64,000 nucleotides of DNA from Desulfovibrio piger ATCC 29098 (lineage in GTDB: Bacteria > Desulfobacterota > Desulfovibrionia > Desulfovibrionales > Desulfovibrionaceae): positions 608,780-672,779 of the forward strand of contig NZ_DS996359.1 in the NCBI RefSeq assembly GCF_000156375.1. Reading direction: 5' to 3'. Below, piece after piece: positions 1 to 64,000 of this stretch. Both the position numbers and the translations under genes were made by a program. The number at the start of each line of letters is the position of its first letter. Position 1 is the first letter of the stretch. The notes below the pieces were generated by a model that was not told the DNA's origin, did no database searches, and saw nothing but the letters and a program-made list of their open reading frames with translations.

Positions 1-33
1 GAGGGAGGACCCTTTTCCAAAAGGGTCTCCCTC
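1..33. terminator. Long hairpin 3' of the Sel1-repeat gene
   Basis: An imperfect palindrome: a G-rich arm ending in ACCCTTTT pairs with AAAAGGGT followed by CTCCCTC, with one bulged G. It lies just past the stop of the minus-strand Sel1-repeat gene. It is one of at least seven similar elements at gene ends in this window. The window edge may cut it. A terminator role is inferred from position and shape; there is no separate U-tract. Confidence 0.55.
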
Positions 34-60
34 TCCCCCCTCATAAAAAACTCTTTGCCG

Positions 61-1128
61 TTACTTGCGGTTCTGGGCGCGCAGATAGGCCTTGGCGTCG
101 GGGTCGCCGTTCTTGGCGGCCAGACGGTACCAGCGGGTGGCTTCGGAAAGGTTGCGCTGCACGCCGGTGCCCTGGTCGTACATGAGGCCCAGGCTGTACT
201 GGGCGGCGGGCTCGTTCTGTTCGGCGGCCTTGCGGTACCATTCCACGGCCTTGGCGTAGTCCTGCGGCACGCCGCGGCCCTGTTCGTACATGAAGCCCAG
301 GTTGTACTGGGCCTCGGCATAGCCGCGTTCGGCGGCACGGGTGTACCATTCCACGGCCTTGAGGTTGTCCTGGGCAAAGCCGCGGCCTTCGGCATACATG
401 TAGGCCAGATTGTTCTGGGCCTTGAGGTGGTCCTGTTCCGCGGCGCGCTGGAACCAGTGGGCCGCCTTGGTGTCGTCCTGGTTGCTGGCCTTGGCGTTGA
501 GATACATCCAGCCCAGGGAATACTGGGCATCGGCCAGGCCCTGGTTGGCGGCACGGCCGTACCAGTCGATGGCTTCATTTTCGCTTTTGCGCACGCCGCG
601 ACCGTGGGCGTAGAGGTAGCCCAGATTGTACTGGGCCATGGCCAGCCCCTGTTCGGCGGCCTTGCGGAACCAGCGTCCGGCCTCGCCGTAGTTGCGCCGC
701 ACGCCGTCGCCCGTGGCCAGCGCGGTGGCCAGCGCGTTCTGGGCGTTGGCCAGCCCCTTGTCGGCGGCCTGACGGAACAGGGTCACGGCACGCTGGGGGC
801 TCTTCTTGACGCCGCGCCCGTCCTGGGTCAGGCGGCCGAGGATGTACAGGGCCTCGGCATTGCCGCTCTTGGTGAGCGGCGTGAGCAGGGTGACGGCTTT
901 TTTGTAATCCTTGCTGTCCAGGGCGCTCTGGACTTCGCCCAGCACGGCTTCCGCGGCGCGCTCTTCGGGGCTGGGGCCGCTTTCGACGGCCTGCGCGGCG
1001 TCAGGGGTGGGAGCCGTGGCATCGGCCGCCGGGATGGGCGCGGGCAGCAGCAGGGTCAGGGCCAGGACGGCGGGCAGGGCGAACAACGGCAGGCGGCACA
1101 GGGCGCTGCCGGTGGACATACGGGACAT
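61..1128 (-). CDS. Exported Sel1-like (TPR-type) repeat protein
   Basis: A 355-residue protein with an N-terminal signal peptide (hydrophobic stretch about residues 13-33, then an Ala-rich cleavage region). An acidic linker is followed by about seven Sel1-like repeats from roughly residue 90 to the end. Each repeat carries the A..LG.MY..GRGV....KA..W...AA pattern. Such repeats form a helical solenoid that binds other proteins, so a periplasmic scaffold or adaptor role is likely; no partner can be named. The start is supported by AGGAG seven bases upstream. That ribosome-binding site begins directly after the stop of the upstream transferase gene (11-base gap), so the two are probably co-transcribed. 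No catalytic domain is visible. Confidence 0.85.
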   Translation of the reverse strand: MSRMSTGSALCRLPLFALPAVLALTLLLPAPIPAADATAPTPDAAQAVESGPSPEERAAEAVLGEVQSALDSKDYKKAVTLLTPLTKSGNAEALYILGRLTQDGRGVKKSPQRAVTLFRQAADKGLANAQNALATALATGDGVRRNYGEAGRWFRKAAEQGLAMAQYNLGYLYAHGRGVRKSENEAIDWYGRAANQGLADAQYSLGWMYLNAKASNQDDTKAAHWFQRAAEQDHLKAQNNLAYMYAEGRGFAQDNLKAVEWYTRAAERGYAEAQYNLGFMYEQGRGVPQDYAKAVEWYRKAAEQNEPAAQYSLGLMYDQGTGVQRNLSEATRWYRLAAKNGDPDAKAYLRAQNRK

Positions 1129-1139
1129 GGGAGGTCTCC

Positions 1140-2927
1140 TTACAGACGTTGCAGCAATGAAACGATATGGGCATCCGGGCCCTTGGGATCGACGAAGGCG
1201 TGTTCGCGGCAGAACGCCCGGCGGGCGGACTGGACGCGCTCATCCTGCCACCAGCGGGCGGGGTTGTCCCAGACTTCCCGGACCTTGGCGGCGGCCGCCT
1301 CGGCAGAGGGCTGCCAGATGCCGGCCTCGGCCAGCAGGTCCAGCCGGGCCAGGGCTTCGTCGGTCATGGGCCAGATGGATCTGTCCCAGTAGGCGATGGT
1401 GGGCACGTTGGCGGCCAGGGCCTGGAGCAGGGTGGTGCCGTGATGGTCCAGGACCATCAGCGAACAGGTGAGCATCTGCGCTTCCAGCGGGCCGCTGCAC
1501 AGGCGCACATGGGGGAAACGCGGCAACAGCCAGGGCGCATCGTCCAGCGCGCCTGGGGCGTCGAAATGGGGGCGGTAGAGGATCTTGTCGTGCAGGCGGC
1601 GGGGCAGGTCTTCCAGGAACCACTGTTTGTCTTCCCGGTACTGGAGCCACTGCAGGGGCGTGGGGCGCGAATCGAGACGGTGGCCGTACAGGGGCATCTC
1701 CGCGCCCACGAAGAGCAGGGTATCGTCGCCGCCGCGCCACTGGTCGGCCATGTTGGCCAGCAGGGGATAGGGCAGCGGCAGGAACTGGCCGCCCTTGCCG
1801 GCGCCCGTGGCGTCGTAATGGTCCCAGCCCCAGGTGCCGAACGCATGCTGGCTGAACTCCACCAGCGGGGTCTCGCACAGGCAGCGCACCTGGCCCACGT
1901 TGCCCCCGTGCTGGACGAACATGACACGGTGGCCGCGGGCACGCCAGATGGCCAGCTGCTGGCGGTAATGGGTATCCTCGTGGGCACGGACCGAGGCCAC
2001 GCGCACGCGCGGGACGCGCGCCGGGGCGACGTGGTCGGGATGCTCCAGCTCGGCAAGGGTCTGGGGCAGGGCCCCGATGAAAATGGGCAGGGGATCGAGC
2101 GGCAGATCGTGCGCCACACCGGTGGCCGCGCTGCCGAAATGGGCGGCCAGAGGACGGCTGGCATCGGGCTGGCGGCTGGGATGGAGCAGGGCCAGCGAAT
2201 AGCGCAGGGCCTGATGCAGCCGCATGCCGCGCAGGGGCGGGCAGGGCAGGCGCAGCACGCAGGAGCGCGCCCAGGCCCGCAGGCGCTGTTTCAGGCTGCC
2301 GCTGTCTTCCGGCGGGACGAGCTGGCCATAGGAGGTGCATACGGGCAGGGCGTAGGAGCGGGTCCAGCGTTCGGGCCAGACGGCCTCCAGCAGGCGGGAC
2401 ATGAGCCAGGTGTTCCAGTCCGCGCCCAGGGCGCCGCTCATAACGAAATCGTGTTCCGTGGCAAAGGAAAACGCGCAGTCCTCGGGCAGCAGCTCCACAT
2501 GCAGGGGCAGGTGGCCCCAGTCCTCCACCATGGCGCGCACGCGCAGCCAGCGTTCCACCAGCTGGCGCGCCACCGTACAGGCCCAGGGGGTCAGCAGGGT
2601 CTCCCAGTAGACGCCGGGCAGATCGACCTCTTCCGGGCCCAGCAGGGTGCTGACGGGATTGTTCTCCTCGGCGCGGCGGCGTTGCAGGCCCAGCAGGTGC
2701 CGCCCCAGGGCGGGGATGCTGTCCACGGTCAGGGATTGGGCCATGAGCACGGCCCTGTCCAGCGTTGCGGGATCGCGCAGAGGTTCCCGGCCGAAGACGA
2801 AGCTGTCTTCCCAGCCGGGAAAGAAATCTTCTTCCGTATCGAAACACCAGGGCCCGGCTGCCCAATGGGTATCGGGATCGGCCCCACGGGGCATGAGCCC
2901 AAGGACAAGGTGGCGCGTCTGAGCCAT
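1140..2927 (-). CDS. LIC12162-family putative transferase
   Basis: A soluble protein of about 595 residues. It resembles the LIC12162 family of putative transferases found in surface-carbohydrate contexts. The supporting region is about residues 355-400, with FVQHGG, a following glutamate, and TWGWDHYD, then a C-terminal half that looks like a GT-B glycosyltransferase-type Rossmann fold with the segment DHHGTTLLQALAANVPTI. No signal peptide or membrane segment is visible. The reading frame stays open 49 codons further upstream, but the chosen ATG begins the conserved-looking MAQTRHLVLG and has AAGG upstream. It lies immediately before the Sel1-repeat gene and diverges from the EamA exporter. 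The family call is from memory of its motifs. The substrate is unknown. Confidence 0.65.
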   Translation of the reverse strand: MAQTRHLVLGLMPRGADPDTHWAAGPWCFDTEEDFFPGWEDSFVFGREPLRDPATLDRAVLMAQSLTVDSIPALGRHLLGLQRRRAEENNPVSTLLGPEEVDLPGVYWETLLTPWACTVARQLVERWLRVRAMVEDWGHLPLHVELLPEDCAFSFATEHDFVMSGALGADWNTWLMSRLLEAVWPERWTRSYALPVCTSYGQLVPPEDSGSLKQRLRAWARSCVLRLPCPPLRGMRLHQALRYSLALLHPSRQPDASRPLAAHFGSAATGVAHDLPLDPLPIFIGALPQTLAELEHPDHVAPARVPRVRVASVRAHEDTHYRQQLAIWRARGHRVMFVQHGGNVGQVRCLCETPLVEFSQHAFGTWGWDHYDATGAGKGGQFLPLPYPLLANMADQWRGGDDTLLFVGAEMPLYGHRLDSRPTPLQWLQYREDKQWFLEDLPRRLHDKILYRPHFDAPGALDDAPWLLPRFPHVRLCSGPLEAQMLTCSLMVLDHHGTTLLQALAANVPTIAYWDRSIWPMTDEALARLDLLAEAGIWQPSAEAAAAKVREVWDNPARWWQDERVQSARRAFCREHAFVDPKGPDAHIVSLLQRL

Positions 2928-3116
2928 GAGAGCAAACCTTGGTGGAAGTGGGCAGCGGGGGAACCCCGTGCAGGAGTGGAGACAGCGCGACACGCGCCGC
3001 GTAACGGCCAAGATAGCCGGTTTGCAGGGAAAAGGAAAGACTGCCCCGTCCCGCTTTTGCCATTTGCAGGGCAACCTGTTATGAGAGCGCAGGAGGACGG
3101 CAGCGCCGGGAAAAGC

Positions 3117-4031
3117 ATGAAACAGAACACATCAGGCTACTTGCTGGCCCTGCTGGCCGTGGTCATCTGGTCGGGGAATTTCGTGGTGGCGCGCGCCGTG
3201 GCGGACATGATCCCGCCGTGGCAGTGCAACTTCTGGCGCTGGTTCACGGCCTTCGTCACCATCCTGCCCTTTGCCTGGCGCCACCTGCGCGAGGACTGGC
3301 CCGCCCTGCGCCGTCACTGGCGCTTCGTGGTGGTCATGTCCCTGCTGGGCGTGACGCTGATGAACACCTTCTTCTACAAGGCCGGACAAAGCACTGAGAG
3401 CCTGAACATGGCCCTGATCGCGCCCACGGCCCCCATCATCATCCTGATATTCTCGCGCCTGCTCTATGGCGAGGCCATCACCCCGCGCCGTCTGCTGGGC
3501 ATGCTGGTGGTGGCCACAGGCATCGTGATCCTGGTCAGCCGCGGCGATATGGAACGCCTGGCGGCCCTGCGCTTTGCCCCCGGTGACCTCTGGTCCCTGG
3601 GCGGGGCGGCCAGTTTTGGCCTCTATTCGCTGTTCATGCGCCACCGGGGCACGGACCTTTCCGTCTTCGGCTTCAGTGCCGCCACCTTCGGGCTGGGGAC
3701 GCTGTTCTGCGTGCCGCCCGTGCTGGCCGAGATGAGCTGGCTGCCGCCCGTGCAGTGGGAGCCTGCCGTCATTATCGGCGTGCTCTATGCCGGGGTGGGC
3801 TGCTCCTTCTGTTCCTTCTGCCTCTGGACGGCCGCCATCAGCCGTATCGGGCCCGTGCGTGCGGGCATCGTCTACTACAGCATGCCCGTCTTCGCCGCCA
3901 CGGGGGCCCATATCGTCCTTGGGGAGGCCGTCAATACGGCCCAGGTGGTGGGCGGCCTGCTCATCATCGGCGGTATCCTGATCGCGACACTGCAACGACC
4001 GCACCTGCCGGTGCGCAAGGAGAACTCATGA
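3117..4031 (+). CDS. EamA/DMT-family transporter
   Basis: A 304-residue inner-membrane protein with ten predicted transmembrane helices arranged as two EamA repeats. The first opens with LLAVVIWSGNFVVAR and ends near GIVILVSRG; the second starts near LWSLGGAASFGLYSLF and ends with GGLLIIGGILIA. Members export amino acids, metabolites or drugs, and sequence alone does not fix the substrate. The start ATG at 3117 has only a weak purine stretch. An in-frame ATG at 3081 would add 12 residues, and an AGGAGG at 3091 is too far from 3117 to decide. The stop overlaps the rdgB start (ATGA), so the two genes are translationally coupled. Confidence 0.85.
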   Translation: MKQNTSGYLLALLAVVIWSGNFVVARAVADMIPPWQCNFWRWFTAFVTILPFAWRHLREDWPALRRHWRFVVVMSLLGVTLMNTFFYKAGQSTESLNMALIAPTAPIIILIFSRLLYGEAITPRRLLGMLVVATGIVILVSRGDMERLAALRFAPGDLWSLGGAASFGLYSLFMRHRGTDLSVFGFSAATFGLGTLFCVPPVLAEMSWLPPVQWEPAVIIGVLYAGVGCSFCSFCLWTAAISRIGPVRAGIVYYSMPVFAATGAHIVLGEAVNTAQVVGGLLIIGGILIATLQRPHLPVRKENS

Positions 4032-4663
4032 ACGACAACGGAAAGCTGCGGGTGGTGCTGGCCACCCATAATGCCGGCAAGATCCGGGAACTGGCCGATC
4101 CCATGGCCGACTTCGGCATCGAGGTGGTGGGCCTTTCCCTCTTCCCCGAGATCGGCGAGATCGAAGAGACCGGGACCACCTTCGAGGAAAACGCCCTCAT
4201 CAAGGCCCGCGCCGTGTGTGCCGCCACCGGTCTTGTGGCCGTGGCCGACGACTCCGGCCTGGAAGTGGACGCCCTGGACAAGGGCCCCGGCGTCTATTCC
4301 GCCCGTTATTCCAACGACTGGGAAAGCCTGCCCGGCGAGAGCGTGGACAAGCGCAATATGCGCAAGCTGCTGTTCGAACTGCGTGACGTGCCCCAGGCCC
4401 GCCGCTCCTGCCGCTTCGTGAGCTGCATGGTGGCCGTGCATCCCGACGGCCGCGAGCTCGTGGTGCGCGGCACCTGGGAAGGCCGCATCCTCGAAGAGCC
4501 CCTGGGCGAGAACGGCTTCGGCTACGATCCCCTGTTCTGGGACGAGAGCATCCGCAAAAGCGCCGCCCAGCTCACCCGTGACGAGAAGAACGCCCGCAGC
4601 CATCGCGGCAACGCCCTGCGTGCCCTGCTGGCCCGCTGGTCCGATTTCATGGCCGGGGAATAG
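4028..4663 (+). CDS. rdgB: XTP/dITP diphosphatase (RdgB/HAM1 family)
   Basis: A 211-residue cytoplasmic nucleotide pyrophosphatase that removes non-canonical purines (dITP, XTP) from the nucleotide pool and so prevents their incorporation into DNA. The family signature is complete: ATHNAGKIRE near the N terminus, TFEENALIKA, VADDSGLEVDAL, then GENGFGYDPLFW and a SHRGNALRAL end. Length is slightly above the usual 190-200. The ATG overlaps the EamA stop by four bases and has AAGGAG seven bases upstream. An intrinsic terminator follows at 4786-4836. Coupling with a transporter of unknown substrate is not functionally obvious. Confidence 0.96.
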   Translation: MNDNGKLRVVLATHNAGKIRELADPMADFGIEVVGLSLFPEIGEIEETGTTFEENALIKARAVCAATGLVAVADDSGLEVDALDKGPGVYSARYSNDWESLPGESVDKRNMRKLLFELRDVPQARRSCRFVSCMVAVHPDGRELVVRGTWEGRILEEPLGENGFGYDPLFWDESIRKSAAQLTRDEKNARSHRGNALRALLARWSDFMAGE

Positions 4664-4785
4664 GCTCCACCGCGACATGACAGGCGGCCTTGGGGCCGGG
4701 AAGCGCCGTGTGCCCGCGCCGGCACGCGGGAAGGCCCCCTGGCCTGGGCGATGACGTCCAGGGGCACGCTTTTTCTTCGTCCAGG

Positions 4786-4836
4786 ACACGAGCGCCCGTT
4801 ACCGTAAGGACGGTAACGGGCGCTCGTGTGTTTTTT
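4786..4836 (+). terminator. Strong intrinsic terminator
   Basis: A perfect 20-bp stem (4786-4805 with 4810-4829) closes on the loop AAGG and is followed after one base by six T residues. It sits 120 bases after rdgB and before the convergent LuxR-type gene. A smaller possible hairpin (CCCCTGG with CCAGGGG, then CACGCTTTTT) lies at about 4733-4775, so termination may be in tandem. Confidence 0.9.
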
Positions 4837-4949
4837 GGGCTGTCACCGGCAGATGCCCGGCAGCCCCGCCGGTATGGCGGCGGGCCCGGGCTGGGGCAGC
4901 GACGCAGTAGGGGCGACATCGGCAGGCCGGCGGGGGCGGATGACGGAGG

Positions 4950-6317
4950 TTACGGGGGCGTCTGGCCGAAGAAGGCTGTCACCAGCTCCAGACGGCCGCT
5001 CACACCGCACTTGGCGTAAATGGAAGTCAGGTGCCGTTGCATGACCCGTTCCGATATGCCCAGGCAGACAGCGATATTCCCCAGGGGATCCGACGAGGCG
5101 AGCACGGCGCGCAGCACGTCGGTCTCCCGGTGGGTCAGGGCGTGTTTTTGCGCGAAAAGGCCGATGGCCTGAGCCTGGCGCAACGGCGGCGCGGATCTGG
5201 CGGCGCCGTGATCGCGCAATTGTCCGCTCCAGAAGAATATGGCGCACACGCCTGCCAGCAGCAGGGTATTCAGGACGATGGAGTACTCCTGCCCCAGCAG
5301 CCCGAACAGGTCGCTTGGACACAGAAAAAAGGCGCCCACACACAGGGAGCGGCAAAGGCGTCCCATACCGGCCCAGAGCAGCGGCCAGCGCGTCCCGGGG
5401 GCCAGGTCGAGGAAAAGCACGGTGAAATAGACGACGTAAAAACCGCTGTAAAAATACAGGATGGACAGATTGAGCTGGTAATGCCGCGGGTCGCTCAGGA
5501 AAAAAATCGCCATGTTGGACAGCATGAGCACGCACAGCGTGATCACCGGCATGAAGGCACGCTTGCGTATGTCCGCAAGGAAGCCCGCCAGCAGCAGGCT
5601 GGCCAGATAGCACAGGCGGGGCCAGGAGGTCACGTCCAGCGCCCCCGTGGCGTACAGCCGGGTGACGATATCTTCGTTCAGGCCCACGACGATGGAAAGG
5701 ATGGCCGTGCCCGCCGTGACCAGAGCCAGTGTGCGCCGGGAAGGGGGGGCGGAGGGGGCCTCATCCGCCGTCGCGGGAGCGGGCGTCCGGGCCAGCAGCA
5801 TGGCCAGGACCAGCGAGACCAGGGCCAGCAGGATGGCGGTTTGCCCGCTGTCCAGGCAGGTGTCCGTCAGGAACTGGATGGCGACGGCCAGGCCGATGCT
5901 CCCGCCTGCCACCCTGCCGGTCACGGCGCTGCGGTGCAGGCAGAGGGCCGCACTGTAGTGGAGGAAGGCCCCGGTGCCCCCCAGAAAATACGAGCAGGCG
6001 GCGGCCCACAAGAGCAGGGAGGCCGGGATGCCCATGAAGGCAAGGGCGATGAACAGCAGCGCGGGGAACAGCATGGCCGCCGCCGCAACGCTTCGCAAAA
6101 GGCCGTAGGCGCAGCGCCGGCACAGGGCCAGGCTCAGATAGCCCGCCGCCAGGTAGGCCATCTGCCCCAAAAAGAAGATGTGGAGGTCTTCCGGCCTGTC
6201 CAGCGCCAGCAGGCAGTCTTGCAAAAAAACTTCCGAGGTGAGGAAGACAAAAAAATACAGCGTAAACAGGACAGCGGTCCACAGAGAGGAGATGTGGGGA
6301 CGGGGTATCGTGCTCAT
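4950..6317 (-). CDS. Membrane-anchored LuxR-type transcriptional regulator
   Basis: A 455-residue protein with two parts. Residues 1 to about 370 hold around ten to twelve hydrophobic helices, resembling a major-facilitator-type membrane module. The C terminus (about 385-450) is a GerE/LuxR helix-turn-helix: LTHRETDVLRAV, then NIAVCLGISERVMQRHLTSIYAKCG. The usual LuxR segment TVK.H is here VMQRHL. This layout suggests a one-component sensor in which a transporter-like domain detects a ligand and a tethered domain contacts DNA; that is inference from the architecture. Fifty-seven extra upstream codons remain open; MSTIPRPH was chosen because it directly precedes the first membrane helix. AAGG lies upstream with loose spacing. 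The gene is monocistronic and converges on rdgB. Confidence 0.82.
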   Translation of the reverse strand: MSTIPRPHISSLWTAVLFTLYFFVFLTSEVFLQDCLLALDRPEDLHIFFLGQMAYLAAGYLSLALCRRCAYGLLRSVAAAAMLFPALLFIALAFMGIPASLLLWAAACSYFLGGTGAFLHYSAALCLHRSAVTGRVAGGSIGLAVAIQFLTDTCLDSGQTAILLALVSLVLAMLLARTPAPATADEAPSAPPSRRTLALVTAGTAILSIVVGLNEDIVTRLYATGALDVTSWPRLCYLASLLLAGFLADIRKRAFMPVITLCVLMLSNMAIFFLSDPRHYQLNLSILYFYSGFYVVYFTVLFLDLAPGTRWPLLWAGMGRLCRSLCVGAFFLCPSDLFGLLGQEYSIVLNTLLLAGVCAIFFWSGQLRDHGAARSAPPLRQAQAIGLFAQKHALTHRETDVLRAVLASSDPLGNIAVCLGISERVMQRHLTSIYAKCGVSGRLELVTAFFGQTPP

Positions 6318-6601
6318 GGCGCCTGGGCCTTGCAGATGGACGGTAACAGGCAGGACGTGGCATATGGTGCCCTCGGTCCTGCTTCTCTGCCTTCCCGGAA
6401 ACATCCGACGATGGCGGAGGGCCATGCCGCGCTTCAGATCGGCGGCCAGCCGACGCCACCCATGCGGACGGCCCCCGGTGGAGAGCATGTATGGGACATA
6501 CGGCGGAGGACGTTCCTCGGTTTGTCCAGCGGCGCGCTCCCCGTATGAAAACTTCTTGCTACAGTGCCATCTTAAACAAGGCGCTTGCTTTCAGCAAGCT
6601 G

Positions 6602-6638
6602 CCTGCCTTGGCGGTGCGCATCGCAGCGCCAAGGCAGG
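6602..6638. repeat. Inverted repeat, 12-bp perfect arms
   Basis: CCTGCCTTGGCG (6602-6613) pairs exactly with its complement at 6627-6638 across a 13-base loop. A small hairpin with CTTGC/GCAAG arms at 6584-6598 precedes it. No T-run follows, so this is not a standard terminator. It could be a structured leader, a regulatory hairpin or a repeat remnant. Confidence 0.5.
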
Positions 6639-6937
6639 ATGCATGATGGGGCGTCCAGGCGGAAAAGGGCCCCAGGCCCGCCAGGGGGCCACTTCCCCGT
6701 CCCGCGCAGCATCGCCGGGATGATCGCAGCTTCCTGCGTCGCAACGGACATGGCCGGCGGCCGCCATCCGGTGGCCCCCATGACGCGCTTTCATGCGGAA
6801 GAGGACCGGCGGGCCAGGGGCGGGATCGCCCCCGCGCAGACGAGCGGGGATCTTCCTTTTCAGTCTGTCGTGGCGACATGTTCAGCCGGGCGCCGCTCCG
6901 TGATGCGTCCTGGCTCCAGGAAAAACCGCCTTGCCCG

Positions 6938-6983
6938 GGAAAGCGCCCTTTTCTTCCAGCGCCGGAAGGACGGGGCGCTTTCC
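6938..6983. repeat. Nested hairpin in the non-coding region
   Basis: GGAAAGCGCCC (6938-6948) pairs with its complement at 6973-6983. The 24-base loop can itself fold as TTCC-AGCGCC-GGAA. A two-tier stem of this kind is unusual for random intergenic DNA and could be a structured RNA element or a cruciform. No gene is adjacent. Confidence 0.4.
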
Positions 6984-7500
6984 TGTCCGGATTGCGCGAT
7001 AGTGCGCGATCCCTTTTATCTGATGGAGAGCATGTCTTTTGGGGGGCGTGGCGTAAAGACGACCCCCCGTTTGCGCGACAAAGGACGCATTTTGGCGGCG
7101 GGACGGCCTGCCCACATCAGGTCGGCCGGGCTATAGTCAGCGCTGGATAGGGCAGGCAGGGCGTTGTGCGGACACGGGCACCTGAAGGAAGAGGGGTGTC
7201 CCTCTCCTTGCCATGGCCTGCCTTCGTGGGAACAGCCCGAGCCGCGCGGACTTTTCCAGACGAGCGCGCACGCCTGGACAGGAAGGGGAACCTTCGCACC
7301 GGGCCTCTCCAGGCCGCGCGGGACGGCGACGCTCAAAGGGCCCGGCCATGCGGGCGGCGACAGGCGGCGGCACAGGAAGGCACAGTCTTCGCGGGCCAGG
7401 TCGGCCGGGGAAGCAGGACGACCTGGCGGCCCATCCGTGCGGCAAACTGGCGACAGGTAAGAATCATCAATCGTACAGGGTGGAAAAATATCGATAGGAA

Positions 7501-7603
7501 GGCAAAAAAGTGTACTTTTTTAGCGTATTATATTCCTTAATACATGTGGCTGAAGATAGCTTTCCAAATAGTTATGGCAAAAAAGTACACTTTCTTGCCA
7601 TAA
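7501..7603. promoter_or_regulatory. AT-rich operator-like repeats before the diguanylate cyclase
   Basis: Two related motifs lie about 75 bases apart. One is GGCAAAAAAGTGTACTTTTT at 7501; the other is GGCAAAAAAGTACACTTTCT at 7576. The second lies inside a larger palindrome with perfect nine-base arms TTATGGCAA (7572-7580) and TTGCCATAA (7595-7603). Paired near-palindromes upstream of a gene are typical of a regulator binding site. The cyclase starts at 7781, about 180 bases downstream. The regulator is unknown. Confidence 0.45.
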
Positions 7604-7780
7604 TATGGAATTTTTATTGGCTAGCATGCAGCCATATCCCTGAAACAGGATGGCTGGCTGCCGGAAAAGGAAGGAGATAGGGGCCGCAGCTCCCTGTGCT
7701 GCCGCTTCTGAAAGGCTATCCCGTTTTTGACGGGATAGCGCATCGCCTGCTTCCCTATCCCCCGTAGCCGAGGAGGCAAC

Positions 7781-9403
7781 GTGCTGTTCTCCACCTCTTC
7801 CTCTCCCGCCTTCTCCTGGCACCTCCAGACGGACACGCTCCTTTTTTGCACGTCGGCCCTCGCCATGTTGGGGATGCGGGAGGACACAGCCCCGGCGACG
7901 ATGGAAGCCCTGCTGGAGCATGTGCCGCCCTCGCAACGCCGTTTCCTGCGACAGCAGCGGGCTGTCCTGCGCTCCGGCGGAAGGCTGCCCGGAGCGGCCT
8001 GCGCCTATGTCTGCAACGGGAGGGACGTCAATGAGCATATGCATGTCCTCCGGCGCGATGACGACGACAGGCCGCAGATTATCCTTGCCTGCCTGGAGTT
8101 GCTGGATCCTCCGGCATCGTTGCCGGAAGACGTTGAGGATGGCTACTGGAGCTATACGCGGGGCCAGGCCATGCCCTTCCTGGACATGCGCTGCATGCTG
8201 TTGCTGGGGCTGGGCGAGGCGCCCGGTACGCTGGACAGGGAGGGGCTGCGCCGTCTGCATGGCCGCTACCGGGTGGCCGGGCTGCTCTCCCGACTGCGGC
8301 GCTGGCTGGACGCCCGCGACGGCGCGGAGCGCCTGCGTCTGGTGCTGATGCCGCGCAGGCCCCAGGGGACGCCCCTGCTGTTCACGGCTTCCGTCCTGGT
8401 CCGTGACGACAGGGGACGTGCCTGCGCGGCGGCGGGGACCCTGGCGCCGCTGCTGGAGCACAAGGCGGCCTCCGTAGGCGGGATACGGCGCCTGCTCCTG
8501 GCCATGACCGGTTGCCGCGACGGTCTTTGGGACTGGGACGTCTGGAGCGGCCAGGTCTACTACAGCCAGAGCTACCTGGCCATGCTGGGACACACAGCGG
8601 AGACCTTCCCGGCGGAGCTGGGGTCGTGGATCCGGGCCATACATCCCGACGACCATGAAAAAGCCGTGGCCTTGCCAATGAAGGTGGCGGCATCGCCGGA
8701 TGCGGGGGATGCTTTTGTTTGCACCTACCGGATGCGTCATGCCGACGGTTCCTGGCTGTGGATACTGGGACGCGGCTGCGTGTCCGGCAGGGACAGCGCG
8801 GGGCGGGCCCTGCGGGTGGTGGGCATGCATACGGACGTCACGGCGTTGCAGGAGGAACGCGATGCCCTTGAAGGGAAGGTGCAGACGGATCCTCTGACAG
8901 GCGTATCCAGCCGCTACCATCTGGAACGGGTGTTGCAGCACGCAGACGGGCAAGGCCGGCCCCTGTATGCGGTCATGGCCGATGTGGACGGCCTGAAGCT
9001 GGTCAACGACCACTTGGGCCATGAGGCCGGCGATACGTTGCTCTGTCGTGCCGCCCATCTGCTCCAGGCGCATATCAGGAAAGAGGACTGCCTTGCCCGC
9101 ATCGGGGGGGACGAATTCGTCATCCTGTTCTTCTGTCCGGGAGCGGTGGTGCGCAAGCGGCTGGCGGCCATCCGGCAGGCCCTTTTGCACAGGCGGCAGG
9201 ACAGTGGCCTGCCTGTGGAGCTTTCTTTCGGCGTCGCCGGATCGGACAAGGGTGGCATGGATGCCGAGGAACTGTTGCGCCGGGCCGATGTTGCCATGCT
9301 GCGGGCAAAGAAGCGCCGCCGCGCCGCATCCCATGCCCGCATCCGCGCATGGCTGGAGCGGCATACGGGGCGGGAAGTGGCGTCCGGTGATCCCCGGCTT
9401 TAG
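7781..9403 (+). CDS. PAS-GGDEF diguanylate cyclase
   Basis: A 540-residue soluble sensor enzyme that makes cyclic di-GMP from two GTP. The N-terminal part (1 to about 235) matches no domain I recognise but has PAS-like length. Residues about 245-355 form a PAS fold (GLWDWDVWSGQVYYS; HPDDHEKA; WLWILGRG). The GGDEF domain follows, with the intact active-site motif GGDEF at 442-446. The inhibitory site RxxD (RKED, 433-436) lies exactly five residues before it, so product inhibition is expected. No EAL or HD-GYP domain is present. The start is GTG at 7781, chosen for AGGAGG four bases upstream. The TolC-type gene begins 58 bases after the stop, so co-transcription is plausible. Confidence 0.92.
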   Translation: MLFSTSSSPAFSWHLQTDTLLFCTSALAMLGMREDTAPATMEALLEHVPPSQRRFLRQQRAVLRSGGRLPGAACAYVCNGRDVNEHMHVLRRDDDDRPQIILACLELLDPPASLPEDVEDGYWSYTRGQAMPFLDMRCMLLLGLGEAPGTLDREGLRRLHGRYRVAGLLSRLRRWLDARDGAERLRLVLMPRRPQGTPLLFTASVLVRDDRGRACAAAGTLAPLLEHKAASVGGIRRLLLAMTGCRDGLWDWDVWSGQVYYSQSYLAMLGHTAETFPAELGSWIRAIHPDDHEKAVALPMKVAASPDAGDAFVCTYRMRHADGSWLWILGRGCVSGRDSAGRALRVVGMHTDVTALQEERDALEGKVQTDPLTGVSSRYHLERVLQHADGQGRPLYAVMADVDGLKLVNDHLGHEAGDTLLCRAAHLLQAHIRKEDCLARIGGDEFVILFFCPGAVVRKRLAAIRQALLHRRQDSGLPVELSFGVAGSDKGGMDAEELLRRADVAMLRAKKRRRAASHARIRAWLERHTGREVASGDPRL

Positions 9404-9461
9404 AAGAGGGCGCATGGGCGCCCTGCGATCTCTGTCATGGTGCAGAACGTAAGGAGGAGTT

Positions 9462-10877
9462 ATGGACGATCTGAAAAAATGGATGCCGGCAGCTTTGGCT
9501 GTGGCCTGTTTGCTGGTCTGGAGCGCCGGGAGTGCCTGGGCAAAGGACGATGTCCGGCCGGGGAGCACGCGGGCGCACATCACGGTGAACGATACCGTCC
9601 ACGGTGTCTTGAGCAGCCACCGCAGCCTGATGAGCATCAAGGAGAACCGTTCCGCCCTGGAACATGAGGTCAGCAAGGCACAGGCGGGTTTCGGGCCCCG
9701 TGTGGACGTCAGCGGCTCCATCGGGGTCGGTGTCCTGAGCGATACCACCTCCCGCGGGCTCGATGTCGATGACCAGTGGCTGAGCGTGGGCAGCGTGTCC
9801 GCCAAACTGGTCCAGCCCATCTGGGACGGCTTCGCTACCCGCAGCCGGGTACGCACGGCCCAGGCCACCCTGGATTCGGTCAAGGCCCGGGTCTTCGATA
9901 CGGCCACGTCCCTTTCCCTGGACGGCATCATCGCCCATATCGACCTGTTGCGGCGCATCAAGCTGCTGGAGCTGGCCCGTACCAATGTGGCCCGTCATGA
10001 AGCCATCCTGGGCCAGGCCCGCGACCGGGCCAGCATGGGGGCCGACACCCAGGCCGACGTGACCCAGGCAGAGTCCCGTCTGCAACGCGCCCGCTCTTCC
10101 CTGGCCGAGGCCGAGGACGCCCTGCGCGTGGCCTATGCCACCTATTCCCGCCTTACGGGCATCTATACGGTGGGGCAGCTGGATGCCGTCCCCATGCCGC
10201 CGGACATGCCCGATACGGTGGCGGCCTTCATCGAGACGGCCGAAAAGCATAACCCCAAGCTGGCGGCCTTCCTGCAGGACATCCGCGCTGCCAAGGGGCA
10301 GAAGGAGCTGGCCGAGGCCAACATGTACCCGACGTTCCAGCTGGAGGCCGGGCCGGAGTACAGCGACCGCGGTGGCGACCGTGACCGCTGGGTCTACAGC
10401 TTCGACGTGCTGGCCACGGTGCGCTGGAACGTGTTCAACAGCGGCGCCGACGTGGAAGGCATCCGGGCCGCTTCGGCACGGGAACGCGAAGCGCGGCAGA
10501 ACCTGTACGACTATATGGATACCCTGCGCCTGGACATGGAATCCACCTGGAGCAACTACCAGGCCGCGAAGGAGCAATACAAGCACTACTCCGATGCCGT
10601 GGTGAACAATACCTATACCCGGCAGGCCTATCATGACCAGTTCCTGCTGGGGAACCGCAGCCTGCTGGACGTGCTGGACTCCGAGAACGAACTTTACAAT
10701 TCCGCGTCTCAGGCCGAGACGGCACGGGGCAATATCCTGGTGGGGGCCTATCGTCTGTGTGCCCTGTCCGGCGACCTGTTGCCGCGCATGAGCGTCCCGG
10801 AAGAACTGGTGACTGGCGGCCCCGGAGAAGCCAAGCCCGTCAAGGGGGAGGATTTCGATCTGGGCTGGTTCCGCTAG
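9462..10877 (+). CDS. TolC-family outer-membrane efflux/secretion channel
   Basis: A 471-residue protein with a cleavable signal peptide (ending near SAWA, residue 27) and two outer-membrane-efflux-protein repeats. The first is about residues 45-255 and includes long helical coiled-coil segments; the second is about 270-460 (VRWNVFNSGADVEG, GNRSLLDVLDSENELY). This is the type I secretion TolC-like pattern. It forms the trimeric outer-membrane tunnel that works with an inner-membrane ABC or RND partner, and no such partner is adjacent. Upstream is a cyclic di-GMP synthase, which recalls adhesin export under c-di-GMP control, but no adhesin is in the window. The start has AAGGAGGAG four bases upstream. 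Confidence 0.9.
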   Translation: MDDLKKWMPAALAVACLLVWSAGSAWAKDDVRPGSTRAHITVNDTVHGVLSSHRSLMSIKENRSALEHEVSKAQAGFGPRVDVSGSIGVGVLSDTTSRGLDVDDQWLSVGSVSAKLVQPIWDGFATRSRVRTAQATLDSVKARVFDTATSLSLDGIIAHIDLLRRIKLLELARTNVARHEAILGQARDRASMGADTQADVTQAESRLQRARSSLAEAEDALRVAYATYSRLTGIYTVGQLDAVPMPPDMPDTVAAFIETAEKHNPKLAAFLQDIRAAKGQKELAEANMYPTFQLEAGPEYSDRGGDRDRWVYSFDVLATVRWNVFNSGADVEGIRAASAREREARQNLYDYMDTLRLDMESTWSNYQAAKEQYKHYSDAVVNNTYTRQAYHDQFLLGNRSLLDVLDSENELYNSASQAETARGNILVGAYRLCALSGDLLPRMSVPEELVTGGPGEAKPVKGEDFDLGWFR

Positions 10878-11145
10878 TCCCAAGGCCCGGCCGTCCGGCG
10901 GCCCGCATCTCTCCCCCCCCTGCGGGCATACGGCGGCCCGTGCCGCACCCTGACCGGCGTCCGTACCTGCGGGCGCCGGTCGTCTTGTTCCCGGGCATGG
11001 GCCCGCCACCGGAGCCGCCGGTCAGGGAAGACCGTGCCGCAGCGTTCATGGAACGTCCGTCAGGAGACGGGGCTTGCCCGCTGGTACAGGATCGCCGGCC
11101 TCCAGCGGCCCTTTCCTCTTGCCACGGCGGAAGGAGGGGAAGGCG

Positions 11146-11190
11146 GGGCAGGAAGATGGGCCGGCCGGATGGCGGCCCATCTTCCTGCCC
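11146..11190. repeat. 17-bp inverted repeat between convergent genes
   Basis: GGGCAGGAAGATGGGCC (11146-11162) pairs perfectly with 11174-11190 over an 11-base loop. It lies in the 536-base gap between the TolC-type gene and the convergent cooF. No T-run follows on either strand. A role in ending transcription from one or both sides is possible. The rest of the gap holds no gene that I can support. Confidence 0.5.
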
Positions 11191-11330
11191 ATCGTGACGA
11201 AGGCCCGGAGCGTCGCGTGCGCAGACAACAGCGGATGAAGCCGGTGCGTGACGGCGTCGCGTCCTGCGCAGGCCCTGCGGACAGCATCCGCCGCACGACG
11301 CAGCGGGTATCGGGAACAGGGAGAGGCGAG

Positions 11331-11371
11331 GGGGGAGAGGAGGAGCTTTTTCAAAGCTCCTCCTCTCCCCC
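11331..11371. terminator. 19-bp perfect palindromic hairpin 3' of cooF
   Basis: A G/A-rich arm ending in GGAGCTTT (11331-11349) pairs perfectly with 11353-11371 across the three-base loop TTC. It lies 43 bases after the cooF stop and may serve both converging units. It belongs to the same style of element as those near 1, 24096, 24555, 34591, 35129 and 63886, here with a different core. Confidence 0.6.
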
Positions 11372-11413
11372 CATCGAAATGCGGCTGCAACGCCGCCTGG
11401 TGGCCCGTGCGCG

Positions 11414-11962
11414 CTATTCGGCGGCGGGCTTTTTCTTTTCGGGCTTGGGCGCTTCGATGATGGTGCCGTCGGGCTCCACCATGGAAAGGGCGTGCACGGG
11501 GCAGGCCTCCATGCAGGCGGTGATCTTTTTGCCGTTCTCTTCGCGCCATGCCTTGCACATGTCGCAGCGCACGGCCACTTCACGGCGGCTGCGCTGGGCC
11601 ATGGTCTCGCCGCCTTCTTCGGGCATGCCGATGGTATCCAGCGAGATGGTGCCGTAGGGGCAGACGGCGATGCACATCTTGCAGGCCACGCACAGCTGCA
11701 CGCGCATGGTGATGCGGCCGTCCTCTTCCTGCTGCAGGGCGCCGGTGGGGCAGATGTTGCAGCAGGGGGCGGGGCTGCACTGGTGGCAGCGCACGGTGGT
11801 CTTGAAGCCTTCGGCCTTGACCACCTGCACGCGCGAGACCAGCACGTCGCGGTGCTTCATGGCTTCCTTGAAGGTCATCCCGTGGTGCGCGGCGATACAG
11901 GCCACTTCGCAGCGGCGGCAGGCGCGGCATTTGTCGGGTATTACCTGAATATGCTCAATCAT
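11414..11962 (-). CDS. cooF: CooF-type polyferredoxin electron-transfer subunit
   Basis: A 182-residue protein with sixteen ligand cysteines for four [4Fe-4S] clusters: C12/15/18/22, C59/62/67/71, C91/94/97/101 and C133/136/150/154. In Rhodospirillum rubrum, CooF passes electrons from carbon monoxide dehydrogenase to the Coo hydrogenase. Here it is the last gene of the hydrogenase operon, so it is the likely electron entry point. No CO dehydrogenase gene is in the window. The C-terminal tail is Lys/Pro-rich. Its ATG overlaps the end of hypA by eight bases. Confidence 0.88.
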   Translation of the reverse strand: MIEHIQVIPDKCRACRRCEVACIAAHHGMTFKEAMKHRDVLVSRVQVVKAEGFKTTVRCHQCSPAPCCNICPTGALQQEEDGRITMRVQLCVACKMCIAVCPYGTISLDTIGMPEEGGETMAQRSRREVAVRCDMCKAWREENGKKITACMEACPVHALSMVEPDGTIIEAPKPEKKKPAAE

Positions 11963-12335
11963 GGCTTTCCTCCGGCTCCACCTCCAGATTGGTCATCACA
12001 AGACCGTGTCCGCCGGTGAAGCGTATGGCGTCGCTGCCGCAGTGGGGGCAGGTAAAGTGCCTTCTGTGCAGCTCGAATGTATGTCCGCAATCCGTGCAGC
12101 GGCAGGGCAGGGGAGCGGTCTGCAGGATGAGCTCCGCGCCTTCGGCCATGCCGCCCTGGGCAAGGATCTCGAAGCAGCCTTTCAGGGTCTGCGGCTCCAC
12201 ACAGGAGATGAGGCCCAGCTCGCAGGTGATGCTGCGGATGCGCCGCACCCGCTGTTCCGGGTGGGCCGCATTGTGGTCTTCCACAGTTTTCAGGGCTATC
12301 TTGAGCAGCCCCTGGACAAGACTGGCTTCGTGCAT
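11955..12335 (-). CDS. hypA: Hydrogenase nickel-incorporation protein HypA
   Basis: A 126-residue maturation protein that delivers nickel to the [NiFe] active site with HypB. It starts MHEASL, in which His2 is the known nickel ligand. It carries a zinc ribbon with two Cys pairs (CTDC near residue 79 and CPHC near residue 95). It lies between cooH and cooF, 13 bases after cooH and overlapping cooF by eight, so it is a dedicated chaperone for this enzyme. Other hyp genes are not in the window. The ribosome-binding site is weak (GGAAAC). Confidence 0.94.
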   Translation of the reverse strand: MHEASLVQGLLKIALKTVEDHNAAHPEQRVRRIRSITCELGLISCVEPQTLKGCFEILAQGGMAEGAELILQTAPLPCRCTDCGHTFELHRRHFTCPHCGSDAIRFTGGHGLVMTNLEVEPEESHD

Positions 12336-12348
12336 CCTTGTTTCCGGC

Positions 12349-13437
12349 CTAGCGCTCCGTGCAGGAGACGCAGGGGTCGATGCTGTTGGTGATCAGGGCC
12401 ACGTCGGCCACGGCGCAGTCGCGCATCATGACGCCCAGGGCCTCCCAGTTCATGTACGAAGGCACGCGCCACTTGAGGCGGGCCGGGATGTCCGTGCCGT
12501 TGGTGCGGATGTAGTAGAAGACCTCGCCGCGGGGCGCTTCGCTGCGGGCACAGGCTTCGGCCGTGTGGATCTGGCGCATGGGCACGCAGTGGGGGCCTTC
12601 GGGCATGCGCTCGCAGCACTGGCGGATGAGCTTGAAGGATTCGAAGATCTCGTCCAGGCGCACCATGGTGCGGGAGTGGATGCAGCAGCCGTCATGGGTG
12701 ATGCTCTTGAACTCCAGGTCGGGATAGGCCGCATAGGGCGAATCCTTGCGCACGTCGATGGCGATGCCGGAACCGCGCGCCACGGGGCCCACCACGCCCA
12801 GACGCAGGGCGTCTTCCCTGGGCAGCAGGCCCAGGCCCTTGGTACGGCCCAGGACCATGGCATTGGTGGCATAGATCTCGCGGATCTCGTCCACGGCGGG
12901 CTCCACCTTGTCGACCATGCCCAGGATGTACGTGAGCATGTCCGGGGGCACGTCGCACTTGACGCCGCCGATGCAGTTGGAGGCCAGGTTCATGCGGTTG
13001 CCGTAGACGGTCTCCTTCACGTCCTGCATCATCTCGCGCACTTCCATGACGTGCATGAACAGCGACTTGAAGCCGATGATGTGGGCCTGGATGGCGGTGT
13101 TGAACAGGTGCGAGGCAACGCGCTTGATCTCTTCGGCCAGCACGCGCAGGTAGTGGGCGCGGACCGGGATCTCCATGCCCAGCACGTTTTCCACGGCCAT
13201 GCTGTAGGTGAAGCTGTGGCTGTTGGAGCACAGGGAGCAGACGCGCTCGGTAAGGGTGACGTTCTTGATGAGGTTGCGCTGGGTGGCCAGGGCTTCCATG
13301 CCGCGGTGCACGTGACCGGAGGTCAGCTCCACCTTGCGGATGGTCTCGCCTTCCACGGTGAGGTTGAAGTAGACGGGCTCTTCAAGCGCCACATGCACGG
13401 GGCCCAGCGGCATGTTGAAAGTGGTGAGCTTGCTCAT
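12349..13437 (-). CDS. cooH: Coo hydrogenase large [NiFe] subunit
   Basis: A 362-residue catalytic subunit of a group 4 energy-converting hydrogenase, related to NuoD. Nickel-iron ligands are present at both ends: C67 and C70 (ERVCSLCSNSH) and C356 and C359 (DPCVSC). The protein ends three residues after the last cysteine, so there is no C-terminal peptide for a maturation protease to remove. It reduces protons with electrons from the CooL/CooX/CooF cluster chain, coupled to ion pumping by CooM and CooK. The ATG overlaps the cooU stop (ATGA). Confidence 0.95.
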   Translation of the reverse strand: MSKLTTFNMPLGPVHVALEEPVYFNLTVEGETIRKVELTSGHVHRGMEALATQRNLIKNVTLTERVCSLCSNSHSFTYSMAVENVLGMEIPVRAHYLRVLAEEIKRVASHLFNTAIQAHIIGFKSLFMHVMEVREMMQDVKETVYGNRMNLASNCIGGVKCDVPPDMLTYILGMVDKVEPAVDEIREIYATNAMVLGRTKGLGLLPREDALRLGVVGPVARGSGIAIDVRKDSPYAAYPDLEFKSITHDGCCIHSRTMVRLDEIFESFKLIRQCCERMPEGPHCVPMRQIHTAEACARSEAPRGEVFYYIRTNGTDIPARLKWRVPSYMNWEALGVMMRDCAVADVALITNSIDPCVSCTER

Positions 13438-13973
13438 GCGCGTTCCCCTTCCTTTTCTTTCAGAATGCGTTCCCAGAGGTCCGTGGTGCAGGCCCCGTTC
13501 ATCATGATGGACAGCGGCACGGCCTCGTTGAGGATGCCGGCGTCCAGTTCCTCGTCAAGGAAGAGGCGGCGCGGGTTGGGCTGGTTGGCCACACGGATGC
13601 CGTACAGTTCCATCATCTCGCGCTCATGCCAGTCGGCATTGGCGAACAGGGGGGTGATGGAAGGCACGGTGTTGTGTTCGGCGGTCAGGGTGACGGTGAT
13701 GTTGTAGACCACGCCCTGCAGCTCGAAGTGGTAGCACAGTTCCTGCTGCTGTTCTCCCAGCTGCTTCAGGTTGTAGGCCGTGATCATGCACAGACGGGCA
13801 TGGGCGCCCTGCAGGGCGGTGGCGGCCTGGCTCATGAAACGGGGATGGTCCAGGCGGAACCAGTGGTAGGCGTTGCCGTAGGCGTCGGTGCTGTGATGTA
13901 TGGCTTTGTCGCGGGTGCAGAGGGCTCCCAGAGCCTCTATGAGCGCGGCGTTGCCTTGCAGAATCTCTTGCAT
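13434..13973 (-). CDS. cooU: Coo hydrogenase NuoC-like subunit
   Basis: A 179-residue subunit of the 30-kDa complex I (NuoC) family. The family signature is the segment WHEREMMELYGI followed by NPRRLFLDEE, near residues 115-145. It bridges the large subunit and the cluster-carrying arm. The ATG at 13973 has GAGG eight bases upstream; a TTG two codons earlier is in frame but would lie too close to that site. Stop and cooH start overlap. Confidence 0.92.
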   Translation of the reverse strand: MQEILQGNAALIEALGALCTRDKAIHHSTDAYGNAYHWFRLDHPRFMSQAATALQGAHARLCMITAYNLKQLGEQQQELCYHFELQGVVYNITVTLTAEHNTVPSITPLFANADWHEREMMELYGIRVANQPNPRRLFLDEELDAGILNEAVPLSIMMNGACTTDLWERILKEKEGERA

Positions 13974-13994
13974 GTTCAATCCTCGTAAAAACGG

Positions 13995-14576
13995 CTAATC
14001 CGTGGTGGGCGCGGCAGAAGCGGGGGTCTGGGCGGGCTCCATGGCCTTGTGGGGCTCGGGCAGATGACAAAGGCTGCGCTTGGCGTCCTCGATCTGGCGG
14101 CACTTGGGGCACAGGTGACGGATCTGGTCGGGGTCGATCTCGCTGTTCTGGGCGTAGAGTTTTTCCGCCAGTTTGAGCGGCAGGGGCCGCATGAGGGTGC
14201 CGCAGTGCGAGCAGGGTTCGTAATTGATGGTCTGCTGCTCCACACGACCGAACTTTTCGGACTCCAGGTGGGCCGAATGCCAGTCATTGGTGATGCTCAT
14301 GGCACCGGTGGGGCAGTACTGGCGGCAGGAGGCGCACAGACAGCAGGAGTCCTGCCAGACCGTGATGGTGTAGCCGCTGTTGTCCGGTTTCTGGCGGATG
14401 TTGATGGCCCCGGCGGCACAGACATGACGGCACACGCCGCAGCCCATGCACAGGTTGGGGTCGATCTTCACCCGGCCCCGCAAGCGCTCGGGCGTGAATG
14501 TTTCACCCAGCGGGAACGGGTCCGTGCTGGGGCCTTGCAGCAGATTGCGGAACAGAATTTTCAGAAAACCCGCCAT
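13995..14576 (-). CDS. cooX: Coo hydrogenase ferredoxin-like subunit
   Basis: A 193-residue subunit with two [4Fe-4S] motifs: C43/46/49/53 and C78/81/84/88. This is the NuoI/EchF type and links the soluble electron donor to the small subunit. Beyond the usual core there are two more Cys pairs, C122-x2-C125 (PCSHCG) and C156-x2-C159 (LCPKC), resembling a zinc ribbon as in some hydrogenase ferredoxin subunits. The C-terminal tail is Ala/Pro-rich. The ATG has GGAGG seven bases upstream, lying across the stop of the preceding 70-residue gene, with only two bases between the genes. Confidence 0.9.
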   Translation of the reverse strand: MAGFLKILFRNLLQGPSTDPFPLGETFTPERLRGRVKIDPNLCMGCGVCRHVCAAGAINIRQKPDNSGYTITVWQDSCCLCASCRQYCPTGAMSITNDWHSAHLESEKFGRVEQQTINYEPCSHCGTLMRPLPLKLAEKLYAQNSEIDPDQIRHLCPKCRQIEDAKRSLCHLPEPHKAMEPAQTPASAAPTTD

Positions 14577-14578
14577 AA

Positions 14579-14791
14579 TTATTCCTCCGGGCCCGGGCGC
14601 GGGCCTTTGGGCGTACGGGGAATCAGACCGCAGACGTGGTGGCATATGCCGCAGCGCCGGCAGGGCTGATCCCCGGAAGTTGTCTCGGCAGCGGGGGAGG
14701 CACTGTCAAGAGGTGCGGTACCGTCAGCGGGAGCGGCGTCACGCAGCCCCAGCCAGACGGCCAGCCGATGCAAAGGCTTCCCCCTGTCCAT
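14579..14791 (-). CDS. Small single-Cys4-motif protein inside the coo operon
   Basis: A 70-residue reading frame that fills the gap between cooL and cooX exactly. Its ATG follows the cooL stop directly (TAAATG) with GAGG just upstream, and its stop is two bases before the cooX ATG. It carries one ferredoxin-type motif, C44-x2-C47-x2-C50-x3-C54 (CRRCGICHHVC), but glycine replaces the proline that normally follows. The N terminus is basic with a short amphipathic stretch; the rest is Ala/Pro-rich. I do not recall a counterpart in the R. rubrum coo operon. It may be an extra cluster carrier or assembly factor. The tight packing and Cys motif argue that it is real; the function is unknown. Confidence 0.72.
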   Translation of the reverse strand: MDRGKPLHRLAVWLGLRDAAPADGTAPLDSASPAAETTSGDQPCRRCGICHHVCGLIPRTPKGPRPGPEE

Positions 14792-15241
14792 TTATTCCTC
14801 GATGCCCAGCTTTTTGAGCCACATCTTGCGTGCCAGCACCACGCCTTCCAGGATGGCCTGGGGGCGGGGCGGACAGCCGGGCACGTTCACATCCACGGGG
14901 ATGTAGCGCGAGATGGGGCCCTCGATGGAGTAGCCTTCGCGGAACACGCCGCCGGAGATGGGGCAGATGCCCACGGCCACGGTGATTTTGGGCTCGGGGA
15001 TCTCGTTCCAGACCGCGAGCACGCGGTCGCGCACACGGGTGGTCAGCGGGCCGGTGATGAGCACGATGTCGGCATGGCGGGGGCTGCCGCAGTACCGGCA
15101 CCCCAGGCGTTCCACGTCGTAGCGGGGGATGCAGGCCGTGGTGGCCAGTTCCACGTCACAGCCGTTGCAGGAGCCCGCGTTGATGCGGAAGAGCCACGGC
15201 GAGCGTACCGACAGTTTCTTGAGCATGTTGTCCAGACTCAT
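14792..15241 (-). CDS. cooL: Coo hydrogenase small subunit (NuoB-like)
   Basis: A 149-residue small subunit that holds the proximal [4Fe-4S] cluster next to the NiFe site. Cluster ligands are C25 and C28 (GSCNGCDVE), C93 (GICPISGG) and C123 (PGCPP), the complex I N2-type arrangement. The frame stays open upstream, but the ATG at 15241 has a perfect AAGGAGG about seven bases before it, spanning the cooK stop. It lies between the NuoH-like cooK and the small Cys4 protein. Confidence 0.95.
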   Translation of the reverse strand: MSLDNMLKKLSVRSPWLFRINAGSCNGCDVELATTACIPRYDVERLGCRYCGSPRHADIVLITGPLTTRVRDRVLAVWNEIPEPKITVAVGICPISGGVFREGYSIEGPISRYIPVDVNVPGCPPRPQAILEGVVLARKMWLKKLGIEE

Positions 15242-15252
15242 GCCCGACCTCC

Positions 15253-16215
15253 TTACAGCGCCCACACCAGCACCAGGCTCACCAGAGCCAGGACGGTGGG
15301 GACCTTCACATAAAAGCGGAACGCCTGGTCGATGCGGAAACGCCCGGTGGCGGACTTGACCAGGGTCAGGGACAGCAGCATCAGCACCAGACACTTGAAG
15401 ACGAACCAGATCAGGTTGACGATCCAGAAGTCGGAGATGGTGCCGGGGAAGAACAGGGCCACGCCCAGGCCCAGGACCACGAAGGTCTTGAGGGCGGAGC
15501 CGATCTGGAACAGGGCCAGCAGGGGGCCGCCGTATTCCAGCAGGGGACCTTCCAGCACTTCGGTCTCGGCTTCGGGGATGTCGAAGGGCGGCACGCCCAT
15601 GGTGCCGGGCAGGAAGATCAGGTAGGCCAGCAGGGCCGGGATCATGACCGGGTTGAGGCCCAGGGAACCGGCGTTCTGCTGCCAGTCCACGATGGCCAGC
15701 AGCGAGAACTCGGCACCGGTACCGGTGGCCTTGCCCACCAGCATGGCCACGGCCAGCAGGATCATGAGCAGGGGGGTCTCGTAGGCCAGCATCATGAGCA
15801 TCTCACGCGAGAAGCCCATGGCGCCGAAGGGCGAGCTGGAGGCCGAGCCGCCCAGCATGATGGCGATGGCCGGGATGGGCAGCAGGTAGAAGAGCACCAG
15901 CAGGTCGCCCATGTTGTACAGGCCGCTGAACACGCCGGGCACGGGGATGAAGGCCGCACAGACGGCCATGCCCGCAAAGCCCACCACGGGCGCGGCCAGG
16001 AAGACGCTGCGCACGGCCGTTTTGGGGATCAGGGTCTCCTTGGTCAGCAGTTTGGCGATATCCAGCAGGGGCTGGATCAGCGGCGGGCCCACGCGGCGCT
16101 GCAGGCGGGCCTCGACGCGACGGTCAAGGCCTTTGAACAACAGCCCCACAGCCAGCGCGAACAGGCCGCCGGGGAAAATGCACATGTGCAGCACACCAAG
16201 AATGATGTCGGTCAT
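15253..16215 (-). CDS. cooK: Coo hydrogenase membrane subunit (NuoH-like)
   Basis: A 320-residue integral membrane subunit with eight predicted helices, homologous to NuoH of complex I. It anchors the hydrogenase arm and takes part in ion translocation. The NuoH signature lies just after the first helix: RRVGPP..QPLLDIAKLLTKE near residues 40-62. The second signature, PFDIPEAETE, lies near residue 205. The ATG has AAGGAG with normal spacing; cooM ends 15 bases upstream. Confidence 0.94.
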   Translation of the reverse strand: MTDIILGVLHMCIFPGGLFALAVGLLFKGLDRRVEARLQRRVGPPLIQPLLDIAKLLTKETLIPKTAVRSVFLAAPVVGFAGMAVCAAFIPVPGVFSGLYNMGDLLVLFYLLPIPAIAIMLGGSASSSPFGAMGFSREMLMMLAYETPLLMILLAVAMLVGKATGTGAEFSLLAIVDWQQNAGSLGLNPVMIPALLAYLIFLPGTMGVPPFDIPEAETEVLEGPLLEYGGPLLALFQIGSALKTFVVLGLGVALFFPGTISDFWIVNLIWFVFKCLVLMLLSLTLVKSATGRFRIDQAFRFYVKVPTVLALVSLVLVWAL

Positions 16216-16230
16216 CTCGGTTTCTCCTTC

Positions 16231-19200
16231 CTAGCTCTTGTTGTCTACGCTGGTATTGCCCGGGAACCAGGCCAGGCGGCGAACCAGCCCGCCGTAGATG
16301 CCCGAGGGCGCCATGCGGCTGGTGGCCACCTCGGTGGGCAGACCGCAGGTATGCACGTCCACTTCACGCAGCACCACGAAGCGGCGCACGAAGTACCAGC
16401 CCGCGGCGGCGGCGATGGCCATCATCACGCTCAGGCCGGTGGCGTTCCAGGCACCGGGGCCTTCCTGCAGGCCCGAGAGGCCCACCACCAGGCTGCCGGC
16501 GTTGTAGTCGCCCAGGATGGCGTTGATGGGCCAGAGCATCAGGCCGGGGAAGATGCCGGTGATGATGCAGCCGATGGCCAGGATGGCCATGGGCACGCGC
16601 ATGGTCAGCGGGGCTTCCTGCACATGATCCAGATGCGTGGAAGGCTGGCCCAGGAAGGCCGCATGCAGGAACTTGGCGATGTAGGCCAGGGTCAGCACGC
16701 TGCCCACCAGGGAGAGCAGGGCCAGGAAGGGCTGGTCCGCCTGCATCAGGGCGTGGTAGATGATCCACTTGGACGAGAAGCCGCTGGTGGGCGGCACACC
16801 GACCACGGACAGGCCGGCGATGGCGAACATGCACAGGGTGAAGGGCATCTTGCGGCCGATGCCGCCCAGGTCATCCAGGCTGTCGGCGTGGGTGGCGAAC
16901 ATCACGGCGCCGCAGACGAGGAAGAGCAGGTCCTTGAAGAACACGTGGTTGACCACGTGCAGCATGCCGCCCGCGTAGCCCAGGGCACCGCCGGCAGCCA
17001 CGGCCAGCACCATGTAACCGATCTGGCTCACGGTGGAGTAGATGAAGACCAGCTTCACGTTGTTGACCAGCAGGGCCTGGGTGGCGGCCATGACGATGGT
17101 GATGCCGCCGATCCACATGACCACGGTCTGGATCAGTTCATTGGGCCAGGCGGCGCTGACGCCGATCATGGCCAGGCTGCCGCCCATGAGCATGAAGAGC
17201 TTGATGAGGCCCAGGATGGAGCTCTTCAGCAGCACCGAGGATATGTAGCCGGACACGGGCGTGGGGGCCAGGGCCGGATGCATCTGCCAGTCGATGCGGA
17301 AGGGCAGCTGGGCGGCCTTCATGACGAAGCCGATGGCCAGCAGGGCGGTGCCGCCCCAGACGACCCAGCCGGGCAGCAGGAAGAGCTTGGTCAGGTGCTG
17401 CATGGACTCGGACGAGAACGGCGTGGCCGGACCGAGCACACAGACGCCCACGAAGATGAAGCCGGCGCCCAGCACGTTGAAGAAGAAGTACTTGAAGGCT
17501 TCGCGCAGCGAGGCCTTGTCGCCTTCATGGGCGATGGCCATGTAGAGCGTCCACGAGCTCATGATCTCCCAGAACAGGAAGAACTGGAAGAGATAGGTGC
17601 TGGCGGAGATGCCCACCAGGCCGCCGCACATGGCGGTAAAGGCACAGTAGAAGCGCCACTGGGTGTGGCTGTGGGACATGTAGCCCTGGGCGTAGAAGAC
17701 GTTCAGGGCGCCGATGAGCGGCACGATGAGTGCGAAGCAGTAGCTCAGGGTATCCAGGTCGCGGCCCAGGAAGATCACCAGGACGGCGGTCAGCAGCAGC
17801 ACGAAGGCGCTGGAGCGGGCGGCCCAGATGGGGTTGCGGCGGAAGAAGGCCGGCAGCAGGGCACCGAACACGGGCACGGCCACATAGACGGGCCAGGGCG
17901 CCATGACGGACTGGAGCACGACCAGATCCATGGAGGCCGGGGCGAAGCAGGACGAGGCCACGGGGATGACCAGCGTGAGCGGGGCCCAGGGAGCCAGGCC
18001 CAGCAGCAGGCTGAGGGCGGCCAGGGCCATGAGGGCGCCGCGGATGGACCACGGGGCCTCTTCCACCATGGGCAGGTCAGCGGGGCGTTCCTCGAAGACC
18101 AGGGTCTTGAGGATGCGCACGTAGTAGATGGCGCCCACCAGGGAGCCGATGAGGATCAGGGCCGCCAGCGCGGGATGACCGGCGTGGATGGCGGACTGGA
18201 TCATCAGGTATTTGCTGAAGAAGGCGGTGAACGGCGGCAGGCCCATGATGCAGATGAGGCCCACGGCCATACAGCTCACGGTCCAGGGCATGCACTGGCC
18301 AAGACCGCGCAGGTCGGCGAGCTTGCGGCTGCCGGCCCGCAGGATGAGGGCGCCCGCACCGAGGAAGAGCAGGTCCTTCATGATGGCGTGGCTGAGCATG
18401 TGCGACAGGGCGCCGGCCGTGGCCAGCCAGGTGCCCATGCCCAGCACCAGGGCGATCTCGCCCAGCTGGCCCAGGGTCGAGTAGGCCAGCATGCGCTTGA
18501 TGTCGTCCTGCTTCAGGGCCATGAGCTCACCGAAGATCAGGGTGGCCGCGCCCATGAAGGTCAGGATGGAGCCGAACCAGGACAGGCCGAAGACCTCGGC
18601 CTTGGCGAACAGGGCGCCGTTGGTCTGGCCCAGCAGCAGGACCACGATGCCGAACATGCCCATCTTGGTGATGATACCGGACAGGGGACCGGACACCGAG
18701 GAAGGCGCGGCGGGGTGGGCGTCGGGCAGCCAGGAGTGCAGGGGCACCAGACCGGCCTTGACGCCAAAGCCGACGAGGCAGAGCAGGGCGGCCATGTTCA
18801 GCACATGGGGCGAGAGCAGGGCGCTCTGGATGCGAACATCGGCAAGGCCCAGGCCGCCGTTGCCCAGCAGCAGCATGCCGGGCAGCATCAGCAGGGCGCC
18901 GCCCGCGCACATCAGGTAATATTTGAAGCCCGCGTCAAAGGCCACGCGGTTGGCTTCGTGCACCACCAGGAAGTAGGAGGCAAAGGTCATCAGTTCCCAG
19001 TAGCCGTACATGGCGGCCATGTCGGGCGTGGAAACGATGCCGGCCAGAGAGGCGAAGGTCAGCAGCAGGAAGAACCAGTACCAGCCCTGCCGGTGGGCGT
19101 GGGCCATGTAGCCCAGGGAGTACACCGAGACGATGAAGGCGATGAAGCCGATCATCACCAGGAAGAGCAGGGCCACGGGCGCGGGCGCATCCAGCGTCAG

Positions 19201-20016
19201 GGTCGCGGCCAGGGCGGCGGCACAGGCCAGCACGCCAAGGTGGGGCATCCAGCGGAATTTCGCCCAGGCGGCCACGCCGCAGACGAAGGCACCGGCAAAG
19301 TAGATCCAGAAGGCGGGATGCACGGTGGCGTGGGCCACCTGCAGGCCCGCCCAGCCGGCGGCCACATCCAGCATGGGCGCGCGGGCCAGGCCCATGAGGG
19401 CCACCAGCACGCCCAGCACCAGGGTCAGGGCGTCGGAGCGGCAGCTGGCGGGAGCATCGCCGTCACAGGCGGCGCTACAGGGCTGCAGGAAGCACTGGCG
19501 CAGGGCGTCCACATGCAGGGCGATGAGGACCGTGGCCGTGACGGCCGCCAGCACGGTGCAGAACAGGCCGCAGTGCAAAGGCAGGGAAGAGGCCAGTATG
19601 CCCTGGGTGATAAAAAGACGCCCTTCCGGGATCAGGAAGGGCGAACCGCCCACGCTGGCCATGAGGCCGAGGGCGAACAGGGCACCATTGACGGGCTGGA
19701 GTTTGACGGCCCCGCGCAGGGCCGCGAAGGTCGCCGACGGCGCGGCGGGCCCGGCCAGGGAATTGAGGGCGCTCCAGCTCAGGCCGCGGGCCAGCAGCTG
19801 GAAGGCAACGAACAGCCAGACGCCGGTACCGGCGGCAGCATTGGCCGCACCCAGCGCCATGCAGATGAGGCCCGCGTCATGCACGGCCCCCCACAGGATG
19901 AGCCGGCGGGCGTTCTGCCGCTGGCGGATCGCCTGCCATGCGCCGTACAGCAGGAACAGCAGGCCCGGGATGAAAAGAATGAAGGAACCGCTTGCCGTGT
20001 AGGATGGTATTGTCAT
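16231..20016 (-). CDS. cooM: Coo hydrogenase giant antiporter-like subunit
   Basis: A 1261-residue membrane protein made of two fused complex I antiporter (NuoL/M/N, Mrp-type) units, about residues 1-640 and 650-1190. The conserved antiporter segment is present in both: LHSWLPDAHPAAPSSVSG in the first and MHPALAPTPVSGYISS in the second. R. rubrum CooM has nearly the same length. Each unit should form a proton or sodium channel driven by hydrogen production. It is the first gene of the operon. The ribosome-binding site is weak (GGGGCG close to the ATG). A C-terminal segment (CGLPTEVAT and following) lies outside the antiporter folds. Confidence 0.94.
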   Translation of the reverse strand: MTIPSYTASGSFILFIPGLLFLLYGAWQAIRQRQNARRLILWGAVHDAGLICMALGAANAAAGTGVWLFVAFQLLARGLSWSALNSLAGPAAPSATFAALRGAVKLQPVNGALFALGLMASVGGSPFLIPEGRLFITQGILASSLPLHCGLFCTVLAAVTATVLIALHVDALRQCFLQPCSAACDGDAPASCRSDALTLVLGVLVALMGLARAPMLDVAAGWAGLQVAHATVHPAFWIYFAGAFVCGVAAWAKFRWMPHLGVLACAAALAATLTLDAPAPVALLFLVMIGFIAFIVSVYSLGYMAHAHRQGWYWFFLLLTFASLAGIVSTPDMAAMYGYWELMTFASYFLVVHEANRVAFDAGFKYYLMCAGGALLMLPGMLLLGNGGLGLADVRIQSALLSPHVLNMAALLCLVGFGVKAGLVPLHSWLPDAHPAAPSSVSGPLSGIITKMGMFGIVVLLLGQTNGALFAKAEVFGLSWFGSILTFMGAATLIFGELMALKQDDIKRMLAYSTLGQLGEIALVLGMGTWLATAGALSHMLSHAIMKDLLFLGAGALILRAGSRKLADLRGLGQCMPWTVSCMAVGLICIMGLPPFTAFFSKYLMIQSAIHAGHPALAALILIGSLVGAIYYVRILKTLVFEERPADLPMVEEAPWSIRGALMALAALSLLLGLAPWAPLTLVIPVASSCFAPASMDLVVLQSVMAPWPVYVAVPVFGALLPAFFRRNPIWAARSSAFVLLLTAVLVIFLGRDLDTLSYCFALIVPLIGALNVFYAQGYMSHSHTQWRFYCAFTAMCGGLVGISASTYLFQFFLFWEIMSSWTLYMAIAHEGDKASLREAFKYFFFNVLGAGFIFVGVCVLGPATPFSSESMQHLTKLFLLPGWVVWGGTALLAIGFVMKAAQLPFRIDWQMHPALAPTPVSGYISSVLLKSSILGLIKLFMLMGGSLAMIGVSAAWPNELIQTVVMWIGGITIVMAATQALLVNNVKLVFIYSTVSQIGYMVLAVAAGGALGYAGGMLHVVNHVFFKDLLFLVCGAVMFATHADSLDDLGGIGRKMPFTLCMFAIAGLSVVGVPPTSGFSSKWIIYHALMQADQPFLALLSLVGSVLTLAYIAKFLHAAFLGQPSTHLDHVQEAPLTMRVPMAILAIGCIITGIFPGLMLWPINAILGDYNAGSLVVGLSGLQEGPGAWNATGLSVMMAIAAAAGWYFVRRFVVLREVDVHTCGLPTEVATSRMAPSGIYGGLVRRLAWFPGNTSVDNKS

Positions 20017-20114
20017 ACGCGCCCCATTGTCTGCCGGGTAAAAAGTACAAAATTATTGCAGAGGACGTGGATGCGCGTCATCTGCCCGTGTTTGCCCTTC
20101 CGGCGGGATATCCT

Positions 20115-20136
20115 CGTGAAAAAAATTTTTTTCACG
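20115..20136. promoter_or_regulatory. cooM: Perfect 22-bp palindrome upstream of the coo operon
   Basis: Arms of CGTGAAAAAAA and its complement meet without a loop. It lies about 100 bases before the cooM ATG and immediately downstream of a candidate promoter, the position expected for a repressor operator. The half-site spacing (GTGAA, ten bases, TTCAC) is wider than Rex or CRP/FNR sites. As RNA it would form an AU-rich hairpin. Confidence 0.5.
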
Positions 20137-20145
20137 ATTAGCCAA

Positions 20146-20174
20146 AAGATACGCGACATTCCTGACTGGTGCAA
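20146..20174 (-). promoter_or_regulatory. cooM: Candidate sigma-70 promoter for the coo operon
   Basis: On the minus strand, TTGCAC (20169-20174) and TATCTT (20146-20151) are separated by 17 bases. Both are partial matches (3/6 and 4/6). Transcription would start near 20139, just before the 22-bp palindrome. The -35 box overlaps a small hairpin (20171-20191) that may end gpsA transcription. Confidence 0.35.
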
Positions 20175-20194
20175 GCCTCTTTTTGGCTTGCTTG

Positions 20195-21187
20195 TCATTC
20201 CTGGCGCAAAGTCCTCGTCATCAGACGCATGACCGCTTTGCGGGGGGATTCGCCCCCGTGCAGCAGGCCCTGGACGGTATCGGTCACCGGCGTCTCCACG
20301 CCCAGCCGCCGGGCCAGGTCGTAGACCGCCGCGGTGGTCTTGACCCCCTCGGCCACCATGCCCAGGCTGGAGGTGATGTGCTCCAGGCTCTCCCCCTGCC
20401 CCAGACGCAGGCCCACCTGCCGGTTGCGGGAAAGGTCGCCCGTGCAGGTCAGCGCCAGGTCGCCCAGGCCGGAAAGCCCCATGAAGGTGGCCGCCTGCGC
20501 CCCGCAGGCCTCGCCGATACGGCTCATCTCGGCCAGGCCGCGCGTCAGCAGGGCGGCCCGGCTGTTGTGGCCCAGCCCCAGCCCGTCGCAGACGCCGGCC
20601 GCGATGGCCATGACGTTCTTCAGCGCGCCGCCCAGCTCCACGCCCAGCACGTCGGTGCTGGAGTAGCAGCGGAAGGTGGCGCAGGAAAAAAGTTCACGCA
20701 GACGGCAGCCCAGGGCTTCTTCCGCCGTGGCCAGCACCACGGCCGTGGGCTGGTCGCGCACCACCTCGGCCGCGAAGGACGGCCCGGAAAGCATGGCGTA
20801 GTGGAACGGCCTGCCCGCCAGCTCTTCCGCCACGATGCGGCTGCACGGAGAGAGCGTGCCCAGCTCCAGCCCCTTGGCGGCATTGATGAGCACGGGCTCG
20901 GCGTGCAGATGCTCCCGCATGGTGTGGAGCCAGCCGCGCAACTGCTGGCAGGGGATGGCCAGCAGGAGGAGCTCCGTGCCCAAAAGCTCCGGCCCCGTCC
21001 CGGCCTCAAGGTCGGGATGCAGCGCGAGCCCCGGCAGGTAGCGCGGGTTCTCGTGCCGGGTGTTGATGGCCTCGGCTACGGCGGCATCGCGCAGCCACAG
21101 GCGCGTCCTGTGCCCGCGGACTGCCAGCAGATGCGCCAGGGCCGTGCCCCAGCTGCCGCCACCGGCCACAGTGATGGTGTGTCGCAT
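20195..21187 (-). CDS. gpsA: Glycerol-3-phosphate dehydrogenase [NAD(P)+]
   Basis: A 330-residue cytoplasmic enzyme that reduces dihydroxyacetone phosphate to glycerol-3-phosphate for phospholipid synthesis. The N-terminal Rossmann motif is GGGSWGTA at residues 9-16. The conserved segments NAAKGLELG, SGPSFAAEV, and NVMAIAAGVCDGLGLGHN with RAALLTRGL are all present, including the catalytic lysine of the last region (GALKNV). The ATG at 21187 has AGGAG six bases upstream; 57 further codons upstream are open but unlike the family. It precedes cooM on the same strand, but a gap of 178 bases with its own promoter-like signals separates them. Confidence 0.96.
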   Translation of the reverse strand: MRHTITVAGGGSWGTALAHLLAVRGHRTRLWLRDAAVAEAINTRHENPRYLPGLALHPDLEAGTGPELLGTELLLLAIPCQQLRGWLHTMREHLHAEPVLINAAKGLELGTLSPCSRIVAEELAGRPFHYAMLSGPSFAAEVVRDQPTAVVLATAEEALGCRLRELFSCATFRCYSSTDVLGVELGGALKNVMAIAAGVCDGLGLGHNSRAALLTRGLAEMSRIGEACGAQAATFMGLSGLGDLALTCTGDLSRNRQVGLRLGQGESLEHITSSLGMVAEGVKTTAAVYDLARRLGVETPVTDTVQGLLHGGESPRKAVMRLMTRTLRQE

Positions 21188-21302
21188 GTTCTCTCCTGAC
21201 GATCTGCGGACAATAAAACTCTTCGTTATTACGGCTTTTGTGCCATCACGGCAAGTAGGGAACGCTTGTTGCCCTATACGTGTAGAATCATTGGAATAAA
21301 TC

Positions 21303-21329
21303 AGAAAATATTTTATAAGATATTTTCTG
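21303..21329. promoter_or_regulatory. gpsA: AT-rich inverted repeat upstream of gpsA
   Basis: AGAAAATATTTTA is nearly matched by TAAGATATTTTCT (12 of 13 pairs). It is about 115 bases before the gpsA ATG, between gpsA and the copZ terminator. It could be an operator or part of the gpsA promoter. Confidence 0.3.
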
Positions 21330-21356
21330 GGGATAAGGATCCTGCCGTTCGGGGAC

Positions 21357-21380
21357 AAAAAAAGGCCGCATGCGCGGCCT
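21357..21380 (-). terminator. Terminator of the copZ-like gene
   Basis: On the minus strand the stem AGGCCGC / GCGGCCT closes over a four-base loop and is followed by seven T residues. It is 25 bases past the copZ-like stop. The plus-strand side also has a short A/T flank, so it may work in both directions. Confidence 0.85.
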
Positions 21381-21404
21381 GAAAAAGATGTGTCGGTCGT
21401 GGGG

Positions 21405-21602
21405 CTATTGGGGATCGAAGCCGATGTCGAAGATGGCCTGGCGCAGGGCGGCCTCGTCGACCGGAGCGCTTTCTTCGTAGCGCAGTTCCTTGGCGTCCAG
21501 GTCCACCACGGGGTTGCTCACGCCGGGGATCTTGGCGGCGGCTTCTTCCACAGCGGCTTTGCAATGGCCGCAACGCATGCCGTTGACTTTGAGGATCTTC
21601 AT
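21405..21602 (-). CDS. copZ: CopZ-like heavy-metal-binding chaperone
   Basis: A 65-residue cytoplasmic HMA-fold protein with the metal-binding motif GMRCGHC (residues 8-14), followed by the usual VEEA..KIPGV helix and strand pattern. It would carry Cu(I) to the divergent P-type ATPase. Length is typical of CopZ. The ATG has AAGGAG six bases upstream. It shares a 112-base divergent promoter region with copA, so joint control is likely. Metal specificity is inferred from the neighbour. Confidence 0.88.
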   Translation of the reverse strand: MKILKVNGMRCGHCKAAVEEAAAKIPGVSNPVVDLDAKELRYEESAPVDEAALRQAIFDIGFDPQ

Positions 21603-21629
21603 GCGACACTCCTTGCTGTGTTCCCACAT

Positions 21630-21648
21630 ATTGATTTTCATTTTCAAT
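21630..21648. promoter_or_regulatory. Inverted repeat between copZ and copA
   Basis: ATTGA and TCAAT arms flank a nine-base AT-rich centre (19 bp in all). Its position between divergent metal-handling genes fits an operator serving both. The shape is somewhat Fur-box-like rather than CueR-like, so the inducing metal is uncertain. Confidence 0.35.
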
Positions 21649-21714
21649 GGGAGCACCATCAGGAATAATACTGCCGGAACGGAGCGTCAAGACCACCGGC
21701 AGGCAGGAGGTTTT

Positions 21715-24075
21715 ATGGAAACGCGAAAGGCAGGTCCCTTGCGTTTTGATATCGGCGGCATGCATTGCGCCGCCTGCTCCTCGCGCATCGAGCGCGTGGT
21801 AGGGCGTATGGAGAACGTGGAGCGCATCGCGGTCAACCTGGCCACGGCCAAGGCCCAGATCTGGCTCAAGCCGGGCACGGAAAGCGCGACGGTGCCCCTG
21901 ATCATGGAACGTGTGGCGGGCATGGGCTTCAGCGCCGTGCCGTCACAGGAAGAGGACGTGGCCGTCCAGTACGAGAAAAAACGGCAGCAGGACGAAAAAG
22001 ACCGGCGCGTGCGTCTGGGGCGGCTGGGCCCCATGCTGGTCTTTGCCGTGCCCCTGCTCATCCTCTCCATGGGCCATATGCTGGGCATGCCCCTGCCCGT
22101 CTGGCTCGATCCGCATCACGCGCCCCGCACCTTCATGCTGGCGCAGCTGGCCCTGACCCTCCCCGTGGTCTGGCTGGGCCGCCATTTTTACCGTGAAGGC
22201 CTGCTGGCCCTGGCACACAAGGCCCCCACCATGGACAGTCTGGTGGCCGTGGGCACGGGCTCGGCCCTGCTCTACAGCCTGTGGACGACCTTGCTGGGCC
22301 TTGCGGGCAGCGAGCCCCAGCTGCGGGCCATGAACCTTTACTATGAGTCCGTGGCCGTTCTGCTGACCATGATCGAACTGGGCCAGTTCCTGGAGGCCAC
22401 GGCCAAGCGCAAGGCCGGGGACGCCATGGGCGCGCTGCTGCGCCTGACGCCGGAAACGGCCCTGCGTCTGGAAGCTGATGGCCAGAGCCGCGAGATCCCG
22501 CTGGCCGAGGTCATGCCCGGTGATACCCTGGTCATCCGGCCCGGCGCCCGCATCCCCGTGGACGGCAGCGTGGCCGGCGGCAAGAGCGCCGTGGACCTCT
22601 CCCTGCTGACCGGGGAATCCATCCCCGTGGCCGTGGGCCCCGGCGACAGCCTTGTGGCCGGGAGCGTCAACGGGGAGGGCGCCCTGACCATGACCGCCGA
22701 GCATGTGGGGCAGGACACCCGTCTGGCCCGCATCATCCGGCTGGTGCGCGAGGCCCAGGGCAGCAAGGCCCCCATCGCCCGCCTGGCCGACCGCGTGAGC
22801 TTCTATTTCGTGCCCGCGGTCATGGGTATCGCCACGCTGGCCGGGCTGGCCTGGCTGGTCTTCAGTGACGAGCCCGCCACCGTGGCCGTCACGGTCTTCG
22901 TGGCCGTGCTGGTCATGGCCTGCCCCTGCGCCATGGGCCTGGCCACGCCCATGTCCATCATGGTGGGCACAGGGCGCGGCGCCCAGCTGGGCGTGCTCAT
23001 CAAGAACGGCGCGGCCCTGGAGCAGGCCGGTCACGTCCGGGCCATCGCCGTGGACAAGACCGGGACCCTGACCACCGGCAAGCCCGTGCTGACCGGGGTC
23101 ATCCCCCTCGCCGCCCATGACGAGCAGGCCCTCGTCACCCTGGCCGCCGCGCTGGAGGCCCGCTCCGAGCATCCGCTGGCCCTGGCCCTGGTGACCGCAG
23201 GCAAGGAACGCGGCTGCCCCGCCTGCCCGGTGGATGCCGTGGATGTGGCGCCGGGCCTGGGCATCGCCGGTGTGGTGACGCTGGACGGCACGGCTTGGCG
23301 CGTGGCACTGGGCAATGCCGCCTTCATGGAACAGAACCGCATCGCTCCCGATGCCGCCGTGCTGGAACGGCTGGCCACACTGGCCGAGGCCGGGCAGACG
23401 CCGCTGCTGCTGGCGCTGGCTCCGGCCCGTGCCGCCCTTGCCGATGCCGGTGAGGACGACGGCGCCCGCTGGCAGTGGGACGACCTCCGGATGGCGGGCA
23501 TCCTTGCGCTGGCCGATGCCCTGCGTCCCGAATCCGCCGCGGTGGTGGCCCGTCTGCACGAGATGGGCATCCGGGTGGTCATGCTCACCGGGGACAATGA
23601 ACGCACCGCCCGGGCCGTGGCCCGGCAGGCCGGTCTGGATGACGCCGACGTGGCCGCAGGACTGCTGCCCGCCGAAAAGGCCGAGCGTATCCGCCAGCTC
23701 CAGGCCGAAGGCCTTCTTGTGGCCATGGTGGGCGACGGCATCAACGACGCCCCGGCCTTGGCCGTGGCCGACGTGGGCATGGCCGTGGGCAGCGGAGTGG
23801 ACGTGAGCGCCGAAGCCGGGGACGTCGTGCTCATGCGCGGCGGCATGGAGGCCGTGCTCACCGCGCTGGCCCTTTCCCGCGCCACCATGCGCAACATCCG
23901 CCAGAACCTGGGCTGGGCCTTCGGCTACAACCTGCTGGGCCTGCCTGTGGCCGCCGGTCTGCTGCATGTCTTCGGCGGGCCCATGCTCTCACCCATGATC
24001 GCCGGTACCGCTATGGCCCTGTCTTCCTTCTCCGTGGTCAGCAACGCGCTGCGACTGCGGTTTTTCAAGGTATAG
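21715..24075 (+). CDS. copA: Copper-exporting P1B-type ATPase
   Basis: A 786-residue inner-membrane pump that exports Cu(I) using ATP. Domain order: one N-terminal HMA domain (GMHCAAC, C18/C21), six to eight membrane helices, the actuator loop with TGES at 299-302, the transmembrane metal site CPC at 403-405, the phosphorylated aspartate D447 in DKTGT, SEHPL in the nucleotide domain, and GDGIND at 673-678. The CPC motif and single HMA domain fit CopA. The start was set at 21715 because AGGAGG lies four bases upstream. Seventy-five upstream codons are open, but they lie within the divergent promoter and the copZ gene. Confidence 0.96.
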   Translation: METRKAGPLRFDIGGMHCAACSSRIERVVGRMENVERIAVNLATAKAQIWLKPGTESATVPLIMERVAGMGFSAVPSQEEDVAVQYEKKRQQDEKDRRVRLGRLGPMLVFAVPLLILSMGHMLGMPLPVWLDPHHAPRTFMLAQLALTLPVVWLGRHFYREGLLALAHKAPTMDSLVAVGTGSALLYSLWTTLLGLAGSEPQLRAMNLYYESVAVLLTMIELGQFLEATAKRKAGDAMGALLRLTPETALRLEADGQSREIPLAEVMPGDTLVIRPGARIPVDGSVAGGKSAVDLSLLTGESIPVAVGPGDSLVAGSVNGEGALTMTAEHVGQDTRLARIIRLVREAQGSKAPIARLADRVSFYFVPAVMGIATLAGLAWLVFSDEPATVAVTVFVAVLVMACPCAMGLATPMSIMVGTGRGAQLGVLIKNGAALEQAGHVRAIAVDKTGTLTTGKPVLTGVIPLAAHDEQALVTLAAALEARSEHPLALALVTAGKERGCPACPVDAVDVAPGLGIAGVVTLDGTAWRVALGNAAFMEQNRIAPDAAVLERLATLAEAGQTPLLLALAPARAALADAGEDDGARWQWDDLRMAGILALADALRPESAAVVARLHEMGIRVVMLTGDNERTARAVARQAGLDDADVAAGLLPAEKAERIRQLQAEGLLVAMVGDGINDAPALAVADVGMAVGSGVDVSAEAGDVVLMRGGMEAVLTALALSRATMRNIRQNLGWAFGYNLLGLPVAAGLLHVFGGPMLSPMIAGTAMALSSFSVVSNALRLRFFKV

Positions 24076-24095
24076 GCGGGGGCTGGTTGTTTGCA

Positions 24096-24141
24096 GGGGG
24101 GGAAGGGAAACCTTTTTGGAAAAAGGTTCTCCCTTCCCCCC
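24096..24141. terminator. Long hairpin 3' of copA
   Basis: A G-rich arm followed by AAACCTTTTT pairs with AAAAAGGTT and a C-rich arm, with one mismatch, just 20 bases after the copA stop. It belongs to the recurring hairpin family of this window. It probably ends copA transcription. Confidence 0.6.
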
Positions 24142-24350
24142 TTGCATCCCCCCATCCTTTCCAAAAACTTTTATCTTGAAGGATGGCAGTGGCGGGAGGG
24201 GCGGCGGCCTGGTCGCCGGCTGCCGGTCTCCATCAGGCAGGACAGGATATGCATGAAAGGCCGTGACCGGATCGCGGCGAGCGGGCAGCGGTCGCCTGAA
24301 AAGAGAGTGCGGTCACTCCCCTTGTCATCTCTCCGCTCTATCCAGATACC

Positions 24351-24385
24351 AAAAAAGAGAACGTCCGAAGACGTTCTCTTTTTTT
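24351..24385 (+). terminator. Orphan intrinsic terminator
   Basis: A perfect 15-bp stem (24351-24365 with 24370-24384) over the loop CGAA, ending in seven T residues. It lies 275 bases past copA and 210 bases past the copA hairpin, with no gene in between. It may be a back-up terminator or the end of a small RNA. The rest of the 24076-24626 gap shows nothing else that I can support. Confidence 0.85.
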
Positions 24386-24554
24386 GTGCGGGCAGGCCGG
24401 GACGATGGATTTCCATGAGCGGTGGCCCCGGTGCTGCGGGCGTGATCTGCCGTTGCTATTCGGGATCAGGGCCGCGTTATTTTCTGCTGTGAGGCAGCGA
24501 CGGGGACCTGCCATCCCGACCAGGAAAAAGTTTTTTCAGGGTGGGGGGAGAGCA

Positions 24555-24604
24555 CGAGAGGGGGGAGGGACAGTTTTTACAAAAAACGTCCCTCCCCCCT
24601 CTCG
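24555..24604. terminator. Long hairpin 3' of trmI
   Basis: A CGAGAGGGGG-type arm and GTTTTT pair with AAAAAC and the matching C-rich arm across a short loop. It lies 22 bases after the minus-strand trmI stop. On the minus strand, termination is plausible. It is a member of the recurring hairpin family. Confidence 0.6.
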
Positions 24605-24626
24605 TTCAAAAAAGCGTTGCGGCCAA

Positions 24627-25523
24627 CTATTCGTCGTCGCCGGCGGTCTCGCCGTCGTCGTAGGGATTGGTGCCGCTTTCGGCAAGGCGGGCCTGACGGG
24701 CGGCTTCCTGCTTGCGCTGGCGGGTGCCCAGGGGGCGGCTGTATTCGAAGTCGGCGCTGCGCTCCTGATGGCGGCAGAAGATGAGGAAGCCGGTATGGGC
24801 GTTCATGCGGTCTTCGGGGCGCAGACGGTCAGCCACGGGCTTCCAGTTGCGCATGAGGATCTCGCAGACTTCGATATCGGCGAAGGGGCCTTTTTCCAGC
24901 CCCATGAGCAGCTTGCTGACCTGATCCACGGTGGGCACGAGGAAGCCGAACATGGCGCCGGGCTTCACGGCCTTGACGGCATGGTCGAGGTATTCCCAGG
25001 GGGTGCGCACGTCGAGGAAGAGGGCATCGGCGTTGTCGATGCAGAAGCCGTCGGCGATGTCGCGGTGGACGATCTCCACGTTGTCGCCCACGCCGGCCCA
25101 TTCGAGGTTGCGGCGGGCCAGCTTCATGAATTCTTCGCGGGCCTCGTGGCTCACGACGCGGCCGGTGGGGCCGCAGAACCAGGAAAGGCCGGTGGTCAGG
25201 CCGCCGGAGCCGCAGCCGGCCTCGATGATGGTACGGCCTGGACCGGCGCCGAGGCGCAGGCAGATATAGGCGATATCCTTGGGATAGATGATCTGGGTCT
25301 GGCGCTTGAGGCCCTTGAGGCGGTCGTGCAGGGTGGCTTCCAGCACACGGATGGGGATATCCAGGCTGGTGCGCACTTCGCTGCCGAAGTTGGCGGCATG
25401 TACGGCTTCGGCGCTGAGGACGCCGTCGTTGCTGTGCCAGTCCTGACCTTCCTCAAGGCGCTTGATGTAGCGCCGGTCCTTGTTGGGGGTGACGTAGACC
25501 ACCAGAGAGCCGTAGGGGATCAT
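24627..25523 (-). CDS. trmI: tRNA (adenine-N1)-methyltransferase, TrmI family
   Basis: A 298-residue SAM-dependent enzyme that methylates A58 in the T-loop of tRNA. The N-terminal beta domain (to about residue 65) precedes a Rossmann methyltransferase fold. The SAM motif is IIEAGCGSGGLT near residues 99-110. The later motifs are GRVVSHEAREEF, ADALFLDVRTPWEYL with the conserved aspartate, and a GFLVPTVDQV strand. The C-terminal about 35 residues are charged, with QRKQEAARQARLAESG, and are probably disordered. The ATG has AAGGAA eight bases upstream. It is apparently monocistronic. Confidence 0.9.
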   Translation of the reverse strand: MIPYGSLVVYVTPNKDRRYIKRLEEGQDWHSNDGVLSAEAVHAANFGSEVRTSLDIPIRVLEATLHDRLKGLKRQTQIIYPKDIAYICLRLGAGPGRTIIEAGCGSGGLTTGLSWFCGPTGRVVSHEAREEFMKLARRNLEWAGVGDNVEIVHRDIADGFCIDNADALFLDVRTPWEYLDHAVKAVKPGAMFGFLVPTVDQVSKLLMGLEKGPFADIEVCEILMRNWKPVADRLRPEDRMNAHTGFLIFCRHQERSADFEYSRPLGTRQRKQEAARQARLAESGTNPYDDGETAGDDE

Positions 25524-25710
25524 GTGTTTCCTTGTGGTTGGAGTGGGTCGGGCAGGGCGCGGGCACTGCCCGGAAAGGGGCGCCGCAAGGCAGGGGATGC
25601 CGGGCGGCCGGGGCCTTTCGTTATGGTCCGGGCCTGTCCGTCCGGGAAAGGAGGGCAGGCGGATCCGAGACTGTCGCAGCGCCGGGCTGCGGGGGCTTCG
25701 TGTACATCAG

Positions 25711-25743
25711 GCGGGGCCTCCTTCCGGTGGACGGAGGCCCCGC
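25711..25743. terminator. GC-rich hairpin 3' of the penicillin-binding protein gene
   Basis: GCGGGGCCTCC (25711-25721) pairs with 25733-25743. It lies about 60 bases past the stop of the minus-strand penicillin-binding protein gene. There is no clear T-run, so termination is uncertain. The rest of the 280-base gap holds no gene. Confidence 0.4.
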
Positions 25744-25803
25744 AGTATGCGTGCGTTTGTTTTTTCAGGAGCTGCCCCTGCCGGGACAGCAGGGTGCCGG
25801 GGG

Positions 25804-28266
25804 CTAGAACATCTGCCGCATGAGGTCTTCGCCGCCGCCGGAGGTGTCGGGGGCCGTCGGGGTACTGCTGCCCGTGGCCGGATCCTCGCTGGCATTGTCG
25901 ATGGCCGAGAGGCCGGGACCGGGCACGCCCTGGAAGGCCAGGCCATCCTGCATGGTGATGCCGGGCGGCATGGTGAAGTCCTGGGGCTGGTCGTTGTACA
26001 GGTCTTCGATCTGGCTGCGGTAATAGCGGAAGATGGGGGCCGCGGTACGTCCGCCCTGTTCCTGCTTGCCCAGGGACTGGAGCTGGTCGAAGCCCACATA
26101 GACGCCCGTAACCAGAGAGGGCGAGAAGCCCACGAACCAGGCATCGTTCTCGTCGTTGCTGGTGCCGGTCTTGCCGGCGATGACATGGCCTTCCACGCGG
26201 GCACGGCTGCCGGTGCCGGAGTTGACCACGTTCTTGAGCAGGGTGGCCATCTGGTAGGCATTCTGCGGGGTGAGGGCCTGCCAGTGCTGGATGTCCTGGC
26301 GGTAGAGCTCGCGGCCGTTGTTGTCGGTGATGGACGTGATGATGCGCGGGCGCACGCCCAGGCCCTGGTTGGCGAAGGCGGCATAGGCCTGCGTCAGGTT
26401 GAGGGGCGAGACGGCCACGGCACCGAGGCTGATGGACAGTTCCTGCGGGAAATGGGGCTCGAGGCCCAGCATTTTGGCACGCTGGATGACGTTGCTGATG
26501 CCCACCTTGTGGGCCAGACGCACGGTACAGGTGTTGCGGGAAAGGGTCAGGGCCTCATAGAGCGGCATGATGCCGCGGAAGTTCTTTTCGTAGTTGCCGG
26601 GGCGCCAGACTTCGTTGGTGTAGGGGTTCACATAGACGAAGGGGCCGTCCAGCACCGAGGACGTGGGCGTGAAGCCGAAGTCCAAGGCCGTGGAGTAGAC
26701 CACGGGCTTGAAGCTGGAACCGGGCTGGCGCCGGGCCTGGGTGGCACGGTTGAAATGGCTGTCGCCGAACTGGTAGCCGCCGATGAGGGCCACCACGTCG
26801 CCGCTCTGGGTCTCCACGGAGGCCAGAGCGCCCTGCACCAGCGGTTCCTGCTGGAGGAGCAGGGTGATGGGCTTTTGCGGCGAGACCATGGCGGGATCGA
26901 AGTCCACGGTCTTGGTGGCGGCTTTGCCCTTTTTGCCGCCTTCGGCCTGGACGGTCACGGGCGCGGCCGAGACCATGATCAGGTCGTTGACGTTCAGCAC
27001 CTTGCGGGCGTCGCGCACGGCGGGAGCGCCCCAGCCGGAGATCTTGCGGTTGGGGGTACGGGCCCAGGACATGTTGGCCACGGGGATGTAACCGGTGTAG
27101 CCCTTGCCCAGCATGACGCGGGCGCCCTTGGCGTCCACGGCGGTGACCACGGCCTGCACCCAGGCCTTGCCCATGAGATCGGCTGGAGCGAAGGTGCTTT
27201 TTTCGCCGAACTCGGTCACCTCGGCAGGGGAGAGCTTCTTGACCGGGCCGCGCCAACCCTGGCGCTTGTCCAGCTCTTCCAGACCGCGGCGCAGGGCCGC
27301 GCCCGCGGCATCCTGCTGCACGGGATCCATGGCGGTACGCACGGTGAGGCCCGCGGTGTAGACGTATTCCTCGCCGCTCTTCAGGGTATCGATGCCCAGG
27401 GTGCGCAGGTTCTCTTCGGTGAAGAATTCCACCAGCAGGCGGCGGGCTTCTTCGAAATACCATTTGGAGGCCCCGCCGCGGTTCTCGGGCATGCTCCAGT
27501 AGACCAAGGGCTCGTTGATGGCCTGCTGGTACTGTTCCTCGGTGATCCACTTGAGGGTGCGCAGGCGGCCGAGGACGTACATCTGGCGGGCCTTGGCGGC
27601 CTCGGGATGCCGGAAGGGATTGTAGCGGCTGGGGGCCTGGGGCAGGCCGGCGATGACGGCGCTCTCGGCCAGGGTGATGTCGGAAGCGTGCTTGCCGAAG
27701 TAGGTCCGGGCCGCGGCCTCCACACCGTAGGCGTGCTGCCCCAGATAGATATAGTTGAGGTAGGTCTGGAGGATGTCGTCCTTGCTGACGGTGTGTTCCA
27801 GCCGGTAGGCCAGGATGGCTTCCTTCATCTTGCGGGTGTAGCTGCGTTCCGAACTCAGCAGGAGCTGTTTGATGATCTGCTGGGTGATGGTGCTGCCGCC
27901 CTGCTGGCCGCCGCCGGAGGCCTTGTTGCGCAGGTTGTAGATGAAGGCGCGCACGATGGCCACGGGATCGACACCATGATGCTGGTAGAAGGAATCGTCT
28001 TCCGCAGCCAGGAAGGACATGGGCAGCCAGGGAGACATCTCCTTGAGGGTGATGCTGTAGCGTTTTTCCGTGGCGAGGGTGCCGATGGTGGAGCCGTCAC
28101 GGGCCAGGATGACCGTAGCCTGCGGGGCTTCGTAACCGGTAAGGCGTTCCAGGTCGGGCAGGTCGCGCGAGGCCCAGTAGAACAGGCCGGCCACGGCGGC
28201 GCAGCCGAGGATGCCCAGCGTGAACAGCAGGCCAAAGGACCAGAGGAAGACTTTTTTTACGTTCAT
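25804..28266 (-). CDS. mrcA: Penicillin-binding protein 1A (transglycosylase-transpeptidase)
   Basis: An 820-residue class A penicillin-binding protein that polymerises and cross-links peptidoglycan in the periplasm. An N-terminal membrane anchor (residues 7-31) is followed by the GT51 domain with catalytic E89 in EDDSFYQHHG and the motif GGSTITQQ. An OB-like insert precedes the transpeptidase domain. That domain has SSFK (nucleophile S517, K520), SRN and KTGTS. The C-terminal tail is Pro/Ser/Thr-rich and low in complexity. The gene stands alone, 150 bases downstream of dsrC and behind the dsrC terminators. A glycosyltransferase or LpoA partner is not adjacent, but an LpoA-like lipoprotein is encoded at 36979-38385. 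Confidence 0.95.
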   Translation of the reverse strand: MNVKKVFLWSFGLLFTLGILGCAAVAGLFYWASRDLPDLERLTGYEAPQATVILARDGSTIGTLATEKRYSITLKEMSPWLPMSFLAAEDDSFYQHHGVDPVAIVRAFIYNLRNKASGGGQQGGSTITQQIIKQLLLSSERSYTRKMKEAILAYRLEHTVSKDDILQTYLNYIYLGQHAYGVEAAARTYFGKHASDITLAESAVIAGLPQAPSRYNPFRHPEAAKARQMYVLGRLRTLKWITEEQYQQAINEPLVYWSMPENRGGASKWYFEEARRLLVEFFTEENLRTLGIDTLKSGEEYVYTAGLTVRTAMDPVQQDAAGAALRRGLEELDKRQGWRGPVKKLSPAEVTEFGEKSTFAPADLMGKAWVQAVVTAVDAKGARVMLGKGYTGYIPVANMSWARTPNRKISGWGAPAVRDARKVLNVNDLIMVSAAPVTVQAEGGKKGKAATKTVDFDPAMVSPQKPITLLLQQEPLVQGALASVETQSGDVVALIGGYQFGDSHFNRATQARRQPGSSFKPVVYSTALDFGFTPTSSVLDGPFVYVNPYTNEVWRPGNYEKNFRGIMPLYEALTLSRNTCTVRLAHKVGISNVIQRAKMLGLEPHFPQELSISLGAVAVSPLNLTQAYAAFANQGLGVRPRIITSITDNNGRELYRQDIQHWQALTPQNAYQMATLLKNVVNSGTGSRARVEGHVIAGKTGTSNDENDAWFVGFSPSLVTGVYVGFDQLQSLGKQEQGGRTAAPIFRYYRSQIEDLYNDQPQDFTMPPGITMQDGLAFQGVPGPGLSAIDNASEDPATGSSTPTAPDTSGGGEDLMRQMF

Positions 28267-28334
28267 GGCAAGGCGGATACCGTTTTTTTGTCTGCGCGTA
28301 AAGGGAGGGCGCGGGGCGCCGCGGGCCGGGAAAG

Positions 28335-28399
28335 AAAAAGGCGTCCGCCTGCGAGAGGGGACGCCTGAAAGGGAAAAGGCGGGACGAAGCCCCGCCTTT
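28335..28399 (-). terminator. dsrC: Tandem terminators of dsrC
   Basis: Two hairpins lie in series on the minus strand. The first (28375-28399) has nine-base arms AAAGGCGGG / CCCGCCTTT followed by TTTT. The second (28339-28366) has arms AGGCGTCC / GGACGCCT followed by a T-run. Two stops in series fit a very highly expressed single-gene transcript. Confidence 0.85.
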
Positions 28400-28415
28400 C
28401 AAGCAATGCTGAGAA

Positions 28416-28733
28416 CTACACGCAGCCGGTGGGCTTGGGCAGGCCAGCCATCTTGCAGGCGCCTTTGCCGGGGCCGGAGGGGAACAGTTCGTACACTTCT
28501 TTCAGCTTGTAGCCGGTGTTCTTGGACAGAATGCGGACCATGGGAGCGATACCGTTCTTCTTGTAGTAGTCCTGCAGGAAGTCCAGGATCTTCTGGTGGT
28601 CAGCGGTGATTTCGGCGATACCTTCGGATTCCTTCACGAATTCCATCCATTCCGGGCACCAGTCGTCGAAACGGAGCAGGAAGCCGTCTTCATCAACTTC
28701 GAAGGTTTTGCCCTGAAAGCTAATTTCAGCCAT
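28416..28733 (-). CDS. dsrC: DsrC sulfur-carrier protein
   Basis: A 105-residue cytoplasmic protein, the co-substrate of dissimilatory sulfite reductase. Sulfite sulfur is released as a DsrC trisulfide, which the membrane DsrMKJOP complex is thought to reduce. Both redox cysteines of true DsrC are present on the flexible C-terminal arm, C93 (KGACKMAG) and the penultimate C104 (PTGCV), which separates it from TusE. A third cysteine is C26. The ATG has AAGGAGG seven bases upstream. It is monocistronic, away from dsrAB, and ends in tandem terminators. Confidence 0.98.
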   Translation of the reverse strand: MAEISFQGKTFEVDEDGFLLRFDDWCPEWMEFVKESEGIAEITADHQKILDFLQDYYKKNGIAPMVRILSKNTGYKLKEVYELFPSGPGKGACKMAGLPKPTGCV

Positions 28734-28959
28734 GCGTGTCCTCCTTGGACGTTTGCTCTATTCGGGCCTTGCGGCCCGAGCCAGACAGCCGAAGCATATG
28801 GTGTTCGGCTCATTCCCCATTGATTGCGAAAGCTCTGCAATCGCAAATGCACACTTCTTTTGCCACAAAAAAATAATCTTGGCAAGCCCTGAAAAAACCG
28901 TCAAAACCTACGCATATACGAAGATTTGCGTCTGCTGCTTGCTTCAGGGAGGCGGTCAG

Positions 28960-29616
28960 CTACACATCATAAGGAGCAGCCAGCAGCAGCGTGCCGGTCG
29001 CTTCCAGATCTTTGACGAGGGCTTCGACAGCGGATTCTTCCATGCTGCGGATACGGACATAGATCTGGCGCTTGTTGTCTTCCATATAAGAAGACAGCAC
29101 CGAGATGATGCGGGCATCGTGCTTGCGCAGGGTATCGAAGATCACACGCATGCTGCCGGGGGTATCGGACAGTTCGAAAGCGAACTGCATGCCTTCCACA
29201 CGGGCGCCGGTGATGTTGATCAGCAGCTTGAAGATATCCTGGTCGGTGATGATGCCCACCAGCTTGTTGTCTTCGGAGACCACGGGCAGACCGCCGAACT
29301 TTTTGTCCATCATGAGGATGGCCGCCTGTTCCACGCTGTCCCAGGGCTTGATAGTGACCGGCTTGGCGGTCATAATGTCCTTGGCCTTGAGTTCTGCCAG
29401 AAGGTATTGCATTTCATGCACTTCCAGCGCCGTGGCCTTGGAGGGCGACGCGCCCTTGACGTCTCTGTCGGAGATGATGCCCACCACCCGGTTCTGGTCA
29501 TCGACCACGGGCAGGCGGCGGATCTGGTGTTCCTTGAGCAGGTTGCGGCACTTCAGCAGGGACGTGTCGGGCTTGACGGCAATGACGTTGGTAGCCATCC
29601 AGTTTTCTACGAGCAT
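28960..29616 (-). CDS. CBS-pair and ACT domain protein (AcuB-like)
   Basis: A 218-residue cytoplasmic protein with two CBS motifs (about residues 1-62 and 77-133) and a C-terminal ACT-like domain (about 140-212). CBS pairs bind adenosine nucleotides and ACT domains bind amino acids or related ligands, so it should be a small-molecule sensor; its target is unknown. Both CBS motifs keep the RRLPVVDD..RVVGIISDRD pattern. The start was set at MLVENWMATN because AGGAGG lies six bases upstream; 88 upstream codons are open but overlap the divergent larC promoter. It is monocistronic. Confidence 0.88.
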   Translation of the reverse strand: MLVENWMATNVIAVKPDTSLLKCRNLLKEHQIRRLPVVDDQNRVVGIISDRDVKGASPSKATALEVHEMQYLLAELKAKDIMTAKPVTIKPWDSVEQAAILMMDKKFGGLPVVSEDNKLVGIITDQDIFKLLINITGARVEGMQFAFELSDTPGSMRVIFDTLRKHDARIISVLSSYMEDNKRQIYVRIRSMEESAVEALVKDLEATGTLLLAAPYDV

Positions 29617-29771
29617 GGATCCTCCTGTTGAACAGAGACCCTGCGGCATGCCGCGGGCGGGAAGGTTCCCTTTTCTGTCCTGTCCTTTCACCATATACCA
29701 AGCCGCGCCCACAAACAAGCCTGTAGGCAAAAGTGTGGCAGCGCGGATTTTCATGACGGAGTCAGTATCAG

Positions 29772-30932
29772 ATGCAGCATCTTTTCCTTGATTGCAGTCA
29801 CGGCATGAGCGGGGACATGACCCTGGCGTCCCTTGCCCATCTCGGTGTGGACCTTTCCCCCCTTCCGGGCCTGCTGGCACAGGCGGGCGTGGCCTGCCGC
29901 CTGGAGGTCTGGCGGGAAGAGCGGGGCGGCGGTCCCGGATGCCGGGTGGAAGTCAGCTGGGAGGCGGAGGGCCAGCCCCTGCGGCACCAGGCGGACATCG
30001 CCGCCATCTTCGCCGCCGTGCCCGTGGCCGACAGGGTGCGCGAAAGGGCCCTGGCCGTGCTGGAAGCCCTGACCCTGGCCGAGGCCGAGGCCCACGGCAT
30101 CGCCCCTGAAGAGGTCCATTTCCACGAAGTGGGCGCCGTGGACACCCTGGTGGACATCCTGGGCGCCTGCTGGGCGCTGGACCGGCTGGGTGTGGAGCGG
30201 GTGACGGCCTGTGCGCTGCCCTGGTTCGGGGGCAGCATCACCTGCGCCCACGGCGAGATCCCCCTGCCCGCGCCCGCCACGGCCAATCTCATGCGCGGCC
30301 TGCCCGTACATCCCACCGATGCGAAGACGGAGCTGGTGACCCCCACCGGCGCGGCCCTGGCCCGTGTACTGGTGGACGAGTTCGTGGACGGCCCGGAAGG
30401 TCGCCTGCTGGCCATGGGCACGGGCTACGGCGCGCGTCCGGCGCCCACCGGCCTGCGGGCCTGGCTCGTGGAGGCCCGGGAGCCCCGTCAGGCCGATCAC
30501 GGCCGGGGGGGCGAAGAGGACGTGATGCAGCTGGAGTGCCATCTCGACCATCTGACCGGCGAGGAACTGGGCACGGCCCTGGAACGGCTGGCCGCTGACG
30601 CCGGGGTGCTGGACGTGCTGTGGCTGCCGGGCACAGGCAAGAAGAACCGCCCCGCGGGCCTGCTGCGGGTGCTTTGCCGTCCCGCCGATACGGAAGAGAT
30701 CGCCCGGGCCGTCCTGCGCCATACCCACACCCTGGGCCTGCGGCGCCAGCTGCTGCAACGCCTGGTGCTGCCCCGCAGGGCCACGACCTGTACCTGCGGC
30801 GGGGCAAGCCTGCCCGCCAAGGAATACGAACTGGAAGGCAGGACGTATGTCCGGCCGGAGGCCGACGCCGTGGCCCGTCAGGCAGAGGCGCTGGAGCTGG
30901 GGGCCCCGGCATTGCGCTTTGGGAGAAAATGA
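29772..30932 (+). CDS. larC: Nickel-pincer cofactor nickel insertase LarC
   Basis: A 386-residue protein of the LarC family (CTP-dependent cyclometallase). LarC inserts nickel into pyridinium bis-thiocarboxylic acid mononucleotide, the lactate-racemase cofactor. The signature segments are DCSHGMSGDMTLASL at the N terminus, FHEVGAVDTLVDILG near residue 120, and WFGGSITCAHGEIPLPAPAT. A C-terminal ferredoxin-like domain follows, with AL..AGVLDVLWLPGTGKK. It is a single full-length reading frame, not the frameshifted larC1/larC2 form of lactobacilli. No larA, larB or larE is in the window. The ribosome-binding site is weak. Confidence 0.9.
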   Translation: MQHLFLDCSHGMSGDMTLASLAHLGVDLSPLPGLLAQAGVACRLEVWREERGGGPGCRVEVSWEAEGQPLRHQADIAAIFAAVPVADRVRERALAVLEALTLAEAEAHGIAPEEVHFHEVGAVDTLVDILGACWALDRLGVERVTACALPWFGGSITCAHGEIPLPAPATANLMRGLPVHPTDAKTELVTPTGAALARVLVDEFVDGPEGRLLAMGTGYGARPAPTGLRAWLVEAREPRQADHGRGGEEDVMQLECHLDHLTGEELGTALERLAADAGVLDVLWLPGTGKKNRPAGLLRVLCRPADTEEIARAVLRHTHTLGLRRQLLQRLVLPRRATTCTCGGASLPAKEYELEGRTYVRPEADAVARQAEALELGAPALRFGRK

Positions 30933-31054
30933 AAGCTTTTTCCACTATCTGTAAAAATATTTAGCCTTGCTCCTCTCCTTCGGGGATGCTATGCGGGAAA
31001 TGTGGGGCAAAGCTGCCCGCAACGGGTGGCCCCCGACTCGCAAGGAGTTTTGCC

Positions 31055-31579
31055 ATGAGCGCAAAGAACTTTCGTCTGCTGCTGCCGGCCCTGGCCCTGG
31101 CCTGTATGACCACGTTCGCTTTTGCGGATGAAGGACAGGCCGCGCAACATGTCGCTGACGGGATGCCCGTGGTCGCGGATCATGCCGACCACGTGGGCGT
31201 GATGCCCGGGACCCTGGTGGCCCGCAACGACAACGGCCGTCATGAAGGCTGGCATAAGGATAAGCCCCGTCCCAAGGGACATTACAAGAAGGGCCCCCCT
31301 CCCGGACCCCGCCCCGGGTACCATCGTCCCGGCGACCGCCCCGGACCCCGTCCCGGTTATCACCGTCCTGGTGATCGCCCCGGTCCCCGTCCGGGCTACC
31401 ACCGTCCCGGTCCTCGTCCCGACGGCCCGCGCCCCGGCTATCATCGCCCCGGTGACCGTCCCGGACCCCGCCCCGGCATCCATGACGGTCGCGGCCCGCG
31501 CCATGATGGTCCCCGTCCCGGCCCGCGTCCCGCTGGCCCTCGTCCCGATCACCGGCCTGATGGCCCCCGTCCCCGTTAG
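31055..31579 (+). CDS. Exported Pro/Arg/His-rich tandem-repeat protein
   Basis: A 174-residue protein with a signal peptide (cleaved after about FAFA, residue 24), a spacer, then a repetitive tail from residue 64. The 13-residue unit GPRPGYHRPGDRP occurs at about 84-96, 97-109 and 125-137, with degenerate copies at 110 and 138. The tail is very basic with regularly spaced histidines. It is likely intrinsically disordered in the periplasm or cell surface. Metal buffering or binding to polyanions would suit its composition, but that is speculation. The ATG has AAGGAG eight bases upstream, and an intrinsic terminator follows at 31611. I recognise no family. Confidence 0.78.
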   Translation: MSAKNFRLLLPALALACMTTFAFADEGQAAQHVADGMPVVADHADHVGVMPGTLVARNDNGRHEGWHKDKPRPKGHYKKGPPPGPRPGYHRPGDRPGPRPGYHRPGDRPGPRPGYHRPGPRPDGPRPGYHRPGDRPGPRPGIHDGRGPRHDGPRPGPRPAGPRPDHRPDGPRPR

Positions 31580-31610
31580 GACGCTGTCCTTTCCCGGTTA
31601 GGTAATCCAC

Positions 31611-31641
31611 AGGAGGTCTGCTTTGCAGGCCTCCTTTTTTT
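31611..31641 (+). terminator. Intrinsic terminator after the repeat protein
   Basis: An 11-bp stem with one G-T pair, AGGAGGTCTGC with GCAGGCCTCCT, closes over TT(T) and runs into seven T residues. It is 32 bases past the repeat-protein stop, so the following symporter needs its own promoter. Confidence 0.88.
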
Positions 31642-31750
31642 GTCAGGGAAAGCAGGCCATGCGGCACGGCGCATTGCAAAAGCCTCTGGCCTGCGCTACG
31701 GTAGCCAAGGTGTCTATGGTTTGCGTATCTTAACCCCCCGGAGGTGCAGG

Positions 31751-32980
31751 ATGGCTGCTAAGGTCGGCGATTTTTCCCTTATTCTCAAACTGTTGGGCGG
31801 CATCATCATCGGCGCCCTGCTTGGTCTGTACATCGGCGAGAACGCCGACGGCTCCCTGAAGCACGTCATGGACGTGGTGGTCTCCCTGCGCCATATCTTC
31901 GGCCAGATCATCTTCTTCCTGGTGCCCCTGGTCATCGTGGGCTTCATCACCCCCGCCATCGTGCGTCTGGGCCAGAACGCCAGCAAGATCCTGCTGGTGG
32001 CCGTGGCCCTGGCCTACATCTCCTCGCTGGGCGCGGCCTTGTTCTCCATGATCTCCGGCTACTGCATCATCCCCAACCTTTCCATCGCCACCAGCACCGA
32101 GACCCTGCGCTCCCTGCCCGAGATGGTCTTCCGTCTGGACATCCCGCCGCTGTTCAGCGTCATGAGCGCCCTGGTGCTGGCCCTGACCATGGGCGTGGCC
32201 ATCGTCTGGACCAAGTCCGAGACCCTGGGCAAGATCTTCTGCGAGATGGAACGCATCATGACCGCCCTGGTCAACCGCATCATGATCCCCATCCTGCCCT
32301 TCTTCGTGGGCCTGTCCTTCCTGGGCCTGGCCTATGAGGGCTCCCTCAGCCGCCACCTGCCCGTGTTCATCATGATGGTGCTCATCGTCATCGTGGGCCA
32401 CTTCATCTGGCTGGCCGTGCTCTACGGCATCGGCGGCGCCCTGTCCGGCCGCAACCCCTCGCAGGTCTTCCGTCATTACGCGCCTGCCTACCTGACCGCC
32501 GTGGGCACCATGTCCAGCGCCGCCACCCTGCCCGTGGCCCTGGAATGCGCCCGCAAGTCCTCCGTTCTCAGCCGCACCATGGTGGAATTCATGGTGCCCC
32601 TGGGCGCCACCGTGCACCTGTGCGGTTCCGTGCTGACCGAGACCTTCTTCGTCATGACCATCAGCCTGATGCTGTATGGTTCCCTGCCTTCCGTGGGCAC
32701 CATGCTGCTCTTCTGCGTGCTGCTGGGCATCTTTGCCGTGGGCGCCCCCGGTGTGCCTGGTGGTACCGTGGTGGCCTCGCTGGGCATCGTGACCGGCGTG
32801 CTGGGCTTCGACCCCAATGGTGTGGCCCTGCTCATCGCCATCTTTGCCCTGCAGGACAGCTTCGGCACGGCCTGCAACGTGACCGGTGACGGCGCCCTGA
32901 CCCTGATGCTGGAAGGCCTGTTCAACCGCAATGGCGAACTTGGGCCGTTGCAGGACGTGGCTCCGGCGGAAAAGATCTAG
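31751..32980 (+). CDS. SLC1-family (DAACS) amino-acid symporter with altered motifs
   Basis: A 409-residue inner-membrane protein with the SLC1 fold (eight helices plus two re-entrant hairpins). The HP1 motif is GTMSSAATLP at 252-261. Two key sites depart from glutamate/aspartate carriers. In place of NMDG it has HLCG (289-292), losing the Asp that helps bind sodium in GltPh (D312). In the last helix, QDSFGTACNVTGD (368-380) has Gly372 where GltPh has Arg397, the residue that binds the substrate side-chain carboxylate; Asp369, Asn376 and Asp380 are kept. Acidic substrates are therefore unlikely and a neutral amino acid is more likely. The ATG has GGAGG six bases upstream. The cysteine desulfidase lies 294 bases downstream. 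Confidence 0.88.
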   Translation: MAAKVGDFSLILKLLGGIIIGALLGLYIGENADGSLKHVMDVVVSLRHIFGQIIFFLVPLVIVGFITPAIVRLGQNASKILLVAVALAYISSLGAALFSMISGYCIIPNLSIATSTETLRSLPEMVFRLDIPPLFSVMSALVLALTMGVAIVWTKSETLGKIFCEMERIMTALVNRIMIPILPFFVGLSFLGLAYEGSLSRHLPVFIMMVLIVIVGHFIWLAVLYGIGGALSGRNPSQVFRHYAPAYLTAVGTMSSAATLPVALECARKSSVLSRTMVEFMVPLGATVHLCGSVLTETFFVMTISLMLYGSLPSVGTMLLFCVLLGIFAVGAPGVPGGTVVASLGIVTGVLGFDPNGVALLIAIFALQDSFGTACNVTGDGALTLMLEGLFNRNGELGPLQDVAPAEKI

Positions 32981-33274
32981 GCGTTTTTTCAGTTTCGATC
33001 GTTTGACGGGGAGGGGCCCGGCGGCAGGTACGCTCCGGCCCCTGTCTCCGGGCCCTTCCTGTTCTGTGTCCTTTCCGGCGGCCATCCTTTTTCTCATGGC
33101 TGCCCATGTGTCCCCTGTCCGCCGGGAGCCCGGAACCGGCCCCCTGCCGAAAGCGTCGTCCCGCTGTCCGCGCCGTGCTGCTGCCGGAAGGGGCTCTGGT
33201 CGCTATTTCCGGGAGCCTGTCTCCCGTTCCCTGTTCCAACCTTCTACATCGTGGGCCTCAGGCCCGGAGAATGC

Positions 33275-34561
33275 ATGAGTCTGTCTCTTGCCGACAGGCA
33301 GGCCATCCTGGCCCTGCTGCATCAGGAAGTGGTGCCCGCCCTGGGCTGCACCGAACCCATCGCCGTGGCGCTGACCGCGGCCCGTGCCGCCGAGGCGCTG
33401 GGCCGGACACCGGAACGCCTGGACGTGGCCGTCAGCGCCAATCTGCTCAAGAACGGCATGGGCGTCATGGTCCCCGGCACGGGCGAGATGGGCCTGGCCA
33501 TTGCCGCCGCTGCCGGTGCCCTGGGCGGGAAGAGCGCCCTTGGCCTGGAATGCCTGGCCTCGCTCGATCCCGCACAGGCCGAAGCCGCCCGGGCCATGGT
33601 GGCCGCCGACGCCGTGGAGCTGCACCTGCCGGACAACGACTTGCTGCTGTACTGCCTGGTGACGGCCCATGCCGACGGGCACAGTGCCGCCGCCGAGCTG
33701 CGTGACAGCCATGACAACATCACCCGCGTCTGGCAGGACGGTGCCCTGGTGGAAGACCACATGCCCGCGGAGACCGGCGAAGCCGCTCCCGCCGACTGGC
33801 CCCTGACCCTGGCCCGGGTCTACGAATTTGCCACCACCGCGCCGCTGGAAGAGATCAGCTTCATCCTCGAAGCCGCGCGCATGAACCGCCAGGTGGCCGA
33901 GGAAGGCCTCTCCAGCCAGTACGGTCTGGGCGTGGGCAAATCCATGGACGCCCGGGTGCGCAAGCACATCCTTTCCGATGATCTGCCCACCTTCGCCATC
34001 CGTCTGACCGCCGCCGCGGCCGACGCCCGCATGGCCGGGGTCATGATGCCCGTCATGAGCAATTCGGGCAGCGGCAACCAGGGCATCACCTGCACCATGC
34101 CCGTGGTGGCCTGCGCCATCCGGCAGGAAAGCAGCGACGAGGACCTGGCCCGCGCCCTGATGATGAGCCACCTCACCTCCATCCACATCAAGCATCACCT
34201 GGGCCGCCTTTCCGCCCATTGCGGCGCCATGGTGGCCGCCACGGCCGCCGGGTGCGGCATCGCCCTGCTGCTGGACGGCGATCTGGCGGTCATGGAGCGC
34301 ACCATCCGCAACATGGTGGGCAACGTGGCCGGTATGATCTGCGACGGTGCCAAGAGCAGCTGCGCCCTTAAGGTCGCCACCGCCGTGGGCGCCGGCATCC
34401 AGGCCGTCATGCTGGCCCTGGACGGCTCCGTGGTGCCCGGTAACGAAGGCATCACCGACGACGATATCGAAGTCTGCATCGCCAACCTGGGCCGCTTGGG
34501 CTCCACGGGCATGAAGGAAGCCGACAAGGTCATCCTGGATATCATGCTCAAAAAGTCCTAA
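33275..34561 (+). CDS. L-cysteine desulfidase family protein (CdsB/CyuA, UPF0597)
   Basis: A 428-residue cytoplasmic protein. Members with this fold split L-cysteine to sulfide, ammonia and pyruvate using an oxygen-sensitive [4Fe-4S] cluster. The family segments are ALGCTEPIAVAL (with the conserved C25), NPGTGE-like MVPGTGEMG, NSGSGNQGITCTMPVVA, and GMICDGAKSSCALKV near the C terminus. The ATG at 33275 has GGAG five bases upstream. It follows an SLC1-type symporter on the same strand, so uptake and breakdown of cysteine or a related amino acid is a reasonable joint role. In E. coli, CyuA works with the CyuP permease. The substrate here is inferred. A long hairpin follows the gene. Confidence 0.88.
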   Translation: MSLSLADRQAILALLHQEVVPALGCTEPIAVALTAARAAEALGRTPERLDVAVSANLLKNGMGVMVPGTGEMGLAIAAAAGALGGKSALGLECLASLDPAQAEAARAMVAADAVELHLPDNDLLLYCLVTAHADGHSAAAELRDSHDNITRVWQDGALVEDHMPAETGEAAPADWPLTLARVYEFATTAPLEEISFILEAARMNRQVAEEGLSSQYGLGVGKSMDARVRKHILSDDLPTFAIRLTAAAADARMAGVMMPVMSNSGSGNQGITCTMPVVACAIRQESSDEDLARALMMSHLTSIHIKHHLGRLSAHCGAMVAATAAGCGIALLLDGDLAVMERTIRNMVGNVAGMICDGAKSSCALKVATAVGAGIQAVMLALDGSVVPGNEGITDDDIEVCIANLGRLGSTGMKEADKVILDIMLKKS

Positions 34562-34590
34562 GCAGGAAGGATGGCTGAAGAAAATGTTTG

Positions 34591-34641
34591 ATGAGGGGAG
34601 AGGGAAACCCTTTTGGAAAAGGGTTCTCCCTCTCCCCTCAT
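34591..34641. terminator. Long hairpin 3' of the cysteine desulfidase gene
   Basis: ATGAGGGGAGAGGGA plus AACCCTTTT pairs with AAAAGGGTT and the mirror arm ending in CTCAT, with one unpaired base and the loop GG. Arms exceed 20 bp. It is 30 bases after the stop and is a typical member of the recurring family. Confidence 0.62.
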
Positions 34642-34770
34642 GCTCCCCTCTCCCTTCCCAAAACTTTTGTTCCGGTCTCCGGCAGGTGGCGTAGCGCCAC
34701 AGGCGGAAGAAGATGGGCAGTCTCCAGAAGAGCATGGGGGAGGACGGTAAGATCTGCTTAACTCAAGCAT

Positions 34771-34805
34771 AAAAAGCGCCCGGTCGTTTCGACCGGGCGC
34801 TTTTG
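34771..34805. terminator. Orphan bidirectional terminator
   Basis: AAAAGCGCCCGGTC (34772-34785) pairs perfectly with 34791-34804 over GTTTC, flanked by A-run and T-run, so it could act on both strands. It lies in the 34562-35185 gap with no gene attached. It may mark the end of a small RNA or be a second barrier. Confidence 0.75.
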
Positions 34806-34947
34806 CATTCACAGGGCGAGGGGCCGGGCAGGCCGTGTTTTCTCCACGGGGTGTCATATCGTCCCCTTTGGGCAGTCGTGGTCGATTGACGATCCAAGAG
34901 ACAGGATGGCCCGGGGAGTTTTGTCTCCTGCACGAACGGTCAGACGA

Positions 34948-34980
34948 GAGGAGCCCGGTCAGTTTCTGGCCGGGCTCCTC
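34948..34980. repeat. GC-rich hairpin in the gap before gatA
   Basis: GAGGAGCCCGG pairs with CCGGGCTCCTC across an 11-base loop. There is no T-run. Its core CCCGGTC resembles the neighbouring orphan terminator at 34771. Function unknown. Confidence 0.4.
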
Positions 34981-35128
34981 GCATCTGGCGGCCCCGCATC
35001 CGAAGACGGGGACCTGCATGCAGATCAGAAAAAGAGGTTTTGGAAGGGAGGGGGGAAGGCCGACCAGGGGCGGCCCTCAGAGCCGTGCCCGTTACGACGA
35101 AGGAAGTTACGGGCATCGAGAGCTGGCT

Positions 35129-35164
35129 GGAGGGAGAACCTTTTCTCGAAAAGGTTTCCCTCCC
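35129..35164. terminator. Long hairpin 3' of gatA
   Basis: GGAGGGAGAACCTTTT pairs with AAAAGGTTTCCCTCC (one mismatch) around CTCG. It is 22 bases past the minus-strand gatA stop and belongs to the recurring family. Immediately upstream (about 35079-35121) is a single copy resembling the hairpin unit repeated at 43553. Confidence 0.6.
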
Positions 35165-35185
35165 CCGTTGCCTTGCTTGCGCATT

Positions 35186-36646
35186 CTACAGCTGGGCCAG
35201 ACCGATGCCGGGCAGGGCGGCTTCGAGACCGGCACCCAGACGGAAGAGGCCCGCTTCGTCAAAGGCCTTGCCGATGAGCTGCATGCCCACGGGCATCTTG
35301 CTTTCGGCGGCCATGCCCACGGGCAGGGACAGGCCGGGCAGACCGGCCAGGTTCAGGGACAGGGTGTAGGCGTCCATGAGGTACATCTGCAGCGGATCGG
35401 CGCTGTGGCAGCCCATTTCCCAGGCCGTGACGGGGGAGACTGGGGCCAGCAGGGCGTCGCACTGTTCGAGGGCGGCCAGGTATTCGTCACGGATAAGGCG
35501 GCGGACCTGGGCGGCCTTGCGGAAGTAGGCGTCGTAGTAGCCGGAGGAGAGCACATAGGTGCCCAGCAGGATGCGGCGCTTGACTTCCTGCCCGAAGCCT
35601 TCGCTGCGCGAGCGCACGTAGAGCTCGGCCAGCTGCTTGACGTCGGCGGCGCGATGGCCGTAGCGCACGCCGTCGAAGCGGGCCAGGTTGGAGCTCGCTT
35701 CGGCCATGGCGATGATGTAGTAGGTGGCGATGGCCGCATTGGTGTGCGGCAGGCTCACTTCCACGATCTCGGCACCTTCGGCGCGGGCCGTCTCGATGGC
35801 TTTTTCGCACACGGCGCGCACTTCGGGAGCGAGGCCTTCGGCATAGAATTCCTTGGGCAGGCCCAGGCGGGCGCCCTTGAGGGAAGGCGCGGCGGCAGCG
35901 GCGTCATAGTCGTCCACGGGGCGGGGATCGCAGGTGGCGTCGCGCTGGTCATGACCGGCGATGACGCCCAGCACGCGGGCGCAGTCGGCCACGCTGCGGC
36001 CCAGGGGACCGATCTGGTCCAGGGAGGAGCCGTAGGCGATGAGGCCGTAACGGGACACGCGGCCGTAGGTGGGCTTGATGCCGGTGCAGCCGCAAAGGCT
36101 GGCGGGCTGGCGGATGGAGCCGCCGGTATCGGAACCCAGGGAGGCGAAGCACTGGCAGGCGGCCACGGACGCGGCGGAACCGCCGCTGGAGCCGCCGGGC
36201 ACGCGCTGGAGATCCCAGGGGTTGTGCGTGGTCTTGTAGGCGGAATTTTCCGTGGTGGAGCCCATGGCGAATTCGTCGAGGTTGTTCTTGCCCAGGATCA
36301 CGGCACCGGCCTCACGCAGGCGCTGCACGGCAAAGGCGTCGTACACGGGTATGTAGCCTTCGAGGATGCGGGAACCGGCGGTGGTGGGCATGCCCTGGGT
36401 GGACAGGGCGTCCTTGACGGTGACGGGCACGCCCCAGAGGGGCTGGGAAGCATCGGGGCCCTGGGCGTCCAGCTGGCGGGCGCGGGCCAGGGCGCCTTCG
36501 GCATCCACATGGAGCAGGGCGCCCACGCGTTCTTCAGTGGCGGCGATGCGGTCGAGGCAGGCGCGGGTGGCTTCTTCGGCACCGATCTCTTTCTTTTGCA
36601 GGGCATCGGCCAGCGCGGTCAGGTTCAGCGAGCAGATCTCGTTCAT
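35186..36646 (-). CDS. gatA: Glutamyl/aspartyl-tRNA amidotransferase subunit A
   Basis: A 486-residue amidase that hydrolyses glutamine to supply ammonia for converting Glu-tRNA(Gln) and Asp-tRNA(Asn) to the cognate forms within GatCAB. The amidase triad is complete: K78 (TVKDA), S153 (GGSSGGS) and nucleophile S177 (GSDTGGS). Spacing matches Staphylococcus GatA with an offset of one. It follows gatC by 12 bases; gatB is not in the window. Product gene order here is lipoprotein, gatC, gatA. Confidence 0.96.
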
Positions 36647-36658
36647 GATGCGTCTCCT

Positions 36659-36955
36659 TTAGACGATGCGCGGCACGATGAAATAGTCTTCATCATGTTC
36701 GGGAGCGTTGCCCAGCACGTCCTCACGGCGGCGCTTGCGCTCGGGCTGGTCGTCGCGCATGGGGGTGGCATGGCTCACGGGGCTGTAAAGGGGTTCCACG
36801 GCGCTGGTATCCACCTGGGCCAGCACATCCATATAGGCGAGGATGTCGCCGAACTGGCGGGCAAAGAGGGCCTTTTCCTCGTCACTGACGGCAAGGCGGG
36901 ACAGCTGGGCCATGTGGGCCACGACGTCCTGGCTGATATTCTTGTTTTCGGACAT
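36659..36955 (-). CDS. gatC: Glutamyl/aspartyl-tRNA amidotransferase subunit C
   Basis: A 98-residue GatC that wraps around the GatA-GatB interface and stabilises the complex. It matches the family through VAHMAQLSRLAVSDEE near the N terminus, LYSPVSHATPMRDD in the middle and EDYFIVPRIV at the end. The ATG at 36955 has AAGG eight bases upstream. It lies 23 bases after the LpoA-like lipoprotein gene and 12 before gatA. Confidence 0.94.
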   Translation of the reverse strand: MSENKNISQDVVAHMAQLSRLAVSDEEKALFARQFGDILAYMDVLAQVDTSAVEPLYSPVSHATPMRDDQPERKRRREDVLGNAPEHDEDYFIVPRIV

Positions 36956-36978
36956 GGGATCTACCTTGAGGTGCACCG

Positions 36979-38385
36979 TTATCGGGCGGTACGGGTTGTG
37001 CCGGTGGTGGCCGGCGAAAGGCGCAGTTTGTACGACGGCTGGGGCGTGGTGGACAGGGGCGCCACACCGGGCGTCGGGGACGTGGCCGCGGGCGTGTTGA
37101 GCACGGCGGGCCCGGCCGACATGCCGGGCAGGCCCGGGATGAGGGAGTTGCCCTGTTCGTCCACGGTGGGCAGGCCCTGCATGCGCAGGGCGGCACGCTG
37201 CAGGATGGCTTCGCGCATGTTGCGGAAGCGGGTCAGATCCAGCGGCTCCATACCGTTGGCGCCGGGCTGGAACAGATGCAGTTTCTGGTGGGCGATGCCC
37301 TTTTCGTCCCAGGAAAGGGGGGCCATGGCCCACTGGATCTTCATGTTGGCGGCCTGGGCATTGACCGTGGCGGCCGGGGGACGGCTGTCGAAGGCCATGC
37401 GCACGGCAAAACGCACGAAGTCATAGCCCAGGGCCACCCAAAAGTCGGTACCGGGGGCCCGCAGGGCGGCGGGGGCCTGCGTGATGTCCCAGGCGGCGGG
37501 GAAGACCGCCAGGGCATAGCGGTCGGGCTCGGCCACGGTCTTGCCGTCCAGGCCCTGTTCCCACAGGGTGGTGCCCAGCAGCACGAGGCGATCCTCGCCG
37601 TTGTACATCAGGCTGGTGGTCAGCAGGTTCATGTTCTTCCAGGAGTCGGGCAGGAAGAGCGCTTCGAACTGCGTCTGGGGGATGGGCGCGGTGATGTTCT
37701 CCTGGGTGGTCGGATTGATGAGCGTGGCGGCCTGGCCGCTCCAGGTGCTGGACTGGCCGGGCGTGTAGCTGGCCGAATGCAGGGTGATGCCCATGCCGGT
37801 GAGCTTCTGGTCCAGCAGGCCGGTCATGCGGGGGCCGTAATTGTCCGTGGGATAGAAGGCGCCAAAGGTGCGCAGGCCCAGGTCTTCGGTGACGAAGCTC
37901 ACCAGACGGTCGATCTGGTCCTGGGGGCTGGGGAAGAAGCGCCAGGCCCGCACGCCTTCGTCACCGGGCAGCAGGCTGGGCATGAAGGCGAAGAAGACGC
38001 GCTTTTCCAGCATGCCGGACGTCTGGATCTGCTTGAAGATGGGGGCCTGCAGGGGGCCGCCAACCATGACGCAATTGGGGGGCAGGGCGGCAAGCTGGGC
38101 GTTCCAGTCGGACTTGCTGGTATCCACCACATGCAGCTGTGCCAGCAGGCCGCCGGCCTGGAGTTCGCGCAGGGCGATCTCGGCGCCGTTGCGGATCTTG
38201 GCGGCAACGCCGGCATAGGGGCCGCTGCTGGGCAGGGCCAGGGCGATATGGGGCCCCGTGGGCGTGGCGGGCTTGGGAGCCGGAGCCTTGCTGGGAGCGG
38301 AGGGGGAGAACTGGCAGGCGCTGAGCGCCAGCACCAGGAGCAGCAGGATGGGGAGAAAAACGCGGGGCGAGCAGCTGTTTTTCAT
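36979..38385 (-). CDS. LpoA/LppC-like periplasmic-binding-fold lipoprotein
   Basis: A 468-residue lipoprotein. Signal peptide II with lipobox LSAC places the lipidated cysteine at about residue 24. A Pro-rich linker leads to a type I periplasmic-binding-protein fold that begins HIALALPSSGPYAGVAAKIRNG. This is the layout of LppC/LpoA proteins, which activate penicillin-binding protein 1A from the outer membrane in E. coli, and also of ligand-binding receptors. The gene is distant from the penicillin-binding protein at 25804, so that role is inferred. The last about 60 residues are Pro/Thr-rich. The start lacks a clear ribosome-binding site but is fixed by the signal peptide. It is probably co-transcribed with gatC and gatA. 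Confidence 0.8.
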   Translation of the reverse strand: MKNSCSPRVFLPILLLLVLALSACQFSPSAPSKAPAPKPATPTGPHIALALPSSGPYAGVAAKIRNGAEIALRELQAGGLLAQLHVVDTSKSDWNAQLAALPPNCVMVGGPLQAPIFKQIQTSGMLEKRVFFAFMPSLLPGDEGVRAWRFFPSPQDQIDRLVSFVTEDLGLRTFGAFYPTDNYGPRMTGLLDQKLTGMGITLHSASYTPGQSSTWSGQAATLINPTTQENITAPIPQTQFEALFLPDSWKNMNLLTTSLMYNGEDRLVLLGTTLWEQGLDGKTVAEPDRYALAVFPAAWDITQAPAALRAPGTDFWVALGYDFVRFAVRMAFDSRPPAATVNAQAANMKIQWAMAPLSWDEKGIAHQKLHLFQPGANGMEPLDLTRFRNMREAILQRAALRMQGLPTVDEQGNSLIPGLPGMSAGPAVLNTPAATSPTPGVAPLSTTPQPSYKLRLSPATTGTTRTAR

Positions 38386-38606
38386 GGCAGTACAGGGCTG
38401 AAAGGATGCGTCGTTTCCGGACGCGGGACGGGCCGGGACCGGATGGCCGGTGATGGCATGCCTCAGGCAGGCGGCATGGTGGACATGCTGCCGGATACGG
38501 GACGGGCGGGAGCGGCGTTCCCGGGCAAGTCTGGAATCATAGCCCGCTCTGCAACGTGGCGCAAGGGGCGGGAAGGAGGTGCGCGGGGAAGGGGGAGAGG
38601 AAGGGA

Positions 38607-38656
38607 CAAAAAAACGCGACGCGCCCAAGGATTGGATTGGAGCGGAGCGCGTCGCG
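38607..38656 (-). terminator. Minus-strand terminator upstream of the LpoA-like gene
   Basis: CGCGACGCGC (38615-38624) pairs with 38647-38656 and is followed on the minus strand by seven T residues. Another minus-strand terminator already lies at 38894-38925, so this one closes a gene-free interval of about 240 bases. That interval may be a small RNA or simply read-through control. The remainder of the 38386-38932 gap shows no gene. Confidence 0.7.
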
Positions 38657-38893
38657 GCTGTGCCTGTGGGAGGCACAAATATGGCAGGCTTCCGGGGTAC
38701 CGGAAGGGGGACCTTTTTCAAATCCAGAAAGTTATGCAGCAAAAAGAATTTTTTGTAAAGATGCGTCATGGCAGGAAATATCCTTGCCCTGCCAAAGCGT
38801 TTCCCGGCAGTGGCAAGCGGTACGTCCCGGGCCTTTCCAGCCCGCATGCGGGACGATGCCACACGCCCTTTGATCCGGATGCGGGCCGGAGAC

Positions 38894-38925
38894 AAAAAAT
38901 GCGGAAGCTCCGGAGAGCTTCCGCA
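38894..38925. terminator. Terminator of the small Pro-rich lipoprotein gene
   Basis: TGCGGAAGCTC pairs with GAGCTTCCGCA over CGGA and is followed on the minus strand by six T residues. The plus side has a short A-run, so it may be bidirectional. Confidence 0.85.
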
Positions 38926-38932
38926 AAAGGCA

Positions 38933-39226
38933 TCAGCGACGCGGGGGATGATCCCGCCTGTCATCGCGTCGGTCATGGACTGGGACGGGCTTGTTGTCCC
39001 CGTGGCGGGGCTCCGGGCGGGGAGTCACATGGGCCGGGGGCGCGGGCTTGCTGGGCTGGACCCTGTGCGGCGGGGGCGGCGGTTGCCGGTGATGGCGCGG
39101 CGGTGGCGGGTCGTCGTACCAGGGATCGTTGTTATGCACACAGCCTGTCCCCAGGAGGAAGAGCCCGGAGAGCAGGATCAGGGCCAGGACGTGCAGGAGC
39201 CTGACAAAAGCGGGATATGGACGCAT
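38933..39226 (-). CDS. Small Pro/His/Arg-rich lipoprotein
   Basis: A 97-residue protein. A hydrophobic signal (about residues 8-26) ends in LLGTGC, a slightly non-standard lipobox with Gly at -3. The rest is low complexity: PPPP stretches, HHRQ and a basic tail DRRDDRRDHPPRR. It recalls the exported repeat protein at 31055 in composition but not in repeat unit. The ATG has AAGGAG six bases upstream. It sits between the dnaK terminator and its own terminator. No family recognised. Confidence 0.72.
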   Translation of the reverse strand: MRPYPAFVRLLHVLALILLSGLFLLGTGCVHNNDPWYDDPPPPRHHRQPPPPPHRVQPSKPAPPAHVTPRPEPRHGDNKPVPVHDRRDDRRDHPPRR

Positions 39227-39290
39227 AGGCACTCCTTGGTTCCCTTCAGGATAGCATCCCCGGCGCAGGAACGAAAGAGTCTGCGGGCAC

Positions 39291-39320
39291 AAAAAAAAGG
39301 ACGGCCCCGAAGGGCCGTCC
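39291..39320 (-). terminator. dnaK: Terminator of dnaK
   Basis: GGACGGCCC pairs with GGGCCGTCC over a four-base loop and is followed on the minus strand by eight T residues. It lies 24 bases past the dnaK stop. Confidence 0.92.
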
Positions 39321-39343
39321 CTGATATCCGGTTGGTGTGGGGA

Positions 39344-41263
<1,920 letters not shown>

Positions 41264-41693
41264 ATGTGGATCCTCCTCGGAGAAATAAAAACTGTATCGG
41301 TGAACGCCGTAGCGGCGTCTCTTTCGCTTGCGTCCTCTAAGTAAGTCTTTCTGCGTGCTCGTCCAGTGGCAAATGAAAAATTTTTTCCGTGATTCCGGTC
41401 CGGGCACGCGGCGCAGGCCGAAGGGAGGGAAGGCGGGGCCCCGTGAACCCGAAAAAACAGCCGTCCGGCGCCATAGAGGGCGCTGTTGGCAGGGCGTGAC
41501 GGACATGCGGCAGCGCCTGCCATCCGCATGTCGTCAGGGGGATGGGACCATTTTGGGCTACCGGGACCCGGCCGGAAAAAAAGGAAAGTACCCCTGCTCC
41601 GGGCGGCCTGGTCTTGCTTTCCCTGCTGGAAAAATGTAGTGAAAAAAGTAACGACTATCATAGAGGGCGCAACGCGCCGAAGAAGGAGGATAT
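41264..41693. promoter_or_regulatory. Divergent promoter region of dnaK and the dihaem cytochrome
   Basis: A 430-base gap with no gene. Towards dnaK there is an A/T-run near-palindrome (GAAAAATTTTTTC at about 41374-41386). Towards the cytochrome there is TATCAT at about 41656-41661, five of six matches to a -10 box without a good -35, and a GGCGC-AAC-GCGCC hairpin just before its ribosome-binding site. No CIRCE or clear sigma-32 signal was found by eye. Confidence 0.35.
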
Positions 41694-42530
41694 ATGGACA
41701 ACAGCAGACGTAATTGCCTGTGTGGTCTTGGTGGCCTGGCCGTAGGCGGGGCTGTGGCGGCCCTGGTGGGCACCGGCAGCAGCATCGCCCAGGCGGCGGC
41801 TCCGACCAAGCGCTTCGAGCAGGTCAACGGCGAATTCGGCTGGAAGCCCCACAAGCTGGATCCCAAGGAATGCGCCAAGGTGGCCTATGAAGGTTACTGG
41901 TACAAGGGCTACGCCTGTGGTTACGGCGCCTTCTACAGCATCATCGGCGTGCTGGGCGAAAAATACGGCGCCCCGTACAACCAGTTCCCCTTCAGCATGC
42001 TGGAAGCCAACAAGGGCGGCATCTCCGACTGGGGCACCATCTGCGGCGCCCTGTACGGTGCTGCGGCCGCCTTCGCCCTGTTCTGGGGCCGCAAGGAACG
42101 CACCCCCATGGTCAACGAGCTGTACCGCTGGTACGAAGTGACCAAACTGCCCATCTACAATCCCGGCGAACTGGCCCAGGGCGTCAAAGGCGACCTGCCC
42201 AACAACGCTTCCGGCTCCGTGCTCTGCCACATCTCCGTGTCCAAATGGTGTGCCGCCAACAAGATCGAAGCCACCAGCAAGGCCCGCAGCGAACGTTGCG
42301 GCCGTCTGACCGCCGACGTGGCCTACAAGGCCGTGGAGATCTTCAACGCCAAGATCGAACAGGGCAAGAACTACAAGGGCACCTTCGCCGTGCAGCCCGC
42401 CGTGAGCGGCTGTGGTGAATGCCATCAGACCAAGGGCAACGATGCCAACTGGGCCAAGGGCGTCATGGACTGCACCCCCTGCCACAACGGCGCTGAGCCC
42501 CTGCTGAACAAGTTCGAAAACCATCCCTAG
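41694..42530 (+). CDS. Split-Soret-type dihaem cytochrome c
   Basis: A 278-residue periplasmic cytochrome closely matching the split-Soret cytochrome c described from Desulfovibrio desulfuricans. Two haem-attachment motifs lie at the C terminus: CGECH (C240/C243/H244) and CTPCH (C260/C263/H264). The N-terminal domain holds further cysteines (C60, C75, C117, C178, C186, C202) in a C_GCAxxG-like context (GYACGYGAFYS), which may bind an additional metal centre. The leader has a twin arginine at residues 5-6 before a hydrophobic stretch, suggesting Tat export with cofactor already bound; haem attachment would still occur outside. The ribosome-binding site AAGGAGG is ideal. Its electron partner is not established. 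Confidence 0.88.
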   Translation: MDNSRRNCLCGLGGLAVGGAVAALVGTGSSIAQAAAPTKRFEQVNGEFGWKPHKLDPKECAKVAYEGYWYKGYACGYGAFYSIIGVLGEKYGAPYNQFPFSMLEANKGGISDWGTICGALYGAAAAFALFWGRKERTPMVNELYRWYEVTKLPIYNPGELAQGVKGDLPNNASGSVLCHISVSKWCAANKIEATSKARSERCGRLTADVAYKAVEIFNAKIEQGKNYKGTFAVQPAVSGCGECHQTKGNDANWAKGVMDCTPCHNGAEPLLNKFENHP

Positions 42531-42578
42531 GTCAGGGACCCTGCTGCCGGGCATGGCTGCCTGAGCGCACATGATACG

Positions 42579-42612
42579 AAAAGGGCGCGGCTCCAAGGAG
42601 CCACGCCCTTTT
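42579..42612. terminator. Bidirectional terminator between the cytochrome and ZIP genes
   Basis: AAAAGGGCG and GGCTCC pair with GGAGCC and CGCCCTTTT with one internal mismatch. A-run and T-run flanks on both sides let it serve the two converging genes. Confidence 0.8.
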
Positions 42613-42682
42613 CGTTTGTCTGATTTTCGTTGCCCCATGGTCAGGCGCCCATGCCTGCTGGCCGAAGGTATGGCAGCAGGAA

Positions 42683-43498
42683 CTAGCCAACCAGGCTGGA
42701 AAAACTCATGACCAGGCAGAGGCCGCCGATGCAGGCCACCGTGGCGGCGTTGCCGTTGCCGGAAGCATTGGCTTCGGGGATGACTTCTTCGATGACCACA
42801 TAGACCATGGCGCCCGCCGCAGCAGCCAGGGCAAAGGGCAGCAGGCTGCCCGCCACCTGGGAGGCGACGGCACCGAGGATGGCACCGATGGGCGCCGTAC
42901 AGCCGGAAAAGACACCGCACAGCCAGGAACGTTTGGCCGAGAAGCCTTCGGCCCGCAGGGCCGTGGCCACCACCAGGCCTTCGGGCAGGTTCTGGAGCAG
43001 GGTGGTGCCGGTGACCATGAAGGCGGAGCTCATCTCCAGGGCCACGCCCGAGGGCAGGGTGCTGCCCGCGGCCACGGCGCCGTAGCCCACGCCCATGGTC
43101 AGGCCTTCGGGGATGTGGTGCAGGGCCATGGCCGTGACCAGCAGGACGCTGCGGCGCCAGCTGGTGGAAAGGCCTTCCTGCTGCTTCTGGCGGATGTGCA
43201 GATGGGGCAGGAGATGGTCGAGGCCCATAAGGAAGGCCGCACCGGCCATAAGGCCGCAGACGATGGGGATGAAGTGCCAGCGGCCCATATGGGAGGCCAT
43301 CTCGGCCGCGGGCTGCAGCAGGCCCAGGAAGGCCGCGCCCAGCATCATGCCGCCGGCGGCCCCCAGCATGCAGTCCATGGCCAGACGGGAAAATTCGCGG
43401 CGCAGGAAGATGGCGCTGGCCCCCAGGCTGACCGAGATCCAGGAAAGGATGCCGGCAAGCAGGGACTGCAAGATGGGATGACCGAAAAGTGCTTCCAT
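42683..43498 (-). CDS. ZIP-family divalent metal transporter
   Basis: A 271-residue inner-membrane protein with eight predicted helices. The ZIP metal sites are intact: HHIPEG at 127-132 in helix 4 and NLPEG about 40 residues later in helix 5. A cytoplasmic His-containing loop (LDHLLPHLHIRQ) lies between helices 3 and 4, as in other ZIP proteins. It imports zinc, iron or manganese; the metal cannot be fixed. The ATG at 43498 has AAGGAG eight bases upstream; the frame stays open further upstream only through the repeat region. Confidence 0.9.
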   Translation of the reverse strand: MEALFGHPILQSLLAGILSWISVSLGASAIFLRREFSRLAMDCMLGAAGGMMLGAAFLGLLQPAAEMASHMGRWHFIPIVCGLMAGAAFLMGLDHLLPHLHIRQKQQEGLSTSWRRSVLLVTAMALHHIPEGLTMGVGYGAVAAGSTLPSGVALEMSSAFMVTGTTLLQNLPEGLVVATALRAEGFSAKRSWLCGVFSGCTAPIGAILGAVASQVAGSLLPFALAAAAGAMVYVVIEEVIPEANASGNGNAATVACIGGLCLVMSFSSLVG

Positions 43499-43552
43499 GA
43501 AACGTTCTCCTTCTGGTTGGTCAGACCGGGCCCGACGTATCACGCGCTGTTG

Positions 43553-43729
43553 CAGCAACGCGCGACCGGATGGCGGCCGTAGGCCGTGCCCGTTGGCCGC
43601 GAGGCCATTACGGGCATCGACAGCAACGCGCGACCGGATGGCGGCCGCAAGGCCGTGCCCGTTGGCCGCGAGGCCACTACGGGCATCGACAGCAACGCGC
43701 GACCGAATGGCGGCCGCAAGGCCGTGCCC
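43553..43729. repeat. Tandem 68-69 bp hairpin-forming repeats
   Basis: Two complete units (43553-43620 and 43621-43689) and a partial third (43690 to about 43729) abut without spacers and differ at a few bases. Each starts CAGCAACGCGCGACC and contains an inverted repeat, TGCCCGT-TGGCC against GGCCA-T-TACGGGCA. A single diverged copy of the same hairpin lies at about 35079-35121. It looks like a REP/BIME-type intergenic element. The gap of 43499-44056 around it has no supportable gene. Confidence 0.75.
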
Positions 43730-44056
43730 TCGACGCCGGACCGGGCGTGGCATCCGGGGCCGTCGGTCTGACCGGCAGGGGGCTGTAAGGCGAAAGGTCC
43801 ACGGAACGCGCCGCGAAACGGCATCCCTGCGGCCTGCCGCGCCCCCCGGAACGGCAGCCGCCGGACATGCGGACATGGCGGCGTGATGAAGACGCCTTCC
43901 CGGGATACACCGGGAAGGAGAGGACGGCACAGAGCGTCCTGCGGGGAGATCCCCGGGCCGGGACAGGGACGGACAGGCCGCCTGTCTCCGGCATGAAAAA
44001 AAGAAAGGGCGCCTTGGGCAAGGCTCCCTTTCCCGTCTGGAAACTGTCGGGATGCG

Positions 44057-44671
44057 CTAGATGTCCTGCCGGTATTGCAGGGACTGGCGCAAGGTCTCCC
44101 GGTCCATGTATTTGACCTCTGCCCCCAGGGGGATGCCTTGGGCCAAGCGCGACACCCTGATGTGCGGGAAACGTTTGCGGACGAGGTTCCTGATGAACGA
44201 CGCCGTGTTCTCCGCATCGATGGTGGCCCCCAGGGCAAGGATGAGCTCGCGGATCTCGCCTTCCTCCAGCCGGGAGATGAGGCGGTCGAGGTCGAGGTCG
44301 AGGCTGTCGCTGTCCATGTTGGCCAGCGGGGCCAGCAGGCCGCCGAGGATCATGTACTGGCCGTGATAGAAGCCGCCTTCGTCCAGGGTCAGCATACTGT
44401 CCCATTCGTTGACCAGGCAGAGCGTGTCCCGGGAGCGGTTCTCGTCCTTGCAGATGTCACAGGGATCGGTGGCCGAAAGGCCGCCGCAGCGCGAACACAG
44501 GTGCAGATTGTCCCGCAGGTCGTGGATGCCCTTGCCCAGGCGCCGGGTCTCGGCCTCGGGCCACTTGAGCAGGGTCATGGCCACACGCATGGCCGATTTG
44601 GGGCCAAGCCCGGGCAGGCGCGCCAGCTGTTCCACCAGGGCGCGCAGCGGTTCGGGAATCTGGCTGTGCAT
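44057..44671 (-). CDS. recR: Recombination protein RecR
   Basis: A 204-residue protein that acts with RecO to load RecA at gaps. The domain order is standard: an N-terminal helix-hairpin-helix (ARLPGLGPKSAMRVA), a four-cysteine zinc finger (CSRCGG, then CDIC), and a TOPRIM domain starting at LCLVNEWDSML, with ATIDAENTA. A Walker-B-like C terminus follows. It is the last gene of the dnaX-ybaB-recR cluster, three bases after ybaB. Confidence 0.96.
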   Translation of the reverse strand: MHSQIPEPLRALVEQLARLPGLGPKSAMRVAMTLLKWPEAETRRLGKGIHDLRDNLHLCSRCGGLSATDPCDICKDENRSRDTLCLVNEWDSMLTLDEGGFYHGQYMILGGLLAPLANMDSDSLDLDLDRLISRLEEGEIRELILALGATIDAENTASFIRNLVRKRFPHIRVSRLAQGIPLGAEVKYMDRETLRQSLQYRQDI

Positions 44672-44674
44672 GGC

Positions 44675-44978
44675 CTAGAACACGCCGGGAAGACGGATGC
44701 CGCCGGAGATGGCGCTCATCTCGCGGTCCAGGGTCTCGCGGGCGATGCGGCCGGCTTCGTTGACGGCAGCCATGATGAGGTCCTGCAGCATTTCCACGTC
44801 GCCGCCTTCCAGGGCCTTGGGATCGATGGTGAGGCCGCGCAGTTCCTGCTTGCCGGAGACAACGGCCTTGACCATGCCGCCGCCGCTGCTGGCTTCGTAG
44901 GTGCGTTCGTTGAGTTCGTTCTGCAGCTTGGCCAGTTTGTTCTGCATGACCTGCGCCTGGCGCAGGATATCGTTCATG

Positions 44979-44986
<8 letters not shown>
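44675..44986 (-). CDS. ybaB: YbaB/EbfC nucleoid-associated protein
   Basis: A 103-residue DNA-binding protein of the YbaB/EbfC family, a small homodimer that binds DNA. The family pattern is clear: MNDILRQAQVMQNKLAKLQNEL, then GGGMVKAVVSGKQEL and a C-terminal DLI..AVNEA segment. The ATG at 44986 has AAGGAG six bases upstream and overlaps the dnaX stop by eight bases. The conserved dnaX-ybaB-recR order supports the call. Confidence 0.95.
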
Positions 44987-46991
<2,005 letters not shown>

Positions 46992-46992
46992 G

Positions 46993-47041
46993 AAAAAAAC
47001 GGCAGGGCGCGCCTGTCCCCCAAAAAGGTTACAGGCGCGCC
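46993..47041 (-). terminator. ilvE: Terminator of ilvE abutting the dnaX start
   Basis: GGCGCGCCTGT and its complement (47006-47016 with 47031-47041) form an 11-bp stem. On the minus strand it is followed by a short spacer and seven T residues ending at 46993. The dnaX ATG occupies 46991-46989, so the hairpin occupies the normal leader of dnaX. Confidence 0.85.
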
Positions 47042-47052
47042 GGAAGAGAGTG

Positions 47053-47973
47053 CTAGAACGTGTAGTGGCTCAGCCAGTCGGCGTACTTGGCGTTCTGGCC
47101 CTTGACCACGCCGAAGTATTCCTTCTGCAGGTGCTTGGTCACAGGGCCGGCATGGCCGGCGCCGATGGTGCGGTTGTCCACTTCGCGGATGGGCGTGATC
47201 TCGGCGGCGGTACCGGTGAAGAAGGCTTCGTCGGCGATGTACAGCTCGTCACGGGTGAACTGCTGTTCTTCCACGGTGTAGCCCAGGTCGCGGGCCACCT
47301 TCATGACGGAGTCACGGGTGATGCCGCCCAGGATGGAGGTCCAGGGCGTGGTCTTGATGATGCCGTCGCGCACGATGAAGATGTTTTCACCGGTGGCTTC
47401 GGAAACGAAACCGTTGGTATCCAGCATCACGGCTTCGTCGTAACCGTCTTCCTTGGCTTCGATCTTGGCCAGGATGGAGTTCACGTAGTTGCCGGCGGCC
47501 TTGGCCTTGCTCATCAGGGTGTTGACGTGCATGCGGGCGAAGGAGCTGGTCTTGGCGCGGATGCCCATCTCCAGGGCTTCGGGGCCAAGGTAGGCGCCCC
47601 AGGGCCACACGGCGATGATGGTGTGGACCTTGTTGTTGCCGGGGTAGACGCCCATTTCGCCATCACCCACGAAGGACAGGGGACGGATGTAGCCTTCCTT
47701 CATCTTGTTGGCCTTCAGGGTGTCCAGGATGCCCTGGCTGATCTCGTCGACGGTGTAGGGAATGTTCAGACGCAGGATCTTCGCGGAATTGAGTAGGCGC
47801 TGGCTGTGTTCCTTCAGGCGGAAAACGGCGGAAGTGCCGTCAGCACAGGCATAGGCGCGGATGCCTTCGAAAACGGCGCTGCCGTAATGCAGGGCATGGG
47901 TGAGAACGTGAACCTGGGCGTCGGCCCAGGGGACCATTTTGCCGTCAAACCAGATGAAATCGGTCGTTTGCAT
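47053..47973 (-). CDS. ilvE: Branched-chain amino acid aminotransferase
   Basis: A 306-residue fold-type IV PLP enzyme that transfers the amino group between glutamate and the branched-chain 2-oxo acids, the last step of Val/Leu/Ile synthesis. The PLP lysine is K158 (SKAKAAGNYVNS). The class IV signature EAVMLDTNGFVSEATGENIF is intact, and the active-site segment YGSAVFEGIRAY is near the N terminus. The ATG has AGGAA six bases upstream. A terminator follows. No other ilv or leu genes are adjacent. Confidence 0.95.
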   Translation of the reverse strand: MQTTDFIWFDGKMVPWADAQVHVLTHALHYGSAVFEGIRAYACADGTSAVFRLKEHSQRLLNSAKILRLNIPYTVDEISQGILDTLKANKMKEGYIRPLSFVGDGEMGVYPGNNKVHTIIAVWPWGAYLGPEALEMGIRAKTSSFARMHVNTLMSKAKAAGNYVNSILAKIEAKEDGYDEAVMLDTNGFVSEATGENIFIVRDGIIKTTPWTSILGGITRDSVMKVARDLGYTVEEQQFTRDELYIADEAFFTGTAAEITPIREVDNRTIGAGHAGPVTKHLQKEYFGVVKGQNAKYADWLSHYTF

Positions 47974-48446
47974 GATACATTCCTCAATATATTCCGCGAT
48001 ATTGGCCAGGCCGGATCTTCCGCGCGCGGCGGGGCCTGTCCGAAGGGTAAAAATTTACTGGAAAGCGCCGCGTATGGCAAGCGTCCGCGGGCAGGAAGAT
48101 GCACTGCCCGCAACGGGAAGGCGAAGGTCCCGCCCGCAAGGCGGCGTGTCCGCTTGGTGTTCCCCGTAAGGGGAAGGATGGAGGCGGACGGCACGGCGAA
48201 GGACAGGGCCTGTCCGGGACCGGGGGAGGTACCCCATGGGCCTCCCGGCGGACACGCCCGGCCGGACTGCGGCCCCGTGCGTTACGGGCGCTCCCCGTCA
48301 GCCGCTGCGTCCGCTTCCGGGTGGTCAGATCTACGGAGGGCACACCGGCCGCCAGGGCAGGGGCCGGGCCTTGCTTGTCAGTGGCGGGACGAAAGTTTAC
48401 AACCCAGCAGACAAACATTTCAGGCAGCGATGCCTGTGGAGGCAGC
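47974..48446. other. Gene-free interval between ilvE and the hydantoinase gene
   Basis: A 473-base divergent region. It must hold the promoters of both genes. Small hairpins such as TTCCCC-GTAA-GGGGAA (about 48160-48173) are visible, but no strong promoter, operator or coding sequence could be supported. Confidence 0.4.
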
Positions 48447-50183
48447 ATGACAGCGCAGACGTTTCTGGGGATCGATGCGGGCGGCACGCATACCGATGCC
48501 GTGCTTTGCGGGCCGGAAGGCATCCTGGCCGGGGCCAAGGCGCCCACCTGCCACGAAGATCTGCCCTCTTCGGTGCGTGCGGCACTGGCCGCTCTGGAAA
48601 AGGCTCTGGAAGAAAGATTCGGCCCCGAGGGCCCGGCGCGCCTGCGTGCCGCGGACCGGGTGACCGTGGGCACCACCCTGGCCGTCAACGCCCTGGTGCA
48701 GGGCCGGGCCGACCGTGTGGCCCTGGCGCTGAGCGCCGGGCCGGGTCTGGCGCCCGCCCGTTTCGCCATCGGGGACGATGTCTGCATCCTGCCCGGCGGT
48801 CTGGACCATCGCGGCGTGGAAGTGACGCCTCTGGATACCCGTCCTCTGGCCGAGGCCTGCGCCGCCTGGAAAAAGAAGGGCGTGCGGGCCGTGGCCTGCG
48901 TGGGCAAGTTCTCGCCCCGCAATGCCGCGCACGAGCTGGCCATGGCCGACGTAGTGCGCGCTGCCGGCCTCACGCCTGTATGCGGGCACAGCCTGTCCGG
49001 CGAACTCAATTTCCCGCGCCGCATCGCCACGGCCTATTACAATGCCGCCGTGGCCCGCATCGTGGACGGCTTTTTGACCGCTGTGGAGCAGAGCCTGCAG
49101 GAAGCGGGCATCCGGGCCCCCCTGCGCCTGCTCAAGGCCGATGGCGGGGCCGTCCCGGCGGCCCTGGCCCGGCAGGAACCCGTGCAGTCCGTCCTGTCCG
49201 GCCCGGCGGCCAGCGTCATGGGCATTCTGGCCCTGTGTCCCGCCGTGGCGGAAGATGCCTGCTCCGTGCTGCTGGACGTGGGCGGCACCACCACGGACGT
49301 GGCCCTGTTCGCCCAGGGCTCGCCGGTGGTGGACCGTGACGGCATGAGCGTGCGCGGTCGCCGGACGCTGGTGCGGTCGCTGGCGTCCCTGTCCATCGGC
49401 GTGGGCGGCGATTCCCTGCTGCGCGTGGAAGGGCAGGGCGCGGCGGCCCGTGTGCACACCGGCCCCCTGCGCGAAGGTCCGGCCATGGCGTTTGGCGGCG
49501 CGCGTCCCACGCTGCTGGATGCCCTCAACGTCTGTGACCGGGAACGGCCCGGCAACCTTTCCGGCGATGCGGCGGCCTCCCTGCACGGCGTGGCGGCCCT
49601 GGCCGGGGAGCACGGCATGAAGCCCGAAGACCTGGCCGCCCGGGCCGTGGCCGATGCCCTCGATCAGGTGGCGGCGGCCGTGCGCGAGCTGGTGGACGGC
49701 GTCAATGCCCGTCCCGTCTATACGCTGGCGGCCCTGCGCGGCCTGCGCGACATCGCGCCGGAGCGGGTCTGGCTGGTGGGCGGCCCGGCGGAACGTCTGC
49801 GCGAGCGTCTGGCCGGACGGCTGGCCCTGCCCGTGGATTGTCCGCCCCACGCAGCGGTGGCCAATGCCGTGGGCGCGGCCCTGACCCTGCCCACCGCCGG
49901 TCTGGAAGTCTATGCCGACAGCGGCCGTGCCCTGCTGCGTGTGCCTTCGCTGGAACTGGAAGAAAAATTGCCGCGTGCGGCCACGCTGGAGACCGTGAAG
50001 GAACGTGCCGTGGCCCTGCTGGAAGAACGTCTGGCCGCCCATGACGCTGCCGGGGCCCGGGTGGAGGTGGTGGAAGCCGACCTCTTCGCCGTGCTGGACG
50101 ACAGCGGCCGGGCCTCGCGCGACATGCGCGTGCGCTGTCAGGCCGTGCCGGGCATCACCGGACAGGTGAGGGCGGCGGGCTAG
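48447..50183 (+). CDS. Hydantoinase/oxoprolinase-family ATPase-fold protein
   Basis: A 578-residue protein with the HyuA N-terminal domain (FLGIDAGGTHTDAVL at residues 5-19) and the hydantoinase A core. The core has TVGTTLAVNALVQGR, GGGT-like DVGGTTTDVALF and SIGVGGDSLL. Such proteins hydrolyse cyclic amides such as hydantoins or 5-oxoproline with ATP and usually pair with a B subunit. No B subunit is adjacent, so the substrate is open; some stand-alone homologues have unrelated roles. The ATG has GGAGG five bases upstream. It diverges from ilvE. Confidence 0.85.
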   Translation: MTAQTFLGIDAGGTHTDAVLCGPEGILAGAKAPTCHEDLPSSVRAALAALEKALEERFGPEGPARLRAADRVTVGTTLAVNALVQGRADRVALALSAGPGLAPARFAIGDDVCILPGGLDHRGVEVTPLDTRPLAEACAAWKKKGVRAVACVGKFSPRNAAHELAMADVVRAAGLTPVCGHSLSGELNFPRRIATAYYNAAVARIVDGFLTAVEQSLQEAGIRAPLRLLKADGGAVPAALARQEPVQSVLSGPAASVMGILALCPAVAEDACSVLLDVGGTTTDVALFAQGSPVVDRDGMSVRGRRTLVRSLASLSIGVGGDSLLRVEGQGAAARVHTGPLREGPAMAFGGARPTLLDALNVCDRERPGNLSGDAAASLHGVAALAGEHGMKPEDLAARAVADALDQVAAAVRELVDGVNARPVYTLAALRGLRDIAPERVWLVGGPAERLRERLAGRLALPVDCPPHAAVANAVGAALTLPTAGLEVYADSGRALLRVPSLELEEKLPRAATLETVKERAVALLEERLAAHDAAGARVEVVEADLFAVLDDSGRASRDMRVRCQAVPGITGQVRAAG

Positions 50184-50448
50184 GCCTGTCGCTGGCCCAC
50201 CATGGCATGCATGTTTTTTAGGGGAGAGGGGGCTGCGCGCTGCCGATGCCCGTCAGGTTGTTCCAGCGGTCCCGGGCCTGCTGTTGGGGGCGCCTCATCT
50301 TTGTGCCCCTGTCTGTAACGCTCCCGCGTTGCTGACGGGCAGGCCCAGAGGGATGCCATCAGCTCGCTGCGGCGCGCGAAGGGGCTCTGCCTGGACACCT
50401 CTTTATCCTCCTTTCGATTACCGTCGTCATAAAAAGGGACGCCATCCT

Positions 50449-50934
50449 ATGAAGATCGTGCTGTTCGAGCCGGAGATCCCGCCCAATACCGGCAACATCG
50501 CGCGCCTGTGCGCCTCCACGGGCATCCATCTCAACCTCATCGAGCCGCTGGGCTTCAAGCTGGAGGACCGCTACCTCAAGCGCGCCGGGCTGGACTACTG
50601 GCCGCATGTGCGCATGGATGTCTGGCCGGACTGGGACAGCTGGCTGGCCGCCGCCACGGCGGAGAACGGCGGTACGCCGCCGCGCTGTGTGATGACCTCC
50701 GCCCGGGGCGGGGAGCCTTTGCAGCACTTCGCCTTCGCGCCGGACGACTGCCTGGTCTTCGGGCCCGAGACGCGCGGCCTGCCGCCGGAGATCCTGAAGC
50801 GCTCCCCGTACAAGGTCCGCATCCCCATGCTCAAGGACAGCGTGCGCAGCATCAACCTTTCCACGGCCGCGGGCATCGTGCTGTTCACGGCCATGAGTTC
50901 CTGCGGGCTCATGGAAGGCCCGGAATGGCAGTGA
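50449..50934 (+). CDS. trmL: tRNA (cytidine/uridine-34 2'-O)-methyltransferase
   Basis: A 161-residue SPOUT methyltransferase that methylates the ribose of the wobble base in some leucine tRNAs. The family motifs are intact: FEPEIPPNTGNIARLCA at the N terminus, LVFGPETRGLP in the middle, and the knot segment IPMLKDSVRSINLSTAAGIVLF. Length matches E. coli TrmL. The ATG at 50449 was chosen because MKIVLFEPEIP starts the conserved fold; the AAGGGA site ten bases upstream is loose. A terminator follows. Confidence 0.92.
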   Translation: MKIVLFEPEIPPNTGNIARLCASTGIHLNLIEPLGFKLEDRYLKRAGLDYWPHVRMDVWPDWDSWLAAATAENGGTPPRCVMTSARGGEPLQHFAFAPDDCLVFGPETRGLPPEILKRSPYKVRIPMLKDSVRSINLSTAAGIVLFTAMSSCGLMEGPEWQ

Positions 50935-50984
50935 TCCGGCTGCCCGCCTCGCAGCCTGCGGGGTAATCGATTTCCCGGAGCCAT

Positions 50985-51011
50985 AAGGCAGGGTGTCCCC
51001 CTGCCTTTTTT
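50985..51011 (+). terminator. trmL: Terminator of trmL
   Basis: AAGGCAGGG pairs with CCCTGCCTT over a five-base loop and ends in a T-run. The following 51012-51289 stretch, before the TauE/SafE gene, is gene-free and moderately AT-rich, probably its promoter. Confidence 0.85.
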
Positions 51012-51289
51012 CATGTCTTTTTCCGGAACGGCGGGGGGGCGTGCCCTGCCGCGAAAACGTGCGCAGGGTATGTCGCCGGTCGGGGACGTGTGAGAGGAAT
51101 CTATCAGTAAAAATAATCTGTTTCCTTTTTGTGATGCGTTTATGCAACCTGTTTTTGCCTTTTGGGGAGGATGGGGACGCATCCGCGCAACATCCGCGCC
51201 GTATCTTGCCAGCAGGGCCAAAAAGGAGAATAAGGCATAAGAGGTGCGGCCAGCGTGCCGTATCGATTTTTCCACATCCGGGGGTCGTG

Positions 51290-52030
51290 ATGATCGTTGT
51301 TTTGCTGGTATGCCTGCTGGTGGGCTTTCTTGTGGGGCTGGCCGGAGTGGGCGGCATCCTGGTGCCGCCTGTGCTCATCCTCATGAGCGGACTGGAGCCG
51401 CACACGGCCATGGGGACGGCGCTGGCCTCCTTCATCGGTACGGGCTTCGTGGGCACATGGCTTTATCACAAGAACGGACACTACCGTTTTATGGAGGCCG
51501 TGCCCTTTGCGCTGGGCAGCTTCGTTTGCGCCGCGCCCGGTGCGCTGGTCAACGCCCGTATCGATGCCGGACCGCTGGTCATGATCCTGGCGGTCATCAT
51601 CGTGTTTGCCGGTGCCTGCACCCTGCGCCCGCCCAAGCCGGGCCGCAAGGGCAGCCCCTTCTGGCTGGGCTGGAAGGGCAGGGCGGTCATCGGCGGCGCC
51701 ACGGGCTTCATGGCCGGGCTCACCGGCGCGGGCGGCCCTGTGGCCTCCATCCCCTGGATGGTGCTGGTGGGGTATTCGCCCATCCATGCCGTGGCCCTGT
51801 CCATGCCCTACCAGATCGCCACCTCGTTTTCCGGCAGCGTGGGCAACATGATGGGCGGCCATGTGGACTGGATGCTGCTGCCCGCCCTGTGCGCCGTGCA
51901 GGTGGTGGGCCTGCTGGGCGGCATCGCCATGGCCCAGCGTGTGTCGGCACCGTTTTTGCGCAAGGTCATCGGTGCCTTGTGCATCGGACTGGGGGCCTTC
52001 CTCTTCCTGCGCCAGGCGGGCTGTTTTTGA
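51290..52030 (+). CDS. TauE/SafE-family membrane anion exporter
   Basis: A 246-residue inner-membrane protein with seven to eight helices and the TauE/SafE repeat pattern. The first repeat is FLVGLAGVGGILVPPVLI and the second is GFMAGLTGAGGPVASIP, the family's paired Gly-rich motifs. Members are thought to move sulfite, sulfoacetate or other sulfur-containing anions. In a sulfate reducer that would be sensible, but the neighbours do not confirm it. Either ATG 51290 or GTG 51287 could start it; only a G-rich stretch precedes. Confidence 0.85.
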   Translation: MIVVLLVCLLVGFLVGLAGVGGILVPPVLILMSGLEPHTAMGTALASFIGTGFVGTWLYHKNGHYRFMEAVPFALGSFVCAAPGALVNARIDAGPLVMILAVIIVFAGACTLRPPKPGRKGSPFWLGWKGRAVIGGATGFMAGLTGAGGPVASIPWMVLVGYSPIHAVALSMPYQIATSFSGSVGNMMGGHVDWMLLPALCAVQVVGLLGGIAMAQRVSAPFLRKVIGALCIGLGAFLFLRQAGCF

Positions 52031-52171
52031 TAGAAAAAATTCCCGGCCTGTTTCTGGGGGATAATCCCCTTGAATCTCAAATAAAATAACGTTGCAGACG
52101 CAACATTTTGGCGGGCGGGCCATGGGCTCGCCCGCTTGTGTCCTGCGGGACGGGCAGGTATGCTGCAGCGT

Positions 52172-55100
52172 ATGAATATCGCTGCCCTTTTCATCCGCCG
52201 ACCCGTGGCCACGGCACTCATCATGCTGGGCATGCTCTTTTTTGGGGCTGCCAGTTATGTGAACCTGCCGGTCAACCAGTTGCCCAACGTGGACTTTCCC
52301 ACCATCCAGGTGAGCGCCGACCTTTCCGGTGCTGACCCGGAGACCATGGCCGCTTCCGTGGCCACGCCGCTGGAAAAGGAATTCTTCACCATCGCGGGCA
52401 TCGACTCCATCTCGTCCGTCAATGCCACGGGTCGAACACGCATCACGATCCAGTTCGCCCTGGACCGTGATATCGACGCCGCGGCCCTGGACGTGCAGGC
52501 CGCCATCGGTCTGGCCCAGCGCCGTCTGCCCACCAACATGACCAACGACCCCAGCTTCCGTAAGGTCAACCCGGCGGACTATCCCATCCTCTATCTGCGC
52601 GTGGGGTCTCCCACCCTGCCGCTGTACGAGCTTAACGAATATGCCGATACCCTGGTGGGGCAGCGACTCTCCATGGTCAAAGGGGTGGCCCAGGTGGTCA
52701 TCTACGGGCAGAAGAAGTATGCCGTGCGCGTGCGTGTGGACCCCGACGCCCTGGCCAGCCGCGGGCTGGGCATCGACGAGGTGGCCGATGCCGTGAGCGG
52801 CGCCAACAGCAAGCTGCCCACGGGTTCGCTGGAAGGGGAGCGGCGCGCCAGCGCCATCAAGGCCTCGGGCCAGCTGGAGAACGCCGAAGCCTTCCGGGAC
52901 GTGGTGGCGGCCTACCGCAACGGTGCTCCCGTGCGCCTTTCGGACATCGGCGAAGTGGTGGACAGCGTGGAGCAGGACAAGCAGCTTTCCTGGGCCGATG
53001 ACGGCAAGCCCTGTATCATGCTGGCCGTGGAACGCCAGCCCGGCGCCAATACCGTGCAGGTGGTGGACGACATCAAGACCCTGCTGCCCGGCCTGACCCG
53101 CCAGCTGCCGCCCTCGGTCAAGCTGGAGATCTTCTATGACCGCTCGGAATCCATCCGCGAGTCCGTGGCCGAGGTGAAGTTCACCCTGGTGCTGACGGTC
53201 TTCCTGGTGGTGCTGGTCATCTTCCTGTTCCTGCGCAACCTGCCGGCCACCATCATCCCCAGTCTGGCCCTGCCCATGTCGGTCATCTCCACCTTTTCGG
53301 TGATGCTGGCCATGGGCTTCAGCCTGGACAACCTTTCGCTCATGGCCCTTACCCTGGCCGTGGGCTTCGTGGTGGACGACGCCATCGTCATGCTGGAGAA
53401 CATCGTCCGTCACCAGGAGATGGGCAAGGACCCGCTCACGGCGGCGTATGACGGCTCGGGCGAGATCGGTTTCACCATCCTTTCCATGACCGTCTCCCTG
53501 GCGGCGGTCTTCATCCCGGTGCTGTTCATGGGCGGCATCGTGGGCCGTCTGTTCTACGAGTTCGCCGTGGTCATCATCACGGCCATCCTGTTCTCGGGCG
53601 TAGTCTCCCTGACCCTGACCCCCATGCTTTGCGCCTACTTCCTGCGCCATTCGGGCAGCAAGCACCGCGTGGGCTATGAGGGCATCTACGGCAAGCTGGA
53701 GCGCGCCTTCGAATGGCTGGCCAACAAATACGCCCGTTCTCTGGATGTGGTGCTGCGGCACCGCCGCACCACGCTGATCTTCTCGCTCCTGTTGCTGCTG
53801 GCCACCGGCTGGCTGGGCGTCATCGTGCCCAAGGGCTTTTTGCCCAGCGAAGACATGGGCTTTGTGGTGGCCACCACCGAGGCGGAGCAGGGCATCTCCT
53901 TTGAAGGCATGGTCAAGGCCCAGCACAAGCTGGACGAGGTGCTGCGCAACAACCCGCATGTGGACCGCTTCAATTCCGTGGTGGGCATCGTGGGCAGCAG
54001 CCAGAGCATGAGCAACGGCACGCTCATGATCCACCTCAAGCCCCACGGCGAGCGTCCGGACATCCAGACCGTGGTGCAGCGCCTGCGCCGCGAGCTCAAC
54101 ACCTCGCCGGCCATGCAGGTCTTCCTGCGCGTGCCGCCGGCCATCAACATCGGCGGGCGCTCCACCAAGGCCCTGTACCAGTACACCCTCACCGGCACCA
54201 ACATGCAGGAGCTGTTCGAGTGCGCCCAGAAGGTGGAGGCCGCCCTGCGTCAGGTGCCGGAGATCCAGGACGTCAACAGCGACCTCCAGCTCAAGAATCC
54301 CGAGATCCGGGTGACCATCGACCGCAACCGCGCTTCGGCCCTGGGCATCAGCGCCGGGCAGATCGAGCTGGCTTTGCAGACGGCCTATGGCTCGCGCGAA
54401 GTCTCCACCATCTACGCGCCCACCAACGACTATACGGTCTTCGTGGAAGTGCGCAAAGACTTCCAGCGCAACCCCGACGCCCTGACGCGCCTGTATGTGC
54501 GTTCTTCCAGCGGCGAGCTGGTGCCCCTGTCCACCGTGGCCAAGATGAGCCCCGGTGTGGGCCCCATCGCCGTGAACCATGACGGCCAGTTCCCGGCCGT
54601 GACCATCTCGTACAACCTGCGTCCCGGCGTGGCCCTGAGCGAAGGCGTGGCCGCCGTGGAGCGCGTCAGCCTGCCGCTGTTGCCCGACTCGGTGAGCGCC
54701 AAGTCCCAGGGCACGGCCCAGGCCTTCCAGGATTCGCTCAAGGGCATGGGCTGGCTGCTCCTGCTGGCCATCGTGGTCATCTATCTGGTGCTGGGCATCC
54801 TTTACGAGAGCTTCATCCACCCGCTGACCATCCTTTCCGGCCTGCCGTCGGCGGGCTTCGGGGCCCTGTTCACCCTTTGGATCTTCGGTCAGCCGCTGGA
54901 CCTTTACGGCTTCGTGGGCGTCATCATGCTGCTGGGCATCGTGAAGAAGAACGCCATCATGATGCTGGACTTCGCTTTGGAAGCCCAGCGCCATGATCCC
55001 TCGCGCACGCCGCTGGATGCCATCACCGAAGGCTGTCATGTGCGTTTCCGTCCCATCATGATGACCACCATGGCGGCCCTCATGGGCGCCCTGCCCATCG

Positions 55101-55324
55101 CCATCGGCATGGGGGCCGGCGCCGAGGCCCGCCGTCCTCTGGGCCTGGCGGTGGTGGGCGGCCTGTGCTTCTCCCAGCTGGTGACCCTGTACATCACGCC
55201 TGTGTATTACGCTTATATGGAAGACTTCTCGCGCTGGCTCACCCGCCGCTTCGGACAGCGTTTCGAGGCCAACCGCGCCGCCCGCGCCGAGCATGAGAAG
55301 GAGGAGGGCAGCCATGCCGGATAA
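52172..55324 (+). CDS. RND-family multidrug/solute efflux pump
   Basis: A 1050-residue inner-membrane RND transporter (HAE1/MdtBC type) with twelve helices and two large periplasmic loops. The proton-relay aspartates D402 and D403 are present (GFVVDDAIVM), as are the late-helix motif VGVIMLLGIVKKNAIMMLDF and the repeated SGAxx-type porter segments. It needs a periplasmic adaptor and a TolC-type channel. Neither is adjacent; a TolC-like protein is encoded at 9462. MNIAALFIRRPV is the usual family start; an ATG four codons upstream (52160) is possible. The 3' end overlaps the YkgJ-like gene by 11 bases. Confidence 0.92.
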   Translation: MNIAALFIRRPVATALIMLGMLFFGAASYVNLPVNQLPNVDFPTIQVSADLSGADPETMAASVATPLEKEFFTIAGIDSISSVNATGRTRITIQFALDRDIDAAALDVQAAIGLAQRRLPTNMTNDPSFRKVNPADYPILYLRVGSPTLPLYELNEYADTLVGQRLSMVKGVAQVVIYGQKKYAVRVRVDPDALASRGLGIDEVADAVSGANSKLPTGSLEGERRASAIKASGQLENAEAFRDVVAAYRNGAPVRLSDIGEVVDSVEQDKQLSWADDGKPCIMLAVERQPGANTVQVVDDIKTLLPGLTRQLPPSVKLEIFYDRSESIRESVAEVKFTLVLTVFLVVLVIFLFLRNLPATIIPSLALPMSVISTFSVMLAMGFSLDNLSLMALTLAVGFVVDDAIVMLENIVRHQEMGKDPLTAAYDGSGEIGFTILSMTVSLAAVFIPVLFMGGIVGRLFYEFAVVIITAILFSGVVSLTLTPMLCAYFLRHSGSKHRVGYEGIYGKLERAFEWLANKYARSLDVVLRHRRTTLIFSLLLLLATGWLGVIVPKGFLPSEDMGFVVATTEAEQGISFEGMVKAQHKLDEVLRNNPHVDRFNSVVGIVGSSQSMSNGTLMIHLKPHGERPDIQTVVQRLRRELNTSPAMQVFLRVPPAINIGGRSTKALYQYTLTGTNMQELFECAQKVEAALRQVPEIQDVNSDLQLKNPEIRVTIDRNRASALGISAGQIELALQTAYGSREVSTIYAPTNDYTVFVEVRKDFQRNPDALTRLYVRSSSGELVPLSTVAKMSPGVGPIAVNHDGQFPAVTISYNLRPGVALSEGVAAVERVSLPLLPDSVSAKSQGTAQAFQDSLKGMGWLLLLAIVVIYLVLGILYESFIHPLTILSGLPSAGFGALFTLWIFGQPLDLYGFVGVIMLLGIVKKNAIMMLDFALEAQRHDPSRTPLDAITEGCHVRFRPIMMTTMAALMGALPIAIGMGAGAEARRPLGLAVVGGLCFSQLVTLYITPVYYAYMEDFSRWLTRRFGQRFEANRAARAEHEKEEGSHAG

Positions 55325-55940
55325 CACGCCGGTCTGCCGCCGCTGCGGCCGTTGCTGTGAACTGGGCGGGCCCGGCCTGCTGCGGGACGATGCCCCGCTG
55401 TTGTCCTCGGGTGCCCTGAGACCGGAGATGCTCGTCTGCTTGCGTCGCGGCCAGTGGGCCCGGCAGGACGGCATGGGCGGCGGCCTGGCCCAGCTGGAGA
55501 ACGAGATGCTTAAACTGGCCGGGACGGGCAAGGCCCCGCATCCGTGGCAATGTCTGGCCTATGCGCCCGGCACGGGCTGTACCATCTATGACCGGCGTCC
55601 CGTGCAGTGCGGCGTGCTGTTCTGCGAGGATACCCGGCCGCTGGAGGCCCTGTTGCGGGACGTGCCGGCTCTGGACCGCCGGGCGGCCATCGCCCTGCTG
55701 CCCCTGCCCGACGCGCGGCGCCGCCTGTGGGAGGAGCTGGTGCAGGCCCATGAGGAAGCCTGCGACGTGCGCCAGTATTTCGTCCTGCTGGACATGGGCG
55801 ACCGCGAGGCCGCCGCGGCCATGGAACGTTACGACGCCGCCTTCCGCCGGCTTTGTGTGGAGCGCGGCGCGCTGGCGGAGGCCGAGCTGCCCTTTTTGCT
55901 GGGGCAGCCCCTGCGCGATCTGCCCCGCAACGAGGGCTAG
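55314..55940 (+). CDS. YkgJ-family cysteine-cluster protein
   Basis: A 208-residue cytoplasmic protein with an N-terminal CRRCGRCC cluster (residues 8-15) and later cysteines in CLAYAPGTGCTIYDRRP..C, the YkgJ pattern thought to bind zinc or an iron-sulfur centre. The role of the family is unknown. It overlaps the RND pump by 11 bases with GGAGG in the pump's last codons, so the two are translationally coupled. Whether it has any role in efflux is unclear; coupling may be incidental. The C-terminal half is helical and charged. Confidence 0.82.
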   Translation: MPDNTPVCRRCGRCCELGGPGLLRDDAPLLSSGALRPEMLVCLRRGQWARQDGMGGGLAQLENEMLKLAGTGKAPHPWQCLAYAPGTGCTIYDRRPVQCGVLFCEDTRPLEALLRDVPALDRRAAIALLPLPDARRRLWEELVQAHEEACDVRQYFVLLDMGDREAAAAMERYDAAFRRLCVERGALAEAELPFLLGQPLRDLPRNEG

Positions 55941-56044
55941 CCCCCGGCTGCGGACCGCGGGCCGCCGAATGGCCTTGCCTGCCTCCAGGCATCTTGCCGG
56001 AGACCGTTCCCGGGCCACGGCCCGGCCCAAAACTGCGCCCCCCG

Positions 56045-56073
56045 TTGACAGGACGGCAGAGCGGCCCTACTTT
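56045..56073 (+). promoter_or_regulatory. ribBA: Candidate sigma-70 promoter of ribBA
   Basis: TTGACA (56045-56050, perfect -35) and TACTTT (56068-56073) are separated by exactly 17 bases, 54 bases before the ribBA ATG. The -10 is weak (3/6). The 186-base leader shows no FMN riboswitch core. Confidence 0.5.
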
Positions 56074-56126
56074 TAGGCACAAACGAAGATAACGCCGTCC
56101 CGTACGGCACAAGCCAAGGAATTGAC

Positions 56127-57341
56127 ATGCCTCTGTGCAGCACTGAAGAAGCCATTGCCGAGATCCGGCAGGGCAAAATGATCATTCTTGTGGACGATGA
56201 GGACAGGGAAAACGAAGGCGACCTGACCATGGCCGCCGAATTCGTGACCCCTGAAGCCATCAATTTCATGGCCAAGTTCGGCCGTGGTCTCATCTGCCTG
56301 CCCATGTCCGGCGAAATGGCCGACAAGCTGCAACTGCCCCTGATGGCCAAACATAACGGTTCGCGTTTCGGCACCAACTTCACGGTGTCCATCGAGGCCC
56401 GCGAAGGCATCACCACCGGCATCTCCGCCGCCGACCGCGCCACCACCATCAAGGCCGCCGTGGCCGACGGCGCCCGTCCTGACGACCTGGTGACCCCCGG
56501 CCATGTCTTCCCCCTGCGTGCCCGTCCCGACGGCGTGCTGGCCCGCGCCGGCCAGACCGAAGGCAGCGTGGACCTGGCCCGTCTGGCCGGTCTCAAGCCC
56601 GCCGCCGTCATCTGTGAGATCATGAAGGACGACGGCACCATGGCCCGCATGCCCGACCTGGAAGTCTTTGCCGCCGAACACGGCCTGAAGATCGCCTCCG
56701 TGCGTGACCTCATCTGCTACCGCATGCGCCGCGGCCAGGTGTCCGTCAAGTGCGATGCCAAGGCCCATCTGCCCAGCCTGTACGGTGACTTCACGGTCTA
56801 CGCCTACGAGAGCGACCGCGAGCCCGGCACCCATCTGGCCCTGGTCAAGGGCGACATCACCACGCCCGAACCCGTGCTGGTGCGCGTGCACAGCCAGTGC
56901 CTCACCGGTGACGCTCTGGGCTCCCTGCGCTGCGACTGCCGCGGCCAGCTGGCCGCCGCCCTGCGCCAGATCGAAAAGGAAGGCCGCGGCGTGCTGCTCT
57001 ACATGCGCCAGGAAGGCCGCGGCATCGGCCTGGCCAACAAGATCCGCGCCTATGCCCTGCAGGATCAGGGCTACGACACCGTGGAAGCCAACCGCAAGCT
57101 GGGCTTCCCCGATGACCTGCGCGACTACGGCACCGGCGCCCAGATCCTCGTGGACCTCGGCATCACCAAGATCCGCCTGCTGACCAACAACCCCAAGAAG
57201 ATCGTGGGCCTGTCCGGTTACGGCATGGAGATCGTGGAACGCGTGCCCATCGAGATCGAAGCCTGCCCCGAAAACGAATCCTACCTGCGTACCAAGAAGG
57301 AAAAGATGGCCCATCTGCTGACGGGCATCCGCTGCCACTAG
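56127..57341 (+). CDS. ribBA: Bifunctional DHBP synthase / GTP cyclohydrolase II
   Basis: A 404-residue enzyme for the two entry steps of riboflavin synthesis. The N-terminal RibB domain (to about 205) has [10 protein letters not shown] and makes dihydroxybutanone phosphate from ribulose-5-phosphate. The C-terminal RibA domain has the zinc ligands [16 protein letters not shown], the GTP-binding [14 protein letters not shown], and the end [16 protein letters not shown]. Length is normal for RibBA. The ATG has AAGGAA six bases upstream, and a terminator follows. Other rib genes are not adjacent. Confidence 0.97.
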
Positions 57342-57365
57342 GCCGCAGGACAACGCGTCTGCATG

Positions 57366-57403
57366 GCGGGGAAGAGGACTTGCTCCTCTTCCCCGCTTTT
57401 TTT
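57366..57403 (+). terminator. ribBA: Terminator of ribBA
   Basis: GCGGGGAAGAGGA pairs perfectly with 57384-57396 over CTTGC and runs into seven T residues, 25 bases past the stop. Confidence 0.93.
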
Positions 57404-57499
57404 GTGCCCTTGTTCCATCCCCGGCTGCGGAGGAGCGGGTCAGTCCCTGCCATGGCCGGACCACAGGGAAAAGCGGGGCTGATGACGCGAAGATGTTCG

Positions 57500-58079
57500 C
57501 GTCATCACAGGTGAATGTTTGTAATCGATAGATGAAATTTATAAAATATTTAAAAAATTTTGTAAGAAAATCATTTCACATGATTGCATGAATGATTTTT
57601 TATGAAAGTTGTCTTCTGATAGAGAGCGGGTTTTTGCATATTCTCCATTTATTCCTGCATTGGTATCGCAAAAAATGAACAGGAAAAATCGACGCAGTAT
57701 GCGGATAGTATGCGGAAGACTGCGTTGGCTGGCAGCATTTTCCTGAGAAGGATGATTCCTTTTCACCCCTGCATCCAAACATGGCACAGCGGCGGCGGTC
57801 TTGCTGCCGGTCACGCGCACGGCCTTTTGGAATGGCCGCACCCTTCCGGGCGTAGCGGGGGATGGCGTTCCCTTTTTTCTCACAGCAGGCTATGCTCCTG
57901 CACTGTCTCGGGATGGCAGGAGGCGGCCTGTGCCGCCCTTGCCGTCAGCCGGGCATGGGCTCGACCTCACGCCATATTTCACAAAGTATTTTCTGAAATA
58001 TTTCTTGTTGGGCCCCCATGGCTATGTTACTTTCATGCCGGACCCGGCATCGGCTGCGGTCTTTTTTCAGGAGCGTCCC
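57500..58079. promoter_or_regulatory. lplA: AT-rich leader region of the lplA-gcv cluster
   Basis: From about 57510 to 57680 the sequence is markedly AT-rich (TTTATAAAATATTTAAAAAA and similar), unlike the rest of the window. Further on, ATATTTCA (57974-57981) and TGAAATAT (57994-58001) form an inverted repeat about 80 bases before lplA. No gene is supported in 57342-58079. A regulated promoter is likely; the regulator is unknown. Confidence 0.45.
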
Positions 58080-59060
58080 ATGCGGTTTCTTTCCCTTTCC
58101 TCCACGGATCCTGCTTTCAATCTCGCTCTTGAAGAATGCCTGCTGCAATGGCTGCCTGCGGATCATCCGGGCCTGTTTTTGCTCTGGCAGAATGCCCCCA
58201 GCGTCATCGTGGGACGCCATCAGGTGACGCTGGACGAGATCGACAGCGACTTCGTCCGCCGGCGCGGCCTGCCCGTGGTGCGCCGCATGACCGGCGGCGG
58301 CGCGGTCTACCATGATTTGGGCAACCTTAATTTTTCCTTCATGGAGAATGCGCACGGTCGTAAGACCGTGGACTTTGCACGCTATCTGCGCCCTGTTTGC
58401 GCGGCTCTGGCCGAGCTGGGCGTCCAGGCCTCCCTTACCGGGCGCAACGATCTGGAAGCCGGGGGCCGCAAGATCTCGGGCAGCGCACAGTCCCTGCGTC
58501 AGGGGTGCATCCTGCATCACGGCACCCTGCTGGTATCGCTGGACTTTGGCGAGCTGGTGCAGGCCCTGCACGTGGACCCGGACAAGATCCGCTCCAAGGG
58601 CATCGCTTCGGTGCGCTCGCGGGTGGCCAACATCTCCGAGTTCTGGGCGCCGGGCAGCAGCATGGAAAGCCTGCGGGCTGCGCTGCTGCGCCACTGTGCC
58701 GACGGGGAAGGGGAGCTGGAGCCGGAGGTGCTGCGGGCCGCGGAAGAGCTGGCGGAACGCAAATACCGCAGCTGGGACTGGAATTACGGTGCCTCGCCGG
58801 CCTTCAGCCTGCAACGGCGCGAGCGTTTCCCCTGGGGGCTGGTGGACTGGCGCCTGGACGTGCGGGACGGCATCGTCCGGGGCTGCCGCATCTGCGGGGA
58901 TTTTTTCGCCGCCGCGGACATCGCCGGGCTGGAAGAGCGCCTGCGCGGGGTGCCCTGCCGGAGCGACGCGCTGGCCGGGGCCCTGAACGGGGTGGCCTGG
59001 CAGGAATATTTCTCCCATTGCGATCCGCAGCGCATGGAGCAGTTTTTTACGACGTTGTAG
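58080..59060 (+). CDS. lplA: Lipoate-protein ligase A
   Basis: A 326-residue enzyme that activates lipoate with ATP and attaches it to lipoyl domains such as GcvH. The catalytic domain holds RRMTGGGAVYHDLGNLNFSF and RNDLEAGGRKISGSAQ (with the lipoyl-AMP-binding lysine in GRKISG). The C-terminal accessory domain follows from about residue 235. The ATG has AGGAG seven bases upstream. It precedes gcvT by 147 bases, so it is probably the ligase that modifies the GcvH made from this cluster. Confidence 0.94.
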   Translation: MRFLSLSSTDPAFNLALEECLLQWLPADHPGLFLLWQNAPSVIVGRHQVTLDEIDSDFVRRRGLPVVRRMTGGGAVYHDLGNLNFSFMENAHGRKTVDFARYLRPVCAALAELGVQASLTGRNDLEAGGRKISGSAQSLRQGCILHHGTLLVSLDFGELVQALHVDPDKIRSKGIASVRSRVANISEFWAPGSSMESLRAALLRHCADGEGELEPEVLRAAEELAERKYRSWDWNYGASPAFSLQRRERFPWGLVDWRLDVRDGIVRGCRICGDFFAAADIAGLEERLRGVPCRSDALAGALNGVAWQEYFSHCDPQRMEQFFTTL

Positions 59061-59207
59061 GCCCATCCCTCCGGGCGTTCCGGGACAGGTCCCGAATGCT
59101 TCGGGGAGGAGCGACCTCTCTGCGCTAACATCAGGCCGGTCGGGCTCCCACCCTGACCGCGCCACCCGTCATCCGGCCGGAACCGCGCCGGAAAGGAGGA
59201 AGGAACC

Positions 59208-60290
59208 GTGGCCGAACTCAAGACCCCGCTCACGGACTGGCATGTGGCCCACGGCGCCAAGATGGCGCCTTTCGCGGGCTGGCTGATGCCCATCCAGTAT
59301 GAGGGCATCCTCGTGGAGCACCAGCATACCCGTCAGCATGCCGGTCTGTTCGATATCTGCCATATGGGCGAGTTCCGCATCCGGGGCGCCGGTGCCGATG
59401 CTGCGCTGGCCGCCGCCATGAGCCACAACCTGGCCACGCTGGCCCCGGGCCGCTGCCGCTACGGCTTCCTGCTGACGGAGAAGGGGACGGTGCTGGATGA
59501 CTGCATCGTCTACCGTTTCGGCCCGGACGACTTCATGGTGGTGGTCAATGCCGCCTGCGCCGCCGGGGACTTCGCCACCCTGCGTGCCCGCCTGCCCGAA
59601 GGCGTGGCCCTGGACGACATCTCGGAACAGACCGGCAAGATCGACCTGCAGGGCCCCGAGGCCGTGGACGTGCTGGAGACCCTGCTGGGCCGCAGCCTGC
59701 GCGACATGCCCTATTTCGGCTTCCGCAGCGAGGGCTGGCAGGGCTGTGAGCTGCTGGTGAGTCGCACCGGCTACACCGGTGAGCTGGGCTTCGAGCTCTA
59801 TGTGCCCGCCGGACAGACCCAGGCCCTGTGGGAAGCCCTGCTGGCCGATGAGCGGGTCAAACCTGTGGGCCTTGGCGCGCGCGATACCCTGCGTCTGGAA
59901 GCCGGCCTGCCCCTCTATGGTCACGAGCTGGACGAAAACCACACCCCGGCCGAGGCGGGCATGGGCCGCATGCTGACCAGCACCGCCCCGTATGTGGGCC
60001 GTGAAGGCGCGCAGGAAGTGCGCCAGAAGCTGCTGGCCCTGAGCATCGAAGGCCGCCGCGCCGCCCGCAACGGCGATGCGCTCCTGCTGGAAGACGGCAC
60101 CCCGGCGGGCGTGGTCACCAGCGGTTCGTTCGCGCCTTCGCTGGGCCATGTGGTGGCTTTTGCCTGGGCCGACGCCGACAAGGCCGATGCCGCCACCTAT
60201 CTTGTGCAGGCCTCGCGCAGCCAGCTCAAGGCCACGGTCACCGAAGCGCCCTTCTATAAGGAAGGCACGGCCCGCAAGAAGCTGGCCTAG
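59208..60290 (+). CDS. gcvT: Glycine cleavage system T protein (aminomethyltransferase)
   Basis: A 360-residue folate enzyme that transfers the methylene group from aminomethyl-lipoyl GcvH to tetrahydrofolate and frees ammonia. The GcvT fold is clear: the HMGEF segment (DICHMGEFRIRG), the catalytic aspartate region near LDDCIVYRF, SRTGYTGELGFELYVP, and the GLGARDTLRLEAGLPLYG active-site loop. The start is GTG at 59208 with AGGAGGAAGG just upstream. No glycine riboswitch was recognisable in the 147-base leader. Confidence 0.95.
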   Translation: MAELKTPLTDWHVAHGAKMAPFAGWLMPIQYEGILVEHQHTRQHAGLFDICHMGEFRIRGAGADAALAAAMSHNLATLAPGRCRYGFLLTEKGTVLDDCIVYRFGPDDFMVVVNAACAAGDFATLRARLPEGVALDDISEQTGKIDLQGPEAVDVLETLLGRSLRDMPYFGFRSEGWQGCELLVSRTGYTGELGFELYVPAGQTQALWEALLADERVKPVGLGARDTLRLEAGLPLYGHELDENHTPAEAGMGRMLTSTAPYVGREGAQEVRQKLLALSIEGRRAARNGDALLLEDGTPAGVVTSGSFAPSLGHVVAFAWADADKADAATYLVQASRSQLKATVTEAPFYKEGTARKKLA

Positions 60291-60517
60291 AAGGCCCCGG
60301 CCCTCGTCGGCCGGTACGGAGCCTGCCCGTCATCCCCTGTCCGGCGCGGCCGAACGAAGGAAGACGGCGCTCACCATATTTCAGGAAAGCTCCCGGCAGG
60401 GCAGGGGGAGGCCCGGCAGCACCATGCGGATGGCGGACTGCCGGGGCCCCTCGCCCCGCCACAGATGCTGACATCAACTTCCGGGACAGCGCATTGCCCC
60501 GGACCAAGGAGAAGACC

Positions 60518-60901
60518 ATGAGCAATCCCGAAGACCTGCTGTACAGTGCGTCCCACGAATGGGCCAAAGTCAACGGTGAAGAAGCTGTCCTGGGCATCAC
60601 CCATTTCGCCCAGGAATCCCTGGGTGACATCACCTATGTGGACATGCCCGCCGAAGGTGACGAACTGACCGCCGGCAGCGAGTTCGGCGCCGTGGAATCC
60701 GTGAAGGCGGCCAGCGACCTGATCTCGCCCGTCAGCGGCACGGTGGTGGCCGTGAACACCGAGCTGGAGAACGCTCCTGAAGTCATGAACAGCGATCCCT
60801 ACGGCGCCGGCTGGATCGTGCGCGTGAAGCTGTCCGCCCAGCCCGAAGGCCTGATGGACGCCGCGGCCTACGAAGAACACTGCAAGAACGAGCAGCACTA
60901 G
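60518..60901 (+). CDS. gcvH: Glycine cleavage system H protein
   Basis: A 127-residue lipoyl carrier that shuttles the aminomethyl group between the P, T and L proteins. The lipoylated lysine is K63 in AVESVKAASDL. The fold motifs TFDGHVW-like SHEWAKVNGEEAVLGIT and YGAGWIVRVKLS are present. The ATG has AAGGAG six bases upstream. It lies 227 bases after gcvT and 77 before gcvPA. Confidence 0.96.
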   Translation: MSNPEDLLYSASHEWAKVNGEEAVLGITHFAQESLGDITYVDMPAEGDELTAGSEFGAVESVKAASDLISPVSGTVVAVNTELENAPEVMNSDPYGAGWIVRVKLSAQPEGLMDAAAYEEHCKNEQH

Positions 60902-60978
60902 TCCGTGGAGCGGCAGGGTCCCGGCCCTGCCGCCTTTTTTCCACCAGCACGGCAGCCTTCGCTGCAAGGAGCTCCCCT

Positions 60979-62310
60979 ATGCCATTCATTCCCCATACGC
61001 CGGACGAAGTGCAGGAAATGCTCTCCGTCGTGGGTGTGCGCAACCTTGATGACCTTTTTGCGGACATCCCGCCTGAAATGCGCCCCAAACATTTCGATTT
61101 GCCCAAGGGGCAGAGCGAATTCGCCGTGTGCCGCTACTTCGAGGACCTGGCCGCCGCCAACGTCTCGCCCGCCGTCTCCTTCCTGGGCGCGGGCTTCTAT
61201 GCCCATTACGTGCCCCGCGCCGTGGACGCCCTTTCCGGCCGCAGCGAGTTCTATACCTCCTACACGCCCTATCAGGCCGAATGCTCGCAGGGCACCCTGC
61301 AGGCCATCTTCGAATACCAGACCGCGGTGAGCCGCCTGCTGGACATGGATTGCGCCAATGCCTCCGTCTATGACGGTGGCACGGCCCTGTTCGAGGCCTG
61401 CATGATGGCCGTGCGCGCCACACGCCGCAAAAAGCTGGTGGTGGACCAGTGCATCAATCCCGTCTGGCGGGCCATGCTGGAGACCTACTCCTCCAGCCTG
61501 GACATCACTCTGGTGACCGTGCCCCACAAGGACGGCCTGAGCGACATGGAAGGCCTCAAGGCCGCCGTGGACGCCACCTGCGCCGCCGTGCTGGTGCAGA
61601 ACCCCAACTTCTTCGGCGCCGTGGCCGACTTCAGCGAGCTCTTCGCCCATGCCCGCGCCTGCAAGGCCCTGGGCGTCATCTCCGTCTATCCGGTCATGCA
61701 GTCCGTGCTCAAGACCCCCGGCGAGATGGGCGCCGACATCGCCGTGGCCGAAGGCCAGAGCCTGGGCCAGCCCCTGAGCTTCGGCGGTCCCTATCTGGGC
61801 ATCATGACCTGCCGCAAGGAGCATATCCGCCAGTTCCCCGGCCGTATCGTGGGCCGCACCACGGATCTGGAAGGCCGCACCGGCTATGTGCTCACCCTGC
61901 AGGCCCGCGAGCAGCACATCCGCCGCGCCAAGGCCACGTCCAACATCTGCTCCAACCAGTCCCTGTGCGCCCTGCGCGCGCTCATGTACCTTTCGCTGGT
62001 GGGCCCGGACGGTCTGGCCCGCGTGGCCGAGCACGGCATGGCCCTGGCCCGCTACGCGGTGGAAAAGCTCACGGCCCTGTCCGGTGTCTCCCTGCTCAAT
62101 GACGCTCCCTTCGGCAATGAAGTGGCCCTGCGCCTGCCGCGTCCCGCCGAGGAGGTGGTGCAGGTCCTGCTGCGTCAGGGCGTGGCCGCCGGTTATCCTG
62201 TGGGGCGTGCCTATGCGGGCATGGATGATGTGCTCTTGCTGGCCTGCACCGAATGCAATACGCGTGCGCAGGTGGATGCCATGGTCGAAAAGCTGGGAGG
62301 TCTGCTGTGA
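60979..62310 (+). CDS. gcvPA: Glycine dehydrogenase (decarboxylating) subunit 1
   Basis: A 443-residue alpha subunit of the split P protein. It matches GcvPA through FIPHTPDEVQEML, FLGAGFYAHYVPRAVD, YTPYQAECSQGTLQAIFEYQT, MDCANASVYDGGTA and TSNICSNQSLCALRALMYL. Together with GcvPB it decarboxylates glycine and loads the aminomethyl group on GcvH. Its stop overlaps the gcvPB start (GTGA). Confidence 0.96.
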   Translation: MPFIPHTPDEVQEMLSVVGVRNLDDLFADIPPEMRPKHFDLPKGQSEFAVCRYFEDLAAANVSPAVSFLGAGFYAHYVPRAVDALSGRSEFYTSYTPYQAECSQGTLQAIFEYQTAVSRLLDMDCANASVYDGGTALFEACMMAVRATRRKKLVVDQCINPVWRAMLETYSSSLDITLVTVPHKDGLSDMEGLKAAVDATCAAVLVQNPNFFGAVADFSELFAHARACKALGVISVYPVMQSVLKTPGEMGADIAVAEGQSLGQPLSFGGPYLGIMTCRKEHIRQFPGRIVGRTTDLEGRTGYVLTLQAREQHIRRAKATSNICSNQSLCALRALMYLSLVGPDGLARVAEHGMALARYAVEKLTALSGVSLLNDAPFGNEVALRLPRPAEEVVQVLLRQGVAAGYPVGRAYAGMDDVLLLACTECNTRAQVDAMVEKLGGLL

Positions 62311-63758
62311 AAACCATTTTTGCCGAATCCGTAGAAGGCCGCCGCGCCTCCGGCCTGGCCCTGCCCGTGGACGACGACGCGCCCCGCGCCGCGCAGATGC
62401 TGCCCGAAGCCCTGCTGCGCAAGAGCGCGCCGCGCCTGCCCCAGTGCTCCGAACTGGACGTGGTGCGTCACTTCACCAACCTGTCCAAGCTCAACTACAG
62501 TGTGGATGCCAATTTCTATCCCCTTGGCTCCTGCACCATGAAGTACAACCCCAAGTTCACGGAATACGTGGCCTCGCTGCCGGGCTTTGCCCGCATGCAT
62601 CCCCTGCTGGCCCAGCTTTCCGGCGAACTGGCCCAGGGCGCCCTGCAATGCCTGTATGACGCCGAACAGTGGCTGTGCGAGGTCACGGGCATGAAGGCCT
62701 TCACCTTCCAGCCCATGGCCGGGGCCAACGGCGAATACACCGGCGTCAAGCTCATCGCCGCCTACCACAAGGCCAAGGGCCGCAACCGCACCAAGATGCT
62801 CATCCCCGACTCGGCCCACGGCACCAACCCTGCCTCCGCCGTGCTGGCGGGCTTCGAGATCGTCAACGTGGCCTCGCGTGACGGCATGGTGGACCCCGCC
62901 GCCCTTGAAGAGGCCATGGCCAAATATCCCGACCAGGTGGCCGGCCTGATGATGACCAACCCCAACACCCTGGGCCTGCTGGAGCTGCACCTGCCGCGCA
63001 TCGTGGAAGTGCTGCGCCGTGAGGACGCCCTGCTGTACTACGACGGCGCCAACATGAACGCCATCCTGGGCAAGATGCGTGTGGGCGATGTGGGCTTCGA
63101 CGTGGTGCACCTCAACGTCCACAAGACCTTGGGCACGCCCCACGGCGGCGGTGGCCCCGGCTGCGGTCCCGTGGGTGTGGGCGAGCGCCTGCTGCCCTTC
63201 CTGCCCGCGCCGCGTGTGCGCAAGGCCGAAGACGGCAGCTATGCCCTGGACTACGACCTGCCGCAGAGCATCGGCCACATCGGTCCCTTCTACGGCAGCT
63301 TCGCCGTGGTGCTGAAGGCCCTGGCCTACATGATGCGTCTGGGCGCCGAGGGCCTGACCCGCGCGGCCGAGTTCGCCAGCCTCAATGCCAACTATCTGCG
63401 CAAGAAGCTGGAAGGCGTGCTCGATGTGCCCTTCGACCGCATCTGCGCCCATGAGTTCGTGGCCTCCGCGCCTGAAGGCCTGCGCGCCCTGGACATCGCC
63501 AAGGCCCTGCTGGACCGCGGTTTCCATGCGCCCACGGTCTACTTCCCGCTCATCGTCCATGAATGCCTCATGGCCGAGCCCACGGAGACCGAGAGCAAGC
63601 AGACCCTGGATGCCTACATCGAGGCCCTGCGCGAGATCGTGGCCCTGGGCAAGTCAGATCCCCAGCAGCTGCTGGATGCTCCGGTGAAGATGCCCGTCCG
63701 CCGTCTGGACGAGACCGCGGCCGCGCGCCACATGATCCTTACGGAAGATATGGAATAA
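62307..63758 (+). CDS. gcvPB: Glycine dehydrogenase (decarboxylating) subunit 2
   Basis: A 483-residue PLP-bearing beta subunit. The PLP lysine is K273 in HLNVHKTLGTPHGGGGPG. The substrate-channel segments NFYPLGSCTMKYNPK and MAGANGEYTGV are intact. The start is a GTG that overlaps the gcvPA stop by four bases, with GGGAGG six bases upstream. With gcvPA, gcvH and gcvT it completes the P, H and T proteins. The L protein (lipoamide dehydrogenase) is not in the window, though it may follow at the right edge. Confidence 0.96.
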   Translation: MKTIFAESVEGRRASGLALPVDDDAPRAAQMLPEALLRKSAPRLPQCSELDVVRHFTNLSKLNYSVDANFYPLGSCTMKYNPKFTEYVASLPGFARMHPLLAQLSGELAQGALQCLYDAEQWLCEVTGMKAFTFQPMAGANGEYTGVKLIAAYHKAKGRNRTKMLIPDSAHGTNPASAVLAGFEIVNVASRDGMVDPAALEEAMAKYPDQVAGLMMTNPNTLGLLELHLPRIVEVLRREDALLYYDGANMNAILGKMRVGDVGFDVVHLNVHKTLGTPHGGGGPGCGPVGVGERLLPFLPAPRVRKAEDGSYALDYDLPQSIGHIGPFYGSFAVVLKALAYMMRLGAEGLTRAAEFASLNANYLRKKLEGVLDVPFDRICAHEFVASAPEGLRALDIAKALLDRGFHAPTVYFPLIVHECLMAEPTETESKQTLDAYIEALREIVALGKSDPQQLLDAPVKMPVRRLDETAAARHMILTEDME

Positions 63759-63818
63759 CAGGCAGGATGCCCGTGCCCTCCGTCAGGGCGCGGCGTCCCG
63801 CGTGTCATGCCTTCGTCA

Positions 63819-63847
63819 CGGCGGCCCTTCGGGGCCGCCGCTGTTTT
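63819..63847 (+). terminator. gcvPB: Terminator of the gcv cluster
   Basis: CGGCGGCCC pairs with GGGCCGCCG over the stable loop TTCG, followed by CTGTTTT. It is 61 bases after gcvPB. The T-run is short, so it may act together with the second hairpin at 63886. Confidence 0.7.
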
Positions 63848-63885
63848 GGGGGCATGGGAACCGGTGTGCGGAAGAGCGGGGGACG

Positions 63886-63929
63886 AGAGGGGAAGGGACG
63901 TTTTTTGTAAAAACTGCCCCTTCCCCTCT
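63886..63929. terminator. Long hairpin 3' of gcvPB
   Basis: AGAGGGGAAGGG and GTTTTTT pair with AAAAAC and CCCCTTCCCCTCT with two mismatches. It is a further member of the recurring hairpin family, about 130 bases past gcvPB. Confidence 0.6.
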
Positions 63930-63954
63930 GCGTGCCTGCTTCTTTTCGGAACAC

Positions 63955-64000
63955 TTGCTACTTTCTTTTTGAGAATATATCCTGATAGAAAAGGAGGTAC
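63955..64000 (+). promoter_or_regulatory. Promoter and ribosome-binding site of a gene beyond the edge
   Basis: TTGCTA (63955-63960) and TATCCT (63978-63983) lie 17 bases apart, followed by AAGGAGG at 63991-63997. The start codon falls outside the window. The next gene is therefore on the plus strand and starts within about ten bases of the edge. Confidence 0.5.

Follow-up and report, generated by a model that had tools for sequence, protein, structure and literature searches.

The window, a 64,000-nucleotide stretch of the Desulfovibrio piger ATCC 29098 genome, contains an operon that encodes a Coo (group 4 [NiFe]) hydrogenase. Its genes lie on the minus strand in the order cooM, cooK, cooL, a micro-gene, cooX, cooU, cooH, hypA and a cooF-like gene, names that we assign partly from the usual order of Coo operons and partly from family matches. 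The first gene codes for a large membrane subunit of 1261 aa (16231..20016, from the list of open reading frames, ORFs) that we take from this order to be CooM. It is followed on the same strand by the NuoH-like cooK (15253..16215; Pfam NADHdh, E = 2.5e-66), by cooL, specifying a NuoB-like small subunit of 149 aa (14792..15241; Pfam PF01058, E = 7.5e-27), and by cooX, whose NuoI-like product of 193 aa carries two 4Fe-4S motifs (13995..14576; Pfam Fer4 matches). Further downstream are the NuoC-like cooU (13434..13979; Complex1_30kDa, E = 7e-20), the gene of the catalytic NuoD-like subunit cooH (12349..13437; Complex1_49kDa, E = 6e-65, and NiFeSe_Hases, E = 9.9e-10), hypA for nickel insertion (11955..12335; HypA, E = 3e-27) and the cooF-like gene of a multi-cluster ferredoxin (11414..11962; Fer4-family matches in Pfam, with HydN as the best NCBIfam model, below its cut-off). 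CooL of the window is 100% identical over its 149 aa to CooL of Desulfovibrio piger PG-251-APC-1. Elsewhere in the window, a minus-strand frame of 84 aa with GMRCGHC, presumably CopZ-like (21405-21659), is listed opposite the 5' part of a plus-strand frame that we take to be a CopA-like ATPase (21490-24075); the two genes are probably divergent, and their overlap would come from a start that the ORF list places too far out.

The micro-gene occupies 14579..14791 on the minus strand, is co-oriented with the Coo genes and closely spaced to both neighbours. As the initial annotation had it, and as the sequence and the ORF list bear out, an ATG-initiated frame of 70 residues fits between cooL and cooX: the cooL stop TAA (14792-14794) abuts the ATG of the micro-gene (14789-14791), giving TAAATG, and two bases separate its stop (14579-14581) from the ATG of cooX (14574-14576). 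The single C-x2-C-x2-C-x3-C motif announced there is likewise present, as CRRCGICHHVC at residues 44-54 (14630..14662, minus strand), that is C44-RR-C47-GI-C50-HHV-C54, followed by G55. A Shine-Dalgarno-like GAGGAA precedes the micro-gene ATG and belongs to the end of cooL (14795..14800, minus strand), and a second such stretch, GGAGGAA, lies within the last codons of the micro-gene, where it would serve cooX (14582..14588, minus strand). In the junction table, GAGGAATAA is common to this second stretch in the micro-gene tail and to the cooL tail. Among the 21 carriers with a readable start, 19 have GAGG or GGAGG within 20 nt upstream of the micro-gene, the exceptions being L168, with no such stretch, and L181, with AGGA. 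Start junctions are of the TAAATG, TAGGATG or ATGA type; in the last of these, which overlaps the cooL stop, termination-reinitiation is the likelier start route, because the GAGG stretch lies very close to the start.

We searched for CooL in 79 Desulfovibrio genomes and took 73 places around cooL. With the window this made 74 junctions, of which 73 were readable from cooL to cooX; L187 was set aside, its contig ending before cooX, as was G084, whose cooL is cut by a contig end. The motif was sought solely in cooL-cooX gaps longer than 20 nt, here and in the family survey, and two loci (L132 and L133) have identical proteins. The junction survey, an earlier tree and the five-subunit tree described below also took 28, 10 and 4 further loci, respectively, which lie outside the genus counts. 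A frame of 37-80 codons with one C-x2-C-x2-C-x3-C motif was found at 22 of the 73 junctions, the window included, in gaps of 132-246 nt; its copies vary in length, and their phase with respect to cooL varies too. The micro-gene is carried by, among others, D. piger, Candidatus D. gallistercoris and a MAG from goat cecum (L051, L058, L066). The remaining 51 junctions are without the micro-gene and have gaps of 0-4 nt, except L169 (27 nt) and L160 (63 nt), whose intermediate gaps hold no Cys motif and are possibly remnants of a lost micro-gene. The initial annotation had named an empty gap, or frameshifts in it, as evidence against a gene; instead, every genus gap above 100 nt holds the motif frame (22/22), with imperfect starts in L188, where N bases leave no readable start, and in L181, a 37-aa copy with only a TTG. 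A cooM homologue is present in all 22 carriers, and the other eight operon genes occur in carriers and non-carriers alike where the contig reaches; a gene that was not seen would, by its coordinates, fall past the end of its contig. Two further irregularities of these loci are a genome with two cooL-cooX places in one assembly (G093: C108 = L199 and C238 = L198) and a cooL with one in-frame TAG (G067:C47:8415-8858).

Outside the genus, 49 of the 50 cooL places found in the family were taken (48 genomes; the second place of G270 was left out), and the micro-gene was present at one of them, in a genome of another genus (G133, locus L276). Its frame there has 64 codons from a GTG, or 74 from an upstream TTG, and the motif CRRCGTCKHLC; in three congeners (L277-L279), cooL and cooX overlap by 17 nt and no micro-frame is found. 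All 12 loci taken from bacteria farther off (L118-L123, L125-L130) likewise lack the micro-gene. The statement in the initial annotation that known Coo operons have no gene at this point thus holds for most of them (absent from 51/73 places in the genus, 48/49 in the rest of the family and 12/12 farther away) and fails for the carriers (22/73 and 1/49). A profile built from 14 copies was run on 348 genomes of the order, and among the matches scored (at most 19 candidates per genome), those at E < 1e-11 fell in the same 22 genus genomes and in G133 and had no address other than cooL-cooX. At E = 1e-6 or better the matches scored came from 24 genomes, the additional one being G004 with a match in a 433-aa frame (E = 8e-7); of 16 weaker matches listed, 12 lay in ferredoxin-type motifs of large proteins or CooX and four had no motif where the match fell. 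Because of this search, we regard the cooL-cooX junction as the single known address of the family among the matches scored. That address is fixed, and the micro-gene, missing as it is from most of its own genus, is dispensable.

Conservation is concentrated in the motif. All four cysteines are present in 22/22 copies (the motif being also the search criterion), a glycine follows the second Cys in 21, and the first residue after the third Cys is His in 19 and Arg in three. The next residue is His in 18 copies and Asn in four; after the fourth Cys stand 19 Gly, one Thr, one Ser and one Gln, and in no copy Pro. For the 14 core codons of all 22 copies, pN/pS over all pairs was 0.28; the +1 frame gave 1.11, the +2 frame 1.88 and the antisense frame 2.45 (13, 20 and 22 rows after stop-containing ones were dropped). 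In seven hand-picked carrier pairs, covering 14 of the 22 carriers, the 14 codons from the motif start gave 26 synonymous and nine nonsynonymous changes (pN/pS = 0.10, binomial p = 2e-10), with no nonsynonymous change at all in five pairs. The flanks of the same pairs gave 0.65 (p = 0.0016) and cooX 0.17. Across 16 pairs more than 70% identical, whole-frame dN/dS was 0.23-0.84, which lies above the core value because the flanks are loosely constrained. Substitutions were counted by a Nei-Gojobori type method, uncorrected for base composition. The check proposed at the outset, conserved cysteines under purifying selection, therefore came out in favour of a gene: the micro-gene is real, protein-coding and clearly preserved by coding selection centred on the motif. 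The same selection, strong on the motif and weaker on the flanks, makes it very improbable that the frame is a functionless, decaying remnant of a partial cooX duplication, a reading favoured by the duplicated cooX start in G133 and the repeated trait changes (both described below) and by the motif-free gaps of L160 and L169.

The motif belongs with those of ferredoxins. The micro-protein of the window had no Pfam match at E = 1 or E = 10 and no NCBIfam or PADLOC match at E = 1; among the Pfam matches of 19 copies, the Fer4 family was commonest (Fer4_4 in 13/19, Fer4 in 11/19), weakly so, with a best E of 0.00026. The best match among solved structures was subunit I of NDH-1 (E = 0.00055), confined to the motif. 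In profile-profile comparison (hhalign), the first motif of CooX matched at 95.5%, the second at 71.6% and CooF at 3.5%. The initial annotation had noted Gly in place of the usual Pro; the glycine is seen in 19/22 copies, and its oddness is smaller than was thought, as none of 73 CooX rows has a Pro behind the fourth Cys of the first motif. A haem c site (CxxCH) was considered and rejected on the Arg found after the third Cys in 3/22 copies. The AlphaFold2 model of the micro-protein was poor (mean pLDDT = 58, pTM = 0.26), and an amphipathic helix in the head region beat shuffled sequences at p = 0.01 in two of 21 heads, the remainder giving p = 0.05 or above.

G133 bears on the origin of the micro-gene. 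When the final 30 nt of its cooL are set against those of its micro-frame, 23 positions agree, the next best stretch within 15 kb reaching 19, and the congeners have one such stretch, with the cooX ATG inside the end of cooL. Because two copies stand there against one in the congeners, the cooX start region is visibly duplicated in G133. The first codons of the G133 frame (V/M-FRFLRK) resemble a copy of the first codons of cooX (MFKFLK). The cooL tail of G133 (L276 / L219) still codes VRRVQIS, with the cooX start now behind the micro-frame, and this tail is a fossil of the cooL-cooX overlap seen in the congeners. Descent of the micro-gene from CooX beyond the start region of G133 would be plausible. 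Derivation of the whole protein from CooX was tried and was not significant against motif-fixed shuffles (p = 0.17 for G133; 0.058-1.0 for 21 genus copies). When micro-protein heads were compared with the first 25 residues of CooX, L161 alone of 22 tested stood out (p = 0.004, uncorrected). By profile, the nearest other motif in the own genome was that of a 1216-aa protein with two such motifs, followed by the first CooX motif.

Repeats also mark the junctions within the genus. In L146, L148 and L149, CTGGAGGAATAA occurs twice, once near the end of cooL and once near that of the micro-frame, and some non-carriers in which cooL adjoins cooX directly (e.g. L174, L177) have one copy of CTGGAGGAATAA at the junction. 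A deletion between the repeats would give such a single-copy junction; insertion by duplication would look alike. On the five-subunit tree, presence of the micro-gene changes at least five times, of which the well-supported branches force two (L199 left out), and the earlier tree, although resolved differently, likewise did not unite the carriers in one clade. One gain within the genus followed by several losses is the history that we prefer.

Taken with its address, the motif suggests a role in the hydrogenase. We hold, with moderate confidence, that this is a genuine, lineage-restricted accessory gene whose product, a dispensable half-ferredoxin, acts in the Coo hydrogenase as an accessory [4Fe-4S] component. 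The micro-gene would be translated in coupling with cooL and cooX, as its spacing suggests. The core CxxCGxCHHVCG probably binds one [4Fe-4S] cluster, alone or in a homodimer with ligands that the two chains would share in the manner of ferredoxin halves; by analogy, one cluster per chain is probable. To judge by the genomic address, the micro-protein probably works for the Coo hydrogenase, in the neighbourhood of CooL and CooX. It may dock on the CooL/CooX arm and could provide an extra site of electron entry or relay between cytoplasmic ferredoxin or CooF and CooX. Counting against tight docking are the weak constraint on the flanks (0.65) and the length range of 37-80 aa. The enzyme can work without the micro-gene, since 51 of 73 junctions lack it. 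None of the four most informative columns each of CooK, CooL, CooX, CooU and CooH cleanly separated carriers from non-carriers in 63 rows. A second CooL-like gene (45-49% identity, group 4 hydrogenase-like) accompanies one of 22 carriers and 19 of 50 non-carriers of the tree set (Fisher p = 0.0036), a contrast that comes down to too few independent pairs, two on supported branches and five on all.

A different task for the same peptide would be assembly or protection: the Cys4 motif might hand a cluster to, or shield, nascent CooX or CooL and stay outside the mature enzyme. A gene placed between those of two Fe-S subunits, similar to the first CooX motif, with weakly constrained flanks and missing from many operons, would suit such a factor. 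We nevertheless consider it unlikely: operons without the micro-gene keep the same eight genes, so that CooX presumably matures there, and the window copy matches no known family of Fe-S scaffolds or carriers in Pfam or NCBIfam.

The tight start junctions, together with the Shine-Dalgarno-like stretch for cooX in the last codons, could also point to a translational coupler or a cysteine-sensing leader peptide that sets cooX translation. A coupler, however, would not require the constant C-x2-C-G-x-C-x3-C spacing or the almost invariant G, H and V, and the motif is kept at the amino-acid level amid synonymous change; the cysteines are spread rather than in a run, and no Rfam family reaches its gathering score within 14400-15000. 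We judge this function distinctly improbable. We think as little of a structural zinc site that would stabilise the complex. Four cysteines with an adjacent His in a small protein, for which the predicted pI exceeds 7 in 20 of 21 copies, would fit such a site, but the spacing of the cysteines and the glycine after the second are of the ferredoxin type, and neither His is a fixed ligand, given the Arg and Asn substitutions that follow the third Cys.

Returning to the accessory [4Fe-4S] part of the hydrogenase, a bolder form of this reading can be put forward tentatively, as rather less than probable: a natural half-ferredoxin would function as a genuine micro-subunit of a membrane-bound [NiFe] hydrogenase. 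Tandem duplication of the cooX start region would have created it at the cooL-cooX border at least twice (in Desulfovibrio and separately in the genus of G133), and recombination between the two Shine-Dalgarno copies would have removed it again and again. If so, an energy-converting enzyme of today would employ a Dayhoff-type half-ferredoxin. Ferredoxins are supposed to have come from half-ferredoxins through a gene duplication. With 22 copies in the genus and one in G133, 23 natural copies are available whose place in the genome is constant, whose selection can be measured and for which a partner enzyme can be proposed, and for these reasons half-ferredoxin function can be tested in cultured Desulfovibrio, where sister species lacking the micro-gene offer natural controls. 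An accessory part of this kind would also add an unlisted component to some Coo hydrogenases.

In the available portions of PMC12648291, designed half-ferredoxins bind [4Fe-4S] as homodimers and are redox active; the natural half-ferredoxin PD1 also binds [4Fe-4S], occurs as monomer and dimer side by side, and shows redox activity at -438 mV. The same portions describe natural semidoxins as apparently rare, so far confined to thermophilic anaerobes and of untested function, and the accessible text of PMC13348028 limits putative ones to anaerobic bacteria. For D. vulgaris, the accessible part of PMC3125180 places CooH in a predicted eight-gene operon in which CooL (DVU2288) and CooX (DVU2289) bear consecutive numbers. 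The literature searched, which took in few subscription papers and parts of others, nowhere mentions a gene that separates cooL from cooX, and it yielded no paper on Desulfovibrio piger with a Coo hydrogenase. In that literature we did not find this small gene family described; the half-ferredoxin kind is known, and the hydrogenase-operon setting is new.

Among known systems, CooX shares the operon with the micro-protein; its first motif is nearer than its second, and neither this first motif nor the micro-protein has Pro after the fourth Cys. CooX, which we place in the NuoI-HycF-EchF family with two 4Fe-4S motifs, differs in having two motifs against one and shows no significant similarity outside the motif. 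Measured against Coo subunits in general, the micro-gene is a member of the operon, but its presence is restricted (22/73; 1/49). With the Fer4-type motifs of Pfam (Fer4, Fer4_2, Fer4_4) the micro-protein shares the Cys spacing and the Gly after the second Cys. In contrast to Fer4-type domains and to bacterial 2[4Fe-4S] ferredoxins, each listed copy has one motif per chain and no partner motif, none has Pro after the fourth Cys, and the Fer4-type scores of five relatives lie below the curated cut-offs, including the gathering score. The closest likeness is to semidoxins and PD1, described in the available part of PMC12648291: like them, the micro-protein is predicted to be a stand-alone small protein with a single ferredoxin-type Cys4 motif in an anaerobic host. 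Whereas natural semidoxins, as described there, measure about 30 aa and come from thermophilic anaerobes, the micro-protein has 37-80 aa, is encoded at a constant position within a hydrogenase operon and counts D. piger among its carriers.
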